Positions 1 to 64,000 of a stretch of DNA of 64,000 bases are shown here, in pieces (position 1 is the first letter of the stretch; every line of letters begins with the position of its first letter). A model generated the notes under the pieces. It searched no databases. It was not told the DNA's origin and worked only from the letters and a program-made list of their open reading frames with translations. The stretch is from assembly GCA_002841315.1 (NCBI GenBank), contig PHEW01000001.1:372001-436000 (forward strand), written 5' to 3'. This stretch comes from Actinobacteria bacterium HGW-Actinobacteria-4 (GTDB lineage: Bacteria > Actinomycetota > Actinomycetes > Actinomycetales > Demequinaceae). The position numbers were made by a program, and so were the translations under genes.

Positions 1-1
1 C

Positions 2-49
2 GCTGGGGTTTTCTTTGACCGCAGCCGCAACACCGACATCGCGCCCTAG
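2..49 (+). CDS. C-terminal end of an upstream gene (partial)
   Basis: One frame reads 15 codons from the window edge to a TAG at 47-49 (last residues NTDIAP). It is followed at once by a strong inverted repeat, which suits a gene end. Too little is visible to name a family. The reading could be chance, since only the position before a terminator supports it. Confidence 0.3.
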   Translation, partial: AGVFFDRSRNTDIAP

Positions 50-66
50 CCAGCGGAGACGCCACC

Positions 67-96
67 CCCAGGCGCGCCGGTTTCCGCGCGCCTGGG
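67..96. terminator. Hairpin terminator after the upstream partial gene
   Basis: CCCAGGCGCGC (67-77) pairs perfectly with GCGCGCCTGGG (86-96) across an 8-base loop. There is no T-run afterwards, as is common in high-GC Actinobacteria. It separates the partial gene at the left edge from the gene starting at 112. Confidence 0.6.
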
Positions 97-111
97 CATA
101 GTCTCGTAGGC

Positions 112-702
112 ATGTACATCAACACCACCCCCGTGCAGGTGGTGAGAGCCGTTGCCACGTGGGTGCTGGGGGCTGGCATCGCCATGTTTCCCCTCGTGGC
201 GAGATCACTCCTTGCCGGCCGCCCCACCGGTGCCGCTTGGGCGTGCCTCACGATTATTTCCCTGGGAGCTGGCGCCATAGTCGGCGCGCGCTGGCGACTC
301 GCGCAGATCGACCACCTCAACCGGGCCTACCTGATGGGTCCCATGGGCTACAGCATCATGCCGGGCCGGGTGACCTTCCTTGACCGCGTGAACCTGATCA
401 AGCGATTGTGCTTGGCGGCCTTCATGGTGGTCGGAATCGTGTTCATCGTGCTGGTGAGCGCCGTCAACTGCACCGAGGGCCAACCTGGCTTCTGCGGCTG
501 GGCACCCACGCCGGGCGACGCCCTGCTCACATTCATCCAGGTGACCGGCATCGGACTCGGCTTGTTATACATCGCGCTCACCGTGTTGACCCGCGCTCAC
601 GACCAAGAGACTGACCGGCTCGACAAGATCATTGCGCACGGCCAGCACGAGCGAAAGCATGGCGGGCCGCTCGCCGGCTCCTCCGGTCGTGGGTGGGAGT
701 AG
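112..702 (+). CDS. Hypothetical membrane protein, 196 aa
   Basis: I do not recognise a family. Hydrophobic stretches near residues 16-32, 38-56, 100-122 and 138-157 predict about four membrane segments, with a charged cytoplasmic tail rich in His, Arg and Lys. A TAGTCT box at 99-104 ends 7 nt before the ATG and there is no Shine-Dalgarno sequence, so the mRNA is probably leaderless. The gene stands alone between two hairpins (67-96 and 716-748), so it is a single transcription unit. Nothing links it to the kinase operon downstream apart from position. Residues 120-133 carry two cysteines that could sit on the outer face. Confidence 0.6.
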   Translation: MYINTTPVQVVRAVATWVLGAGIAMFPLVARSLLAGRPTGAAWACLTIISLGAGAIVGARWRLAQIDHLNRAYLMGPMGYSIMPGRVTFLDRVNLIKRLCLAAFMVVGIVFIVLVSAVNCTEGQPGFCGWAPTPGDALLTFIQVTGIGLGLLYIALTVLTRAHDQETDRLDKIIAHGQHERKHGGPLAGSSGRGWE

Positions 703-715
703 ACCTGGCAGGAAG

Positions 716-748
716 CGGAAAACCCCCGGGGTATCCGGGGGCTTTCCG
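716..748. terminator. Bidirectional hairpin terminator
   Basis: A 14-base arm (716-729) pairs with 735-748 around a 5-base loop, with one mismatch. The stem contains CCCCCGG/CCGGGGG flanked by A and T runs, so it can work both ways. It lies 14 nt after the membrane-protein stop codon and 6 nt downstream of the tRNA-Leu gene, which is read from the other strand. Confidence 0.8.
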
Positions 749-753
749 TTCGG

Positions 754-837
754 TGCGCGAGGGGGGAGTTGAACCCCCACACCCTTTCGAGTACACGGAC
801 CTGAACCGTGCGCGTCTGCCAATTCCGCCACTCGCGC
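754..837 (-). tRNA. tRNA-Leu (anticodon CAG)
   Basis: The minus strand gives an 84-nt class II tRNA. The acceptor stem GCGCGAG pairs with CTCGCGC and is followed by discriminator A. The T arm contains GGTTCAACTCC and the anticodon loop is TTCAGGT, which reads CUG leucine codons. The long variable arm typical of tRNA-Leu is present. The CCA end is not encoded. The hairpin at 716-748 serves as its terminator. Confidence 0.95.
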
Positions 838-872
838 TTGCGGCCAAACTCTACCACTCGCGGCATCCCCTA

Positions 873-878
873 TACGAT
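873..878 (+). promoter_or_regulatory. -10 box of the fhaA operon, leaderless type
   Basis: TACGAT ends 6 nt before the fhaA ATG at 885. No ribosome-binding site precedes the ATG, so transcription probably starts at the initiation codon itself. No good -35 hexamer is visible. Confidence 0.45.
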
Positions 879-884
879 TTGAGC

Positions 885-1601
885 ATGGGAGTCCTAGATC
901 GCTTTGAGAAGGGCGTCGAGAACGCCGTCCACACGGCGTTCGCGAAGACGTTCAAGTCAGGAGTCAAACCGGTCGAGTTGGCGAGCGCGCTCAAGAAGGA
1001 ATGCGACGCCCGAGCGGCCGTTGTTGATCGTCACCGGACTGTCGCTCCCAACGAGTATTCCGTGGCTCTCAGCGACGCTGATCACGCGTCTGTGGTCGAG
1101 TGGGGAGACGAGGCCCTGGCCAAAGAGCTCGAAGACGCGCTTCACGATCACGCACGCCGGCAGCACTACAGCCTCGTAGGCGCGCTCTCCGTGACCTTCA
1201 TCCAGGACGAGACCCTTCCCACCGGCCGGTACGCCGTGACGTCCCGATCCACACGCGGCCCGGCCGCGCCCGCCACCACCGACCACCCAGACTCGCGCTA
1301 TCCCTTGATTGACGTCGATGGCCAGCGCTACCACCTCACCGGGCAGTTCACGATCGTGGGTCGTGGCACAGAAGCCGACGTTGTGGTGGACGACACGGGG
1401 ATATCGCGCAAGCACGTCCAGTTCGAGGTCACCGACTTCGGCACCATCCTGACGGACTTGGGCTCAACCAATGGCACCTTCGTGGAAGACCAGCGCGTCA
1501 AAGAGGTCACTCTGGTTGACGGCAACGCGATCACCATTGGCCGGACCACCATGATGTACTGGGATGCCATGGACGTAGACGGAGATGACTCGAGCGCATG
1601 A
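885..1601 (+). CDS. fhaA: FhaA: DUF3662 and FHA domain protein
   Basis: First gene of the conserved cell-wall/Ser-Thr kinase operon. The N-terminal ~115 residues match the FhaA N-terminal (DUF3662) domain. After a Pro/Ala-rich linker, residues ~150-225 form a phosphothreonine-binding FHA domain with GRG, SRKH and LGSTNGT motifs. In mycobacteria FhaA binds phosphorylated MurJ/MviN pseudokinase domains and helps control peptidoglycan precursor export. A matching pseudokinase and murJ lie at the other end of this window. The start at 885 is preferred because upstream in-frame codons run through tRNA-Leu. The protein has 238 residues. Its stop overlaps the fhaB ATG (ATGA). Confidence 0.93.
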   Translation: MGVLDRFEKGVENAVHTAFAKTFKSGVKPVELASALKKECDARAAVVDRHRTVAPNEYSVALSDADHASVVEWGDEALAKELEDALHDHARRQHYSLVGALSVTFIQDETLPTGRYAVTSRSTRGPAAPATTDHPDSRYPLIDVDGQRYHLTGQFTIVGRGTEADVVVDDTGISRKHVQFEVTDFGTILTDLGSTNGTFVEDQRVKEVTLVDGNAITIGRTTMMYWDAMDVDGDDSSA

Positions 1602-2119
1602 GCCAGATTTCGATCACGCTGCTGAGGCTGGGCTTTCTTGTCCTGCTCTGGGCGCTCGTGCTGGCCGCCATTGGAGTGCTCCGCTCTGATCTCTATGGCA
1701 CGCGAGTGATCACCCGGGGCAGGGGTCGGAACGCGCGCAAACCTCCCGGCACCCGAGCGGAGAAGGTCGCGGCACCATCTCGCTCAGCTACCGGCGTCCG
1801 CACCGGCGCGATCTCCACCCTCGAACCCACCGCCGCGCACCTCGCCGTCACGGCCGGCCCGCTCAAAGGGACAACAATTCCCCTGGGGAGCGCGCCCGTC
1901 CTCGTGGGTAGGGCACCCACCTGTACGCTCGTCATCGAGGACGACTACTGCTCGTCACGTCACTGTCGCATCTATCTTGACGGCGATCGGTGGCTGGTCG
2001 AGGATCTGGGTTCCACCAACGGAACCTTCCTTGGAAACAGGCGCGTTGACGATCCTGTGCCACTCAACCCGGGCGAGAAAATTCGGATCGGTGCCACGTC
2101 TCTTGAACTGAGGAACTGA
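1598..2119 (+). CDS. fhaB: FhaB (FipA): membrane-anchored FHA domain protein
   Basis: A 173-residue protein with one N-terminal membrane segment (about residues 5-30), a basic linker, and a C-terminal FHA domain (about 88-172). The FHA domain has VGRAPTC, SSRHC and LGSTNGTF motifs, so the phosphothreonine pocket is intact. In relatives FhaB/FipA links kinase signalling to the division machinery. The start overlaps the fhaA stop by 4 bases, and pstP starts 1 nt after its stop, so the genes are probably translationally coupled. Confidence 0.92.
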   Translation: MSQISITLLRLGFLVLLWALVLAAIGVLRSDLYGTRVITRGRGRNARKPPGTRAEKVAAPSRSATGVRTGAISTLEPTAAHLAVTAGPLKGTTIPLGSAPVLVGRAPTCTLVIEDDYCSSRHCRIYLDGDRWLVEDLGSTNGTFLGNRRVDDPVPLNPGEKIRIGATSLELRN

Positions 2120-2120
2120 C

Positions 2121-3326
2121 ATGTTCTTGAGCGTCGACTTCGCAGCCCGTTCCGACGTGGGCCTGGTCCGGCAGAACAACCAAGACTCCGCCTATGCAGG
2201 CCCTCATCTGCTAGTGGTGGCAGACGGCATGGGCGGTGCCGCCGGAGGCGACATCGCCTCCTCCATCGTGGTTGGTCGGCTCGCGGCGCTCGACGGCGAG
2301 GCCCATGGCCCCGACGAGGCCCTCGATGAACTCAAGACCGCGATCGCCGAAGCCCATAGCGAGATCGTGGACCGCGCGCGCAACGACCCTGAACTGTCCG
2401 GCCTAGGCACCACCGTCACCGCGTTGCTGCGCGCGGGATCGTCGCTCTCCATGGCTCATATCGGCGATTCACGCGCCTACCTGCTGCGCGACGGCGAGCT
2501 AGACCAGGTCACCACAGACCACAGCTTTGTCCAGCATCTCGTCGACACTGGGCGACTGTCTGCGGCCGACGCCGAGAATCACCCCAAGAGGTCGATGCTC
2601 CTGCGGGTGCTTGGCGACGTTGACGCGGACGTGCCCGTCGACATCTCGGTTCGCGAAACGCGCCCGGGTGACCGTTGGTTGCTGTGTTCGGACGGTTTGT
2701 CCGGAGTGGTGAGTCGAGACACCCTTCACAAGACCTTGGTGGAAGTCGACGATCCGGGCGATTGCGCCGACGCTCTTGTGCAGCTTGCGCTGGCTGCAGG
2801 TGCGCCCGATAACGTCACGTGCGTGGTGGGGGACATCGTGGACATTGACGCCACACGAGGCGGGGTAGGTCCGGCTACCGCGTCACAAATTGTGGGTTCC
2901 GCGGCGCGCGACCGCAACCGCCCCTCCGCCGCAGGGCGTAGCGCTGCGGGCAAAGCGGCCAAGTTGTCCACAACCGAACTCGCCGATGACGACGACGAGG
3001 CGTCCCGGTGGGCGTCGATATGGGTACGCCTACGCCCCTGGGTGCTTCCCGTCGCTGCGCTGGTAGCGCTGGTCGCCGCCGCCTGGGGCGGGTATGCCTG
3101 GAGCCAGACTCAGTACTTCGTAGGAAACGAAGACGGCAGAGTCGCGATTTATCGCGGCCTGCCCCAAGACATGGGGCCGTTGAATCTGCACGACGTGGTC
3201 GAAGTGACCGACCTCCTCATGGATGACCTGGCGCCTTTCGAGCGTGACCGCATCGAATCAGGCATCCGGGCTTCAAGTCTGGACCAGGCACGCGTGGTGG
3301 TCGACGCCCTGGAGGAGCGCGGCTAG
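2121..3326 (+). CDS. pstP: PstP: PP2C-family Ser/Thr phosphatase
   Basis: A 401-residue phosphatase that reverses phosphorylation by the PknA/PknB kinases encoded downstream. Residues 1-~240 form the PP2C domain: RSDVGLVRQNNQDS and VADGMGGAAGGD carry the metal-binding aspartates, with GDSRAYLLR and CSDGLSG further on. A charged linker is followed by one membrane segment near residues 303-325 and a ~75-residue extracytoplasmic tail. The stop shares one base with the GTG start of rodA. Confidence 0.95.
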   Translation: MFLSVDFAARSDVGLVRQNNQDSAYAGPHLLVVADGMGGAAGGDIASSIVVGRLAALDGEAHGPDEALDELKTAIAEAHSEIVDRARNDPELSGLGTTVTALLRAGSSLSMAHIGDSRAYLLRDGELDQVTTDHSFVQHLVDTGRLSAADAENHPKRSMLLRVLGDVDADVPVDISVRETRPGDRWLLCSDGLSGVVSRDTLHKTLVEVDDPGDCADALVQLALAAGAPDNVTCVVGDIVDIDATRGGVGPATASQIVGSAARDRNRPSAAGRSAAGKAAKLSTTELADDDDEASRWASIWVRLRPWVLPVAALVALVAAAWGGYAWSQTQYFVGNEDGRVAIYRGLPQDMGPLNLHDVVEVTDLLMDDLAPFERDRIESGIRASSLDQARVVVDALEERG

Positions 3327-4669
3327 TGGCAACCGTCTCCGAACTCAGGGTGCACGGGGGGCGGCGGGCCGAACTTGTCTTGCTAGGCCTCGCGATTTGC
3401 CTCGCGATCCTGGCGCGCGCCCTCGTGGACTATCACGCGGACTACCTTGTCTTGAGCCGGCTCGGAGTGTTCGCGGTGGGGGCGCTTGCTCTCGCCGGTG
3501 CGGCCCACTTGGTGGTGCGGATCTACGCGCCGTCTGCTGACCCGGTGCTTCTACCCGCCGTCTTCGCCCTCAATGGAGTCGGCCTCGCGATCCTCCGGCG
3601 CATCGACTACGCCTACGCCGCGCGCGGCAGAGAAACCGATTTTGGCGGCACCCAAACCGTGTGGACGGTCGTGGGAGTGGCGCTCTTTGTCGCCGTGCTG
3701 TTGCTTCTACGCGACCACCGCATGCTGCGCCGCTTCACCTACACAGCAGGAATCGTCGGGATCATCGCGTACATGTTGCCGGTAGTCCCGGGCCTAGGAG
3801 TGGAGATCAACGGCGCGCAAATCTGGATCTCCCTCTTTGGTCGCTCGATGCAACCAGGCGAGTTCGCCAAAATCGCTCTCGTGGTGTTCTTCGCTGGATA
3901 CCTCGTGAGCAACCGTGACACGCTCGCGCTCGCCGGACCCAAAGTGCTGGGAATGCGGTTTCCTCGCCCGCGCGACATGGGGCCGCTCCTCGTCGTCACG
4001 CTCAGTGCGCTTGTCATCATGGTGGCTCAGACCGACCTGGGCGCCGCGTTGCTCTTCTTTGGGCTCTTTGTGGGCTTGCTCTACGTGGCCACCGAACGCA
4101 TCAGTTGGGTGGTACTTGGCCTTGGTATGTTCGCCGTCGCCGTGGTGGCGGCAAGCACCATCTTCAGCCACGTCGCCGCGCGATACGACGCATGGCTCAA
4201 TGCGCTCGACCCCGAGGTTTACTCTTCCGGCCGCAGCGAACAACTGGTGAGAGGCCTCTTCGGAATGGCGTCCGGAGGGCTGTTCGGCACCGGGCTGGGC
4301 GAAGGGCGCCCGGATCTGGTGCCCTTCGCCGAGTCAGACTTCATCATTGCTTCCCTTGGTGAAGAACTGGGGCTCACCGGCGTGATGGCTATCCTCACCC
4401 TCTACCTCATCATCGTTCAGCGCGCCATGCGCACCGCGATAGGAGTCCGCGACGGTTTTGGCAAGTTGATGGCATCCGGGCTGGGGTTCGCGATCGCCAT
4501 CCAAGTGTTCATCGTGGTTGGCGGTGTCACCCGCGTCATCCCGCTCACGGGACTCACCACTCCGTTTCTCGCCTACGGTGGGTCTTCGATGATCGCGAAC
4601 TGGATAGTCATCGCCCTGATCATGAGAATCTCTGACCAAGCCCGCCGCCCCGCAATGGAGACGCCATGA
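3326..4669 (+). CDS. rodA: RodA/FtsW-family SEDS glycosyltransferase
   Basis: A 447-residue polytopic protein of the SEDS family (about ten or more membrane helices) that polymerises lipid II glycan strands for cell elongation. It works with the class B PBP encoded next. Typical family stretches near residues 166-185 (SMQPGEFAKIAL), 324-345 (FAESDFIIASLGEELGL) and 415-425 (PFLAYGGSSM) are present. The gene starts with GTG, and its last 4 bases overlap pbpA. The operon position next to pbpA and pknAB indicates the RodA rather than the FtsW paralogue. Confidence 0.93.
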   Translation: MATVSELRVHGGRRAELVLLGLAICLAILARALVDYHADYLVLSRLGVFAVGALALAGAAHLVVRIYAPSADPVLLPAVFALNGVGLAILRRIDYAYAARGRETDFGGTQTVWTVVGVALFVAVLLLLRDHRMLRRFTYTAGIVGIIAYMLPVVPGLGVEINGAQIWISLFGRSMQPGEFAKIALVVFFAGYLVSNRDTLALAGPKVLGMRFPRPRDMGPLLVVTLSALVIMVAQTDLGAALLFFGLFVGLLYVATERISWVVLGLGMFAVAVVAASTIFSHVAARYDAWLNALDPEVYSSGRSEQLVRGLFGMASGGLFGTGLGEGRPDLVPFAESDFIIASLGEELGLTGVMAILTLYLIIVQRAMRTAIGVRDGFGKLMASGLGFAIAIQVFIVVGGVTRVIPLTGLTTPFLAYGGSSMIANWIVIALIMRISDQARRPAMETP

Positions 4670-6135
4670 ATGAGCCCATTCGGCGCCTGAGCGTGCTCGC
4701 GCTGGTGCTCTTCCTGATTCTGATGGGCGCCGCGTCCTACGTGCAGGTTCTCGAAGCCGACTCGCTGAACGCTGACGCGCGCAACGTGCGAACGCTCTAC
4801 CGGGAGTACGGCAACTTCCGCGGGCCCATCATCGTGGACGGCGAGGCCATTGTGTACTCGACTCCCGTCGATAGTCCGTTCAACTACCAGCGCACCTATG
4901 TCGATGGCCCTCTTTACGCTTCAGTCACCGGCTACTACTCCATCGTGTTTGGGCGCACTGGCGTGGAGCAGACCGAGAACTCCCTCCTCAACGGAACGGC
5001 CGACGCCCTGTTCTGGAGCCGCCTGGGTGACCTCTTTGCGGGCCGTGAGCAAGAAGGGGCATCGGTCGAACTCACCATTCGCGCGTCCCTCCAAGCGGCT
5101 GCGGCCGAGGCGCTTGGAGATCAGCGAGGCGCTGTTGTGGCCCTCGACCCCCGCACTGGCGAGATCCTCGCGATGGTGACCAGTCCGTCCTACGACCCCA
5201 CGCTGGTGGCAGGGCATCACACCCCGACGGTGAACCAGAACTACCAGGCCCTGCTCGCAGATCCCACCAGGCCCCTCATCAACCGTGCTATCGCGGGCGA
5301 CACCTATCCACCAGGATCAGTCTTCAAGCTTGTGGTGGCGGCAGCAGCGCTTGAGGCGGGGCTTGAGCCCGGATCGGAGATCTTCGCGCCCAAGGAGCTT
5401 GCGCTTCCGCAGACCAGCAACACCATCCGCAACTATGGCGGCGTAGCGTGCACGGCCTCCGGAGACACAACTACGTTGGAAGACGCGCTACGGACCTCGT
5501 GCAACACCGCTTTTGCTGACTTGGGTATGGCGCTGGGGTGGGACGCCATCGAGGCCAAGGCTCTCGAGTTCGGCTGGGAGCAGAAGTTTGACATTCCACT
5601 GTCCGCCGCGGTGTCCCAACTACCGGAGAACCCGGATGTGCCACAGACCGCGATGTCCGCGCTGGGGCAGTACGACGTCCGCGCGACTCCGCTTCAACTC
5701 GCGATGCTTGCTGCAGCAATCGCCAACGATGGCGAACTCATGACCCCTTACCTGATCCGCGCTATCCGCTCCCCCGATCTCCAAGTACTGGAACGAGCGG
5801 ATCCTTCCGTCTACAGCACGCCCATGAGCCCGGCAATCGCGAATGCGCTCACCGACATGATGGTGACCGTGGTGGATAATGGCACCGGTCGGAACGCGCG
5901 TATCGAGGGTGTGACCGTAGCGGGCAAGACGGGCACCGCCGAGACGGGTGTCGGTGGCTCACCCCATGCGCACTTCATTGCCTTCGCGCCAGCAGAGAAC
6001 CCCATCATCGCCGTCGCTGTGGTCATCGAGAACGGCGGCGACCTCGGGGACGAGGCAACCGGTGGAAGACTTGCCGCGCCGATCGCACGTGCCGTCATCG
6101 AGGCTGCGCTCGCTCTCGCCAGGGGGCAAGGCTGA
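4666..6135 (+). CDS. pbpA: PbpA: class B penicillin-binding protein (transpeptidase)
   Basis: A 489-residue protein with an N-terminal anchor (about residues 9-27), a short dimerisation region, and a transpeptidase domain with all catalytic motifs: SVFK with nucleophile Ser218, SCN near residue 282, and KTGTAE near residue 419. It crosslinks the peptidoglycan polymerised by the RodA encoded just upstream. The stop and the pknA start overlap as TGATG, so translation is probably coupled. The length agrees with actinobacterial PbpA. Confidence 0.95.
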   Translation: MNEPIRRLSVLALVLFLILMGAASYVQVLEADSLNADARNVRTLYREYGNFRGPIIVDGEAIVYSTPVDSPFNYQRTYVDGPLYASVTGYYSIVFGRTGVEQTENSLLNGTADALFWSRLGDLFAGREQEGASVELTIRASLQAAAAEALGDQRGAVVALDPRTGEILAMVTSPSYDPTLVAGHHTPTVNQNYQALLADPTRPLINRAIAGDTYPPGSVFKLVVAAAALEAGLEPGSEIFAPKELALPQTSNTIRNYGGVACTASGDTTTLEDALRTSCNTAFADLGMALGWDAIEAKALEFGWEQKFDIPLSAAVSQLPENPDVPQTAMSALGQYDVRATPLQLAMLAAAIANDGELMTPYLIRAIRSPDLQVLERADPSVYSTPMSPAIANALTDMMVTVVDNGTGRNARIEGVTVAGKTGTAETGVGGSPHAHFIAFAPAENPIIAVAVVIENGGDLGDEATGGRLAAPIARAVIEAALALARGQG

Positions 6136-7097
6136 TGGCGCTCCATGCTGGCACCACTCTGGGCGGGCGTTATGTCCTCGAGGCGCTCATTGCAACTGGG
6201 GGAATGGGCGAGGTGTGGCGGGGCGAAGACACCGAACTGGTGAGACCCGTCGCCATCAAGCTCCTGAAGGAAGGGGCAGCCGCGAACGACATCTTCTTGA
6301 AGAGATTCCACAACGAAGCGAAGAATGCTGCAGGCCTGATGCACCACAACATCGCCCAAGTCTTCGACTATGGCGATTACGATGGCACCGCATATCTCGT
6401 GATGGAACTGGTCGAGGGTGAACCGTTGTCGTCAATTCTGGAACGCGAGCACACACTCGACGAGCGGCGGCTCATCTCGATGTTGATCTACACCTGCCGC
6501 GGCCTGCAGGCGGCCCACGCCGCCGGCGTGATGCATCGCGACATCAAGCCCGGAAACCTCCTTGTTGACCCTGGGGACGTCATCAAGATCACCGACTTTG
6601 GGGTATCGCGCTCCGCCGATCAAACTGCGCTGACCGCCACCGGCATGGTGATGGGCACCGCCCAGTACCTGGCTCCAGAACTGGCACTTGGCAAACCGGC
6701 GACGCCAGCATCGGACTTGTACGCGATGGGAATCATCGCCTACGAGGCCGTCGTGGGCAAGCGTCCGTTCACTGCCAAGAGCGCCGTCGACATCGCGATT
6801 GCTCAAGTCAATGAGGATGTGCCGCATTTGCCGCCCACGGTGTCCCCAGACCTTGCTTCGCTGATCATGCGGTTGCTTGAGAAGAACCCGCGCAAGCGGC
6901 CGTCAACGGCACGCGAGCTCGAGCAACTGCTTGAGCGCGTCAAGGTTCGCGATGATGCGCCAACCCCGGTACCCGCGCAAGCGCCGGGGAGTATCACTCC
7001 ACGCGAGCGCCCTCGCTCCGCGGGCAGGTCCATGCCTCCCTCAATTGCTCCGCGGGCGTACCGACCTCGCCCCACTTCGCCACGGGGAAGGGTTTGA
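6135..7097 (+). CDS. pknA: PknA-like Ser/Thr protein kinase without a membrane segment
   Basis: A 320-residue Hanks-type kinase: glycine loop TGGMGEV, ATP lysine K42, catalytic HRDIKPGN with Asp136, DFG, and an activation loop with several threonines. The kinase domain ends near residue 270. The remaining ~50 residues are Pro/Arg/Ser-rich and contain no hydrophobic segment. The single membrane helix and extracytoplasmic tail of mycobacterial PknA are therefore missing, and this protein looks cytosolic. It is followed by 63 bases containing a possible separate promoter for pknB. Confidence 0.9.
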   Translation: MALHAGTTLGGRYVLEALIATGGMGEVWRGEDTELVRPVAIKLLKEGAAANDIFLKRFHNEAKNAAGLMHHNIAQVFDYGDYDGTAYLVMELVEGEPLSSILEREHTLDERRLISMLIYTCRGLQAAHAAGVMHRDIKPGNLLVDPGDVIKITDFGVSRSADQTALTATGMVMGTAQYLAPELALGKPATPASDLYAMGIIAYEAVVGKRPFTAKSAVDIAIAQVNEDVPHLPPTVSPDLASLIMRLLEKNPRKRPSTARELEQLLERVKVRDDAPTPVPAQAPGSITPRERPRSAGRSMPPSIAPRAYRPRPTSPRGRV

Positions 7098-7122
7098 GGG
7101 CCAATTAGTGCGACAATATTCG
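7094..7122 (+). promoter_or_regulatory. Possible internal promoter for pknB
   Basis: TTGAGG (7094-7099), a 17-base spacer and TATTCG (7117-7122) lie in the only sizeable gap of the operon. The -35 overlaps the pknA stop codon. It would allow pknB to be expressed separately from the genes upstream. Confidence 0.35.
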
Positions 7123-7160
7123 CTAGTAGGTAGCCTCCCGAGAGGAAACAAGGACCACTG

Positions 7161-9269
7161 ATGAACGACGATCCCAAGATTCTTGCTGGCCGGTATGAGG
7201 TTGGCGACCTCATCGGCCGCGGCGGCATGGCCGAAGTTCACATCGGCTACGACACTCGCCTGGGCCGCACCGTTGCCATCAAGATTCTGCGAGCCGACCT
7301 CGCCCGCGACCCCTCGTTCCAGACCCGCTTCCGTCGCGAGGCGCAAGCCGCGGCTGGCCTCAACCACCCCACCATCGTGGCTGTCTACGACACTGGGGAA
7401 GACACGTTTGTGAACGAAGGGGGCAACCCTCAGGCTGTGCCCTTCATCGTGATGGAGTACGTCGAAGGCCACACCGTTCGGGACATCTTGAAGGGCGACA
7501 TCGCCGCGCCCATCGATGAGGCTGTCGAGATTGTGATGGGCGTGCTCACCGCGCTGGATTACTCGCACCACGCAGGGCTCGTGCACCGCGACATCAAGCC
7601 CGCGAACGTCATGCTCACGCCGACGGGCGCCATCAAGGTCATGGACTTTGGCATCGCGCGCGCACTTGCCGACGCTGGGCAGACGATGACGCAGACCCAG
7701 GCTGTCGTTGGTACCGCCCAGTACTTGTCGCCCGAACAGGCGCGCGGCGAGAATGTTGACGCGCGCTCCGACCTCTACTCAACAGGCTGCTTGCTGTTCG
7801 AATTGCTCACGGGGCGTCCGCCGTTCATCGGCGATTCGCCGGTGTCCGTGGCGTACCAGCACGTCCGTGAAGAGGCACCTACACCGTCATCGTTTGCTTC
7901 CGATGTTCCGGCAGACCTTGACCGTGTGGTGTCCCGCGCGCTCGCCAAGAACCGCGACGCCCGCTATTCCACGGCACAGGAGTTCCTCAACGATCTTCGT
8001 GCAGTGATGTCGGGCAGCGCCGTGGACCCCTCCACGGGTGCGATCGACCTAGGCTCTGCTGCACTTGGTGCCGGCGTCGCCGGGGTCGCTGCCGCTGGCG
8101 CGGCCGCCGCGCTGACTCCGCAACAGCTTCAAGAACAACCCACCCAAGTCATGAATGGACTCGGAACCGGCGCACAGCCCGGCACCGCAATCATGCCAGC
8201 GGGCGTCGCGCCAGGCACCGCAGCGTGGGCCGCCACTGGTGCAGCTGGCGGGGGGGCGTCCGGACAACTTGCGCCGCGTAGCGGCGGCGTGGCGTTGGCA
8301 GAAGACGAAGAGCTCATTCCTGACGCCTCGCGAAGTTGGAAGCAGTGGCTGATCCTCGGCGGTGCCGCTGCGGCGGCGGTGCTCCTGATCATCGCGCTCT
8401 TCGCGATCGCTCGCTCAGGAGGCGGCGGCGGAGAACCGGAGCTCATCACGATTCCCGACCTCACGTTCTCCACAGAGCTCGAAGCTCGCACCGCGCTCGA
8501 GGGCCTCGACTTGGTACCCGTGTTCACTCGGGAAGCGAGCGAGGACGTCGACGTTGACCGAGTGATTCGCACGGAGCCCAGCGCTGGCACCGAAGTCGAA
8601 GAAGGCTCCACCGTCACCGTCGTGCTCTCGTCCGGAGCCGATGTCGTCACCGTTCCAGACGTTCTGGGAATGTCCCGAGAAGATGCTGTCGAGCGAATCG
8701 AAGAGGCTGGGCTCCGCGTAGGTGCGTTTGATGTGGACCACAGCCCAGACTTCGAAGCCGACCGCGCCACCCGAACCGATCCTGAACGCGGAGAGCAAGT
8801 TGCCCGCGACAGCGTCGTCACCCTCTTCATTGCCTCGGGTCAGGTTGAACTCCCCGACCTCGTTGGTACCAGTGAAGCGGCTGCCCGGACCGAGCTCGCC
8901 AACCTGCGCCTGAGCCCAGACATTGTTGACGTCGAGACCGACGAACAGCGCCCCGGCACTGTGTTGTCTCAGGATCCGCGGCCCGGCCTGGTGCCCCGCG
9001 GATCAACAGTCACCATCCGAGTCGCCGTCGAACCCAAACTCAAGACGGTACCCAACGTCGTGGGCCAGACGGAGGGCAATGCGACCAACAGGCTGCAAGC
9101 CGACGGCTTCGTGGTGGCCGTACAGACGGTGTCATCTGAGACCGTGTCTTCCGGCCGGGTCATTTCGCAGAATCCCAGTGCGGGTGCACAAGAGCCCAAC
9201 GGAGCCACCGTCACCATCGTGGTTTCGACGGGACCACCGAGTCCACCGGACCCAACGCCTGGCCCCTAG
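7161..9269 (+). CDS. pknB: PknB: Ser/Thr kinase with four PASTA domains
   Basis: A 702-residue transmembrane kinase that senses muropeptides or lipid II. The kinase domain (1-~275) has GRGGMAEV, K41, HRDIKPAN and DFG. An Ala/Gly-rich juxtamembrane region and one membrane helix (about 393-418) follow. Four PASTA repeats (about 428-695) each carry the conserved PDxxG-like start and an 'SxGxxxxxGxxVTVxxSxG' end. The tail is proline-rich. A ribosome site (AGGAAACAAGGA) lies before the ATG. Likely substrates are the FHA proteins and cell-wall enzymes of the same operon, dephosphorylated by PstP. Confidence 0.96.
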
Positions 9270-9303
9270 CGCCTGAAGCCTTCGGCTGAATGTGACCTGA
9301 CCC

Positions 9304-9336
9304 GGGAATGTTCCCGCGAAGGCCGGTGTCTACACT
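9304..9336 (+). promoter_or_regulatory. crt operon promoter with an inverted repeat
   Basis: TACACT (9331-9336) is a -10 box ending 6 nt before the crtE ATG, which implies a leaderless transcript. The perfect inverted repeat GGGAA-TG-TTCCC (9304-9315) is centred about 33 bp upstream of the predicted start, in the place of the -35 element, and is therefore a candidate operator. Confidence 0.4.
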
Positions 9337-9342
9337 GACACT

Positions 9343-10425
9343 ATGACACCAGTGCAGACGGTTGCGAGCCTCCACGAGTTCGTGGAATCGCGGTTGAGCG
9401 CCGTCCAGAGTGCCCTGGATGACCATGTGGCCGGGGCGATGGGCGAGCTCCCGTCAGCTGGCGCCGACTACCGCAATTTGTGGCAGAGCATCGGCGATCA
9501 GTTCACCGGCGGCAAGAACCTCCGGCCCTCGCTGACCCTCGCTGCCTATGCTGGCTTGGGTGGCGAAGACCCCGACGCCATTGTTCCTGTAGCCGCTGCG
9601 ATGGAAATGCTCCACACAGCAATGCTGGTGCATGACGACATTCTGGACCACGACGAGGTGCGCCGCGGCAAGCCCAACGTGGCCGGGATCCGCAGGGCCG
9701 AACTGACGGCGCACGAGATGACTGATCAGCAAATCGAGGATCACGTCATGGCTGCTGCGCTGTTGGGCGGTGACCTTGCGCTGTCCTCGGCATACGACCT
9801 GATCTCGCGCGCGCCGCTCCCCGCGCATCACAGGCTCGCTTGCCTGGACCTCATCACCCGGGCGATTCGTACCACGATCGCGGGTGAGCTTCTCGACATG
9901 TACGCGGACCTCACGGACCCCGGCGCAGCGAATGCGTTGCTGGTTTCGGAACTCAAGACAGCCACCTACTCGTGCGTGGTGCCGCTTCTGGCCGGTGCTC
10001 AGCTTGCCGGAGCGGATCCCACCATGGTGGGTCACCTTGAGAAGATCGGCACCTCCGTGGGCCTCAGTTTCCAGCTGATGGACGATGACCTTGGCGTCTT
10101 TGGAGACCCTGCGGTGACCGGCAAGTCGGTGTTGTCGGACTTGCGTGCTGGTAAGCGCACCGAGATGATGCGGCTCGCCTTCCACTTCGCCGACGCCAAC
10201 GCTCGCGCGGTCTTGGAAGCGGGCGTGGGCAGCCCCGATCTCGATGAAGCGGGTGCGGCCGTGGTTCGCGAGGTACTGGAATGCTCGGGTGCCCGCGAAC
10301 GGGCTCGCAAGGTGGCCCGTCAGCACATGAAGTCTGCTCGTCGAATCGCGCTTGAGCGAGTCTCGGCTCCCTTGTCGGGCTATCTCACCGAACTGATTGA
10401 CTCGCTTGAAGAGCGCACGTCATGA
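9343..10425 (+). CDS. crtE: CrtE: geranylgeranyl diphosphate synthase
   Basis: A 360-residue trans-prenyltransferase that makes the C20 precursor for the carotenoid operon. The first aspartate-rich motif is VHDDILDHDEVRRGKP. The second reads DDDLGVFGDP, as in corynebacterial CrtE. An RPSLTLAAYAG stretch supplies the substrate-binding basic residues. It is the first gene of a six-gene operon, and the next gene overlaps its stop by 4 bases. A quinone-pathway polyprenyl synthase is possible but unlikely given the operon. Confidence 0.93.
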   Translation: MTPVQTVASLHEFVESRLSAVQSALDDHVAGAMGELPSAGADYRNLWQSIGDQFTGGKNLRPSLTLAAYAGLGGEDPDAIVPVAAAMEMLHTAMLVHDDILDHDEVRRGKPNVAGIRRAELTAHEMTDQQIEDHVMAAALLGGDLALSSAYDLISRAPLPAHHRLACLDLITRAIRTTIAGELLDMYADLTDPGAANALLVSELKTATYSCVVPLLAGAQLAGADPTMVGHLEKIGTSVGLSFQLMDDDLGVFGDPAVTGKSVLSDLRAGKRTEMMRLAFHFADANARAVLEAGVGSPDLDEAGAAVVREVLECSGARERARKVARQHMKSARRIALERVSAPLSGYLTELIDSLEERTS

Positions 10426-11318
10426 AGGCCCGACGGCCCTCGCTCCACCACGACAACACCACCTCCCTGCTCCAGTACGACATCGCCGCCCAGGCCGCAG
10501 CGGCGCAGGTGATCACGCAGTACTCAACGTCCTTCAACTTGGGTGCGAGGTTGCTTCCACGAGCGATGCGCCACCACATCGAGTCGGTGTACGCGATGGT
10601 GCGCGTTGCCGATGAAGTCGTGGATACCTACCGTGGCCCTGCAGCGCGAGCGGTTCTCGACGACTTCGAGACGGAGATTCATCAAGCCCTCGAACGGGGC
10701 TTCTCTGCGAATCTCGTCGCCCACGCGTTCTCGAAGACCGCGACGGCAGTGGGGATAGGGATCGAGCAGATCACTCCGTTCTTCACATCAATGCGCATGG
10801 ACCTGGACACATCAAGCCACAACGACGAGTCCTTCAGCGAGTACATCTACGGCTCTGCGGCGGTCATTGGCGAGATGTGCCTGGCCGTCTTTCTTAACAC
10901 TGGCAAGGGTCCCCAACCGCTTCCCGCAGAGTCCGTGGCGGGCGCACGCGCCCTCGGCAACGCGTACCAGAAGGTCAACTTCCTGAGGGATCTGGCGACG
11001 GACGATGGCGAGTTGGGGCGGTCGTACTTTCCAGGCGTGACTGCGGCGAACCTGACCGACGAGACGCTCGCCGGACTTGTCGCCGATTGCCGAGCGGATA
11101 TCGCGACGGCGCAGACGTGCCTTCCCTCGCTGCCGCGACGAGCGCGGATCGCGGTCGAGACCACCGTGGACATCTACGCCCGGCTGTTGGATGACATCGC
11201 AGCAACTCCAGCTGCGAAGCTCGTGTCGCGACGGGTGCGAGTACGCAACTCAACCAAGCTCGTGATGGCCGCGCGTAATGCCTGTCCATGGACGTCTATG
11301 CACCGGAGCGCCGCATGA
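10422..11318 (+). CDS. crtB: CrtB: phytoene synthase
   Basis: A 298-residue squalene/phytoene synthase family enzyme that joins two GGPP molecules to phytoene. The two Asp-rich signatures are present: YAMVRVADEVVD (about residues 57-68) and YQKVNFLRDLATDDGELGRSYF (about 183-204). The start overlaps crtE and the stop overlaps crtI, both as ATGA, so the three enzymes are probably translated in a coupled manner. Confidence 0.95.
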   Translation: MKARRPSLHHDNTTSLLQYDIAAQAAAAQVITQYSTSFNLGARLLPRAMRHHIESVYAMVRVADEVVDTYRGPAARAVLDDFETEIHQALERGFSANLVAHAFSKTATAVGIGIEQITPFFTSMRMDLDTSSHNDESFSEYIYGSAAVIGEMCLAVFLNTGKGPQPLPAESVAGARALGNAYQKVNFLRDLATDDGELGRSYFPGVTAANLTDETLAGLVADCRADIATAQTCLPSLPRRARIAVETTVDIYARLLDDIAATPAAKLVSRRVRVRNSTKLVMAARNACPWTSMHRSAA

Positions 11319-12943
11319 ACCACACACCCTCCCGCATCGTGGTCATTGGGGGCGGGGTGGGTGGCCTTGCGGCAGCGGCGCTCTTAGCTCGCGGTGGAGC
11401 GCACGTCACGTTGCTTGAACGCCACGGGCGCGTCGGTGGTCGGGCCGGATTGCTCGCGATCGACGGGTACACGTTTGACACCGGCCCTTCGTGGTACCTG
11501 ATGCCCGAGGCCTTCGATCAGTTCTTCGCACTGTTTGGCCGTAGCGCGCACCAGGAACTCGACTTGGTGGAACTCGATCCGCGCTACCGCGTGTTCTTTG
11601 AGGGCGAAGACCCCACCGGTCCCGCGGTCACCCTCGACGTGGGCGCGGATCCGGAAGCCAACTACGCGCTGTTCAACTCATGGAGCCCTGGCGACGGGGA
11701 CGCCATGCGCGCCTACGCGGCGGAATCCGAACAGCTGTATCGACTTGCGCTGGCACGCTTCCTCTACACCACCTTTGAGAACCCAGTGAAGGTGGCAAAC
11801 CTGAAGGTGATGAGTCAGCTCCCCCGCCTGGTGAGCCTGCTGACGCGGTCACTCGCCGCGAAGGTCGCCTCGAAGGTCAGCGATCCTCGCCTGCGGCAGA
11901 TCTTGGGCTTTCATGCCGTCTTCCTAGGTTCATCTCCTGCGCGCACCCCCTCGCTGTTCTCGCTGATGAGCCACTTGGACCTCACTGACGGTGTGCGCTA
12001 TCCCCGCAAGGGCATGTACGCGCTGATCGAGGCAATGGAGCGGCTCGCCAAGGACGAGGGCGTTGAGATCCGCACCAACACGAACGTGACGCGCATTGTG
12101 GTTGGTGCCGATGGCCTAGCCACCGGCGTCGAACTTGGTGACGGCGAGCACGTTCCGGCCGACGCCGTGGTGTCTGGTGCCGACATGCACCACACCGAGA
12201 CGGTGCTCCTGGAACCGCGTCACCAGTGGCAGCCCGAGCGCACGTGGGCCAAACGCGGCCCTGGTGTCAGCGCGTTGCTCGTGATGGCGGGCGTCAAGGG
12301 AGAGCTTCCCGAGCTCGCTCATCACAGTCTGTTCTTCACGAGCGATTGGGAGGCGAACTTCGACAAGATCATTGGCGATGGCGAACTGACGCCTCCGTTC
12401 CCGGCTTCGGTGTACGCCTCGCGGGTGAGCGTCACCAACCCCGACGCCGCGCCTGCAGGCCATGAGAGCCTGTACCTGCTGGTCCCGTTCCCCGCGGACC
12501 CAACGCTAGGAGCCACCCCCCGCAGCCGCGAGCAACTCGAGGAGTTCGCCTGGCGCTACATCGAACAGATCGGCCAGTGGGCCTCGATCCCCGACCTGCG
12601 TGAGCGCACCACCATCTACAAGATCACCACGCCGTCCGACTTTGTTGCGGACTTCAGCGCGTGGAAGGGCTCGGCGTTGGGCCTCGAACACACCGTTCGC
12701 CAGTCGGCGCTGTTCCGTCCCGCCAATGTCTCCAAGAAGGTCCCGAATCTGCTCTACGTGGGCGCGTCGACCACGCCGGGAATCGGCATGCCCATCTGCC
12801 TGATCTCTGCCGAGCTGGTCGCCAAGCGCCTGCTCGGCGCCACCACGGTGTCGCCGCTGCCCACCCCCGCGCCCGCAGGCTTCTTGTCGCGCTCACTGCG
12901 CAAGGACGTCTTGGGCTCGATCGCTCGCGGCGAGGCCCGATGA
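11315..12943 (+). CDS. crtI: CrtI: phytoene desaturase
   Basis: A 542-residue FAD enzyme that desaturates phytoene to lycopene in four steps. The N-terminal dinucleotide fold is VVIGGGVGGLAAAALLARGG. The C-terminal CrtI signature GASTTPGIGMPICLISAELVAK is complete. The ATG at 11315 overlaps the crtB stop and is preferred over an in-frame ATG at 11288, which lies inside crtB. Confidence 0.95.
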   Translation: MNHTPSRIVVIGGGVGGLAAAALLARGGAHVTLLERHGRVGGRAGLLAIDGYTFDTGPSWYLMPEAFDQFFALFGRSAHQELDLVELDPRYRVFFEGEDPTGPAVTLDVGADPEANYALFNSWSPGDGDAMRAYAAESEQLYRLALARFLYTTFENPVKVANLKVMSQLPRLVSLLTRSLAAKVASKVSDPRLRQILGFHAVFLGSSPARTPSLFSLMSHLDLTDGVRYPRKGMYALIEAMERLAKDEGVEIRTNTNVTRIVVGADGLATGVELGDGEHVPADAVVSGADMHHTETVLLEPRHQWQPERTWAKRGPGVSALLVMAGVKGELPELAHHSLFFTSDWEANFDKIIGDGELTPPFPASVYASRVSVTNPDAAPAGHESLYLLVPFPADPTLGATPRSREQLEEFAWRYIEQIGQWASIPDLRERTTIYKITTPSDFVADFSAWKGSALGLEHTVRQSALFRPANVSKKVPNLLYVGASTTPGIGMPICLISAELVAKRLLGATTVSPLPTPAPAGFLSRSLRKDVLGSIARGEAR

Positions 12944-13269
12944 TCGGCTTTGCCTACCTCGGCGCCCTGCTGATCAGCCTGGCTGGTCTCGCCGTCCTCG
13001 ACTGGCGATACAAACTCGCGATGTGGGCCGATGCTCGGCGCGCTGTGGTGACCATAGCGTCTGCCGTCGTGGTGTTCTTGCTGTGGGACGGGATTGGCGT
13101 TGCGCTGGGGATCTTCTTCCGTGGGGACGCTCCGTATATGACGGGGTTGGTCGTCGCGCCGGAGATCCCGGTGGAAGAGGTGCTGTTCCTGACCTTGCTG
13201 TGCTACCAGACGCTATTGCTCTGGGTAGCGTTCTCGCGCCAGCAGGTGCGGCGTAGGAGGCGAGCATGA
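12940..13269 (+). CDS. crtYe: CrtYe: heterodimeric lycopene cyclase subunit
   Basis: A 109-residue protein with three hydrophobic segments, belonging to the small-subunit lycopene cyclase domain family (CarR/CrtYc-like). It pairs with the next gene product to cyclise C50 carotenoid ends. The PEIPVEEVLFL stretch near residue 74 is the conserved acidic signature. The true start is the ATG at 12940, which overlaps the crtI stop; an in-frame ATG at 12661 lies well inside crtI. The ring type made (epsilon, gamma or beta) cannot be read from the sequence. Confidence 0.88.
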   Translation: MIGFAYLGALLISLAGLAVLDWRYKLAMWADARRAVVTIASAVVVFLLWDGIGVALGIFFRGDAPYMTGLVVAPEIPVEEVLFLTLLCYQTLLLWVAFSRQQVRRRRRA

Positions 13270-13592
13270 CGTACGTGGCCCTCTCCGTCGCGGTCCTCGC
13301 CGTGCTCGGCATCCTCACGTGGCGGGTTCTCTCAGGCCTGCCCACCAAGCCGCTGTTGCTCACGCTCGCCGTGTTGGTGGTGCTGACCGCAGTCTTCGAC
13401 AACATCATTGTGGGCGTAGGGCTCGTGGACTACGACCCAGCGCTGATCAGCGGCATCCGGGTGCCCATCGCGCCCATTGAAGACTTCGCGTATACCGTGG
13501 GGGCGGTGATGATCGTTCCCGCGCTGTGGACGTGGCTGGGCCGGCGCCAGCGACGCGCTGCCCTGGCGCGCGCAGGAGGGTCCGAGTCATGA
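13266..13592 (+). CDS. crtYf: CrtYf: heterodimeric lycopene cyclase subunit
   Basis: A 108-residue membrane protein of the same domain family as CrtYe, with three helices and the conserved PIAPIEDFAYTVG acidic motif near residues 65-77. The two small subunits together form one cyclase. It starts with ATG overlapping the crtYe stop and ends overlapping the crtEb start. Confidence 0.88.
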   Translation: MTYVALSVAVLAVLGILTWRVLSGLPTKPLLLTLAVLVVLTAVFDNIIVGVGLVDYDPALISGIRVPIAPIEDFAYTVGAVMIVPALWTWLGRRQRRAALARAGGSES

Positions 13593-14467
13593 TCGCCAGC
13601 ATCGTGAAGTCCTCGCGGCCTATCAGTTGGATCAACACCGCGTTCCCGTTCGCCGCCGCGTATCTGTTGGTGGAGCGCCAGATCGACGTGGTGTTGGTGG
13701 TGGGGACCCTGTTCTTCCTGATCCCGTACAACCTGCTCATGTACGGAGTCAACGACGTCTTCGACTGGGAGTCGGATCTGACCAACCCGCGCAAGGGTGG
13801 TATTGAAGGGGACGTGATCCGCGAGCGCGAGCAAGCGCGGCGCGTTCATCGCGGCATCCTGATGGCTTCGACAGTGACGGTGGTGCCGCCGTTCACCTGG
13901 CTGTTGTTCCAGGGGTCCGCTATGGCCGCCGCAACGCTCGCGCTGGTGGTGCTGGGGGTGCTGCTGTACTCGGTGCCGTACGCGCGCTTCAAGGAGCGCC
14001 CGTTCCTCGACTCGTTCACGTCCGCACTGCACTTTGCCGGACCGCTGATCTACGCCTTGGTGCTCACCGGCGCCGAGCTGTCGGCACGCGGTGTGTGGCC
14101 CATCGTTGCTTCGTTCGTGGCGTGGGGCATGGCGAGCCACGCCTTTGGAGCTGTCCAAGACGTTCGCGCGGACCGTGAGGGCGGCATCGGCTCCATTGCG
14201 ACGGTGCTTGGCGCGCGGCCGACAGTGTGGTTGGCTCTCTCGCTCTACATCGCCTCCGCGGCGGTGTTGTTGGCATTGCCGTGGCCGGGCATTCTCGCGG
14301 CGGCGCTCCCGCTCGCCTACGCGGTCTCGGTGGCGAGGTTTGTGGGCGTGACGGACACGACGTGTGAGGATGCCAACCGCGGCTGGCGCACCTTCTTGTG
14401 GCTCAACCAGCCGGTGGGTTTCCTGGTCACGATGCTGCTGATCGTGGTCTGGAACGGGTGGCTCTAG
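13589..14467 (+). CDS. crtEb: CrtEb: lycopene elongase (UbiA-family prenyltransferase)
   Basis: A 292-residue polytopic UbiA-family enzyme that adds dimethylallyl units to lycopene, taking C40 to C50. The first aspartate motif NDVFDWESD (about residues 54-62) and a second DVRADREGG (about 192-200) are present. With crtYe and crtYf it forms the decaprenoxanthin/sarcinaxanthin-type module. The start at 13589 overlaps crtYf. Its TAG stop shares the tetranucleotide CTAG with the stop of the convergent gene. No further tailoring enzymes follow. Confidence 0.9.
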   Translation: MIASIVKSSRPISWINTAFPFAAAYLLVERQIDVVLVVGTLFFLIPYNLLMYGVNDVFDWESDLTNPRKGGIEGDVIREREQARRVHRGILMASTVTVVPPFTWLLFQGSAMAAATLALVVLGVLLYSVPYARFKERPFLDSFTSALHFAGPLIYALVLTGAELSARGVWPIVASFVAWGMASHAFGAVQDVRADREGGIGSIATVLGARPTVWLALSLYIASAAVLLALPWPGILAAALPLAYAVSVARFVGVTDTTCEDANRGWRTFLWLNQPVGFLVTMLLIVVWNGWL

Positions 14468-15111
14468 TGTGCCTCGCTGGCATGCGACGAGCGCACCAAA
14501 GGCGATAGTCCGCGCGAACGGCCTTCAGCATCGGGCATGCCACACACCTCGAGCCAGTTGGCGAGCAGGCGGTGGCCGCCTTCGGTCAGCACCGACTCCG
14601 GGTGGAACTGCACGCCGTGGAGCGGCAGGGTCTTGTGCCGCAGCCCCATGATGATGCCGTTCTCCGTTCGTGACGTCACGGTGAGTTCGTCAGAGAACGT
14701 GCCTTCTTCGACGGCGAGCGAATGATAGCGAGTGGCCGTGAACGGCGAGGGCAGGCCCACGAGCACCGAGTCCTGCTCGTGATGGACCGCGGAGGTCTTG
14801 CCGTGCATCAGCTCGGGTGCGTGGGAAACCACGCCACCAAAGACTTCTGCGAGCGCCTGGTGGCCAAGGCAGATGCCCAGCATGGGGGTCCCGTTGGCGG
14901 CGCATTCGCGAATCACGTCATTGGACTCGCCGGCCTCGGCAGGGGTACCCGGGCCGGGAGAGACCAGGACGCCGTCGTAATCAGAGATGGCACCAGCATC
15001 GGCAACTGCGTCGTTGCGCACTACAACGGTCTCGGCACCCATCTGGCGCAGGTAGCCCACGATCGTATAGACGAACGAGTCGTAGTTATCGATCACCAGG
15101 ATCCGGGTCAT
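14464..15111 (-). CDS. pabA: Glutamine amidotransferase, component II of PABA/anthranilate synthase
   Basis: A 215-residue class I glutamine amidotransferase. ILVIDNYDSFVYTIVGYL marks the N-terminus, LGICLGHQAL holds the nucleophile Cys, and the HPES motif near the C-terminus supplies His and Glu. It hands ammonia to a chorismate-using partner that is not in the window. In Micrococcales a gene at this place near crgA and the sortase is usually called pabA or trpG, and sequence alone cannot decide. The ATG at 15111 fits the family start. Its stop overlaps crtEb tail to tail. Confidence 0.88.
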   Translation of the reverse strand: MTRILVIDNYDSFVYTIVGYLRQMGAETVVVRNDAVADAGAISDYDGVLVSPGPGTPAEAGESNDVIRECAANGTPMLGICLGHQALAEVFGGVVSHAPELMHGKTSAVHHEQDSVLVGLPSPFTATRYHSLAVEEGTFSDELTVTSRTENGIIMGLRHKTLPLHGVQFHPESVLTEGGHRLLANWLEVCGMPDAEGRSRGLSPLVRSSHASEAH

Positions 15112-15118
15112 GGCCTGA

Positions 15119-15277
15119 TTATTCCACGGTCTGGTCTTGGAACGGCAGTTGCGGCGCAGCCCAAGGGAAGACCACCTCGAAGAGCACGGCGACCAGCGCC
15201 GCGATAGCAACCACCACGATCACGCTCTTGACCCAGCCGTTGCCGGGTAGGCGGTTCCATATCCAGGTAGAGATCAT
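15119..15277 (-). CDS. Small single-pass membrane protein, 52 aa
   Basis: A short gene between the sortase and pabA. The protein is MISTWIW..., with one hydrophobic segment (about residues 18-40) and a short polar tail. Its ATG overlaps the sortase TGA (ATGA), and pabA starts 7 nt after its stop, so it is probably co-translated in this operon. No known domain is recognised. Its place suggests an accessory to the sortase, but that is inference. Confidence 0.65.
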   Translation of the reverse strand: MISTWIWNRLPGNGWVKSVIVVVAIAALVAVLFEVVFPWAAPQLPFQDQTVE

Positions 15278-16071
15278 GACAGGTCCTCCACCATCTCCGG
15301 CGGAATGCCGTGGCCAGTAGGAGCCCAGTAGTCCAACACGCCGTGCACTACCCACCGTTGCGCCGCCGAGTACCGCGGGTGGCAGGTGGTGAGCGTGATG
15401 TAATGGCCGTTGGGCTCTGCGTCGAGTTGGCCCGGCACTGGCGCGATGGTCTCGATGGCCGTGGGTCTCACAATGCTCCAGTCGGTGACCCGGTAGACAT
15501 ACCAAGCACCTTCAGTTTGGACAATGACGGCGTCGCCCACGGCGAGCGTGTCGACGTCCGTGAAGGGCTTGCCGTAAGACGTGCGGTGGCCGGCGATCGC
15601 GACGTTGCCAAGCTCGCCGGGCATCGCGGACTGTGGGTAATGGCCGATGCCCAACTTGTCGAGGACCGCCTTGCGCTCCACCCCTTCAGAGATGGGCCGT
15701 GCATAGTCGTCACCCCACCGGGGAACAAAGAGCGCCGCGAACGTCTCGGTGTGCTCCGCGGGAGGCGTAACCGGAGGCGCGACGTCCCTGAACTGGTACT
15801 GAGCCGGAATGGTAACAGGGCCCTGGTCGGAGTTATCGGTGCCCGCTGGCTGAACCCACGACAAGCCGTCGAGCACCTGCTGTTGCTCTCGGTCAGCCTG
15901 CACGTCCGTATAGAAGAGCTGCCACGCCACGTAGAGAGCAATCAGCGCGCCGATCAGGATGAGGAGCTCGCCCGCGATGCCGATCACCCGCGAGAGTACG
16001 CGCGGGCCCTCGGTTTGCACCCGTGACTGCGCGACGGTGGGAGACACCGGTGGCGTGTGGGGGCTGGTCAC
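15274..16071 (-). CDS. srtE: Class E sortase
   Basis: A 265-residue membrane-anchored transpeptidase. A proline-rich cytoplasmic start and one membrane helix (about residues 30-50) come before the sortase fold. The catalytic His is in AGHRTSYG, the Cys in TLTTCHP, and an Arg follows in AAQRWVVHG. TLTTC-type class E sortases attach LAXTG-bearing proteins to the wall of high-GC Gram-positives; no such substrate is visible here. The GTG at 16071 is chosen because TAGCCT (16079-16084, minus strand) ends 7 nt before it, as for a leaderless mRNA. An in-frame GTG at 16119 is possible. Confidence 0.88.
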   Translation of the reverse strand: MTSPHTPPVSPTVAQSRVQTEGPRVLSRVIGIAGELLILIGALIALYVAWQLFYTDVQADREQQQVLDGLSWVQPAGTDNSDQGPVTIPAQYQFRDVAPPVTPPAEHTETFAALFVPRWGDDYARPISEGVERKAVLDKLGIGHYPQSAMPGELGNVAIAGHRTSYGKPFTDVDTLAVGDAVIVQTEGAWYVYRVTDWSIVRPTAIETIAPVPGQLDAEPNGHYITLTTCHPRYSAAQRWVVHGVLDYWAPTGHGIPPEMVEDLS

Positions 16072-16127
16072 GCCATCTAGGCTACGCGACAGCCTGCTCC
16101 AGGATTCACGCACGCGCACGCGCTCTG

Positions 16128-16133
16128 TACGCT
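16128..16133 (+). promoter_or_regulatory. -10 box upstream of crgA
   Basis: TACGCT ends 7 nt before an ATG at 16141 that is in frame with crgA. The transcript should begin at or near 16141, 45 bases before the crgA start that carries a ribosome-binding site. Confidence 0.4.
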
Positions 16134-16185
16134 AGGGGGCATGATGTCCTCGCGATTGGCGAGGCTTGACCCTTGGGAGTGGACC

Positions 16186-16431
16186 ATGGCCGTGTCGAAG
16201 AAGCGCGACAAGAACGTGTACAAGGCGCCCCGAAATATCGCGAAGGCGCCCAGCGAGAACCCCAAGTGGCTGATTCCCACCATTGCGGCGTTGCTCATTG
16301 TGGGCACGGTGTGGATCATTGTCTACTACGTGACCTCTGCTCAATACCCGCTGGGGATTGGCAACGCGAACTTGCTGGTGGGATTCGCCATGCTGACGAC
16401 GGCGATGATCCTGCTCACCAAGTGGAAGTAG
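16186..16431 (+). CDS. crgA: CrgA: cell division inhibitor/regulator
   Basis: An 81-residue protein with a basic N-terminus and two membrane helices (about residues 28-49 and 60-78), ending LLTKWK, typical of the actinobacterial CrgA (UPF0233) family. CrgA interacts with FtsZ-ring membrane proteins and PBPs. The ATG at 16186 has a GGGAG ribosome site 8 nt upstream. An in-frame ATG at 16141 could give a 96-residue form if the mRNA is leaderless. The gene is followed by a DnaA-box-bearing inverted repeat. Confidence 0.93.
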   Translation: MAVSKKRDKNVYKAPRNIAKAPSENPKWLIPTIAALLIVGTVWIIVYYVTSAQYPLGIGNANLLVGFAMLTTAMILLTKWK

Positions 16432-16469
16432 CCGTCCGAGCCCACGGACGTAGCGCAACTTACACGGCT

Positions 16470-16510
16470 GTAGTTATCCCCTGCATGTGGACAACCGTGG
16501 GGATAACTAC
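16470..16510. repeat. Inverted repeat with DnaA-box-like elements
   Basis: GTAGTTATCCCC (16470-16481) and GGGGATAACTAC (16499-16510) are perfect 12-base arms. The 17-base spacer contains TGTGGACAA (16486-16494), a perfect complement of the actinobacterial DnaA box TTGTCCACA. The arms carry TTATCCCC, close to TTATCCACA. It may act as terminator between the convergent crgA and rhomboid genes, as a DnaA-binding site, or both. The 14-mer GGGATAACTACACG at its right edge recurs in oriC. Confidence 0.75.
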
Positions 16511-16536
16511 ACGGGTGTGATTCGAAGGTGCAGGGA

Positions 16537-17325
16537 CTATGTCCGCACACGGTTCACGGTGCCGAGCATCGCGACCATGATGATCGCCCCCGCGATGGCG
16601 CCACCCAGGTGGCCCTCCCAGGACAGCCCGGGCACAAAGAAGCCCGCAACGAGCCATATCCCGGCAAGCGTCGCGAGGCTCTGATACGGAAGCTTGAGCT
16701 TGCGAAGCACAATGCCGTACGCCGCGAGCAGCCCAAAGATCGCTCCCGAGGCACCGCCGTGAACCGACCCCAAGTCGCCAAGCAACCAGACCATGGCGCT
16801 CGATCCCAACAGTGAGCCTGCATACAGCGCGACGTAGCGGGCGCGACCCAGGGCCGGCTCAAGCATCGACCCAAACTGGAACAGCACATACATGTTCATG
16901 CCCAGGTGAAGGATGCCAAAGTGGACAAACCCTGCGGTGAGCCACCGCCACCACTCATCGCCAGCATCGGGCACCACCACACCCAACTCAGGGATGAAGT
17001 CCGGCCACAGGCCCAGAGCCTGCGCCCAGCTTCCCGCAAAGAGCGCGGGCGCGACAAGAAACACCGCCACGTTGAGGGCGATCAGCGTGTACGTGACGTA
17101 CGGCGGGCCCGCCGCGGCCGTGAAGCCCAACCGGGACTTCAGAGGGCGCTGCTGCTTGCGTGCCTCATTGACGCAGTCGACGCAGAGAATGCCGACCGCT
17201 GCCGGCCGTTGACACGCCGGGCATGTGGGCCGCTCGCAGCGTTGGCACCGCACGTACGCCACCGTGGAGGGGTGACGAGGGCAGGTGGGCGCTGCGGTAG
17301 AGCCAGCCCCAGCATCGGCCGTCAT
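16537..17325 (-). CDS. Rhomboid-family intramembrane serine protease with N-terminal zinc-binding motif
   Basis: A 262-residue protein. Residues ~14-55 hold a B-box/zinc-ribbon-like cysteine cluster (CPRHP, CQRCERPTCPAC, CVDC). The membrane domain then has about six or seven helices, with the HxxxN region GILHLGMNMYVLFQF, the catalytic serine in GGASGAIFG, and the catalytic histidine in EGHLGGAIAG. Both catalytic residues are intact, so it should be active. It cleaves membrane protein segments, but the substrate is unknown. This gene is commonly found between crgA and ppiA in Actinobacteria. Confidence 0.92.
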   Translation of the reverse strand: MTADAGAGSTAAPTCPRHPSTVAYVRCQRCERPTCPACQRPAAVGILCVDCVNEARKQQRPLKSRLGFTAAAGPPYVTYTLIALNVAVFLVAPALFAGSWAQALGLWPDFIPELGVVVPDAGDEWWRWLTAGFVHFGILHLGMNMYVLFQFGSMLEPALGRARYVALYAGSLLGSSAMVWLLGDLGSVHGGASGAIFGLLAAYGIVLRKLKLPYQSLATLAGIWLVAGFFVPGLSWEGHLGGAIAGAIIMVAMLGTVNRVRT

Positions 17326-17333
17326 GTTGTCCT

Positions 17334-17879
17334 TTAGGAAATGGTGACGCCGGTGATCATGACGTCTTCCGCCGGACGGTCGTCACGTCCCGTGGGGGTG
17401 TTGGCGATCGTGTCGACCACTGCCTTGGATTCGTCGTCTGCGACCTTGCCAAAGATGGTGTGCTTGTTGTTGAGGTAGTCGGGCGTCGAGACGGTGATGA
17501 AGAACTGCGAACCGTTGGTGCCAGCGGGCTTGCCCGTGATGGGGTTGGGGCGCACGCCAGCGTTGGCCATGGCCAGCAAGTAGGGCTCGTTGAACTGGAG
17601 CTCGGGGTGCGGCTCATCATCGAACGTGTAGCCCGGTCCGCCAGTGCCGGTGCCCAGCGGGCAACCGCCCTGGATCATGAAGCCCTTGATGATGCGGTGG
17701 AAGACCAAGCCGTTGTAGAAGGGCTCGTTCGAGGCCTCGCCGGTCATGGGGTCCTTCCACTCCTTCTCACCCGTCGCCAGGCCAGTGAAGTTCGCCACCG
17801 TGGTGGGAGCGTGGTTGGGGAACAGTTCGATGCGGATGTCGCCAGCAGTGGTCTCGATAGTTGCAATCATGTTGGCCAT
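17334..17879 (-). CDS. ppiA: Cyclophilin-type peptidyl-prolyl cis-trans isomerase
   Basis: A 181-residue cytosolic cyclophilin. FHRIIKGFMIQGG (residues ~57-69) contains the catalytic Arg, and NGSQFFIT plus KHTIFGKV are the other active-site stretches. It catalyses proline isomerisation in protein folding. No signal peptide is visible. The ATG at 17879 (MANMIATIE) is chosen. Codons further upstream would run over the divergent gene at 17966. It is 8 nt upstream of the rhomboid gene. Confidence 0.94.
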   Translation of the reverse strand: MANMIATIETTAGDIRIELFPNHAPTTVANFTGLATGEKEWKDPMTGEASNEPFYNGLVFHRIIKGFMIQGGCPLGTGTGGPGYTFDDEPHPELQFNEPYLLAMANAGVRPNPITGKPAGTNGSQFFITVSTPDYLNNKHTIFGKVADDESKAVVDTIANTPTGRDDRPAEDVMITGVTIS

Positions 17880-17965
17880 TCTTGCACGCGTGTCGCACAA
17901 CCGTCGCGTAAGTGGCACGATGGAAGCAGGGAGAACCCCTGAAGTTTTGAGAACAGGAGGGCAAC

Positions 17966-18949
17966 ATGTTCGGACGCTCGCGTCGCACGTCACACGACAG
18001 CATTGACGTCGACAAGTACCGTGCCCAGGCTCAAGAGGCTGCCGAGGCCGCTGTGGAGGCCGCGCAACACGCTGCGGTTGCCGCAAAGAAGGCTGCACGG
18101 CGCGCCCAGGAATGGGCTGGTCCCCAATACGAATCTGCCAAGGAATGGGCTGCGCCCCGGGCGGAGAAGGCTTACCACGCTGGCGCGCGCAAGGCTAAGC
18201 CCTACGTTGAGCGAGCCGGAGGCAAGGCTGAACACTGGGCCGATGTTGTTCACGGCGCGATTGTCGGCTCGGCGATTCCCGCGGTACTGCACGCCGTCGA
18301 CAACGCAGCACGCGAAGAAGACGACGAACGCGGCATCAACTGGGGAGCAATCGTCATCCCCATGGTGATAGCCGCGGCTGCTGGCGCCGCATTGGTCGCA
18401 TGGGCACGCCGCGACCCGGGCCGCGACTCGTGGGCCGGAGAAGACGAAGAGTGGGAGTTCTCCTCCGACGGCGACTTCAAGGACCAGCTCCGTCACAACA
18501 TCAACAAGGCCGCTGACACGGCCACCGCTGCCACCAAGAAGGCTGTCGCCGCTGCGACGGCTGCCGCCGGAGCCGCTGGCGAGGCCGTGGCTGAACGAGC
18601 AGGACCCGTCGCCGAGCGTGCCAAGTCCGAGGCCCACAAGCTTGCGGACCGCGCCGCGCCGGTGGCAGAGCGTGCCAAGTCAGAGGCGCACAAGTTGGCC
18701 GACCTCGCGGCGCCCGCTGCCGAACGAGCCAAGGCTGAAGCCGCTCGCGTGGTGAGCAACCTTGAGGCCGCACGTAGCCGGGCCGCTGCGGAGGTCGCAC
18801 ACACGATCGACGACGCCGAGGATGTCTGGGAAGACGAACCAGCAGCGTCTGACGACGCTCCCAGCCCGGCCGAAGTCAAGAAGGCCACGACTCAAGCGAA
18901 GGCGAAGGCCGCGCCTAAGAAGTCGACAGGTGGGACTGCCAAGAAGTAG
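17966..18949 (+). CDS. Alanine-rich amphipathic-repeat membrane protein, 327 aa
   Basis: No known enzyme family is recognised. Residues ~15-95 are a long Ala/Lys/Glu amphipathic helix region. One membrane segment lies near 120-142 (WGAIVIPMVIAAAAGAALVAWA). An acidic stretch comes next, then a second amphipathic region with three tandem 18-residue repeats near 211-264 (consensus RAAPVAERAKSEAHKLAD). The last ~30 residues are Lys/Ala-rich, as in histone H1 tails. AGGAGG precedes the ATG. The layout recalls apolipoprotein- or LEA-like surface-coating helices. A role at the membrane or nucleoid is inference. Confidence 0.75.
   Translation: MFGRSRRTSHDSIDVDKYRAQAQEAAEAAVEAAQHAAVAAKKAARRAQEWAGPQYESAKEWAAPRAEKAYHAGARKAKPYVERAGGKAEHWADVVHGAIVGSAIPAVLHAVDNAAREEDDERGINWGAIVIPMVIAAAAGAALVAWARRDPGRDSWAGEDEEWEFSSDGDFKDQLRHNINKAADTATAATKKAVAAATAAAGAAGEAVAERAGPVAERAKSEAHKLADRAAPVAERAKSEAHKLADLAAPAAERAKAEAARVVSNLEAARSRAAAEVAHTIDDAEDVWEDEPAASDDAPSPAEVKKATTQAKAKAAPKKSTGGTAKK
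18593..18756 (+). repeat. Three tandem 54-bp repeats inside the Ala-rich gene
   Basis: Three consecutive 54-bp units each encode 18 residues around PVAERAKSEAHKLAD. The first two are nearly identical in protein but differ at synonymous bases, so the duplication is old and kept by selection. The third is more diverged. Confidence 0.65.
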
Positions 18950-18968
18950 CGAGTCTCCTCGTTGTTGA

Positions 18969-18998
18969 CGGAGCCCCGGCCTCCTGGTCGGGGCTCCG
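18969..18998. terminator. Hairpin terminator
   Basis: CGGAGCCCC (18969-18977) pairs perfectly with GGGGCTCCG (18990-18998) across a 12-base loop and is followed by TT. It lies between two convergent genes and can serve both. Confidence 0.8.
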
Positions 18999-19004
18999 TT
19001 GCGT

Positions 19005-19541
19005 CTACTCGGTCTTAACCGGCTGAGCGCCAAGCCGCCGCGCACCGCTCCAGGCCGCCACGACCACACCCACAACGATGATCACGTCGCCCACGCTGAA
19101 GGTGTTCGCCAACGGCAACGGCGCGGGCCACGCGAACACGTCCCCAAGCCAGGGCAGAACAGGATCTTCCACGACTGCGGAGTTGTCAAAGCTCTTGCCG
19201 TGCTCGAGGCCGGCCGCGTCCACCGCGGCTTGGCTCGCAGGGAGAACGCCGCCGTTGAGCGCAATGGTGATGCCATTGCTCAAGGCACCCAGCCCCACAA
19301 TGAGAACACCCGGCAGCGCGCGGTTGAGCCACAGAAATGCCGCAGCGGCAGCATATGTCAACACGTGCAGCACGCTCGCAAGCGTGTGGGGGACACCCAC
19401 CTCGATGATCACGATCTGTACAAGCAGCGCAAGCCAGATGAGAGCAGACCAGCGCCAGCGGTGAGCCACGAGTCCGGCGGGCCAACGTGCTGCGACAAGG
19501 GGCGATGCGACCGCGAGAATGCACAGCGCAATCATGAGCAT
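19005..19541 (-). CDS. DUF5317 family integral membrane protein
   Basis: A 178-residue protein with about five hydrophobic segments. The NGGVLPAS and FSVGDVIIVVG stretches match DUF5317 proteins, which in Actinobacteria are usually encoded beside GGDEF/EAL genes. The function is unknown. Its start lies 2 nt after the stop of the GGDEF/EAL gene, so the two are co-transcribed and possibly work together in cyclic-di-GMP-related sensing. Confidence 0.75.
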   Translation of the reverse strand: MLMIALCILAVASPLVAARWPAGLVAHRWRWSALIWLALLVQIVIIEVGVPHTLASVLHVLTYAAAAAFLWLNRALPGVLIVGLGALSNGITIALNGGVLPASQAAVDAAGLEHGKSFDNSAVVEDPVLPWLGDVFAWPAPLPLANTFSVGDVIIVVGVVVAAWSGARRLGAQPVKTE

Positions 19542-19543
19542 CG

Positions 19544-21565
19544 CTAGTGACCTCCCCGTTGCCCGCTGGGAGATGTGGCCTGTTCTCCAACCAGGCGCTG
19601 TGCGATCTGGTCCGCCGAAACGGGGCGTCCCAGATGGAAGCCTTGCCCAATCACATCACCGAAGGCGGCGAGGACATCTGCCGTTGCCGCATCCTCAACA
19701 CCTTCGGCAACCACTCGAAGTCCAAGCGCGAGCGCAAGTTCAACGGTGGAACGAACAATGATGAGGTCGTGGTCATCGTCATTGAGCCTGCTGACAAATG
19801 ATCGATCGACCTTCAGTTCATCTACCTCGAGGCGCCTGAGGTAGCTAAGCGAGGCGTTCCCCGTCCCGTAGTCGTCAATGGAGATGTCAACACCCCGTGC
19901 GCGGACAGCGCGGATCACGGTGCCAGCGCGGGCCGCGTCCGCCAGAATCCCAGTCTCCGTGACTTCGAGAACAAGCGCCCCCTGAGGAATGTCGTACCGG
20001 TCCAATGCAGCGCCTACCTGGTCAACCAGAGCAATGTCGGAAAGGTGTCGCGCGGACAAGTTGACGGAGATGCGGGTCTCGAAGCCTGCACGCCTCCACG
20101 CTGCGAGGTCGCTGAGGGCGCGATCCAAGACGAAGGCTGTTACCGGATAAATGAGTCCCGAGTTCTCCGCAAGCGGGATAAACGCATCGGGAAGGATCAG
20201 CCCACGGTCAGGATGCTCCCATCTCACCAGCGCCTCCACAGCCACGGTCTGACCGGTCGCCAGAGAGACCTGGGGCTGATACACCACATGGAGCTGGCCA
20301 AGTTCCAACGCCGTACGCAAGTCGGCAAGCAAGCGCAGCCGCTCCACCGTGTTGACGTCAAACTCCCTCGAGTAGACGCTAATTCGGTCACGCTCGAGCT
20401 TGGCGTGGTACAGCGCGATATCGACGTTCTTCATCAACGTCTCGCCATTCAAGCCGTGGCTGGGGGCAACTGCTACGCCCGCGCTAGCGCGGACCAGTAG
20501 CTCGAGGCCCTCGACCTGAATGGGCGCGTCGAGCGAGTCCACGAGATCCCGCGCGGCGATTTCACACTCAGCCTCATTGCCCTCAACGACCACAGCGAAC
20601 TCGTCACCGCCGATGCGATGTACCGAAGCACCATCGGGTGCGGATGATGCGAGTCGGGCGGCGACTTCCTTGAGGATGCGGTCGCCAACGGGGTGTCCCA
20701 AAGTATCGTTGATGTCCTTGAAGTGGTCGAGGTCGAGCAAGACCAAACCCGGACCCATGGCGTCGCCGTGGCCGGTCTCAACGAACGCTCGGCCAAGCGC
20801 AAGATCTATCTGTTCTCGATTGCCGAGCCCTGTGAGAGAGTCATGAGTCGCGGCGTGAGCGTACTTCGCCGCCTTCGCGGCGAACAGGTGAGCGGCAACG
20901 ACCGGTCCTGCCAGGAGCACCAACACCCCAACGCCCAGCGGAGCGACCGCAGCCGCGACTCCGCCAACGCTTATCAGGAGACCGTTGGTGAGAAGCGTCT
21001 GTTGGGCGTCGATCTTGATGACCGCCGATAACCGCTGATGCGTCGCAAGCGAGACCACGCCGGCGACCAGCAGCCAGTTCACCGCGACCATGACGATTCC
21101 GGCAAGAAGAAGAGGGGCGATGTGCTGCGGGCCCACGAGTGGGGGAAGACTAAGAAGCGGCACACCGGCAAGCGCATAGTAGACCGCCGCAGCCGCGAGT
21201 ACGCTCAGCGAGTACTGCGCGGTGTTGAAGAGCGACTTGATGACGCTGCGGCGGCTGAGGACATCGTCCGCAATCGATGCTGTCACCTGGACCAGCACCG
21301 CAATGCCGGGGCCGGCCACTGCGATGAGCGCGAGAACAAACGGAGACGACGTCGACAGAAAGCGCGTTCCCTCCCCAGGCGAGATCAGACGAACGGGCTT
21401 TATCTCTCCGAGAATCGCGCCGACGGCAAGGAAGATCGTGGCTCCAACCAGCAGGTGAGCGGGTGTTGAGCCCCACGGGCTGAGAAATGCGATCAGTCCT
21501 AGGCTTGTGAGACCCAGGACGCTCACCAGAAACAAGTAGATAGCGAGAGACGAAGGCGGCGCCAA
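19544..21565 (-). CDS. Membrane GGDEF-EAL protein (cyclic di-GMP turnover)
   Basis: About 673 residues. An N-terminal region with roughly eight membrane helices is followed by a GGDEF domain with intact RIGGDEFAVV and an EAL domain with intact EALVRW, DDYGTG and VAEGVED motifs. Both diguanylate cyclase and phosphodiesterase activities are therefore possible. No RxxD inhibitory site is visible before GGDEF. The start is uncertain: a TTG at 21565 is used because codons further upstream cross the hairpin at 21551-21590, and a GTG about 45 bases downstream is an alternative. It is co-transcribed with the DUF5317 gene. Confidence 0.88.
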   Translation of the reverse strand: MAPPSSLAIYLFLVSVLGLTSLGLIAFLSPWGSTPAHLLVGATIFLAVGAILGEIKPVRLISPGEGTRFLSTSSPFVLALIAVAGPGIAVLVQVTASIADDVLSRRSVIKSLFNTAQYSLSVLAAAAVYYALAGVPLLSLPPLVGPQHIAPLLLAGIVMVAVNWLLVAGVVSLATHQRLSAVIKIDAQQTLLTNGLLISVGGVAAAVAPLGVGVLVLLAGPVVAAHLFAAKAAKYAHAATHDSLTGLGNREQIDLALGRAFVETGHGDAMGPGLVLLDLDHFKDINDTLGHPVGDRILKEVAARLASSAPDGASVHRIGGDEFAVVVEGNEAECEIAARDLVDSLDAPIQVEGLELLVRASAGVAVAPSHGLNGETLMKNVDIALYHAKLERDRISVYSREFDVNTVERLRLLADLRTALELGQLHVVYQPQVSLATGQTVAVEALVRWEHPDRGLILPDAFIPLAENSGLIYPVTAFVLDRALSDLAAWRRAGFETRISVNLSARHLSDIALVDQVGAALDRYDIPQGALVLEVTETGILADAARAGTVIRAVRARGVDISIDDYGTGNASLSYLRRLEVDELKVDRSFVSRLNDDDHDLIIVRSTVELALALGLRVVAEGVEDAATADVLAAFGDVIGQGFHLGRPVSADQIAQRLVGEQATSPSGQRGGH

Positions 21566-21590
21566 GACGCGAGTCTTGACGCCGCCTTCG
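21551..21590. terminator. Long hairpin between the 36-residue peptide gene and the GGDEF-EAL gene
   Basis: An 18-base arm (21551-21568) pairs with 21573-21590 around the loop GCGA, with a single mismatch. On the minus strand it lies 13 nt after the stop of the small peptide gene and covers the presumed start of the GGDEF-EAL gene. It could be a terminator or an attenuator that limits read-through into that gene. Confidence 0.75.
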
Positions 21591-21603
21591 TTCTCAGATG
21601 GGT

Positions 21604-21714
21604 CTAGCCCCACTTGAACCCGGCGCTGACGAGGACCGAGACGGCGACGATGGTCGCGGAGCTCGCGGCAACACGGACCGTCATGCTGTCTTTGGCAATC
21701 TTCCACTTGTTCAT
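21604..21714 (-). CDS. 36-residue membrane peptide
   Basis: The ORF reads MNKWKIAKDSMTVRVA and then a hydrophobic segment (about residues 17-33) ending AGFKWG. AGGAGA lies 6 nt before the ATG, a strong ribosome site. A near-perfect hairpin follows its stop, so it is a complete small transcription unit. The basic N-terminus followed by a hydrophobic stretch fits a small membrane protein or an exported peptide. No named family is recognised. Confidence 0.65.
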   Translation of the reverse strand: MNKWKIAKDSMTVRVAASSATIVAVSVLVSAGFKWG

Positions 21715-21898
21715 AGGTTTCTCCTGTGCTGAGGGTGGCGACCACAGGGTTGTGGCCGCACTTCATCTTGGCGGAGATTTGTTGCCAAAACCACCCTTTT
21801 GGTGCTTAAGTGTGAGGTTTTCCACTCGCCAGGAGCCAGGGAAGCGAGATCAGTGGCAGGTCGCGGCATGGCCGCAGCAATCAATGCGTGCATGAGAG
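21715..21898. other. Non-coding stretch upstream of the 36-residue peptide gene
   Basis: No convincing gene is present. It should contain the promoter of the small peptide gene. On the minus strand ACCAAAAGGGTGGTTTTGG (about 21791-21810) is a short inverted repeat with CCAAAA/TTTTGG arms. It is less GC-rich than the surroundings and is a candidate operator. Confidence 0.3.
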
Positions 21899-21971
21899 TG
21901 GAGCCTAGGGGAATCGAACCCCTGACCTCCTGCTTGCAAAGCAGGCGCTCTACCAATTGAGCTAAGGCCCC
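21899..21971 (-). tRNA. tRNA-Ala (anticodon TGC)
   Basis: The minus strand gives a 73-nt tRNA: acceptor GGGGCCT with AGGCTCC, discriminator A, D arm TAGCTCAATTGGTAGAGC, anticodon loop TTTGCAA, and T loop GGTTCGATTCC. CCA is not encoded. In Actinobacteria it regularly follows tRNA-Ile near gyrA, as here. Confidence 0.96.
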
Positions 21972-21991
21972 CTACGGCAGGTGTCCTACCG

Positions 21992-22105
21992 CTAGAGATC
22001 ATCCAAGACATCGTCCCAGATGTCCCGGCCCGAGTTTTCGGTCAGCCACACGTAGGCGACTGCACCGGCCACTGCGACCAGAGTTAGTACGAGGAACTTC
22101 TTCAT
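21992..22105 (-). CDS. DLW-39 family small protein
   Basis: A 37-residue protein: MKKFLVLTLVAVAGAVAYVW, a short linker, then RDIWDDVLDDL. The N-terminal helix and the acidic Asp/Leu/Trp tail match the actinobacterial DLW-39 family, whose usual home is between tRNA-Ile and tRNA-Ala near gyrA. A GAGGTGAAAG ribosome site lies just before the ATG. The function is unknown. Confidence 0.8.
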   Translation of the reverse strand: MKKFLVLTLVAVAGAVAYVWLTENSGRDIWDDVLDDL

Positions 22106-22119
22106 ATCTTTCACCTCGG

Positions 22120-22193
22120 TGGGCCCAGGAGGACTTGAACCTCCGACCTCTTCGTTATCAGCGAAGCGCTCTAACCGCCTGAGCTATGGGCCC
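22120..22193 (-). tRNA. tRNA-Ile (anticodon GAT)
   Basis: The minus strand gives a 74-nt tRNA: acceptor GGGCCCA with TGGGCCC, discriminator A, D arm TAGCTCAGGCGGTTAGAGC, anticodon loop CTGATAA, and T loop GGTTCAAGTCC. CCA is not encoded. It lies 86 bases downstream of the DUF3566 gene on the same strand. Confidence 0.96.
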
Positions 22194-22279
22194 GTTGCGA
22201 CATAGCCGCAGCAAGCAAGGGTACCCCACGCGAGCGCGCCTACTCAAACTCGAGACGCGGCCCACACAGGGGACCCTGA

Positions 22280-23086
22280 TTAGTCGTCGGTGAGCGTGAG
22301 GTAGATGCCACCCACCACGCTTGAGACGGTGTTGTACAGGAACGCGCCGATGGTCGCTAGTGCGCTCAGCAGAACAACGTTGACCACCGCGATCAGCACG
22401 GTTGCAGACATCACCTTGTTCTGGTCGAAGAACTGCAGGATGTTGAGTTCCTGGTCCGTGGTGAACAGTTTGGAGATCCACTCGTTGGCCAACGCGAACA
22501 GGCCCATTTCGTTCAACACGTTCCACACCACGTACACCGCGACGGTGAGCATGATGCCCGCTGCGATCGACAGCAAGAAGCCGATCTTCAGCGCCGAGAA
22601 CGGGTCGACTCGCGACACCAGCACCCGGACCTTGCGAGGGCCACCCTTCGAGGAAGCTGCCTTGAGGTCGTCACCTTCAGTGAGCGAGTTCTTGGCACGC
22701 AGCGCGAAACCCTTGACACTACCAACGGCGCCCTCGTCGGAAGACGCAGCGGCCGGTGCCTTCGCCGGCTGAGTGCCCGTCACGGGGAAACCAGGCGCTG
22801 GCGCCGCCGTGCGAGGTGCGGTAGGCGTGAACGCAGAACCGGCTGCAGGAGCAGCGGGACGGGTGCCCGCCGGTGCGGGAGTTGTCGATGAAGGCGCGTG
22901 CGTCGCGGGCGCGGAGGTGGCGAACTGGCCCGAACGGAAAGGGGCGCGCTGAGGCACTTGACCCGTGCTCGCCTGTTGCGGCGCGGAAGCAGTGGGGCGA
23001 ATGCCCTGGGGCTGTGCGGGGTCCCTTGTCACCGGCGGGCGGTACAGGCCCTCGGCAGGCGGGGTGGCGCGGTCATCCGCGTTCAT
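22280..23086 (-). CDS. DUF3566 family membrane protein (gyrA-linked)
   Basis: A 268-residue protein. The first ~150 residues are disordered, rich in Pro, Ala and Thr. The DUF3566 domain follows (about 155-265), with VRVLVSRVDPFSALKIGFLLS, a second helix region, and IGAFLYNTVSSVVGGIYLTLTDD at the end. About two to three membrane segments are present. In Actinobacteria this gene normally lies directly after gyrA and before tRNA-Ile. Here gyrA ends about 12 kb away, so accessory genes appear to have been inserted between them. The molecular role is unknown. Confidence 0.88.
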   Translation of the reverse strand: MNADDRATPPAEGLYRPPVTRDPAQPQGIRPTASAPQQASTGQVPQRAPFRSGQFATSAPATHAPSSTTPAPAGTRPAAPAAGSAFTPTAPRTAAPAPGFPVTGTQPAKAPAAASSDEGAVGSVKGFALRAKNSLTEGDDLKAASSKGGPRKVRVLVSRVDPFSALKIGFLLSIAAGIMLTVAVYVVWNVLNEMGLFALANEWISKLFTTDQELNILQFFDQNKVMSATVLIAVVNVVLLSALATIGAFLYNTVSSVVGGIYLTLTDD

Positions 23087-23219
23087 GCATTCTCCATCCG
23101 GTGGTCACTTCTCCTGCACAGCGTAACTGAGGCAGGCTCACAACACACATCATGCGCGCGCGACAGCGCCGCGGTTATGCTACTCGAACGCGCCGCGCGC
23201 GCCATTTGTTGCGAGTTCT

Positions 23220-24677
23220 CTAGGAAGCGCGAGGTGGCACAGCCGCGCGCACGCGCGCGCCCAGGTCCGGGTCCACGTTTGTCCAGTATTGGAAGACGCG
23301 CTCCAACAGTTCGGGCCGCGTCACCGCGGACACATGCCCGGCGATGTTGTTCACCAGACGCTCACGCGCCGCGTCGTCGAGCACGGTGTTGTAGAGCGCC
23401 CGTGCTTGGCCAAAGTCGTCGTCTTCGGCATGCAGGGTCGCGGCGGCACGCGTCATCTCGCCGTCGGTCTCCCATCCACCTGTCTCTGCGGCACGTGCCG
23501 GATCCGCGTGCGGTCCGCCCACCGAGTTGGGGGCGTAGACCGGAGCATCCGCCGCGTTGAAGTGGTGGCGCATGGCGCCGTCCTTCGAGTAGCTGTTGAC
23601 TGCGGTCTTGGGAGCGTTGACGGGCAACTCCGCGTGGTTGGTTCCTACGCGGTAGCGGTGGGCGTCCGCGTAGCTGAAGATGCGGGCCAGCAGCATCTTG
23701 TCGGGGCTCGCGCCGATGCCCGGTACAAAGTTGGACGGCGCGAAGGTGGCCTGCTCAATCTGCGCGTGGAAGTTCTCCGGGTTGCGGTTGAGCACCAGGC
23801 GACCCACCTTGATGCGCGGGTAGTCGGCGTGCGGCCACACCTTGGTGAGGTCAAAGGGGTTGAAGCGGTAGCTCTTGGCATCCTCGTATGGCATGACCTG
23901 CACATACAGCGTCCACGCGGGGTGGTCGCCGTTGTTGATCGCGTCCCGCAGGTCGCGGCGGTGGAAGTCCGCGTCCTCGCCAGCGATCTGGTCTGCCTGT
24001 GCCTGCGTGAGGGTCTCAATGCCCTGCTCGGTCTTGAAGTGGTACTTGACCCAGAATCGCTCGCCTTCGGCGTTGACCCACTGGTATGTGTGTGATCCGA
24101 ACCCGTCCATATTGCGCCACGAGCCGGGCACTCCGCGATCTCCCATCAACCAGGTCACCTGGTGGGCGCTTTCCGGGGACAGGGTCCAGAAATCCCATTG
24201 CATGTCGTGATCGCGCAGGCCGGATCCGGGCATGCGCTTCTGCGACCGGATGAAGTCCGGGAACTTGATGCCATCACGCAGGAAGAACACTGGCGTGTTG
24301 TTGCCCACGAGGTCGTAGTTGCCCTCGGTGGTGTAGAACTTGAGCGCGAAGCCGCGCGGGTCGCGCCACGTGTCAGGAGAGCCCTGCTCGCCAGCGACTG
24401 AGGAGAACCGCAGCAACGTGTCAGTCTTCACTCCCGGCTGGAACAGCGCCGCGCGGGTGTATTGCGACACGTCTTCCGTGGTCTCAAAGTAGCCGAACGC
24501 GCCGCCGCCCTTAGCGTGAACCACGCGCTCCGGTACGCGCTCCCGGTTGAACTGCGCAAGCTTCTCCACCAAGTAGTGATCGTGAAGTGGCAAGGGACCG
24601 TCAGGGCCCACGCTCAGCGAGTTGGAATCGGCAGGTGCCGGGGCTCCGGAGTTGGTGGTGGTGAAGTTGTCGGTCAT
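23220..24677 (-). CDS. katA: Heme catalase (small-subunit, monofunctional)
   Basis: A 485-residue catalase converting hydrogen peroxide to water and oxygen. The active-site signature [13 protein letters not shown] (His near residue 62), the [22 protein letters not shown] distal stretch, and the heme-ligand tyrosine in [14 protein letters not shown] are all present. No signal peptide is visible. The start overlaps the stop of the upstream fur-type gene (ATGA), so the regulator and enzyme share one transcript, as in furA-kat pairs. Confidence 0.96.
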
Positions 24678-25147
24678 GAGGTGGCCTCATTCTGTTGGGG
24701 TTGGTTCTGGCAGTCAGCGCACTGACCCCAGAAAGTGACCTCCGCCTCCATGACGGAGAAGTCGTTGGCACCGGACGGCGTCAGGCAGGGCGCGTGGCCC
24801 ACCGCGCAGTCGATGTCGGTGATCGCGCCGCAGCGCGTGCATACCGCGTGGTGATGGTTGTCGCCCACGCGGAGTTCGTAGCGGCCAGCGTGACCTGCTG
24901 GCTCAATGCGGCGAACCAGGCCTCGCTCAGCGAGCGCGGTCAGCACGTTGTACGTGGACTGAAGCGACGCGGTGGGAAGTTCGTGACGGACCAAGGCGAC
25001 CACAGCATCGGCCGAAATGTGAGGCCTCCCCTGCAGTGCGCGGAGCACGGCGAGTCGCGGCTGGGTGACTTTGAGTCCGGTGCCGCGCAGCATCGCCTCC
25101 AGCTGGTCGCCCACAGGCGAGGCGTCGACGGGCGCAGAAGTAGACAT
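24674..25147 (-). CDS. furA: Fur-family regulator, probable peroxide/iron sensor of katA
   Basis: A 157-residue regulator with an N-terminal winged helix ([22 protein letters not shown]) and a C-terminal dimerisation domain with [10 protein letters not shown] and CADCQ zinc-site cysteines. It lies directly upstream of katA with a 4-base overlap, as for PerR/FurA regulators of catalase. The ATG at 25147 is preferred. The in-frame ATG at 25159 directly abuts a TAAGGT -10 box and would precede the transcript start. Confidence 0.9.
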
Positions 25148-25159
25148 CGCGGCCACCAT

Positions 25160-25182
25160 ACCTTATTTTGAGTCACTCAAAA
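25160..25182 (-). promoter_or_regulatory. Fur/PerR-type operator and -10 box of furA-katA
   Basis: TTTTGAGTCACTCAAAA (25166-25182) is a perfect palindrome around one central base, in AT-rich sequence that stands out from its GC-rich surroundings. It directly abuts TAAGGT (25160-25165, minus strand), a good -10 box for furA. A repressor bound here would cover the -10/-35 spacer, so autoregulation is likely. Confidence 0.65.
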
Positions 25183-25218
25183 AACGGCCGATGCTGAGGC
25201 TGGGTTGGAGGTGTCGGT

Positions 25219-25521
25219 TCAGGCGGTCTCGAGCAACGCGTCTAGTGTGGTCAGTTCAGACTTGCCGCCGGTGACGTGCTCGGCAAGCGCCGTGTTGAAT
25301 TCCTCGCAATGTGGTGCCGCAAGGTGAGCTGCAAATGCCTCGTCATCGGCATAGACCTCGTAGACAAAGAAGGTGCCTGCGCTGTCTGTCTCGCGCCACG
25401 GCTCGAACGCAAGGTTCCCTGGCTCGGATTGGACTGCGGGAGCGAGAGTCGCGAGCAGGTTTGCGACCGCCTGTTCGTGCCCCGGACGCGCATGGATACG
25501 GGCGTACAACGATGTGGCCAC
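25219..25521 (-). CDS. ABM-domain protein (antibiotic biosynthesis monooxygenase family)
   Basis: A 100-residue protein of the dimeric ferredoxin-like ABM fold (ATSLYARIHARPGHEQAV at the start, TFFVYEVYADDEAFAAHLAAPH in the middle). Relatives include LsrG-type isomerases and small quinol monooxygenases. The substrate is not predictable. The GTG at 25521 follows the ABC-ATPase stop by 2 nt, so it belongs to the sugar-transport operon and may process the imported substrate or a by-product. Confidence 0.75.
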   Translation of the reverse strand: MATSLYARIHARPGHEQAVANLLATLAPAVQSEPGNLAFEPWRETDSAGTFFVYEVYADDEAFAAHLAAPHCEEFNTALAEHVTGGKSELTTLDALLETA

Positions 25522-25523
25522 TA

Positions 25524-26333
25524 CTAGGCCTCGGCCGCGCCGGTCATAATGGCAACGGCGTCGGTCCGGGAGTGCGAGTCCGGCGTAACGATCGCCGCGC
25601 ACCGGCCCAGTCGCTGGATATGGATGCGGTCAGCAACCTCGAAGACCTGCGGCATATTGTGGCTGATGAGGATCACCGGGGTGCCTTGGTCGCGCAGGCG
25701 CCGCACCAAGTCGAGCACTTGGTTGGACTCCCGCACTCCCAGCGCTGCGGTGGGTTCATCGAGCACCACCACCTTAGAGCCGAAGGCGGCGGCGCGCGCC
25801 ACTGCGACAGCTTGGCGCTGACCACCGGAAAGGCTCTCGATCGGCACGGTCACGTCTTGCAAGGTGGTGATGCCGAGCCGATTCAGTTCCTCGCGCGTGC
25901 GCGCCCGCATCTTCTTAATGTCGAGTTGACGGAACAGGGTGCCCAGGACGCCGGGCTTGCGAAGCTCCCGGCCCAGAAACAGGTTGGAAGCCACGTCAAG
26001 AGCCGGCGAGACCGCAAGGTTCTGGTACACGGCCTCAATGCCTTGCTCCTTCGCGTCTTCGGGCCTGCGGAAGTGGACTTCCTTGCCGTCCAACTCGATG
26101 GTGCCGGCGTCGGGGATCTCCGCGCCTGTCAAACACTTGATGAGGGTGGACTTTCCCGCGCCGTTGTCGCCGATGATCGCGAGTACCTCGCCCGCGTAGA
26201 GGTCGAGGTCCACGCCGTCCAGGCCAACTACGCGACCGAATGTCTTCACCAGGCCGCGGGCCGTGAGGACCGGAGTGCCTGCGCCCTTGCTAGTAGCTGG
26301 AGCTGTCGTGGCCGATGCTGTGGTGGTCGTCAT
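25524..26333 (-). CDS. Sugar ABC transporter ATP-binding protein (single-domain, FrcA-like)
   Basis: A 269-residue ATPase. Walker A is GDNGAGKST, the Q-loop VYQNLAV, the signature LSGGQRQ, and Walker B VVVLDEPTAAL. It has only one nucleotide-binding domain, unlike RbsA/XylG double-domain proteins, and resembles the fructose-type FrcA. It powers the permease encoded upstream. The ATG at 26333 overlaps the permease stop (TAATG). Confidence 0.92.
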   Translation of the reverse strand: MTTTTASATTAPATSKGAGTPVLTARGLVKTFGRVVGLDGVDLDLYAGEVLAIIGDNGAGKSTLIKCLTGAEIPDAGTIELDGKEVHFRRPEDAKEQGIEAVYQNLAVSPALDVASNLFLGRELRKPGVLGTLFRQLDIKKMRARTREELNRLGITTLQDVTVPIESLSGGQRQAVAVARAAAFGSKVVVLDEPTAALGVRESNQVLDLVRRLRDQGTPVILISHNMPQVFEVADRIHIQRLGRCAAIVTPDSHSRTDAVAIMTGAAEA

Positions 26334-27358
26334 TAGCGTGCCTTCCGAATCCACTGGTCAAGGGACACGGCGACAATCACCAGGATTCCCACCGCAAGCG
26401 TTTGATACAAGACATCCAGGCCCGCAAGCGAGAGCCCGTTGCGGAACACGCCAACGATGAGCGCACCAAGCAAGGTGCCCCAGACGGTTCCCCTGCCACC
26501 GAACAGGCTCGTTCCGCCAATCACCACGGCAGTGATCGAATCCAGGTTGAGGTCCGCGCCGGCGTTCGGACTCGCCGCGCTGCTGCGGCCCATCTGCAGC
26601 CAGGCGGCGATCGCGATGATGGCGCCAGCTGAGATGTAGACCGAGCGCAACACCCATGTGGTGCGCACGCCCGCCAGACGAGCAGCCTCGGGATCGTCAC
26701 CCACGGCGTAAACGTGCCGTCCCCACGCGGTGGTGGTCAGCACCCAAGCCATGATCACGTACAGCAAGAACATGATGACCACGCCGTAGGAGACGTTGAC
26801 GCCCGCCACCGGGAAGGACTTACCAGTCCAGGTCATGAGCGCAGGCATGTCCGTTCCGCGCACAGTGGAGCCCTTGGAGTAGAGCAGCGTCAGCGCGAGG
26901 AAGATCGAGTAGGTGCCCAGAGTCACGATGAACGGTGGGAGTCTGAGCTTGGTGACCAACATGCCGTTGATCAAGCCGGTCATCAGACCCACCGTGAGAC
27001 CGATAAGCAACGCCACCGGAGCCGAGACTCCATTCTCGGTGGCCATCACGGCCATCACCATGGAGGCGAGCACCATCGCCGTGCCCACGGACAGGTCAAT
27101 GCCGGCGGTGAGGATGATGAGCGTCTGAGCGAGAGCTACTGTGCCAACAATCGCAACCTGCTGCGTGATCAACGACAGGTTTCCCGGTAGCAGGAACCTC
27201 TCATTGAGCATGCCAAAGACAATGATGGAGACCAGCAACACGATCGCCGGACTCAGGGCTGGGTAGCGGTGCAGGATGGATCGCAAGCGTTGGACCGGCG
27301 TCTGCGCGGTCTCGAAGATGTGCTCCGCGGCGGATACGGTCTCTGTAGAAGTCGTCAT
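26333..27358 (-). CDS. Sugar ABC transporter permease (RbsC/FrcC-like)
   Basis: A 341-residue inner-membrane permease of the ribose/fructose CUT2 class, with about eight to ten helices. The conserved QTLIILTAGIDLSVGTAMVLA segment near residue 82-102 and VIGGTSLFGGRGTVWGTLLGA near 284-304 are family signatures. The ATG at 27358 has upstream AAGGACGAGGAC as ribosome site. It forms the membrane channel for the lipoprotein encoded next upstream. Confidence 0.93.
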   Translation of the reverse strand: MTTSTETVSAAEHIFETAQTPVQRLRSILHRYPALSPAIVLLVSIIVFGMLNERFLLPGNLSLITQQVAIVGTVALAQTLIILTAGIDLSVGTAMVLASMVMAVMATENGVSAPVALLIGLTVGLMTGLINGMLVTKLRLPPFIVTLGTYSIFLALTLLYSKGSTVRGTDMPALMTWTGKSFPVAGVNVSYGVVIMFLLYVIMAWVLTTTAWGRHVYAVGDDPEAARLAGVRTTWVLRSVYISAGAIIAIAAWLQMGRSSAASPNAGADLNLDSITAVVIGGTSLFGGRGTVWGTLLGALIVGVFRNGLSLAGLDVLYQTLAVGILVIVAVSLDQWIRKAR

Positions 27359-27425
27359 GTCCTCGTCCTTGAGGGTTGACCCTGTGGCACCGCGGTCGCG
27401 GTGCCACAGGGTGTTCCGATTGGTC

Positions 27426-28526
27426 CTAGCCCCAGCAGATCGCGGAACCAGCGGCGGTGTCAATACTTTCGACACCGCCGGCTGGGTTGTCGGTCACTAG
27501 AGCAACTCCCGTGTTGAAGAAGTCAAGACCTTCCGTGACCTCAGGCGTGGTGCCGGTACGCACCAAGTTGGCGATGGCGGCAATGCCGAGCTCAGCCATC
27601 TTGAGCGGGTACTGCTGGCTTGTCGCACCGATAACGCCAGTGGCGACGCCGTCCACGCCAGCACATCCGCCATCAACAGACACGATGAGGACGTCGGTCT
27701 TGCCTGCGGCGTCTAGCGCAGCCTTGGCACCGTAGGCGGCGGGCTCGTTGATCGTGTAGACCACGTTGATGTCGGAGTTGCGAGAGAGCAAGAACTCCAT
27801 CGCCGTGCGGCCGCCGTCTTCAGCGCCCTGCGTGGCCTGGTTGCCAACGATGGTGTAGGTGCCACCGGAGTAGTTGCCGGTCTTGGCCTCATCGCCAATG
27901 ACCTCGGGGTTGGCAAGGTCGATGCCCATGCCGGTAAGGAAGCCCTGGTCGCGAGCAACGTCAACCGAGACCACCTTGTCATCGAAGAGGTCCAACATTG
28001 CGATCACTGCGTGGTCGCCGTTCAGTGCCGATGCCGTCCACTCGCCGATGAGCTCTCCCGCGAGGAAGTTGTCGGTAGCGAAGGTGATGTCGACGGCGTC
28101 TTCTGACGACGGCGGGGTGTCGAGCGCGATGACGTAGAGGCCGGCTTCGCGCGCCTTGATCAGTGCGGCCTCGACCGCCTGACCGGATGGCGTGATAAGA
28201 ATGCCCGCGTCGCCGCGAGAGATCGCGTTCTCAATGGCCTGGATCTGCGTGTCTTCGTCGCCGTCCTCGCGACCAGCGGCAACGGTGAGGTTGATGCCCT
28301 CTGCGGCAGCGGCCTCTTCGGCACCCTTTTGCATGGCAACAAAGAACGGGTTGGTGGTGGTCTTCAGAATGAGTGCGACACCGATCTCGGCCTCGCCAGT
28401 GGTGCCCGGCTCGTTGTCGGTAGTCGTGCCTGCACACCCCGTAAGGACCAAGGCGGCGGCACCAACTGCGGCCACGCCTTTCCAAAGCAGGCGGCGCGCG
28501 GAGCGCCGGTTGGTGTGTTGATTCAT
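27426..28526 (-). CDS. Sugar-binding lipoprotein of an ABC transporter
   Basis: A 366-residue periplasmic-binding-protein-like lipoprotein. Residues 1-31 form a signal peptide with twin arginines and lipobox LTGC. The mature part has the type I fold of ribose/fructose binders: TTTNPFFVAMQKGAEEAA, NAISRGDAGILITPSG and ALDTPPSSEDAV. The likely ligand is a monosaccharide such as fructose or ribose, which sequence alone cannot decide. It is the first gene of the operon, directly behind the LacI-controlled promoter. Confidence 0.93.
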   Translation of the reverse strand: MNQHTNRRSARRLLWKGVAAVGAAALVLTGCAGTTTDNEPGTTGEAEIGVALILKTTTNPFFVAMQKGAEEAAAAEGINLTVAAGREDGDEDTQIQAIENAISRGDAGILITPSGQAVEAALIKAREAGLYVIALDTPPSSEDAVDITFATDNFLAGELIGEWTASALNGDHAVIAMLDLFDDKVVSVDVARDQGFLTGMGIDLANPEVIGDEAKTGNYSGGTYTIVGNQATQGAEDGGRTAMEFLLSRNSDINVVYTINEPAAYGAKAALDAAGKTDVLIVSVDGGCAGVDGVATGVIGATSQQYPLKMAELGIAAIANLVRTGTTPEVTEGLDFFNTGVALVTDNPAGGVESIDTAAGSAICWG

Positions 28527-28563
28527 CGTCGAATCTCCTTGTGTCGGTGACCGCTGTCGGGGT

Positions 28564-28577
28564 TGACAACGTTGTCA
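28564..28577. promoter_or_regulatory. LacI-type operator O1
   Basis: TGACAACGTTGTCA is a perfect 14-bp palindrome with the central CG typical of LacI-family operators. It lies immediately downstream of the -10 box of the ABC operon, overlapping the expected transcription start region, so binding should block transcription. Confidence 0.8.
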
Positions 28578-28583
28578 TCTAGT

Positions 28584-28612
28584 ACGGTAGGCCTCAACTG
28601 TTCATCCGTCAA
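28584..28612 (-). promoter_or_regulatory. Promoter of the sugar ABC operon
   Basis: On the minus strand TTGACG (28607-28612), exactly 17 bases, then TACCGT (28584-28589). This matches sigma-70-type -35 and -10 boxes. The operator O1 begins 6 bases downstream of the -10. Confidence 0.7.
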
Positions 28613-28643
28613 GCCCTAGCGGGCAGGTTTATCGATGCTGAGG

Positions 28644-28657
28644 TGACAACGATGTCT
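28644..28657. promoter_or_regulatory. LacI-type operator O2 over the lacI start codon
   Basis: TGACAACGATGTCT matches O1 at 12 of 14 positions and contains the lacI ATG at 28652. The two operators are 80 bp centre to centre. This suggests that the repressor also limits its own expression. Confidence 0.6.
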
Positions 28658-29701
28658 GATGCCCTGCCGTCTCCTCCTGCGACCCGCGCGCCGCGGCCAA
28701 CGATGCGCGACGTCGCCGCATTGGCGCGCGTGGGGATCAAAACGGTGTCTCGAGTCCTCAACAATGAGCCCAACGTTTCCCCTGAGACCGCAGAGCGCGT
28801 GCACCGCGCCGCAGCGCAGTTGCACTACGAGATCAACTCGGTTGCGGGCAACCTCAGGCGGAGCGGTAACTCGACCAAGACGGTGGGGCTCGTGGTCGGT
28901 CACGTTGCCAACCCCTTCTCCGGTCACATCCATGCCGGTGTCGAAGAAGTGCTCTACCCGCAGGGATATTCAGTCCTGGCCGCCAGCCTCGACGACGACG
29001 CGGAACGCGAGCAAAGGCTTGTACGCGAGTTCCTGCGCCGTCGTGTTGATGGCCTCATCCTCACCACGATCTCTGCGGAACAGACCTATCTCCTTCCCGA
29101 ACTCTCGCGCGGATTGCCTGTGGTCTTCGTTGACCGCGAACCATGCGGCGTGACGGCCGACGCCGTGGTGGGAGACAACGCGGGCGGCGCGCGAGAGGCG
29201 ACCGCACACCTGATCGCGCACGGCCACCGACGCATCGCCTGCCTGGCGGACCGCGATTCCCTCAGCACATCGGTGCACCGAGTTGAGGGCTATCGCCTTG
29301 CGCTCAAAGAGGCGGGGTTGCCCTACGAACCCGAGCTTGTGACCACGAACATCAACTCGGCGGACGCTGCGCGTGCGGCTGTCACGGCGTTGCTCGCGCG
29401 CGCTGAGCCACCCACTGCGATCTTCACCGCTCAGAACCTCATCACGATCGGCGGCATCCACGCTCTTCGTGATGCGGGTTTGCAGCACACGGTGGCACTC
29501 ATGTCCTTCGACGACTTCACGTTGGCGGACGCCCTGGATCCGGGAATCTCCTGCGTCACGCAAGACCCACGTTCCATGGGTGCGCTCGCTGGGCGCAAGC
29601 TGCTCGAGCGCCTCGGTGGCGACGACTCCGTGGCCTCGACCATCGTCTCGCCCACCACTCTCATCGCGCGCGGATCAGGGGAGATCCCCGCTCCGCGCTA
29701 G
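28652..29701 (+). CDS. LacI-family transcriptional repressor
   Basis: A 349-residue regulator with an N-terminal helix-turn-helix (TMRDVAALARVGIKTVSRVLN) and hinge, then a sugar-binding domain (about 60-335). It is divergent from the sugar ABC operon and carries operators in the shared region, so it most likely represses that operon until the sugar arrives. The ATG at 28652 has GAGGTG 8 nt upstream; a GTG at 28643 is in frame. Its stop shares CTAG with the convergent SulP gene. Confidence 0.93.
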   Translation: MSDALPSPPATRAPRPTMRDVAALARVGIKTVSRVLNNEPNVSPETAERVHRAAAQLHYEINSVAGNLRRSGNSTKTVGLVVGHVANPFSGHIHAGVEEVLYPQGYSVLAASLDDDAEREQRLVREFLRRRVDGLILTTISAEQTYLLPELSRGLPVVFVDREPCGVTADAVVGDNAGGAREATAHLIAHGHRRIACLADRDSLSTSVHRVEGYRLALKEAGLPYEPELVTTNINSADAARAAVTALLARAEPPTAIFTAQNLITIGGIHALRDAGLQHTVALMSFDDFTLADALDPGISCVTQDPRSMGALAGRKLLERLGGDDSVASTIVSPTTLIARGSGEIPAPR

Positions 29702-31290
29702 TGGCCCGCACCCATGTGGCCGGCTAGGCGATCGTGGCGTTTGAGACTGTCCTCGTTCAGACCTTGAATGTCCACCGTGGTGCCGTGGCGCGCGTACTTA
29801 GTGACCACTGAGTCCAGCGCCGCTACCGTCGATGCGTCCCACAGGTGCGAGCCGTGCATGTCGATAATCACGTTCTCTGGGTCACCCGCATAGTCGAACT
29901 GGAAGAAGAGGTCGTTCGAGCTTGCGAAGAACAGCTCGCCCGTGACCGTGTAGCGGCGGGTGTTGCCCTCGATGGGACCGCCTTCAACATTCGCAAGGTG
30001 GGCCACGCGGCGCGCGAACATCACCATGGCGAGCAGCACGCCGGCGATGACGCCGTACGCGAGGTTGTGGGTCACGACAACGACAACCACAGTGGTGAGC
30101 ATCACTGCAGTCTCAGAGCGGGGCATGCGCTTCAGTGTGTTGAGTTGGACGGAGTGCCAGTCGAACGTAGCCCAGGACACATAGATCATGACGGCGACGA
30201 GCGCAGCCATAGGAATCATGGCCACTACCGGCCCTAGCGTGAGAATGAGCACCAACAGGAAGACCCCGGCCATGAAGGTTGACAAGCGAGTGCGAGCGCG
30301 GCCGGCCTTGACGTTGATCATGGTCTGGCCGATCATCGCGCAACCGCCCATACCACCAAAGAAGCCAACGATGATGTTGGAGGCGCCTTGGCCCCAAGCC
30401 TCGCGCGTCTTGTCCGAGTGAGTGTCGGTGATGTCGTCAACCAGCTTCGCGGTCATGAGCGACTCGAGCAGTCCCACCATCGCGATTCCCAGCGCGAACG
30501 GGAACACGAGCTGGAGCGTGTCAAGGTTCCACGGGACGTCGGGGAAGAAGAGCAGGGGCAAGCCTTCGGGCAGTTCGCCTTCGTCGCCCACGGTGGGGAC
30601 GGCGATTGCGAGGATCGCCGTGATGGTCGTAAGAACGACGATTGCAACCAGCGGCGCCGGCACAACAGTGGTGAGCTTCGGCAGGAACATGATGATGAGC
30701 AGCGCGAGTGCGACCAGCGGGTAGACCATCCAGGTCACGCCGGTCAGGTGAGGGAACTGCGCCATGAAGATGAGGATCGCGAGCGAGTTGACGAAGCCCA
30801 CCATGACGGAGCGCGGAATGAATCGCATCAGCTTCGCGACACCGAGCACGGCGAAGATCACCTGGATCATGCCACCCGTGATCACTGCGGCCACCAAGTA
30901 GTCGAGGCCGTGGTCGCGGGCCAGCGGCGCGACGATGAGCGCGACGGCGGCTGTGGCTGCCGAGATCATCGCGGGGCGTCCGCCCAAGAACGCGATGCTG
31001 ACCGCCATCACGAAACTCGCGAAAAGTCCCACGCGTGGGTCCACTCCCGCGATGAGCGAGAAGGCGATCGCCTCGGGAATGAGGGCGAGCGCCACCACCA
31101 AACCAGACAACACCTCGGTACGGGCCACTCGCAGGTTGAACCACGCGGGACGGCGCCACGTGCGCGGGTCCCAGATGGTGCCCCATGCGTTCGTCACTTC
31201 CACCACGCCCGTGGGTGTGCGCGTGATCTCGGGGTCCGAGATGTAGTCGGGGCGGTGTTCGCGCTGAGGAGCGCCGATGGGGGCAGTCAT
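29698..31290 (-). CDS. SulP-family anion transporter with STAS domain
   Basis: A 530-residue SLC26/SulP transporter: about twelve or more membrane segments (residues ~60-430) and a C-terminal STAS domain (about 435-530) with [19 protein letters not shown]. Substrates of the family include sulfate, bicarbonate and dicarboxylates. Divergence from a persulfide-metabolism gene makes a sulfur oxyanion attractive, but this is inference. The ATG at 31290 is used; an in-frame TTG at 31302 is possible. Confidence 0.88.
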
Positions 31291-31589
31291 GCGTGTGTCC
31301 AATCAGGCACGCGCGCACAAGCGCGCAGGCGGTAGTTGCCGCGAACGGCGCAGGTCAGAGATCAAGCGCGCGTGCGCAAGCGCGGGTCGCCAGCAGGATT
31401 GCGGCAACTCATCGCGCGGCACAGTGCGGCGTGGAATCCGGGGATCGGCCAACGACGGCCAGGGACAACGGTACAGGCGATGTGCTCAGACGCCTAGGGG
31501 GCACCGGGCCTAGGGTGACCTTGTTCCCATGCGGGGGCGCGTTCCGGGGAGTAGCGTCAAACACAGGACAATACCCCTGGAGGTATGAT
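31291..31589. other. Divergent intergenic region between the SulP gene and the persulfide reductase gene
   Basis: About 300 bases without a convincing gene. Two GC-rich blocks with GCGCAC/AAGCGCG elements lie at about 31310-31390. It must hold promoters for both divergent genes. No clear sigma-70 pair is visible. The only strong signal is the palindrome at 31571-31586. Confidence 0.5.
31571..31586. promoter_or_regulatory. CsoR/CstR-type palindromic operator
   Basis: ATACCCCTGGAGGTAT has perfect outer arms ATACC/GGTAT and a C/G-rich core, matching the operator style of the CsoR/FrmR/CstR repressor family (ATACCCC...GGGGTAT). It overlaps the GGAGG ribosome site and ends 3 nt before the reductase ATG. 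The CstR subgroup senses persulfides, which fits the downstream gene. The regulator gene is not in this window. Confidence 0.55.
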
Positions 31590-34073
31590 ATGAAACTCGT
31601 GATCGTTGGCGGCGTGGCCGCCGGAGCATCCGTAGCGGCCCGTGCACGCAGGCTCGATGAAGGTGCTGAAATTGTGGTCCTCGAGCGAGGTCACCACGTT
31701 TCCTTCGCCAACTGCGGGCTGCCCTATCACGTGGGAGAGGTCATCAAGGATCGCTCACGGTTGTTGTTGCAGACCCCAGAGAGCCTGCGCGAGACGCTCA
31801 ACATCGACGTGCGCATCGCGAGCGAGGTCGTCAAGATCGACACCAAGAAGCGACAGGTGCACGTGCGCGAGGTCGATACGGGCAAGGAGTACACCGAGGG
31901 CTACGACAAGCTCGCGCTATGCCCCGGGGCCGAGCCTGTGCGCCCGCCTCTCCCCGGAATCGATCACCCGGCCGTGGATGTGCTCCGGCGCATCGGCGAC
32001 ATGGACCGCATCAAGGCACGAGTGGATGCAGCACTACGCGAACAGCGAGACGGCAAACGCGGTCCCGTGCGCGCGGTGGTGGTGGGTGCCGGGTACATCG
32101 GGCTGGAGATGGCCGAGAACCTTCATCACCGCGGGGTGCAGGTTGACGTTGTTGAACTGGCTGATCAGATTCTGCCCCCCGTGGACCGCGAGATCTCCGT
32201 GCCCGTTGAGCAGCACCTGCGCAGCAGGGGCGTCACCGTTCACTTGGGTACTGCCGCTGCGGCCTTCGCGCCGCTGGCCGACGACCGCGTGCGGGTCGAG
32301 CTCAAGAACTCCACCACCCTGGACGTGGACCTGGTGATTCTCGCCGTGGGCGTGCGCCCCAGCGTGGGGCTCGCCACGGACGCTGGGCTCACACTGGGTG
32401 AGCGCGGTGGCATCACGGTCGACACCCACATGCGGACATCGGATCCTCACATTTGGGCAGCGGGTGACGCCGTGGAGACTCCTCACCCCGTGCTGCCTGG
32501 CGCCCACCTCGCTCCGCTCGCAGGTCCGGCCAACCGGCAGGCGCGCGTGGCCGCCGAGAACATCTGCGGCCGCGACACCGAGTATGTCTCGACGCAAGGC
32601 ACCAGCATCGTCAAGGTGTTCGACATGGTCGCCGGCGGCACCGGCGCCACGCAGCGCCAACTCGACATGTTCGGCGTGCCTTACCGCGCGGCGCACCTGC
32701 ACCCGTCCGGCCACGCCGGGTATTACCCCGGCACGGCCTTGATGCACCTCAAGGTGCTCTTCTCGCCGGACGACGGCAGGCTGCTTGGCGCGCAAGCGTG
32801 CGGGTTCGACGGCGTGGACAAGCGACTCGACGTGCTTGCCATGGCGGTGCGCGCGGGCCTGACGGTGTACGACCTCGAGGACCAGGAGCTCGCATACGCC
32901 CCGCCATTCGGATCCGCGAAGGACCCCGTCAACATGGCCGGCTTTGTCGCGGCGAACGTGCTGCGTGGCGACCTCACGCTCTGGTACGCACAGGACTTCC
33001 CTGCGGCAACCGAAGGCGCTGACATCATCGACGTGCGCACGGCCGAAGAGTTCGAAGTGTGGCACATCCCCGGTGCACGCAACGTTCCGCTTGCTACGTT
33101 CCGCGAGGCGATTGCCGATTGGGATAAGGCCCAGCGCGTGCGCCTGTACTGCGCGGTCGGTTTCCGGTCCTACCTTGCGCACCGGATTCTGGTACAGCGC
33201 GGGTTTGCGGATGTCGCAACACTGTCCGGCGGATCGACGACCTTCCGCGCCACCCACGACATCGAGCCCGAGGCGTACGTCGCCATGCCACCCATCGAGT
33301 CGTATGCCGAGGCAGCCACAGTTGCCGCCGCCACGCTCGCCGGCGGCAACCTGATCGAGTTGGATTGCACTGGGCTCGCGTGCCCCGGACCAATCATGAA
33401 GCTCGCCGACGCCATCAAGGCGGCCAACGTTGGCGACGACGTCCGGGTCACCGTGTCAGACCCCGGGTTCGCGCTCGACGCTCCCGCTTGGGCCGCGAAG
33501 AACGGCCACCGCCTGGTGGACATCACTCCCGAAGGTCCGGGATACGTGGCGACTCTGCGCAAGGGAGCGATGAAGGCTGTGGCGACCACAGCATCGGCCG
33601 GTGTTCCCAAGACTTCCATGGTGGTGTTCTCCGGCGACCTCGACAAGGTGATCGCGGCGTTCATCATTGCCAACGGCGCAATTGCCATGGGTGAGGAGGT
33701 GTCGATGTTCTTCACGTTCTGGGGGCTCAACGCCCTTCGCAAGTCCAAGCCACCGCGTCGTCAGAAGAAGGTCATGGAGAAGATGTTTGGTGTCATGATG
33801 CCGCGCGGCGCGGAGAAGCTGACGCTGTCGCAGATGCACATGATGGGTGCCGGCACGGCAATGATCAAGGGCGTCATGAACAAGCACGCCGTTCCGCCAC
33901 TCGCACAGCTCATCCAGTCCGCACAAGACGGCGGCGCTCGGCTACTTGGGTGCACTATGACCATGGACCTGTTGGGCATCGCGCCGTCGGACCTGCTCGA
34001 CGGGGTCGAGCTCGCGGGCGTCGCGACGTTCCTTGGCGAGTCTCAGGAGTCTGGGACCACGCTGTTCATCTAG
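31590..34073 (+). CDS. Four-domain CoA-disulfide/persulfide reductase: Pyr_redox-rhodanese-TusA-DsrE
   Basis: An 827-residue fusion. Residues 1-~445 are an FAD/NAD(P)H CoA-disulfide reductase with VIVGGVAAGASVAARARR and redox Cys42 in SFANCGLPY. Residues ~470-560 are a rhodanese domain with Cys in RLYCAVGFRS. Residues ~590-660 are a TusA/SirA domain with CTGLACPGP. Residues ~675-827 are a DsrE/F-like domain with Cys in LLGCTMTMD. All four predicted active cysteines are present, so sulfane sulfur could be relayed within one chain. The likely role is persulfide or polysulfide handling. GGAGG lies 6 nt before the ATG. Confidence 0.9.
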   Translation: MKLVIVGGVAAGASVAARARRLDEGAEIVVLERGHHVSFANCGLPYHVGEVIKDRSRLLLQTPESLRETLNIDVRIASEVVKIDTKKRQVHVREVDTGKEYTEGYDKLALCPGAEPVRPPLPGIDHPAVDVLRRIGDMDRIKARVDAALREQRDGKRGPVRAVVVGAGYIGLEMAENLHHRGVQVDVVELADQILPPVDREISVPVEQHLRSRGVTVHLGTAAAAFAPLADDRVRVELKNSTTLDVDLVILAVGVRPSVGLATDAGLTLGERGGITVDTHMRTSDPHIWAAGDAVETPHPVLPGAHLAPLAGPANRQARVAAENICGRDTEYVSTQGTSIVKVFDMVAGGTGATQRQLDMFGVPYRAAHLHPSGHAGYYPGTALMHLKVLFSPDDGRLLGAQACGFDGVDKRLDVLAMAVRAGLTVYDLEDQELAYAPPFGSAKDPVNMAGFVAANVLRGDLTLWYAQDFPAATEGADIIDVRTAEEFEVWHIPGARNVPLATFREAIADWDKAQRVRLYCAVGFRSYLAHRILVQRGFADVATLSGGSTTFRATHDIEPEAYVAMPPIESYAEAATVAAATLAGGNLIELDCTGLACPGPIMKLADAIKAANVGDDVRVTVSDPGFALDAPAWAAKNGHRLVDITPEGPGYVATLRKGAMKAVATTASAGVPKTSMVVFSGDLDKVIAAFIIANGAIAMGEEVSMFFTFWGLNALRKSKPPRRQKKVMEKMFGVMMPRGAEKLTLSQMHMMGAGTAMIKGVMNKHAVPPLAQLIQSAQDGGARLLGCTMTMDLLGIAPSDLLDGVELAGVATFLGESQESGTTLFI

Positions 34074-34087
34074 ATCGCGCGGTGCGA

Positions 34088-34103
34088 CGTTTCACGTGGA
34101 ACA
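34088..34103. promoter_or_regulatory. parS-like site (14 of 16 matches)
   Basis: CGTTTCACGTGGAACA differs from TGTTTCACGTGAAACA at two positions. It lies in the promoter region of the SDR gene, about 13 kb from the parAB sites. ParB commonly tolerates such degenerate sites near the origin. Confidence 0.7.
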
Positions 34104-34138
34104 ACGGAGCCGTGGTCTCCGGTGCTACGTTGAGCGGC

Positions 34139-34933
34139 ATGACTGACCCATCCGCGCGTCCCGTCGCGATCGTCACCGGAGCTAACCAGGGAATCGGCGC
34201 TGCCGTCGCGCGGCAACTTGCTGCCCACGGCGTCGCGGTGCTCGCGACCTACTTCCGGATGCCACCTCTCGAAGACCCGGCGAATCCCGATCAGTACGAC
34301 CACGATCGTGCGAGCGACGCGACGCAGGTGATGGCCGAGATTGCGGCCGACGGTGGGGTTGCGTTCGCGCTCGAAGCCGACCTCACCGACGCTTCAGTCA
34401 TCCCCGCGATGTTCGATGCTGCGGAGCGAGAGCTTGGCCCCGTTTCGATTCTTGTCAACAACGCAAGTAGTTGGCTCGCGGACACGTTCCTCGGGTCTGA
34501 GCGCGACCACATGAACCGGAAGCTTGCGAGTATCGACGCTACGAGCTTTGATCATCAGTTTGCTGTGGATGCTCGCGCTACTGCGTTACTCATTGCTGAG
34601 TTGGCTCGGCGATGCGAGGGCCCCGGACGCATCGTCACCATGACGAGTAGTGGCCGCGATGGCTGGCCCGGTGAGGTGTCCTACGCCGCCGCCAAGCGAG
34701 CGGGTGAGAGCTACACGTTGTCCGCAAGCCTCGAGTTTCGTGATCGCGGCATCACCGCGAACTGCGTGTGCCCGCCGCCCACCGACACTGGGTGGGTCTC
34801 CGACGCGGTACGTGACTCGATCATTGCTGGCGGGATGCGCGTCGCGCAGCCCGACGAGGTCGCGGGGGTAGTCGCCTGGTTGTGCTCACCTGCTGCGGCA
34901 GGAGTCACCGGCAACGTTGTCCAGATGCACTGA
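34139..34933 (+). CDS. Short-chain dehydrogenase/reductase
   Basis: A 264-residue SDR. The cofactor loop is TGANQGIG, the structural motif NNASSW, the catalytic Ser in TMTSSGRDG, and YAAAK supplies Tyr and Lys. It is a NAD(P)(H)-dependent oxidoreductase of unknown substrate, similar to FabG-like proteins. TACGTT (34126-34131) ends 7 nt before the ATG without a ribosome site, so the mRNA is probably leaderless. It converges on gyrA. Confidence 0.88.
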   Translation: MTDPSARPVAIVTGANQGIGAAVARQLAAHGVAVLATYFRMPPLEDPANPDQYDHDRASDATQVMAEIAADGGVAFALEADLTDASVIPAMFDAAERELGPVSILVNNASSWLADTFLGSERDHMNRKLASIDATSFDHQFAVDARATALLIAELARRCEGPGRIVTMTSSGRDGWPGEVSYAAAKRAGESYTLSASLEFRDRGITANCVCPPPTDTGWVSDAVRDSIIAGGMRVAQPDEVAGVVAWLCSPAAAGVTGNVVQMH

Positions 34934-35030
34934 CTGGCTCCTGGGACCGGTGGAGATCTGACCAGTGGGTCTGGATTCAGCCCAGAAGCGTGCCAGAACT
35001 GACCAGTAGCGCGTTCGGGTGGGTGGGCTG

Positions 35031-40265
<5,235 letters not shown>

Positions 40266-40273
<8 letters not shown>

Positions 40274-41426
40274 CTCTCGTCACCTCGCCAGCGTCAACTT
40301 TGAGGATCTCACCTTGGAGAGAGGCCGGGACATCTTCGGCAACGGCAGCCGTGATGAGCACCTGGCTCGCGGTGGTCACGCGAGCAGCCAGTGCCGACCG
40401 TCGGCCAGCGTCGAGCTCAGCGAACACGTCGTCAAGGATGAGCACGGGCTCACCGTCATCGCCGGCGTCGGGCCCATCATCAACGGTGAGAAGCTCATAC
40501 GAACCGAGCCGCAGGGCGAGCGCGCATGACCAACTCTCGCCGTGGCTCGCGTATCCCTTTGCCGGCATCTCGCCCAGACGGATCGCGAGATCGTCTCGAT
40601 GCGGACCAGCCAGACACACTCCTCGTTCAAGTTCTTTGGGGCGCAATTGCGTGAGGTGGGAAAGCAACACCATCGCGATCTCGTGTGCGCTCGCATCCGG
40701 CGCAAGCGGGGAGTCATCGTGGTCCGAGTCCGGGGTGTGATCGAGCGAGGTCGCATACGAGATTGCACACTCACCGCCAGCCGGCGCTACCGATTCGTAG
40801 GCGGCCGCCACATGCGGCGCCAGCGCCGCGACTGCTCGACGACGCGCGGCCACAATGCGCCCTCCAAGCTCGGCCAGCTTCTCATCCCAAATGTCGAGCA
40901 TGGTCAGGTCGCCACGCGCGTGCTTGGCTGTTTTGAGCATGCTCGAGCGCTGGCGAAGCACGCGGTCGTAGTCACTGAGGTCACCAGCAATCGAGGGTTG
41001 CAGTGCTACGCAGAGTTCGTCCATGAAGGACCGTCGGCCGCCCGGATCACCCTTAACGAGGGCCAAGTCCTCGGGAGCGAACACCACTGTGCGAAGAATG
41101 CCAACAAGGTCTCGCGGCTTCGCGGCACCTCGGTTGAGCCGCGCTGTGTTGGCCTTACCCGGATGGAGGCTTACTTCGATGGCAAGACTTCTCCCGGCCT
41201 TCGCGACGCGGGCCTGAATCACAGCGCGGTCGGCACCTGAACGAATCAGCGGTGCATCGGTTGCGACCCGATGAGACGTGAGTGTCGACAAATAGCGAAC
41301 GGCCTCGACGATGTTGGTCTTGCCTTCACCGTTACGTCCCACCAACGTGGTGAGCGCTCCCGAGAACGTCACGTCCAGGTCGCGATACGACCTGAAGTCG
41401 GTGAGGTGAAGGTGCGTGACGCGCAT
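40266..41426 (-). CDS. recF: RecF: DNA replication/repair ATPase
   Basis: A 386-residue SMC-like ATPase. The N-terminus MRVTHLHLTDFRSYRDL and Walker A GRNGEGKTN are typical. The signature and Walker B (VLILDDVFAELD) are near the C-terminus. It loads RecA at gaps with RecOR. It starts 8 nt after the dnaN stop and overlaps the DUF721 gene. Confidence 0.96.
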
Positions 41427-41434
41427 GTGCGCGG

Positions 41435-42562
41435 CTACGAGGCGATGCGGATGGGAACCACGAGATAGCGGAACTCAGACGCGATGGTGCCACCAATCTT
41501 GTCGAGCCCCACAAACTCCACCGGCTTCGATTCCTGGGTAAAGCCCAGTTGTACATACTCACTGCCCAGTGCGTTCAGCCCGTCAAGAAGGAAGGTGGGG
41601 TTAAAGGCGACCGTGATGTCGTCCCCATCCAAGACACACTCAACTGCTTCAGATGCTTGGGCGTCGTCCGTTTGTCCGGCATCAAGCGTGACTTCTCCTT
41701 GGGTGAAGGCGAGCCTCACTGATGAGTTTCGCTCCGCGACCAGCGCCACACGTTTGGTCGCCTCAATCAGGTCGCTGGTCTTGATCGCGGCTTTGATCGG
41801 GGTGTCATCCGCGAACAAGCCGCGCACCGGTGGGTAGTCACCGTCCATCAGGAGCGACGTGGTCATCAGCCCGCCAGCCTCGAAGCCAACGAGGTCAACT
41901 CCTGTGCCGGAGCTCAACGCCACTGTCACATCGCCCGCCCCCAACAGCTTTGACGTCTCGAGCAGCGTCTTCGCACGGACCAGCGCCACTGCCGAGACAT
42001 CTGACTTTGATGGCTTCCAGGTGAGTTCCCGCAGGGCCAACCGGTATCGATCAGTCGCGAGCAGCGAGATGTTCGATCCTTCGATCTCCATGCGCACACC
42101 TGTGAGGATTGGCAACGTCTCATCCCGGGAGGCTGCCGCGCTGACCTGGGCTACCGCCTGCTGGAAGACACTGCCGTCGATCGTTCCGGACTGTTCGGGA
42201 AACTCCGGTAGTGCCGGGTATTGATCAACGGGCATGGTTGCGAGGGTGAACCGAGATGCACCACACGTGACCGAGACCTTGGTTCCCTCGAGTTCGAACT
42301 TGACCGGCTTGTGAGGCAACGCATGAGCAATCTCGCGCAGCAGCCGGCCCGACACCAAAGCCGTTCCCGCAGTCTCGACGTCCGCGGCGAACTCGCCTCG
42401 TGCTGAGACCTCGTAGTCGAAACTCGCGAGCTTCACAATGCCGTCAGCGGTGGCGGCAATCAGGACACCAGCGAGAACGGGAACGGGTGGTCGGGAGGGG
42501 ACGGCACGTGAGGTCCAAGCCACGGCATCGGCTAGAACGTCGCGGTCAACGGAAAACTTCAT
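41435..42562 (-). CDS. dnaN: DnaN: DNA polymerase III sliding clamp
   Basis: A 375-residue beta clamp beginning MKFSVDRDVLADAVAWTSRAVPSR and ending with the family end FRYLVVPIRIA. Three clamp folds are evident. It is the first gene after oriC on this side, with AAGGAGCC just before the ATG. Confidence 0.98.
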   Translation of the reverse strand: MKFSVDRDVLADAVAWTSRAVPSRPPVPVLAGVLIAATADGIVKLASFDYEVSARGEFAADVETAGTALVSGRLLREIAHALPHKPVKFELEGTKVSVTCGASRFTLATMPVDQYPALPEFPEQSGTIDGSVFQQAVAQVSAAASRDETLPILTGVRMEIEGSNISLLATDRYRLALRELTWKPSKSDVSAVALVRAKTLLETSKLLGAGDVTVALSSGTGVDLVGFEAGGLMTTSLLMDGDYPPVRGLFADDTPIKAAIKTSDLIEATKRVALVAERNSSVRLAFTQGEVTLDAGQTDDAQASEAVECVLDGDDITVAFNPTFLLDGLNALGSEYVQLGFTQESKPVEFVGLDKIGGTIASEFRYLVVPIRIAS

Positions 42563-42943
42563 GGCTGGCTCCTTGCTGGTCTGCTGGACAGACTACGCCA
42601 ATGTGAGTGGGGTGCGACAGGGGAAAGTGTCCCGGTGTCGGAGTACATGAAGGTCCTTACAGAGATCCTAGAGAAGAGAGATCAGTAGTAGTCATAGGGG
42701 CCGTGGAAACTGGGGATAACTGATGAAGATCGAGGTACTACGTGGGATCGTCCTGTGAGTAGCTTCGGGATAACTACACGAGCTCTTTCGATTGAGTGTG
42801 GACGGGCGATGCTGTCTTCACAGGCTGTCCGTGTTATTCACAATCTGTCCCAGTCAAGAGTTCGCGTTTCCACCGTGATACACAGGGTTATCCACAGGTG
42901 TGCACGAGACACGCAAGTGTGGTAACGACAACAGTTGAGTTGA
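42563..42943. other. oriC, dnaA-dnaN intergenic part
   Basis: A 381-base gene-free region between dnaA and dnaN. DnaA boxes: TTATCCACA (42888-42896, perfect), TTATTCACA (42834-42842, 8/9), TGGGGATAA (42711-42719, 8/9 on minus), TCGGGATAA (42765-42773, 7/9 on minus), TGATACACA (42876-42884, 7/9). The stretch 42650-42700 is AT- and purine-richer than its surroundings and may be the unwinding element. Few boxes match perfectly, as is common in GC-rich origins. Confidence 0.88.
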
Positions 42944-44338
42944 TCAGGATCGCGACTGTTGCTTGATGCGAGCGTGAATTTCGTTGACCTGGTTGTACAT
43001 CTGGCGCCGTTGTGCGATCTGGTCCTCAACCTTCTTGACCGCGTACATGACGGTGGTGTGATCCTTACCCCCAAAGTTCTCGCCAATCTTTGGCAGAGAA
43101 AGATCCGTGAGCTGCCGGCACAAGTACATCGCGATCTGGCGCGCCGTGACGTAGACACGGCTGCGTGATGTCCCAGTGAGTTCGTCCATCGTGATGCCAA
43201 AGTACTCAGCGGTCTTGCCGATGATCGCCGCGGCAGTGATTTCCGAATCGTCGTCAGAGATGAGGTCCTTGAGAACTACCTGCGCGAGGCTCAAGTCCAC
43301 CGTCTGCTTGTTGAGTGCTGCGAACGCCGTCACTCGGATGAGCGCCCCTTCGAGCTCTCGGATGTTACTCGTGATGTTCGAGGCGATGTACTCAAGAACG
43401 TCACCAGGTGCCTTGACGTCATCTGCCGAGGCCTTCTTGCGCAAGATCGCGATACGTGTTTCGAGGTCTGGCGGTTGAACATCTGTCATGAGACCCCACT
43501 CGAAGCGCGTGCGCATGCGCTCCTCGATGCCGTCGAGGTTGCGCGGCGACACATCTGACGTGATGACCACATGCTTGCCAGCGTTGTGAAGGGCATTAAA
43601 GGTGTGGAAGAACTCCTCGAGAGTCTGTTCCTTACCTTGGAGGAACTGGATGTCGTCGATGAGCAACACATCGACTTCACGGTACTGGCGCTTGAAGCTC
43701 AGTGAACGATCGTCACGAATCGAGTTAATGAAGTCGTTGGTGAACTCCTCCGAGTTCACATACCGGACCCGAGTCTGAGGTTTGAGGTGGCGGGTGTAGT
43801 GGCCGATCGCGTGAAGGAGGTGAGTCTTGCCGAGACCTGAGTCGCCATAGATGAATAGAGGGTTATAGGTCTTGCCGGGAGACTCGGCTACAGCGAGTGC
43901 CGCTGCGTGCGCAAAGCGATTTGACGAGCCGATCACGAAGGTGTCAAAGGTGTAGCGAGGGTTGAGATGGGGATCTTCGACCACCGGTGGCTTGGCGGGC
44001 CGGCGGGCAGCTGGGCGCTGGTCGTCACGATCAAAATCTGAGGGACCGGATGGTTCGGGCGGAGTGACTGACGAATCCACGGTCACGGCAATCCGGATGT
44101 CTCGACCGAGCACATCGCTGAGCGCTTCGGTGATGGGGCCGCGGATGGTTGATTCGACGTATCCCTTGGTGAAGTCTTCTGCGACGGCGAGGAAGACGTT
44201 GTCTTCGACCACGGCGAGCGGCTTGATGAGCCGCAGGAAAGATCGGTTCTGAGCTGACAGTGCCTCTTCGTGAGCGAGCAGAGTCAGGGCCTTCGCCCAC
44301 ACTTCTTCTATCGCTTCACCCCGCTCGTTGGTTGCCAT
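42944..44338 (-). CDS. dnaA: DnaA: replication initiator
   Basis: A 464-residue initiator. Domain I (1-~85) and a short linker precede the AAA+ domain with Walker A GDSGLGKTHLL and Walker B LLIDDIQFLQGKEQT. The C-terminal DNA-binding domain has the signature GGKDHTTVMYAVKKVE. It reads away from rpmH, and its leader carries two DnaA boxes. Confidence 0.98.
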   Translation of the reverse strand: MATNERGEAIEEVWAKALTLLAHEEALSAQNRSFLRLIKPLAVVEDNVFLAVAEDFTKGYVESTIRGPITEALSDVLGRDIRIAVTVDSSVTPPEPSGPSDFDRDDQRPAARRPAKPPVVEDPHLNPRYTFDTFVIGSSNRFAHAAALAVAESPGKTYNPLFIYGDSGLGKTHLLHAIGHYTRHLKPQTRVRYVNSEEFTNDFINSIRDDRSLSFKRQYREVDVLLIDDIQFLQGKEQTLEEFFHTFNALHNAGKHVVITSDVSPRNLDGIEERMRTRFEWGLMTDVQPPDLETRIAILRKKASADDVKAPGDVLEYIASNITSNIRELEGALIRVTAFAALNKQTVDLSLAQVVLKDLISDDDSEITAAAIIGKTAEYFGITMDELTGTSRSRVYVTARQIAMYLCRQLTDLSLPKIGENFGGKDHTTVMYAVKKVEDQIAQRRQMYNQVNEIHARIKQQSRS

Positions 44339-44356
44339 CTCGAGGGTGCCTCTCTC

Positions 44357-44377
44357 TTGTCCACAAAGTTGTTCACA
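44357..44377. promoter_or_regulatory. Two DnaA boxes in the dnaA leader
   Basis: TTGTCCACA (44357-44365) matches the actinobacterial box perfectly, and TTGTTCACA (44369-44377) matches at 8 of 9. They lie 19-39 bases upstream of the dnaA ATG, downstream of its promoter. They could serve autoregulation or act as a second part of oriC. Confidence 0.75.
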
Positions 44378-44454
44378 GGGCGTTGAGACGGCTTCACCTT
44401 CTCGTTACCTAGCTTTCGGCGTGTCGCTACCAGCAAACAGTGCCGTGATGGTGG

Positions 44455-44483
44455 AGCCTATCCTGTTCGGCGTAACTAGCCAA
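44455..44483 (-). promoter_or_regulatory. dnaA promoter
   Basis: On the minus strand TTGGCT (44478-44483), a 17-base spacer, and TAGGCT (44455-44460). The transcript would have a leader of about 110 bases containing the two DnaA boxes. Confidence 0.55.
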
Positions 44484-44498
44484 TGCGAGCGGGGAGAT

Positions 44499-44527
44499 TT
44501 GACCGGGCGGCCCGCAGCACGTAACGT
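44499..44527 (+). promoter_or_regulatory. rpmH promoter
   Basis: TTGACC (44499-44504), exactly 17 bases, TAACGT (44522-44527). This is divergent from the dnaA promoter. Transcription should begin near 44534, about 40 bases before the rpmH GTG. Confidence 0.65.
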
Positions 44528-44572
44528 TAGGTCGCTGATTTGACTAACCTTCTAACACACGTGGAGTGACCC

Positions 44573-44710
44573 GTGAGCAAGCGGACTTTCCAGCCGAACA
44601 ACCGCAAGCGCGCCAAGACGCACGGCTTCCGTCTGCGTATGCGTACGCGTGCCGGCCGCGCCATTCTGGCAGCTCGCCGCACCAAGGGCCGCACCAAACT
44701 CTCGGCCTAA
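44573..44710 (+). CDS. rpmH: Ribosomal protein L34
   Basis: A 45-residue, strongly basic protein reading [19 protein letters not shown] at the start and [11 protein letters not shown] at the end, the complete L34 sequence pattern. It starts with GTG, with GGAG 7 nt upstream. It is the first gene of the rpmH-rnpA-yidD-yidC-jag-rsmG block. Confidence 0.98.
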
Positions 44711-44716
44711 GTCAGC

Positions 44717-45061
44717 GTGCTTCCGGCCAGCTCGCGGATGACTGCGGCGGCGGACTTTCAGTTCGTCATGCGCCGCGGGAGTCGTAGCGGTCGCAACACG
44801 GTGGTAGTAAGTGTCGCGCAAACCGGCAATGCGAACAGCATGGCCGGTTTCGCTGTATCTAAAGCCGTAGGAGGTGCCGTGGTGAGAAACAGGGTGAAGC
44901 GCCGACTGCGCTCGGTGCTTGCCACCCAACTCCCGGCGCTACCCGCGGGTAGTGGTGTGGTGGTGCGCGCTCTTCCTGCTGCCGCTGCGGCTGACTTCAG
45001 CCAGTTACGAGCCGACGTCATCGGAGCCCTCGATGCCGCGCGGGCGAAGGCGTTCGCATGA
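44717..45061 (+). CDS. rnpA: Ribonuclease P protein component
   Basis: A 114-residue protein with the RnpA signature [14 protein letters not shown]. It binds RNase P RNA for tRNA 5' processing. The GTG at 44717 lies 6 nt after rpmH, and its stop overlaps yidD (ATGA). Confidence 0.95.
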
Positions 45062-45402
45062 ACGCCCGCCTGACGCACACGGTGCGAGTCGCGGCAACGG
45101 CGCCGCGGCTCGCGCTTATGGGCCTCGTGAGGCTCTACCAACTGACGATCTCACCGCTCTTGGGCCCGCGTTGCAAGTACTATCCCTCGTGCTCGCACTT
45201 TGGCTATGAGGCCCTGCGAACCCACGGCGCGCTGATGGGCTCGTTGCTTGCGGCGTGGCGGATCCTGCGCTGCAACCCCTGGAGCCACGGCGGCGTGGAC
45301 GACGTCCCCGCGCGGGGCGAACGACTCTTTAGGCTTACACGCAACAACCACGCACAGCTTGCCACCCACCCACCTCAATCGTCCCCCGCACTCACCAAGT
45401 AA
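45058..45402 (+). CDS. yidD: YidD membrane protein insertion efficiency factor
   Basis: A 114-residue protein with the family core [22 protein letters not shown] and [16 protein letters not shown]. YidD assists YidC-mediated membrane insertion. It overlaps rnpA by 4 bases and is followed 8 nt later by yidC. The C-terminal ~30 residues are variable and polar. Confidence 0.95.
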
Positions 45403-45410
45403 GGAACACC

Positions 45411-46379
45411 GTGGACTTCTTCGCACTGTTGCAACCCCTCGAGTGGGTAGTGGCCAACGTCATGGTCGCCTTTCATGCTGGCCTGACATTCCTGGGGCTT
45501 GAATCTGACTCTGGTGCCGCGTGGGGACTGTCGATCGTTGGCCTCGTCATCGTGATCCGGATCATCTTGATCCCGCTGTTCGTGAAGCAGATCAAGGCGT
45601 CGCGTGCCATGCAGATCATTGCTCCCGAGCTTAAGAAGGTGCAGGCCAAGTACAAGGGGAAGAAGGACCAGGCCTCTCGTGAAGCGCTGAGTCGCGAGAC
45701 CATGGAGTTGTACTCCAAGCACAAGACCAATCCCTTCGCGTCGTGCTTGCCGATCCTGGTTCAGGCGCCCATCTTCTTCTCGTTGTTCCGCGTGCTCAAC
45801 TGGCGGATCAGGCCCACCAACCCGGACGCGCCACGGTCAGAGTGGGAGTTCGATGGAATCGGCTGGCTCACTCCGGAGCTTGCCAACGAGGCCAACCAGG
45901 CCACCATCTTTGGCGCCCAACTCTCAGAGACCTTCTTGACGTCCGATGGCTTGACCGTCAAGATTGTCGCCGCCGTCTTGATCGCGATGATGGTCGCGAC
46001 CACGTTCTTGACCCAGCGACAGTTGACGCGCAAGAACATGCCCGCCGCGGCCCTCGAGGGCCCCATGGCTCAGCAGCAGAAGATTCTGCTCTACGCGCTG
46101 CCCTTCATCTTTGTTATCTCGGGACCATACTTCCCGATCGGTGTCTTGATCTATTGGACCACCACCAACCTGTGGACCATGGGCCAGCAGTTCTACGTGA
46201 TCCGCCGCAACCCCACGCCTGGCTCTGAGGCGGAGAAGGCGTGGAAGGCTCGGCAGGTAGCGAAGGCAGCCCGCAAGGGGCTCAAGCCCGGCTTCACCGA
46301 ACTTGACGAGCCAGAAGTGACGCCGGAAGAGCCCAAGGGCCAGCGGCCTCAGCCCAAGCGTAAGAAGCGCAAGAAGTAG
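45411..46379 (+). CDS. yidC: YidC/Oxa1 membrane protein insertase
   Basis: A 322-residue insertase of the Gram-positive type without the large periplasmic domain. The conserved hydrophilic-groove arginine lies in VIRIILIPLFVKQ. NPFASCLPILVQAPIFFSLFRVL and the C-terminal Lys/Arg tail (RPQPKRKKRKK) for ribosome contact are present. Five membrane helices are predicted. It starts with GTG, preceded by AAGGA. Confidence 0.97.
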   Translation: MDFFALLQPLEWVVANVMVAFHAGLTFLGLESDSGAAWGLSIVGLVIVIRIILIPLFVKQIKASRAMQIIAPELKKVQAKYKGKKDQASREALSRETMELYSKHKTNPFASCLPILVQAPIFFSLFRVLNWRIRPTNPDAPRSEWEFDGIGWLTPELANEANQATIFGAQLSETFLTSDGLTVKIVAAVLIAMMVATTFLTQRQLTRKNMPAAALEGPMAQQQKILLYALPFIFVISGPYFPIGVLIYWTTTNLWTMGQQFYVIRRNPTPGSEAEKAWKARQVAKAARKGLKPGFTELDEPEVTPEEPKGQRPQPKRKKRKK

Positions 46380-46456
46380 CTTCCCCATCTCAATACGACC
46401 GCCACACCCTAGGTTTACTCCGCCGCACCTAGCGGCACGACGACAGGACACCACCG

Positions 46457-46945
46457 ATGACTGAAGCACCCGCACCAAAAAAGCTTGACGCCGAAGGCGA
46501 TGCCGCGGCCGACTTCCTCGAGGAGCTCCTCGACATCCTCGACATGGATGGCGACATCGACATCTCCGTTGAGGCTGGCCGCGCGAAGGTCGCGATTGTC
46601 TCGGAAGGCCCCAGCCAGGATCTACGCCGGCTGGTAGGACCCGAGGGCGAAGTGCTCGATGCACTACAGGACTTGGCACGCCTCGCGGTGCAGTCAGAGA
46701 CCGGGGAGATGAGCCGCCTCATGCTGGACATTGCCGACTTCCGCGCCGGCCGCAAGGAACGGCTTGCCGAGCTCGCCCGTGACGTCATCGCAAAGGTGAA
46801 GGAGTCTGGAGAGAGCATTGCCATGGACCCCATGAATGCCTTCGAGCGCAAGGTTGTCCACGACGTTGTGCTGGAGGCTGGCCTCGGATCAGAGTCTGAG
46901 GGAGAAGAGCCCGACCGCTACGTGGTGGTGCTTCCCGCTTCATAG
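46457..46945 (+). CDS. jag: Jag/KhpB: KH-R3H RNA-binding protein
   Basis: A 162-residue protein with a KH-like domain (about 30-85) and a C-terminal R3H domain including RKERLAELARDVIAKVKESGES and MNAFERKVVHD. It binds RNA and is thought to influence division-related transcripts. It sits in its usual position between yidC and rsmG. Confidence 0.94.
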   Translation: MTEAPAPKKLDAEGDAAADFLEELLDILDMDGDIDISVEAGRAKVAIVSEGPSQDLRRLVGPEGEVLDALQDLARLAVQSETGEMSRLMLDIADFRAGRKERLAELARDVIAKVKESGESIAMDPMNAFERKVVHDVVLEAGLGSESEGEEPDRYVVVLPAS

Positions 46946-46964
46946 CGGACCCACCCGCGTGCGA

Positions 46965-46980
46965 TGTTTCACGTGAAACA
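46965..46980. promoter_or_regulatory. parS site (perfect)
   Basis: TGTTTCACGTGAAACA, the perfect 16-bp ParB-binding palindrome, lies between jag and rsmG. An ATG inside it (46964) is in frame with rsmG but lacks a ribosome site and is not the start. Confidence 0.97.
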
Positions 46981-46996
46981 TGGAGAGGGGAGAGAT

Positions 46997-47674
46997 ATGG
47001 CAAACGAGCGCCACAGTGAACCCAGTGTTCCGCCGGAGCAGCGCACGCTAGCCCACGACCCGCTCCATGGCAGCGCTGCCGTTGAAGGGTACTTCGGATC
47101 GTCGTATCCCAAGGTGTTGGGATTCGCAGAAGCGCTCGCCGATCAAGGCGTGTTGCGCGGCCTGATTGGGCCGCGTGAACTGACGCGCATATGGGAGCGA
47201 CACCTCCTCAACTCGGCGGCCATTGTGCCGTTTCTAGGGACGGGCACCGTAGCCGACGTTGGCTCGGGGGCCGGCCTTCCTGGCATGGTGATCGCCGCGA
47301 TGCGACCCGAGCGCACCGTCGTGTTGGTGGAGCCAATGGAGAGGCGCACTGCGTGGTTGCTCGAGGTGGCGCGCGACCTTGAGTTGGACAACGCTGTGGT
47401 GGTGCGAGGGCGTGCCGAAGAAGTCGCCGAGTCGGTCGCCGCCGACGTCGTCACCGCCCGCGCGGTAGCGTCAATCGACAAGCTCGTCAAGTGGTGCGCA
47501 CCGCTCTTGCGGCCCGAGGGCACGATGGCCTTTCTTAAGGGCCGGACCGCGGCGGAGGAGCTCGAGCGCGCAAAGTACGTGCTCCGCAAGCATGGTCTGG
47601 TGGGTGCCGTTCACCGAGCGGAGACCATCCCAGACATGGAACCCACCACCGTTGTCACGCTGACTCGCGGCTAG
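46997..47674 (+). CDS. rsmG: RsmG: 16S rRNA (guanine-N7)-methyltransferase
   Basis: A 225-residue SAM-dependent methyltransferase modifying G527 of 16S rRNA (E. coli numbering). Family motifs include RELTRIWERHLLNS and the SAM loop VADVGSGAGLPGMVIA. The ATG at 46997 follows AGGGGAG at good spacing. Confidence 0.95.
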   Translation: MANERHSEPSVPPEQRTLAHDPLHGSAAVEGYFGSSYPKVLGFAEALADQGVLRGLIGPRELTRIWERHLLNSAAIVPFLGTGTVADVGSGAGLPGMVIAAMRPERTVVLVEPMERRTAWLLEVARDLELDNAVVVRGRAEEVAESVAADVVTARAVASIDKLVKWCAPLLRPEGTMAFLKGRTAAEELERAKYVLRKHGLVGAVHRAETIPDMEPTTVVTLTRG

Positions 47675-47823
47675 GCAAGGGGCCATGACGGCCGACAAGG
47701 GGTGGCTAGGCCTCGCCTTGGTGGCCGAGGACCCCGTTCGATTGTGGAGGTCCCCACGAGTCGCGATAGAGTCGAGCCTCTGACTTCCCGGGCCCCCATG
47801 GCCGCGAGCGGTTGCGCGCCCGA

Positions 47824-47839
47824 TGTTTCACGTGAAACA
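47824..47839. promoter_or_regulatory. parS site (perfect)
   Basis: A second perfect TGTTTCACGTGAAACA, in the 214-base gap between rsmG and parA, 50 bases before the parA start. That gap holds no convincing gene. Confidence 0.97.
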
Positions 47840-47888
47840 TGGGCGAGTAGCGCCGATGACGAGAACCACAGCATGACAAGGAGTGCAC

Positions 47889-48926
47889 GTGACGGAATCT
47901 GATCCCACCGCGAGTGGTGGCGGCTTTGCGCGCTTCGGCGCCACGGCATCGACCACCCCTGAATTCCGGCCTCGTAGCGCAGCCAGTGTTTCACGTGAAA
48001 CCACAGAGGACTCGTTCTCCGGCATCCGCGCCGACGCGAGCAGCCCGCTCGCCAACGAGATGCTCACCACCGAGCGGCAACTCCGCGAGTTGGAGCGAGC
48101 CGAGTTTCCCCGGCCGCCACGCACACGCGTGATCACGGTGTCCAACCAGAAGGGCGGGGTGGGCAAGACCACCACGTCGGTCAACGTCGCAGCGGCTCTT
48201 GCGATGAAGGGCGCCAAGGTGCTGGTCATCGACGCCGACCCTCAGGGCAACGCGTCGACGGCACTGGGTGTTGACCATCACAGCGGAACCCCGTCAATCT
48301 ACGAATCCCTGCTCGAGGATGTCCCGCTAGCCCACGTTGCTCAACAGTGCCCGGACATCCCCTCGCTGTGGTGCGTGCCCGCCACGATCGACTTGGCAGG
48401 CGCGGACATCGAGCTGGTCTCCGTGGTGCGCCGCGAGTTCCGGCTTGCCGACGCGGTGTCGAGTTTGCTGGCAACGCCGGGTGCCGACTACGACTACATC
48501 TTCATCGACTGCCCGCCCAGCCTTGGGCTCCTCACGCTCAACGCCATGGTGGTGGCGACCGAGGTGCTGATCCCGATTCAGTGCGAGTACTACGCACTCG
48601 AGGGATTGACCCAGCTCATCAAGACCGTCGAGATGGTGAAGAAGCACCTCAATCCGCAGATCAACGTGTCCACCATCGTGCTCACCATGTATGACTCTCG
48701 CACCAACTTGGCACGCGAAGTCGCGTCCGAAGTCCGCGGGCACTTCCCCAATGAGACGCTCGAACAGACGGTGCCACGTAGCGTCCGGGTGTCTGAGGCC
48801 CCGAGCTACGGTCAGACCGTGATGACCCACGACGCGCACTCGAGTGGCGCCGTCGCCTACCTTGCTATTGCCCGAGAAATTGCCGTGCGCGGTGCCGTGC
48901 CGGATGCCACTGGAGGACGCGCGTGA
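47889..48926 (+). CDS. parA: ParA: chromosome-partitioning ATPase
   Basis: A 345-residue ParA/Soj ATPase. About 75 disordered residues precede the deviant Walker [31 protein letters not shown] is the second ATPase motif. It drives origin segregation with ParB and parS. The GTG at 47889 has AAGGAG 6 nt upstream; a GTG at 47883 is in frame. A third parS copy lies inside its 5' end. Confidence 0.96.
47987..48002. promoter_or_regulatory. parS site inside parA (15 of 16 matches)
   Basis: TGTTTCACGTGAAACC differs at the last base only. It lies within codons 33-38 of parA, in the poorly conserved N-terminal extension, where it does not disturb the ATPase domain. Confidence 0.93.
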
Positions 48927-49909
48927 GCACACCCAAGCGAGGTCTGGGCCGTGGCCTTGGTGCCCTCATTCCCACCGAGGCACCCGATGGCAGCCCCAGC
49001 CCCGACCGTCCCAGTGACATGTTCTTCTCAAAGTCAGGCACCCCGACAGGGGGCAAGGACGGCGCGGACGATGCCGGATTGCTTCCCGTACCTGGCGCCC
49101 GCTTCGCACACCTAGACCCGGCGACGATTGTCCCGAACCCGCGCCAGCCGCGTACCGTGTTTGACGAGGATGCGCTGGCCGAACTCGTGGGCTCCGTGAA
49201 GGAGATTGGTGTTCTGCAGCCCATCGTGGTGCGCCCCAATCCTGCCGGTGAAGGCTACGAACTCATCATGGGCGAGCGGCGTCTGCGCGCTTCCCGCGAG
49301 GCCGGGCTCGACGCCATTCCCGCAATCATCCGGGACACCGACGACACCGAGATGTTGCGCGACGCCTTGGTGGAGAACCTTCACCGTAGCGAGCTCAATC
49401 CCTTGGAAGAGGCGGCTGCGTATCAGCAACTGATCGACGACTTTGGCCTCACGCATGATCAGCTCGCGCAGCGAATCTCGCGGTCGCGTCCGCAGATCTC
49501 GAACACGCTGCGGTTACTGAAGTTGCCGCCGCTGGTCCAGCGCCGGGTCGCTGCGGGCGTGCTGAGCGCCGGGCACGCGCGTGCGCTTCTGGGCCTCACC
49601 GACGGCGCGGCGATGGAACACCTGGCGCAGCGCATTGTGGCAGAGGGGCTGTCGGTACGAGGCACCGAGGAGGCCGTGACCCTGGGGGTCAAAGCTCCTG
49701 AGCCTAAGCGCGGCAAGGTGCGGGCGGGGGGACGCTCTGGCGCCCTCGACGACCTCGCGTCCCGTTTGGGCGACACGCTTGATACTCGCGTCAAGGTTCA
49801 GTTGGGCAAGGCGCGCGGTCGGGTGACTATCGAGTTCGCGACCGTCGAGGACCTCAACCGTATCGTGGCGATCATTGACCCCAAGGACCCGGGCCTGTTT
49901 CAGAAGTAG
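48923..49909 (+). CDS. parB: ParB: centromere-binding CTPase
   Basis: A 328-residue protein. The N-terminal [17 protein letters not shown] is the ParA-stimulating type of ParB start. The ParB/Srx domain has [13 protein letters not shown] and [19 protein letters not shown] helix-turn-helix region ([19 protein letters not shown]) and a C-terminal dimerisation domain follow. The GTG start overlaps the parA stop by 4 bases. The binding sites are the four parS copies listed here. Confidence 0.97.
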
Positions 49910-49941
49910 CGACACACGTGAGCTCGTGGCACCATCAAGCC

Positions 49942-50280
49942 ATGACCAAGTACCTCATCTCCTTCCCGAGCGACGCCATGGTGCTGACTTCCGAAGAACT
50001 CGAGGTCGCTTCAGTCGCGTCACGCGCGGTGATCGCAGAAGCGAAGGCGGCTGGCGTCTATGTGTTCGGCGGCGGGATCGCGGAGCAGGTCGACCCCGTC
50101 TTGGTAGCTGCTGACGGCGCCATGAGCGCCCAGGTCTACCCGGGATCTGAACTGACGGGTGGGTTCACGGTGCTTGAGGTGCCCACGCGCGACCAAGCCG
50201 TCGACTGGGCTCGCAAACTGGCCGCGGCTTGCCGGTGCTCGCAAGAACTACGCGAGTTTATGTATGATCCCGAGAGCTAA
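49942..50280 (+). CDS. YCII-related (DGPF-like) protein, 112 aa
   Basis: A small alpha/beta protein with KYLISFPSDAM at the start, GVYVFGGGIAE in the middle, and GGFTVLEVPTRDQAVDWA near the end, as in YCII-domain (YciI/PhnB-neighbour) proteins. The biochemical role is unknown. It stands alone 32 nt after parB. Its TAA overlaps the convergent ligase stop (CTAA). Confidence 0.65.
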   Translation: MTKYLISFPSDAMVLTSEELEVASVASRAVIAEAKAAGVYVFGGGIAEQVDPVLVAADGAMSAQVYPGSELTGGFTVLEVPTRDQAVDWARKLAAACRCSQELREFMYDPES

Positions 50281-51209
50281 CGGCCCAGCGCTTGCTGCGC
50301 GATCTCGTGATAGACATCGCCGAGGTCGCGCCCGGCCGCCTCGACGGCTTGCGGAAACAGCGATGTCTCGGTCATCCCTGGCGCGATGTTGATGTCCAGC
50401 ACCTGGGCATTGCCAGCGGCATCCAGAATGATGTCTACTCGAGACAGATCACGCATCCCCAGCGTGCGGTGCACGGTGAGCGCGGCCTCCTCGACCACCG
50501 CGGCAGCGGCCGGGTCGAGGCGAGCAGGCACGAAGTACTCGACGCGGCCGGCGTTGTAGCGAGCGTCGTAGTCGTAGGGGCCTTCGCAGACGATCTCGAC
50601 CGCTGGGAGGGCCTGAGCCTGGTCACCGGTCCCGATGATGCTCACGGCTACTTCTGTGCCCTCTACGGCCGTTTCGACGAGAGCCATGTCCCCGTAGGCA
50701 AAGCAGTGAACCATCGCGCGGGAGAGGTGCTCGCGGGAATCGACCAGCGACACCCCCAGCGCTGATCCGCCACGGGCTGGCTTGACCACCAACGGGAACG
50801 CGAACTTCGCGGCGATGGCGTCCAAGACATGCTCGGCGCCGACCTCACGGAACAGCGACTGTGGCAGTGTCACGAAGTCTGGGGTGTGGACTCCAGCCCG
50901 GGAGATGACGGCCTTGGCCACCGGCTTGGTCCACGCCACGCGTGCCTCTTTGGACGCGGTGCCCACAAACGGCACCCCAACCAGCTCGAGCAGCGCCTGG
51001 AGCGAACCGTCCTCACCGGACGAGCCATGGAGCAGAGGCCACACAACTCCGTCGCTCAACTCGCGCAAAGCGGGAATAAGGGAAGCGTCAACATCATGCA
51101 AAGTTGCGCGGTGGCCCGAGGACTTGAGGGCCTCTTGAACCCGCCGGCCCGAACGCACCGACACGTCCCGTTCGTGGGACAGGCCACCTGCCAGAATCAT
51201 CACGTCCAT
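50277..51209 (-). CDS. D-alanine-D-alanine ligase-like ATP-grasp enzyme
   Basis: A 310-residue ATP-grasp protein resembling Ddl: LHGSSGEDGSLQALLELVGVPFVG, VVKPARGGSALGVS, and C-terminal DLSRVDIILD. The metal-binding motif, normally E-x-N, here reads LDINIAPGMTETS, with Asp in place of Glu. In Ddl enzymes Glu is near-invariant, so the specificity may differ (another dipeptide or amino-acid ligase). It lies 45 nt downstream of an aminotransferase gene on the same strand. Confidence 0.75.
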   Translation of the reverse strand: MDVMILAGGLSHERDVSVRSGRRVQEALKSSGHRATLHDVDASLIPALRELSDGVVWPLLHGSSGEDGSLQALLELVGVPFVGTASKEARVAWTKPVAKAVISRAGVHTPDFVTLPQSLFREVGAEHVLDAIAAKFAFPLVVKPARGGSALGVSLVDSREHLSRAMVHCFAYGDMALVETAVEGTEVAVSIIGTGDQAQALPAVEIVCEGPYDYDARYNAGRVEYFVPARLDPAAAAVVEEAALTVHRTLGMRDLSRVDIILDAAGNAQVLDINIAPGMTETSLFPQAVEAAGRDLGDVYHEIAQQALGR

Positions 51210-51254
51210 GCCGACCTCCTTGGTGCGTTGGTGCGTGCTGTCACAGTCATTGCT

Positions 51255-52556
51255 CTAGGCCAGGTTGGGGGAAGGGAAGTCCACGGCGTCGCCCGGCCCC
51301 GCGGCGCCCGTGCCAAAGATCTTGACGGTTTCGATCTCTGCATCGACCACCCCGGCGAGCCGCCGCACACCCTCGCGAATCCGGTCCGGGGTGGGGTAGC
51401 AGTAGGACAGCCGCAAGTGGTCGGCTCCCTGACCGTCGTAGAAGAATGCCGTGCCGGGGACGTAGGCCACGCGAGCGGTGACAGCACGCGGCAACATCGA
51501 TTTGGAGTCGATTCCTGGCGGCAGCTTCACCCACACGTAGAAGCCGCCTGCAGGAACATTCCAGGTTGCCGACGGGATGTGCTCTTCGAGAGATTCGATG
51601 ATTGCGTCACGGCGCTCACGATACTGTTCGCGGAACTTCTTGATCTGGCCCTGCCAATCGGAGTGTTCCAGATAGGTCGCGATCGCGAGCTGGGATGCGT
51701 TTGACGGGCACAGGATTGCCGACTCAGAGGCCAGCACCAGCTTCTCCCTGACGGCGTGGGGTGCCACCGCCCAGCCCACACGGAAGCCGGGCGCGAAGGT
51801 CTTCGAGAACGAACCAAGGTAGATGACGCCATCGTCGCTCATGGATCGCATCGCGGGCAGTGGCTCGGCATCGAAACCTAGCAACCCATACGGATTGTCT
51901 TCGAGCACCAACACCCGATGGCGCGCACAGATCTCGAGCACCTGGGGCCGGCGTTCCAGCGACAGCGTGACGCCGCCAGGGTTGTGATAGTTCGGAACGG
52001 TGTAGAGGAACTTCACGGTGCGGCCCTCGGCGGCCAGGCGCGTCAGGGTGGCATCCAGATCGCCCGGGATGAGGCCGTCGGCGTCCATGGGTACGTGGAC
52101 CACATCAGCTTCATGCGCACGGAAGACTCCAAGCGCGCCCACATACGACGGCGCCTCGGCGACTACTACGTCGCCAGGGTTGATGAAGATCTTGGTGACC
52201 AGATCGAGGGCCTGCTGCGAGCCTGTGGTGACCACAACATCGTCCGGATGCGCGGAGATACCTTCGAGGGCCATGACCTGGGTGATGAGCTCGCGGAGGT
52301 TCTCGTCCCCTTGGCCCGAACCGTACTGGAGCGCCACCTCTCCGCGCTCGACGATGAGCCGACGCATCATTTCGCCTATCTCCTCCAGCGGTAGCCCGCC
52401 GATGTACGGCATACCGCCGGCGAGCGAGACTACCTCGGGCCTGTTGGCGACGGAGAAGAGCGCGCGGATTTCGGAGGCGCGCATGTTGTGCGCTCGCTCG
52501 GCATAGGACTCAAACCAAGGGTCGAGCCGGGTGCCCCCGGAGTCAGTGCTACTCAT
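51255..52556 (-). CDS. Class I/II PLP-dependent aminotransferase (2-aminoadipate/MocR-like fold)
   Basis: A 433-residue fold-type I aminotransferase. YLGSFSKTFAPGFRVGW contains the PLP lysine, TVPNYHNPGG and LEDNPYG are conserved cofactor contacts, and the C-terminal LRLSYCYPTPDRI supplies the substrate Arg region. It lacks the GntR domain of MocR regulators. LysN-like 2-aminoadipate aminotransferases are the nearest type, but the substrate is uncertain. The ATG at 52556 has a GGGAG ribosome site upstream. Confidence 0.88.
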   Translation of the reverse strand: MSSTDSGGTRLDPWFESYAERAHNMRASEIRALFSVANRPEVVSLAGGMPYIGGLPLEEIGEMMRRLIVERGEVALQYGSGQGDENLRELITQVMALEGISAHPDDVVVTTGSQQALDLVTKIFINPGDVVVAEAPSYVGALGVFRAHEADVVHVPMDADGLIPGDLDATLTRLAAEGRTVKFLYTVPNYHNPGGVTLSLERRPQVLEICARHRVLVLEDNPYGLLGFDAEPLPAMRSMSDDGVIYLGSFSKTFAPGFRVGWAVAPHAVREKLVLASESAILCPSNASQLAIATYLEHSDWQGQIKKFREQYRERRDAIIESLEEHIPSATWNVPAGGFYVWVKLPPGIDSKSMLPRAVTARVAYVPGTAFFYDGQGADHLRLSYCYPTPDRIREGVRRLAGVVDAEIETVKIFGTGAAGPGDAVDFPSPNLA

Positions 52557-52616
52557 GCGGGCAAGTCTCCCACGCATGCGCCAGTGCTTGCGAGCGCCAC
52601 TTCGAAAGGACTAGCG

Positions 52617-53831
52617 TCAGGTCCCAGAACGCAACGCCTCGACGGGCTCCAGTGCCGCCGCTCGTAGCGACGGGTAGAGTCCCGCCACCAAGCCAGTGAT
52701 CGCGCCCAGCATCGGTGCCCCAAGAGGAATCCAAGGCGCAAGGACCGGAGTCCACTCACGTGAAGCAGCCAGGATCACAATGATCAGGATCCCCACGGTG
52801 GCACCAAGGATGCCTCCTGCAGCGCCCATCGTGGTGGACTCCACCAGGAACTGAGCCGCGATGTGCCGGCGCCGCGCTCCCACTGCGCGGCGCAGGCCAA
52901 TCTCGCCCACGCGCTCCAACACGCTAACCAAGGTGACGTTGGCGATGCCGATGGCGCCAACGAGTAGTGACACTCCACCGAGAATCAAGAACAGGGCATT
53001 GACGTCTCCTTCAACACGGTTGCGGAGGGAATCGGCTGAGGGCGGCTTGCGCACGGTGAAGACCTTGGGGTCTGCCGGGTGGAGCGCGATGGGAGCCTGC
53101 TCGGCGATCAGCGCGCTCGCGCCAAGCGACACATCGATCTGCACCGTGTCAGCGCTCTCGTACCCGTAGTCGCGCCTCGCTGTACCGTCCGGCATGATGA
53201 TTGCGTTGAGTAGCGACGGTTGACGCTTGACGTTGCCCAGAATCCCCATCACCACGTAGGGGTCCTCATCGAGGAAGATGACCGGTTGTTGGTCCACGCG
53301 GAAGATGTTGAGGGCTTCCGCGGCGCCCGGTCCTAGGACCACCACGTTGTCTGCGCGGGCGTCGTGGCCGGCGTCGAACCACCGACCCATCGTCAACTCA
53401 CCCTTGACAGCGTCGAGGATTCCGGGCGTGGCAGCGATCACGTCGATCTGGAACTCGTTGCGGGCCAGGGGATCGTCAAGTTTGACGGCCGATGCCAGTG
53501 CACCGTTGACATTCACAGGACCCATGGCACCTACCGCCACGACGCCGTTGAGGCGACCAATGCGGTCTTCGACGTCCTGCGGAAACGCCTGCTGTGGACC
53601 CCCTCCCCAGAAGCCGCCGCTGTTGGAGACAGTCACCGAGGTGGCCTCGAGCTCGCTGAAGGCTCCCACGATCTGATTGCCCGCAGTCTGCGCGATGCCT
53701 ACGGTCGCCACGAGCGCGGAAATGCCGAGCACGGTACCCAGAACAGTCAGTACCGTTCGCGCTGGCCTCGACGCAAGACCCGCGATCGATTCGACAATGA
53801 GGTCGCGCCACTCCAACCGGGTGGGCTTCAT
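52617..53831 (-). CDS. MacB/FtsX-like ABC transporter permease
   Basis: A 404-residue permease with an N-terminal membrane helix (TVLTVLGTVLGISALVATVG), a large extracytoplasmic MacB-type domain (about 45-275), and three C-terminal helices (about 280-395) including LLVGAIGIANVTLVSVLERVGEIGLRRAVGA. Such proteins work by mechanotransmission rather than by a classic channel. It overlaps the ATPase start by 4 bases. Confidence 0.92.
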   Translation of the reverse strand: MKPTRLEWRDLIVESIAGLASRPARTVLTVLGTVLGISALVATVGIAQTAGNQIVGAFSELEATSVTVSNSGGFWGGGPQQAFPQDVEDRIGRLNGVVAVGAMGPVNVNGALASAVKLDDPLARNEFQIDVIAATPGILDAVKGELTMGRWFDAGHDARADNVVVLGPGAAEALNIFRVDQQPVIFLDEDPYVVMGILGNVKRQPSLLNAIIMPDGTARRDYGYESADTVQIDVSLGASALIAEQAPIALHPADPKVFTVRKPPSADSLRNRVEGDVNALFLILGGVSLLVGAIGIANVTLVSVLERVGEIGLRRAVGARRRHIAAQFLVESTTMGAAGGILGATVGILIIVILAASREWTPVLAPWIPLGAPMLGAITGLVAGLYPSLRAAALEPVEALRSGT

Positions 53832-54526
53832 GTTCGCACCACATCGGCAAGGCGACCGTCATGAATGCGCACAGAGCGGTCTGCCCGGTGCGCAACGTTG
53901 AGGTCGTGGGTGATCATCACAATCGTGAGTCCAAGGGCGCGGAGGCGATCAAAGAGCGCCAAAATCGCGTCCGAGGTGTGGGAGTCAAGGTTTCCCGTGG
54001 GCTCATCCGCCAGGAGCAGCGCGGGCTCGGCCACAATGGCCCGAGCGATTGCTACGCGCTGGCGTTCCCCACCGGACAGTCGGGTGGGCGTGAAGCTCGC
54101 ACGGTGGCTGAGTTCCACCGCGTCGAGAGCGGCAAGCGCGCGCTCCTCGCGCTCACCTTGCGGGACCCCGGTGTACAGCATCGACAGGCTCACATTCTCC
54201 ATGACCGTGCGGTGAGAGAGCAGATGAAAGGACTGGAACACGAACCCGATGCGCCTTCCGCGAACGGCAGTGCGTTGGACCTCGTCGAGGTCCGCGACCT
54301 CGACGCCTTCAAAGTGGTAAGAGCCAGCAGTGGGGCGGTCCAGGAGTCCCAGGACGTTCAAGAGCGTGGACTTGCCGGAGCCCGAAGGCCCCACCACCGA
54401 TACGTACTCATTGGCTTCGATGGTGAGGTCAACATCGGCAAGCGCCGCGACCTCCACCTCACCCGAGTGATAGGTGCGGCCGATTCCCCGCAGAGCGAGG
54501 ACCGGCGAGGTGGCTGATTCGCTCAC
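53828..54526 (-). CDS. MacB/LolD-type ABC transporter ATPase
   Basis: A 232-residue ATPase with GPSGSGKSTLLNVLG, the family stretch AVRGRRIGFVFQSFHLLSHRTVMENV, signature LSGGERQRVAIARAI, and Walker B LLLADEPTGNLD. It pairs with the permease downstream and the adaptor upstream (3-nt gap). Confidence 0.95.
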   Translation of the reverse strand: MSESATSPVLALRGIGRTYHSGEVEVAALADVDLTIEANEYVSVVGPSGSGKSTLLNVLGLLDRPTAGSYHFEGVEVADLDEVQRTAVRGRRIGFVFQSFHLLSHRTVMENVSLSMLYTGVPQGEREERALAALDAVELSHRASFTPTRLSGGERQRVAIARAIVAEPALLLADEPTGNLDSHTSDAILALFDRLRALGLTIVMITHDLNVAHRADRSVRIHDGRLADVVRT

Positions 54527-54529
54527 GAG

Positions 54530-56296
54530 TCAGCCACCCGTGGATGCGTCGGGATCGTCCCCGGGGTCGGCGGTGACGTCGTCGGTGGGGCGGGCAATGC
54601 CTGCCTGTCCCACGACCACACGGTCACCTTTCTTGAGCGCACCGTCCACCGGCTTCACCTCAACGACACCGTCGGCTGCGAGCCCCGTGGTGACCGTGAC
54701 AAAGCGCGTGGTGCCCGGGTTGTCGGGATCCTCAACCTCGACGCGGGTGTCCCCATTGGCGACGGCGGACAGCGCGGCCGCAGGGACCACAAGGACCTCG
54801 CCGCTCGTGCTCTCCACCGGAATGATCACGCGCACGTTCGCGCCCAAGAGCTCAGGCGGGAGGTCTGGGATCTCGACGCGAACCTGGACCCGACCGCTTT
54901 GCGACGCCTCTGGAATCTCAGAGATCGTCGCCTCGATGGGCTCTGGAATCCAGTCGGGTTCGTCAATGATGACCCGGTCGCCAACAGACACGCGCCGTGC
55001 GTCACTCTCTTGCATGCCAATCGTCATTGCGATATCAGCGCCAGACACCGTCATGAAGGCGCCGGACAGCGTGTCTCCACGCTGAACGCGGACATCCGTC
55101 ACCTGGACGGGGAGGTTCTTGACAAAGATGATCTCGCCCGACGGTAGCCACGTACCCACCGAACCTTCGAGGCGGACGAACTCCTCATTGGCGTCAGCGA
55201 GCGACCGCTTGGCGTCGTCCCTGGCGCGAACCAGTTGCGTGGTGTCGCCGGGAGTCTTGGCTTCCTTCAGTTGCGTCTGCGCGATCTTGACCTGGCGCTC
55301 CGCTGCGGTAACCGCGGCGTTCTCCTGGGTGGTGACGGCGGTCTGCTGAGCTTGGGCCGAACTGAGGCCGTTCTGGGCAACTGCCACTCCTGATGTCGCG
55401 GAGGTGACGGCGCCCTCGAGCTCGACGATCTCGGGCGCGGTGGGGGGCCAGCCATAGTCCGGGTGGATCCCGTCGACCACAGCCATAGTCAGGCGAGCCT
55501 GGGCGACAGCGAGCGCGGCCTGAGCGCTTGCCACATCGCCTTGCGCGGCGGTGACGGCACCGCTCGCGGCCGCGAGCGCGGCGGTGCGGCCGGCCTGAGC
55601 GATGGCGAGCGCCTCTTGCGCGCTGGTCACGGCGGCCTCGGCCTCAAGGAGGGCAGAGCCAGACGCGCCACCGGCTTCCTTGAGCGCCTTGGTGGCGTCC
55701 GCGAGTGCTTGGGCGGCGAAGCGAACGGAGTCGCGCGCGCCCTTGAGCGCCTCGCGTTCCGAATTCGATGCCGCGGCCGCGTCGTACCCGACGGCGGCGT
55801 AGAGGCTTTGGATTGCGGCGCCGGTGCGGTTGTCCCAAACGTCGTCGGCCTTGTTGAGGAAACCCTGGCGGACCAACGACTGCTCGAGTTGCAGGACGTC
55901 GAAGCCCGTTGCGCCGGGCTTCAGATCACGGAAGACCGGGAGGTCACCCTGCAGCAGGATGACGGGGCGGCCGGACACCTCCAGCGCAACGGCGCCTTCG
56001 AGCAGTTCGTCGCCCTTTGCTGCCGAGCCGGTGATGATCTGACGCGCTTCCGTCTCCGCCGTGTTTCCGCTCGTTTCGAGCGAGATGGGATCCGTGTAGT
56101 CAATGGTGCCGCGCGCAATGATGTCAGCAGACAGCACTCGTTGGTCGACAGCCACCGTGATCAGGGACGCCTGGGGAGCTTCAGCACGTGCAGCCGCCTC
56201 GGCGGGCGAGGTGATCTGTGTTCCCACAGCCCACCCCGCACCGCCAGAAGCAAGGACCAGCGCTAGCGCTCCCGCAACGATGCGATTCCGGTTCAC
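54530..56296 (-). CDS. Membrane-fusion-type adaptor with peptidoglycan-binding domain
   Basis: A 588-residue exported adaptor. One N-terminal helix (about 6-24), a short barrel region, a peptidoglycan-binding-like stretch (about 125-185: GFDVLQLEQSLVRQGFL, AIQSLYAAVGYD), a long Ala-rich coiled coil (about 195-370), then HlyD/MacA-type beta domains. It presumably links the MacB-like ABC pump to the wall. Its GTG overlaps the lipoprotein stop (GTGA). Confidence 0.85.
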   Translation of the reverse strand: MNRNRIVAGALALVLASGGAGWAVGTQITSPAEAAARAEAPQASLITVAVDQRVLSADIIARGTIDYTDPISLETSGNTAETEARQIITGSAAKGDELLEGAVALEVSGRPVILLQGDLPVFRDLKPGATGFDVLQLEQSLVRQGFLNKADDVWDNRTGAAIQSLYAAVGYDAAAASNSEREALKGARDSVRFAAQALADATKALKEAGGASGSALLEAEAAVTSAQEALAIAQAGRTAALAAASGAVTAAQGDVASAQAALAVAQARLTMAVVDGIHPDYGWPPTAPEIVELEGAVTSATSGVAVAQNGLSSAQAQQTAVTTQENAAVTAAERQVKIAQTQLKEAKTPGDTTQLVRARDDAKRSLADANEEFVRLEGSVGTWLPSGEIIFVKNLPVQVTDVRVQRGDTLSGAFMTVSGADIAMTIGMQESDARRVSVGDRVIIDEPDWIPEPIEATISEIPEASQSGRVQVRVEIPDLPPELLGANVRVIIPVESTSGEVLVVPAAALSAVANGDTRVEVEDPDNPGTTRFVTVTTGLAADGVVEVKPVDGALKKGDRVVVGQAGIARPTDDVTADPGDDPDASTGG

Positions 56297-57378
56297 GAGT
56301 TGTTGCCGAGCGAAGCAGCGAGTGCTTCGAGTTCTGCACGGTTTTCTTCTGCGTACGCAGCCTCGATCTCTGCGTAAATGTCTTGCTCCTTCTCGCGGAA
56401 GCCCTTCTCGCACTCGAAGTTGGCAGTGGCGAGCTTGATCTCGTCGGCGAGCAGCTCTTCGAGTTGGGCGCGCTGATCGTCGGTGAGGCTTTGCTGCCTA
56501 TTGAACATCGCGTCGATCTCAGCGTCGCTCGCGGTGTTCCAGAAGTCGTCGATCTGAGACTCGGTCCAGCCATCAAAGGGATCGGCGTAGTAGTCGGGTC
56601 CCAAGATCTCGTTGTGACGCTCGTAGTACTCCTCGTATGCCTTCTCCCAAAACTCCATGCGGGTCTTGAAGTCAAACCCAGCTGACTTCATGCAGCCGGA
56701 CCAGTCAGTGTTCAGCTTCACCATGCGGGGGTCGGCCTCAACGCGGAGGTAGAGCTCCTCATAGAACTTTGAGATGGCTTCCCAGTAGTCCTCGTTGTAG
56801 TTCTGGTCCTCGCCATAGACTTCCTCGTACGCCTTGCCTTGGCAACCGGTGCCGTAGCCGTACGAAACGTAGTACTCCTCGCCGGTCTCGGGGTCGATCT
56901 CCAGCACCGTTTCCGCTTCTTGTTCTTCTTGGGTGCCGTAAAGAGCCTCGTAATAGGCCGTCATCTCGGCCTCGGACAGCGACTCCACATAGGCGGTGTT
57001 CGGATCAACGAAGTCGGCCCACGGGTCCTCGTAGAACTCGTCTCCACCCTGGTTCAGGGTCCAGTAAGCGATGCCGAGACCCTCGCGCTTGATGCGGGCC
57101 TCCTCGTCTTCATCGGTGTACTCGCTGAAATCATTGGGGTAGACCACTGGGATGTACTCCCAGCCCTGCTCAGCCATGCAGCGCGCAATGGACTCCTGAA
57201 TGAGGTCCTCTTGCTTGCGCTGGCTCTCCGGGCTCCACTCGTCTTGGTCCATACCCATGATGGAAGCGATAGAAACGCGGTTGGCGGTTTCACCCCCTCC
57301 ACCGGGTGAGCACGCCGCCAGGGCGAGCGCGGAAACGGCAACAACAGAAACGGCGGCGCGGTGGCGCAAGGTCCTCAT
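56293..57378 (-). CDS. Tyr/Glu-rich lipoprotein, first gene of an ABC exporter operon
   Basis: A 361-residue protein with a lipoprotein signal (lipobox LAAC, Cys23). The mature part is unusually acidic and rich in Tyr, Glu, Asp and Trp, with predicted helices. Three further cysteine-bearing motifs (ARCMAEQGWEY, SGCMKSAGFDF, NFECEKGFRE) recur with similar spacing to aromatic residues, resembling internal repeats. No named family is recognised. GGAG precedes the ATG. Translational coupling to the adaptor suggests a substrate-capture or regulatory role, which is inference. Confidence 0.75.
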   Translation of the reverse strand: MRTLRHRAAVSVVAVSALALAACSPGGGGETANRVSIASIMGMDQDEWSPESQRKQEDLIQESIARCMAEQGWEYIPVVYPNDFSEYTDEDEEARIKREGLGIAYWTLNQGGDEFYEDPWADFVDPNTAYVESLSEAEMTAYYEALYGTQEEQEAETVLEIDPETGEEYYVSYGYGTGCQGKAYEEVYGEDQNYNEDYWEAISKFYEELYLRVEADPRMVKLNTDWSGCMKSAGFDFKTRMEFWEKAYEEYYERHNEILGPDYYADPFDGWTESQIDDFWNTASDAEIDAMFNRQQSLTDDQRAQLEELLADEIKLATANFECEKGFREKEQDIYAEIEAAYAEENRAELEALAASLGNNS

Positions 57379-57506
57379 GGGATCTCCAGTGACTCGAAGG
57401 TGATGTCACTATAACGATCTTTGCCCCACAAAGGGTTGGGTTGAAGGTCGCGGATTTTTGCGCCTTTACCCAATCGACACCAAACACGCCGAGAAAGCGT
57501 CTGCGT

Positions 57507-57524
57507 GCCCCCCACATGGGGGGC
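57507..57524. terminator. Hairpin terminator of the thioredoxin reductase gene
   Basis: GCCCCCC (57507-57513) pairs perfectly with GGGGGGC (57518-57524) across the loop ACAT. It lies about 30 bases downstream of the trxB stop on the minus strand and separates it from the exporter operon. Confidence 0.7.
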
Positions 57525-57553
57525 AGACAAAGCGGACAGACGGCCGGGAGCGG

Positions 57554-58876
57554 TTAGGCCAGCACCTCGTCGAACAACGAACTTAGCGTGGGCTTGGGTT
57601 TGGCGCCCACGACCGACTTCACGATCTCGCCACCCTTGAAGAAGCTCATCGTAGGGATGGACGTCACGCCGTATGCCATGGCAAGTTTGGGGTTCGCGTC
57701 GGTGTCCACCTTGACGATCTTGATCTTCCCCGCGTACTCAACCGCGAGTTCGTCCAGGAGTGGGGCGACCGCGCGGCACGGACCGCACCACGTGGCCCAG
57801 AAGTCGACCACCACGGGAATCTCTGACTGAAGCACCTCCGCCGCGAACGTGTCCTCGGTCGCAGAGACGGGAGCGGCTGGCGCCGCGGCTGCGGGCGCGA
57901 CGGCCGGAACGGCCACGGCAGCGACGGTTCCCGAAGCCTCGGTATCGGCGAGGCCATCGAGGTAGTGTTGAGCGTCGAGCGCGGCAGCACAGCCGGATCC
58001 GGCAGCGGTGATGGCTTGGCGGTACCTGCTGTCGACAAGGTCGCCGCAGGCAAACACGCCATCGACGTTGGTTGCCGTGGTGCGACCCACCACGCGAACG
58101 TAGCCTTCGGCGTCCGTGTCAATGGTGCCAGACACCAGCTCCGATCGAGGATCGTGCCCAATCGCGACGAACATTCCTGTCGCCGCGAGCACTGACTCAA
58201 CGTTCGTTTCGAGGTTCCTGATACGCACCCCGGTGAGCGAGGGGTCGCCGTCAAGCCCTACCACCTCGGAGTTCCAAACAAACTCGATCTTGGGATCGTT
58301 GTGCGCGCGGTCGGCCATGATCTTCGAGGCCCTCAATTCGCCTCGACGGTGGACCACGGTCACCTTGCGGGCAAAGCGCGTGAGGAACGTCGCCTCTTCC
58401 ATCGCTGAGTCGCCGCCGCCGATGACCACTACATCCTGATCACGGAAGAAGAACCCGTCGCACGTGGCGCACCAACTCACGCCCTTGCCTGACAGCCGTT
58501 TCTCGTCGGGCAGACCCAGTTCTCGGTACGCGGAGCCGGTCGCAAGAATGATTGCCTTGGCCGTGTACTCCTTGCCCAAGCCGGTGGTGGCCGTCTTCAC
58601 CGGGCCGTCAAGCGCGAGCGACGTGACGTCGTCGAACTGGATCTCAGCACCAAACTTCTCGGCTTGCGCCTGAAGCACTTCCATGAGCTCGGGACCTTGA
58701 ATGCCCTCCACGAACCCCGGAAAGTTCTCCACCTCTGTGGTGTTCATGAGTGCGCCGCCCGCGGTGACCGAGCCGGCAATGACCAACGGGTTGAGTCCGG
58801 CCCGTGCCGCGTAGATTGCGGCGGTGTAGCCGGCGGGCCCGGAGCCCACGATGATGACGTTGCGAGTCTCACTCAC
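57554..58876 (-). CDS. trxB: Thioredoxin reductase-thioredoxin fusion
   Basis: A 440-residue fusion. Residues 1-~310 are a low-molecular-weight NADPH-thioredoxin reductase with [20 protein letters not shown] and redox CATC (in SWCATCDGF). An Ala/Pro-rich linker of about 25 residues leads to a complete thioredoxin (about 335-440) with WCGPC and SIPT. In many Actinobacteria these are separate genes; fused forms are known, for example from Mycobacterium leprae. The GTG at 58876 has AAGGGATC upstream. Confidence 0.95.
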
Positions 58877-58975
58877 GATTGATCCCTTGATTGCAGATGG
58901 ATTCGGTCTTTCCGTAACAGATGCTAGCGGTGAAATGTTCCGCGGAGGTGGCGAGAGCGGCACCCCTCGGGTCCC

Positions 58976-60298
58976 CTAATCGACATCCAGGTCAATGGAC
59001 GCAGAAGCGTCGGGTGTGAAAGTAAACGGGGGATAGGCGGGAACGGGGTCTGGTTGGACAAAGTCGGGGTTGAAGGGCTCACTGATCATCGAGAAGCCAA
59101 CCATCGCAGCGATGACGATCGCGACGACGCTGATCGCCATCCACAGCGGCCCCGCGTTGATCGGGGCAGTGCGTTGAGCCCGCTCGTGCGCTCGAGTGAG
59201 ACTCGACGTGATGCGTTCGGAACGTGGCCACCGGTGATGCAAGCCCTCGAGGACCTCCTCCCAGAGCGAGGGTTCAATCTCGGCGTTCTGCGCCTCGGCC
59301 ATCGCCTCAAAGTGGTAGAGGTCGGTAATGTCCCCGTCGACATAAGGCTGGTACTCGCCGGATTCGGGAGCGGCGAGCTCTTGGCTGAGCGAGGGGATGG
59401 TTCCTGTGGTGCTGGTTTGCTCGGCGGTGCGCCAGTCAACGAGCAGGGACGCGGTGATGATGGTTTGCGGGGCGATGGTGATTGCCGCGTTGATCTCGGC
59501 AATCCGAGCGGCGAGGTCAGCCGCGCGCTGGGCGATGATGTCCGGGCGCCACGGAAGGCCGGAAATGCCAGCGGCAAACCCGTGCAAGTCCTGAGAACTG
59601 AACGGAACAAGCGCCTTCGTGACATCGTCGAGGGAATGTGGGCCGGAGCCCTTGATGACCGCAGTGCAGAGGCCGCGTGCACGAGCAGACAACTCTTCCG
59701 GCAGATCGTCGACTGTGACCTCGGCGCTGTCCTTCCCTGTGATGGCACTGACATAGAGGCGGGCGACGTCGACCGCATCGGTGCGTTCGCGTGGCGGATG
59801 GTGAGTATCGAGTCCTGTTTGGGAGGCGAGTTCAGCGTCGACGCCCAAACCGGCAAGGACGACCCGAGCACGGGGGGTGATCGTCAACGCCTCGGCTCGA
59901 ACATGACCGTGGTGGAGACCGCTGGCCGCCGCGACCTGAAGAGCCCGGGCCACATCGCCGGCAATGGCACCGGCGGTCGTGGGGTCGAGCACTCGCTCCA
60001 CTAAGACGTCACTCAACCTGGTGCCGGCTGGCCGTTCGGACACCACATAGGTGACGTCGTGGTCATCAAGGTGTTCGCGACCGGACGTGACAATGCGAAG
60101 CAGGCGGGGATCCCGTACCAAGGCGGCCTTTGATGCGGCTCGCTTCACTTCCGACGGCCCTGGAGCGGTGATGATGTCGACAGTCACGTCACGGTTAAGG
60201 CGTGAGTCGTTCGCGAGAAAGCGTTCGACGCCGGGAAGGTCGAAGTCTTCCGCGCGCACCAAAGTGAAGCGACGGCCAAGAGTCGCGCCTACCTGCAC
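58976..60298 (-). CDS. MurJ-associated pseudokinase with one membrane helix
   Basis: A 440-residue protein. Residues ~1-220 have a Ser/Thr kinase-like layout, but the ATP lysine, HRD and DFG motifs are degenerate (VTVDII, HGHVRAEAL, AGLGVDA), so catalysis is unlikely. A membrane segment lies near 385-408, followed by a Pro/Asp-rich outer tail. In mycobacteria the MviN protein carries such a pseudokinase that FhaA binds when phosphorylated. Here it is a separate gene next to murJ. It starts with GTG. Confidence 0.82.
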   Translation of the reverse strand: MQVGATLGRRFTLVRAEDFDLPGVERFLANDSRLNRDVTVDIITAPGPSEVKRAASKAALVRDPRLLRIVTSGREHLDDHDVTYVVSERPAGTRLSDVLVERVLDPTTAGAIAGDVARALQVAAASGLHHGHVRAEALTITPRARVVLAGLGVDAELASQTGLDTHHPPRERTDAVDVARLYVSAITGKDSAEVTVDDLPEELSARARGLCTAVIKGSGPHSLDDVTKALVPFSSQDLHGFAAGISGLPWRPDIIAQRAADLAARIAEINAAITIAPQTIITASLLVDWRTAEQTSTTGTIPSLSQELAAPESGEYQPYVDGDITDLYHFEAMAEAQNAEIEPSLWEEVLEGLHHRWPRSERITSSLTRAHERAQRTAPINAGPLWMAISVVAIVIAAMVGFSMISEPFNPDFVQPDPVPAYPPFTFTPDASASIDLDVD

Positions 60299-60326
60299 GG
60301 AGTTCCTTCCAAGAGTGGGTTCGCGA

Positions 60327-61991
60327 TTATCGTACGCGGCGAGGCAACTTGTTGAGCACGGGCGCGACGATGGCAGTCAGTTCTTCCACGCGCCACCACC
60401 GGAGCAGGAGTCCGTAGATCCCAACCATGAGCGAACCGATCCCCACGCACAGGGTGAGTGCAATCACTACACCGAGGACTCCCGTGAGGTCTTGTACAGG
60501 CGGCGCGAAGCGCAGCACACCCCAGCCCACCGCACCCGCGACCAACGCAGCAACAGTGGCCTTGCCATAGACCTGAGCCACGCGTCTCCCATCGAGCCCA
60601 CCGAGCTTGCGTCGCAAGCCAGCCATCCGGAACAGAACGGCGACCAGGTTCGACGCCGCCAGCCCCAGGCCCACTGTCACCACCCACCACCGTGGATCCA
60701 GGAACTCGCGCCCCGCGTACGCGATGCTCACCCAGGCGATGGTCATGGGGATATGAATCACGAAGACTGAGCGGGCGTCTTCTAGGACAAAGAACACTCG
60801 CTTCATCAGCACCATGGCGCCCAGCGGGACAAGTCCTAGGGACATCGCCATCAGCACCTCCGCCACGGACATCACCACCACCGGCCGGGCAGTGGGAAGC
60901 GCCACGCGCACAACGAAGGGTGCCAAGACAATGAGCGCGACAGCGGCGAAGATCGTGAAGACCCCAATCAGGCGCAGACCACGTGACACCTCCGCTCGTA
61001 GTCCGTCCATATTGTGGACAGCGGCGAGTTTGGACATGCTGGTGAACAACACGGTGACGATCGACACCGTGATGAGCGAGTGTGGCACCAGATAGAGAAT
61101 GAGAGCGTTGTAGTATGCCGCGTTTCCAGCGATGGCGGGGTCAAGGTCGCCTGGATTGGCAGCGGTCGCGACCCGCGATGTGAGTAGTACGCCCACTTGC
61201 TCCAGGAGTACTGCTGCGAGCGCCCAACCAGCAACCACCCGCACGGCCCGAAGTTCGCCGCGAGGTCCGCGCCAGACCCACCGGAATCGGTAGCCACCTC
61301 GCAGGAGTGGCCATATCAGGATCAGCGCCTGCGCGGCGATCCCGAGCGTCGCGACGCCTCCGAGCAGCGCGATCCGTCCCGGTGTCCAGGATTCCGTCAA
61401 CACCTCCCCCACGGCATCGGGCGATCCCTCCACATACCGCCCAAAGATCGCCAGGTAGGCGACGAGTCCCACGATTCCGATGACGTTATTGAGGACCGGT
61501 GCCCACATGAAAGGGCCAAACTGACCCCGGGCGTTGAGAACTTCGCCCAACAGGGTGTAGACGCCGTAGAAGAACAGCTGCGGGATGCACCACAACGCCA
61601 ACGCCGTGGCCAAGGCAACCAGTTCTGGCGGCCAGTTGTCCGAGTACACGCGAACCAACAGGCCGGCCCCGATGGTCAACACCACGGTGGCGACCAGACT
61701 GAAGACCCCACCGAGCGTGAGGATGCGATCGACGGTGCGTTTGCCGTCGGGACGCGCGAAGGCCTTCACGATCTGCGGCACCAACACCGCGTTGAGCACC
61801 CCGGCCGCGAGCACAGCGAACAACGCGTTGGGAATCTTGTTCGCGACTTCATAGGCGTTCGCGGCACCCGCATTGACGCCAATCGCTGCCACGAGCAGCA
61901 TGTTGCGGGCAAACCCAAGGAGCCTTGATGCGCCGGTTCCGGATGCCATCAGTGCAGTGCTGCGCCCCATGGACGTTGGGGCGCTAGTCAT
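60327..61991 (-). CDS. murJ: MurJ: lipid II flippase
   Basis: A 554-residue MOP-superfamily protein with about 14-15 membrane helices: TGASRLLGFARNMLLVAAIG near the N-terminus and a conserved LPHSLITVSIVTVLFTSMS stretch. It exports peptidoglycan precursors that RodA and PBPs use. The fused pseudokinase of mycobacterial MviN is missing and is supplied by the next gene. The ATG at 61991 overlaps the upstream gene by 8 bases. Confidence 0.94.
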   Translation of the reverse strand: MTSAPTSMGRSTALMASGTGASRLLGFARNMLLVAAIGVNAGAANAYEVANKIPNALFAVLAAGVLNAVLVPQIVKAFARPDGKRTVDRILTLGGVFSLVATVVLTIGAGLLVRVYSDNWPPELVALATALALWCIPQLFFYGVYTLLGEVLNARGQFGPFMWAPVLNNVIGIVGLVAYLAIFGRYVEGSPDAVGEVLTESWTPGRIALLGGVATLGIAAQALILIWPLLRGGYRFRWVWRGPRGELRAVRVVAGWALAAVLLEQVGVLLTSRVATAANPGDLDPAIAGNAAYYNALILYLVPHSLITVSIVTVLFTSMSKLAAVHNMDGLRAEVSRGLRLIGVFTIFAAVALIVLAPFVVRVALPTARPVVVMSVAEVLMAMSLGLVPLGAMVLMKRVFFVLEDARSVFVIHIPMTIAWVSIAYAGREFLDPRWWVVTVGLGLAASNLVAVLFRMAGLRRKLGGLDGRRVAQVYGKATVAALVAGAVGWGVLRFAPPVQDLTGVLGVVIALTLCVGIGSLMVGIYGLLLRWWRVEELTAIVAPVLNKLPRRVR

Positions 61992-63960
61992 GCGCAACCC
62001 CGGAGGATTGAGGCTCGTCGAGCGCGGCGACCTCGCCGGGTCCGGTGCGCGTGTCTTTGCGGCCTCGACGCACGGTTCGCACCAGCCCTGCGATGAGGAG
62101 CAAGACGAGCGCCACGGTGAACACGGCCGTCGCGGCGTTGCCCCAGTCCGCACGGACTCGCATGTCGACAGCACGCACGGTGCCGATGAGGTCGTTGTTC
62201 TCGTTGCGAAGCGACAGCCGCACGGTGACGTTCGCGCTCGATACGGCGGTGACGGGTATCAACGCGGTTACCTCGCTGTGGGGCGGAATCGTGACGACTG
62301 GAGAGTCTGTGATGCGAATGTTGGGCGAGTTGGCGGTCATGCGTACGGTAACGGTTGAAGCGACGTCGAGGTCGTTGCGAATGGTGACAGGCACGTTGCC
62401 GGTAGCGGACACAAGGTTAAGCGCAGAACCGGATGTGATTGACACGCTCTCGAGGGTTCGATCCACGACTTCGAGCAGGTCGAGCACGGCACCGTTGCGA
62501 TCGGCCTGCGACGCCCGCGCGTCGAGTGAGACTACGCCGAGGAGCGCAGCGCTTGGACCATCCACCACGGTCGCCGGACTCTCGGTGGTTGCCCCAAGAT
62601 GCTGGAGCCGCGTCAAGCGCGTGGCGATCGCGTCGACCGCCGACGCGCTGAGGTCTGCCTCGGTCGTTTGCACACCTGACACTGTGGCAGTTCCGCGGCG
62701 AGTGTCGGACAACACGCTCGCGAGGGACACCGGCGCAACCCAGGGGGCGTCGAAAAGTGCTGCAAGGACGGGTGACGGTTGGGTACCGTCGACCATCCAC
62801 GAGGAGCCAGTGGACAGAATGATCGGCTGGGTGCCGTCGCCCTGCGCGGCAATCAACGCCGACTCTGCGACGATCCTCGACGGCGCTGCGGGATGGTGCG
62901 GGCGGTACTGCGCGAGGAGGTCGCTGAGCCCGGGTTCCGGCATCATGAGTGCGATGGTGTTCCCGGACGCTTCAAGGGTCACGTTCGCGACCGGTGGTGG
63001 AAGGCCAGGGCCGGGGGTGGTCATTGCCGAAAGGACGGCGCCGTAGCGGGGCTCCACCAGGTTCGCGACCGCTCCATAGTCATGGGCGAGTTGCAAGGTG
63101 GGCTCGTCGAGCACGGGGACGATTCCCACCCAAGGAAGGCCCTGCAGGCTACGCGGAACCTCGGACGCAGACTGAGCGAGCGCAAACTCGAGGATCGACG
63201 CCCCCGGTCCGTGGGCGAGCGAGGCAAGGTCAGGGTTGCTTGCTGGCACCCTGTACGCCTCACGGGCGGACAGACTCCCGGCCACTCCACTCAGGCGACC
63301 AACGGCCACAGGATCCACGAGCAGCGTTACCGAGGGGTGTTCGGCTGCGGTGAGGAGCGCGCCCACTCGCGCATCAGTTCCCGAGGCCGTCGCAACGACG
63401 GCGACGGGCAGGGACGGTATGGGAGCATCCGTCCAGGTGAACACCATGGTATCGATCACCCGGGATTCGCCAGCGCCGGTCAAGACCACGGCCAGTCCGT
63501 ACACGCCCCATGTTTCAGGTGGGAGGGCCAGCCCCGCGACGGGTGCCGCGAGGTTCGCGCGCGCCGGTTGCCCAAGGGACACGGCAGGCAGAGGTCGTTC
63601 CACCACTGTCCGCGAGGCGAACTCTTCGGGTGCATCGAGAAATGCCGCGACATCGTCCCGCGAGGTTAGTGGCAACTGCGTCATTGTCATGCGGAGCGCT
63701 AGACCGTCAGAGTTCTCGACCGAAGAACTTGCGATCTCGACTGTGGTGCTGATCGAGCCTCCCGGGCTGACCACCGCGGGCCCAAAACTCGTTACAGTGC
63801 CCGTGAGCGAAGGTGCGTCTGGCTCGGCTGTCGGCACAACGCCGGCGGCTTCGGGATTGCCGATCGCGGCGGCGGGTATGGCGAGCGCAGCCATGACGAC
63901 GCCGACGACGGCCGCCCTCAACCACCGGGTGCGTGTTCGGAAGGGGTGCCTCGAGATCAT
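61984..63960 (-). CDS. DUF6049 family exported membrane protein
   Basis: A 658-residue protein with an N-terminal signal peptide (about 1-33), a long extracytoplasmic part, and one C-terminal membrane helix (about 615-635) with a short basic tail. It matches the large actinobacterial proteins encoded directly upstream of murJ, now grouped as DUF6049. The function is unknown; a role in envelope growth is inferred only from constant linkage. The ATG at 63960 lacks a clear ribosome site. Confidence 0.8.
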   Translation of the reverse strand: MISRHPFRTRTRWLRAAVVGVVMAALAIPAAAIGNPEAAGVVPTAEPDAPSLTGTVTSFGPAVVSPGGSISTTVEIASSSVENSDGLALRMTMTQLPLTSRDDVAAFLDAPEEFASRTVVERPLPAVSLGQPARANLAAPVAGLALPPETWGVYGLAVVLTGAGESRVIDTMVFTWTDAPIPSLPVAVVATASGTDARVGALLTAAEHPSVTLLVDPVAVGRLSGVAGSLSAREAYRVPASNPDLASLAHGPGASILEFALAQSASEVPRSLQGLPWVGIVPVLDEPTLQLAHDYGAVANLVEPRYGAVLSAMTTPGPGLPPPVANVTLEASGNTIALMMPEPGLSDLLAQYRPHHPAAPSRIVAESALIAAQGDGTQPIILSTGSSWMVDGTQPSPVLAALFDAPWVAPVSLASVLSDTRRGTATVSGVQTTEADLSASAVDAIATRLTRLQHLGATTESPATVVDGPSAALLGVVSLDARASQADRNGAVLDLLEVVDRTLESVSITSGSALNLVSATGNVPVTIRNDLDVASTVTVRMTANSPNIRITDSPVVTIPPHSEVTALIPVTAVSSANVTVRLSLRNENNDLIGTVRAVDMRVRADWGNAATAVFTVALVLLLIAGLVRTVRRGRKDTRTGPGEVAALDEPQSSGVAHD

Positions 63961-63963
63961 GGG

Positions 63964-64000
63964 TTACGACCGAATGGCCAACAACTGAAGGGCCGTTTGG
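63964..64000 (-). CDS. Possible 3' end of a gene upstream of DUF6049 (partial)
   Basis: On the minus strand one frame runs from the window edge to a TAA at 63964-63966 (ending LQLLAIRS), 3 nt before the DUF6049 ATG. The close spacing fits an operon. The fragment is too short to identify. Confidence 0.25.
   Translation of the reverse strand, partial: QTALQLLAIRS

Follow-up and report, generated by a model that had tools for sequence, protein, structure and literature searches.

A gene in the window, the 64,000-nucleotide stretch of Demequinaceae DNA analysed here, probably encodes a persulfide reductase fusion with a promoter that would be gated by hypoxia-type DevR activation and by CstR persulfide derepression. 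The four-domain architecture of the enzyme is already known; what merits testing is the dual promoter. The reading frame of the fusion is nested in a longer mechanical open reading frame (31293-34073), and the features of the gene and its upstream region are as follows.

31515-31528, plus strand: DevR/DosR/OsdR-like box GTGACCTTGTTCCC (G000:C1:403515-403528), at -75 from the ATG and at the -35 position of the inferred promoter
31552-31557, plus strand: putative -10 element TAGCGT, at an offset of 37 bp from the start of the box
31571-31586, plus strand: predicted CstR-type operator ATACCCCTGGAGGTAT, fitting the published ATACCn6GGTAT
31579-31583, plus strand: Shine-Dalgarno sequence GGAGG within the operator, with 6 nt separating it from the ATG
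31590-34073, plus strand: four-domain fusion gene, ATG at 31590 to TAG at 34073, 827 aa
31590-32942, plus strand: CoA-disulfide reductase (FAD/NAD) domain (TIGR03385 over aa 2-451), active-site Cys42 codon at 31713-31715
33012-33248, plus strand: rhodanese domain (PF00581, aa 475-553), Cys521 codon at 33150-33152
33354-33563, plus strand: TusA domain (PF01206, aa 589-658), Cys598 codon at 33381-33383 (in CPGP)
33609-34067, plus strand: DsrE2-type domain (PF13686, aa 674-826; PDB 3pnx), Cys788 codon at 33951-33953

The first-pass annotation had described a single polypeptide joining CoA-disulfide reductase, rhodanese, TusA and DsrE-like domains, each with its expected cysteine, and this description is borne out. 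Pfam gives the order Pyr_redox_2 (1-298), Pyr_redox_dim (340-441), Rhodanese (475-553), TusA (589-658) and DrsE_2 (674-826), the last at 184.6 bits, and Cys42, Cys521, Cys598 and Cys788 are each invariant in 69 of 69 aligned proteins, picked from 82 distinct proteins of at least 790 aa. The fusion is homologous to the TIGR03385 CoA-disulfide reductase and is not filed as an equivalog, scoring 445.5 bits over aa 2-451 against a cut-off of 578.8 bits. The cut-off of the DsrE2 equivalog NF047629 (210 bits) is missed as well, with 76.6 bits over aa 676-827. The best PDB relatives are the Shewanella NADH-dependent persulfide reductase (3nta), the B. anthracis CoADR-RHD (3icr) and the E. faecalis CoA-persulfide reductase (8a56); these chains have 565-588 residues and cover the first 550-555 residues of the fusion, while the DsrE end matches 3pnx. 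As in the CoADR-rhodanese persulfide reductases (Npsr, CoADR-RHD, CoAPR), a CoADR core with its active-site Cys is followed by a rhodanese with its active-site Cys; Cys42 and Cys521 of the fusion correspond to C42 and C508, the two catalytic cysteines of E. faecalis CoAPR in the available text of PMC9405070.

A different direction of catalysis can be envisaged, in which the fusion works toward sulfur mobilisation or oxidation, taking thiosulfate or tetrathionate via TusA/DsrE while the reductase domain keeps CoA reduced. The archaeal TusA and DsrE3A, which react with tetrathionate and pass on thiosulfate (available text of PMC4175335), would fit such a role, as would the greater diamide sensitivity of B. 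fragilis without the fusion (available text of PMC6158253). However, the catalytic core is most like persulfide reductases, and the paralogue behind the same site is also a CoADR-rhodanese, so that we regard mobilisation as unlikely and retain persulfide reduction as the preferred reading.

The predicted structure of the fusion has a mean pLDDT of 84.0 and a pTM of 0.66, with low-confidence stretches at 561-585 and 662-670 joining TusA and DsrE2, and in this model the two domains are most likely extra carriers on flexible tethers. A rigid or fixed internal channel was considered and dropped, as both linkers are of low confidence and neither a channel nor a transfer order follows from them. The complete intramolecular persulfide channel that had earlier been singled out as special can therefore not be upheld. 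In addition, B. fragilis BF638R_0572 shares all four domains and their order (CoA-disulfide reductase, rhodanese, TusA and DsrE/DsrF/DsrH-like; available text of PMC6158253), and the fusion belongs with this published type; the architecture is moreover found in several phyla, and the notion that the fusion is unusual was abandoned on these grounds. The repressor of BF638R_0572 differs, being the adjacent MarR-type BmoR, and no CstR or DevR input is described in the available text of that paper.

The nearest named matches of the fusion are from Demequina, which is the basis for placing the window in that genus. Proteins from Clostridia, Cloacimonadota, KSB1 and other phyla are down to 44-48% identity with the fusion, suggesting that the four-domain architecture is old or widely exchanged. 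Among 47 genomes of the family, a hand tally gave 32 with a full-length match in one frame, two with the match in two pieces (G013 and G034), eight with the two-domain type only and five with none. The genome of the window has in addition a two-domain CoADR-rhodanese paralogue (G000:C1:39476). This paralogue is a closer counterpart than the fusion of E. faecalis CoAPR, which is encoded in a cst-like operon as a CstR-controlled CoADR-rhodanese, reduces CoA persulfide through its two catalytic cysteines and, unlike the fusion, is described in the available text of PMC9405070 with no mention of TusA or DsrE.

A palindrome overlapping the ribosome site had been noted before, and we find it to be imperfect (6 of 8 base pairs matching), covering the GGAGG and ending 3 bp before the ATG of the fusion. 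With up to three mismatches allowed, ATACCCCTGGAGGTAT has one match in the window; dinucleotide shuffles gave a mean of 0.08, with at least one match in 7 of 100. Its assignment to the CstR type is likewise supported, since it fits the 16-bp site ATACCn6GGTAT of S. coelicolor ScCsoR, a CsoR-like sulfane-sulfur sensor (available text of PMC7533328), so that the fusion gene has the ScCsoR/CstR-type site that defines such a regulon. ScCsoR represses its own gene and a rhodanese gene; the remaining targets given in the available text of PMC7533328, a persulfide dioxygenase and a sulfite transporter, belong to one cluster, whereas here the target is a distant four-domain reductase.

In the whole genome the pattern ATACCN6GGTAT occurs five times and its reversed control not at all. 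Four of the five sites precede the fusion gene, a cstR gene (39 bp before it), the two-domain paralogue (37 bp before it and about 2 kb from cstR) and a rhodanese lipoprotein gene (about 41 bp before its likely ATG). The fifth site (C14:20198; L013:5199-5214) lies between a KefB-like antiporter that has a TrkA-N domain and a large, repeat-rich, surface-like protein cut off by the contig end, and these are not sulfur genes. Three N3-N5 sites (C1:219781, C4:46913 and C11:71018) were set aside as chance or coding, judged by flanking sequence alone.

The window holds no PF02583 gene, in agreement with the earlier statement that no cstR is nearby, and a distant regulator had consequently been proposed. 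Absence of any CsoR/CstR homologue from the genome had been named as grounds for giving up this proposal, and a search for homologues lacking copper ligands had been suggested. That search returned two PF02583 genes elsewhere in the genome, one encoding a protein without the copper-ligand His, so that the possibility of a genome without a regulator was dropped. This gene, the cstR mentioned above (G000:C1:37218-37487), lies on the same contig about 366 kb away and encodes 89 aa with both sensor cysteines kept and Gly at the position of the copper-ligand His; a PF02583 domain with two conserved cysteines and no copper-ligand His is what defines a CstR here. The second protein (C4:2860-3075) keeps the His, in AHLKGC. 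Its gene, the copper-type CsoR (L002:1399-1746, minus strand, in the G000:C4:2860 region), adjoins a CcdA-like membrane protein, a glutaredoxin-like protein and a ribbon-helix/PIN-like pair, all named by eye.

Across the 47 family genomes there are 219 ATACCN6GGTAT sites and 4 matches to the reversed control. One or more sites are present in each of the 43 genomes that match PF02583, and three of the four without such a match have none; the remaining one, G036, is 85% complete and has four sites. Because the CstR-like gene itself sits behind the same type of site, and because these sites track PF02583 and sulfur genes across genomes, the distant regulator of the fusion gene is very likely this CstR-like protein, and in silico the earlier proposal is thus supported. 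A motif scan of 80 loci from named genomes for a CstR-like gene within them, which can miss others, found one (L087, Cellulomonas humilata).

The same site could instead belong to a copper-sensing CsoR or RicR, which would make the fusion gene part of copper stress. ATACCn6GGTAT does resemble the GtCsoR and RicR sites given in the available text of PMC7533328, and the His-bearing PF02583 protein could serve as such a sensor. However, no N6 site is listed near the gene of this protein, and most of the named targets in the genome are sulfur genes. Furthermore, 38 of the 47 genomes have exactly one PF02583 match and all 38 have at least one site, yet the 25 of these 38 proteins that were examined (L132-L156) are all CstR-like with the His absent. 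We therefore hold the copper explanation to be very improbable, and continue with CstR as the predicted repressor.

Upstream of the orthologues the operator seems to be retained while its place varies. Of 30 Demequinaceae upstream regions, counting that of the window, 15 have the strict operator and 26 a relaxed form that allows one change seen in the data, with shuffle means of 0.01 and 0.0, respectively. These counts are not independent since the orthologues are related, and the relaxed operator, like the box pattern described below, was written after viewing the sequences. Depending on the group, the operator lies over the ribosome site, over the -10 element or, in distant genera, about 60-115 bp before the start codon. 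In 20 chosen stretches from five relatives (G002, G003, G004, G006 and G012), sites precede rhodanese lipoprotein and CoADR-rhodanese genes. In G004, G006 and G012 they also precede genes for thioredoxin, rhodanese, a YgaP-like membrane protein and a Pyr_redox_2 protein that is SQR-like by eye, and several sites in these three genomes have no clear target. A small membrane-like protein of 153-170 aa starts 9 bp from a CstR-type site in the same three genomes, all of them Demequina (L190:1035-1544, minus strand, in G012; L194:1084-1542, minus strand, in G006; L185:1033-1533, minus strand, in G004). It has no Pfam match in L190 and L194, the two scanned, and from its position we consider it a candidate new member of the persulfide regulon.

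A second regulatory element, on which the first-pass annotation was silent, is the DevR-type box spanning 31515-31528. The box pattern as first written occurs in 27 of the 30 Demequinaceae upstream regions, the window's among them (shuffle mean 0.14), and a slightly wider pattern in 28, leaving two without a box. The box in these 28 begins 73-84 bp ahead of the start codon, and all of them have a TANNNT hexamer at an offset of 37 (23 cases) or 38 (5 cases) from the box start and no other TANNNT at offsets 25-50; shuffles gave at most three TANNNT per offset. This spacing suggests an activator that sits over the -35 region, and transcription of the fusion gene would start near 31564. A sigma-70-like promoter was looked for upstream of the fusion gene and none was found, as expected if the activator replaces the -35 element.

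Beyond Demequina, 15 of the 29 rows among L060-L103 and L121 have a box plus hexamer that scores above zero with a shuffle fraction of at most 0.03, in a hand tally with no multiple-test correction. The Mycolicibacterium and Gordonia rows have neither box nor operator, and three Agromyces upstream regions have a box match and no operator. Orthologues from Bacillota MAGs (L110, L123, L124 and L126) have TGTGA/CGTGA-type palindromes, such as TGTGATTAAGTCAC, 36 bp from a TANNNT. These look CRP/FNR-like rather than like DevR boxes, although one of them, the clostridial row L126, passes the box-plus-hexamer scan.

Identification of the box as DevR type rests on its resemblance to OsdR/DevR sites in the available text of PMC5069765, where AGGGACCTTCGGCCCC is listed as a predicted OsdR site. 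The hypoxia regulons treated there likewise have palindromic GGG-CC boxes, and a CoA disulfide reductase belongs to one of their predicted target units; they differ in that no CstR co-control is described in that text. The genome of the window has a DevR/DevS-like pair to go with the promoter box. The best PDB match of the response regulator is DevR (3c3w, 5.7e-40), with AEKTVKN identical, and its gene is convergent with that of a kinase that matches DevS GAF structures and keeps HPP, the frame of which may begin beyond the stretch examined. Matches to this regulator at E 1e-50 are present in 45 of the 47 genomes, that is, in its own genome and 44 of 46 relatives.

A SulP-type transporter gene, named by eye, lies at 29698-31302 on the minus strand, divergent from the fusion gene. 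SulP homologues are present in 14 of the 110 orthologue loci scanned (L018-L127, the window's included), and a link to sulfate is therefore possible. The box stands in the intergenic region shared with this transporter, which, with the recurrence of SulP, would also suit a box that serves the transporter and not the fusion gene, while its presence upstream of the orthologue in G041 (L024), a 97% complete genome with no DevR match at E 1e-50, would suit another regulator. We think either case unlikely: a -10-like hexamer faces the fusion gene at a constant spacing in 28 of 28 promoters, an arrangement also seen in several other genera, and DevR matches are present in nearly all of the genomes, as given above. 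A DevR-type activator of the fusion gene remains the preferred reading.

Genome-wide, the box pattern has 25 matches and its control 14, a mild enrichment that is weak by itself. Matches lie near cydA (cytochrome bd), PFL-like, pyruvate:ferredoxin oxidoreductase (POR), MFS and COX3 genes, with several others inside genes, and seven of the 25 have a hexamer at 36-38 bp in one orientation, including those of the fusion gene, cydA and the PFL-like gene. No DevR-like box was found upstream of the two-domain paralogue in the window's genome. Paralogue starts were found in 25 of 30 loci, giving 25 rows from 24 genes (L146 equals L182); the operator is present in 22 rows, and one row reaches a score of at least 8 for box plus -10. 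Fourteen further rows (13 genes) score 3.9-7.5 and have half a box, GGACC or GGGACC, spaced in the same way, indicating that DevR-type input may extend beyond the four-domain gene.

The domains, cysteines, sites, conservation, spacing and both regulator genes are features of the sequence, and from them we infer enzymatic direction, signals, DNA binding and transfer order. By homology the fusion would be a CoADR-rhodanese-type reductase of persulfide or polysulfide that depends on NAD(P)H and FAD, in which the tethered TusA and DsrE2 would pass sulfur to or from the rhodanese and reductase cysteine pair, and sulfane sulfur would be reduced to H2S. The DevR(DosR)-type regulator, paired with the DevS-like GAF kinase, would activate from the -35 box under low oxygen, NO or H2S, while the CstR-type repressor would block the start region and the ribosome site, with persulfidation of its cysteines lifting the block. 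Its own gene, the two-domain CoADR-rhodanese and the rhodanese lipoprotein would be further targets of this CstR. Taken one step further, the single Demequina promoter could be an AND gate combining DevR/DevS-type activation (hypoxia, NO or H2S) with the release of CstR on persulfide. Cells would then make the fusion only when low oxygen coincides with a load of sulfane sulfur, and the operator would have shifted between the -10 element and the ribosome site across clades with the logic kept. We offer this gate tentatively, as a possible rather than a probable design.

A comparable pairing is found in B. licheniformis, where the CstR-like repressor YrkD and the two-component activator NreBC jointly control sulfur genes including dsrE, tusA and rhodanese homologues (available text of PMC9918477). 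Within that single cluster, YrkD and NreC bind at separate promoters, whereas here both predicted sites stand in one promoter and the activator is DevR-like. In a literature search mostly confined to papers outside subscription we noticed no work in which CstR and DevR together control a gene of this kind; one review, PMC6195638, contains both names in its available text.

The promoter would tie the hypoxia (DevR) response of actinobacteria to the homeostasis of reactive sulfur (CstR) in a compact form that can be tested. One study quoted in the available text of PMC9918477 reports H2S binding by the sensor kinase DosS, and through such binding a single promoter could respond to H2S as well as to its oxidised products.
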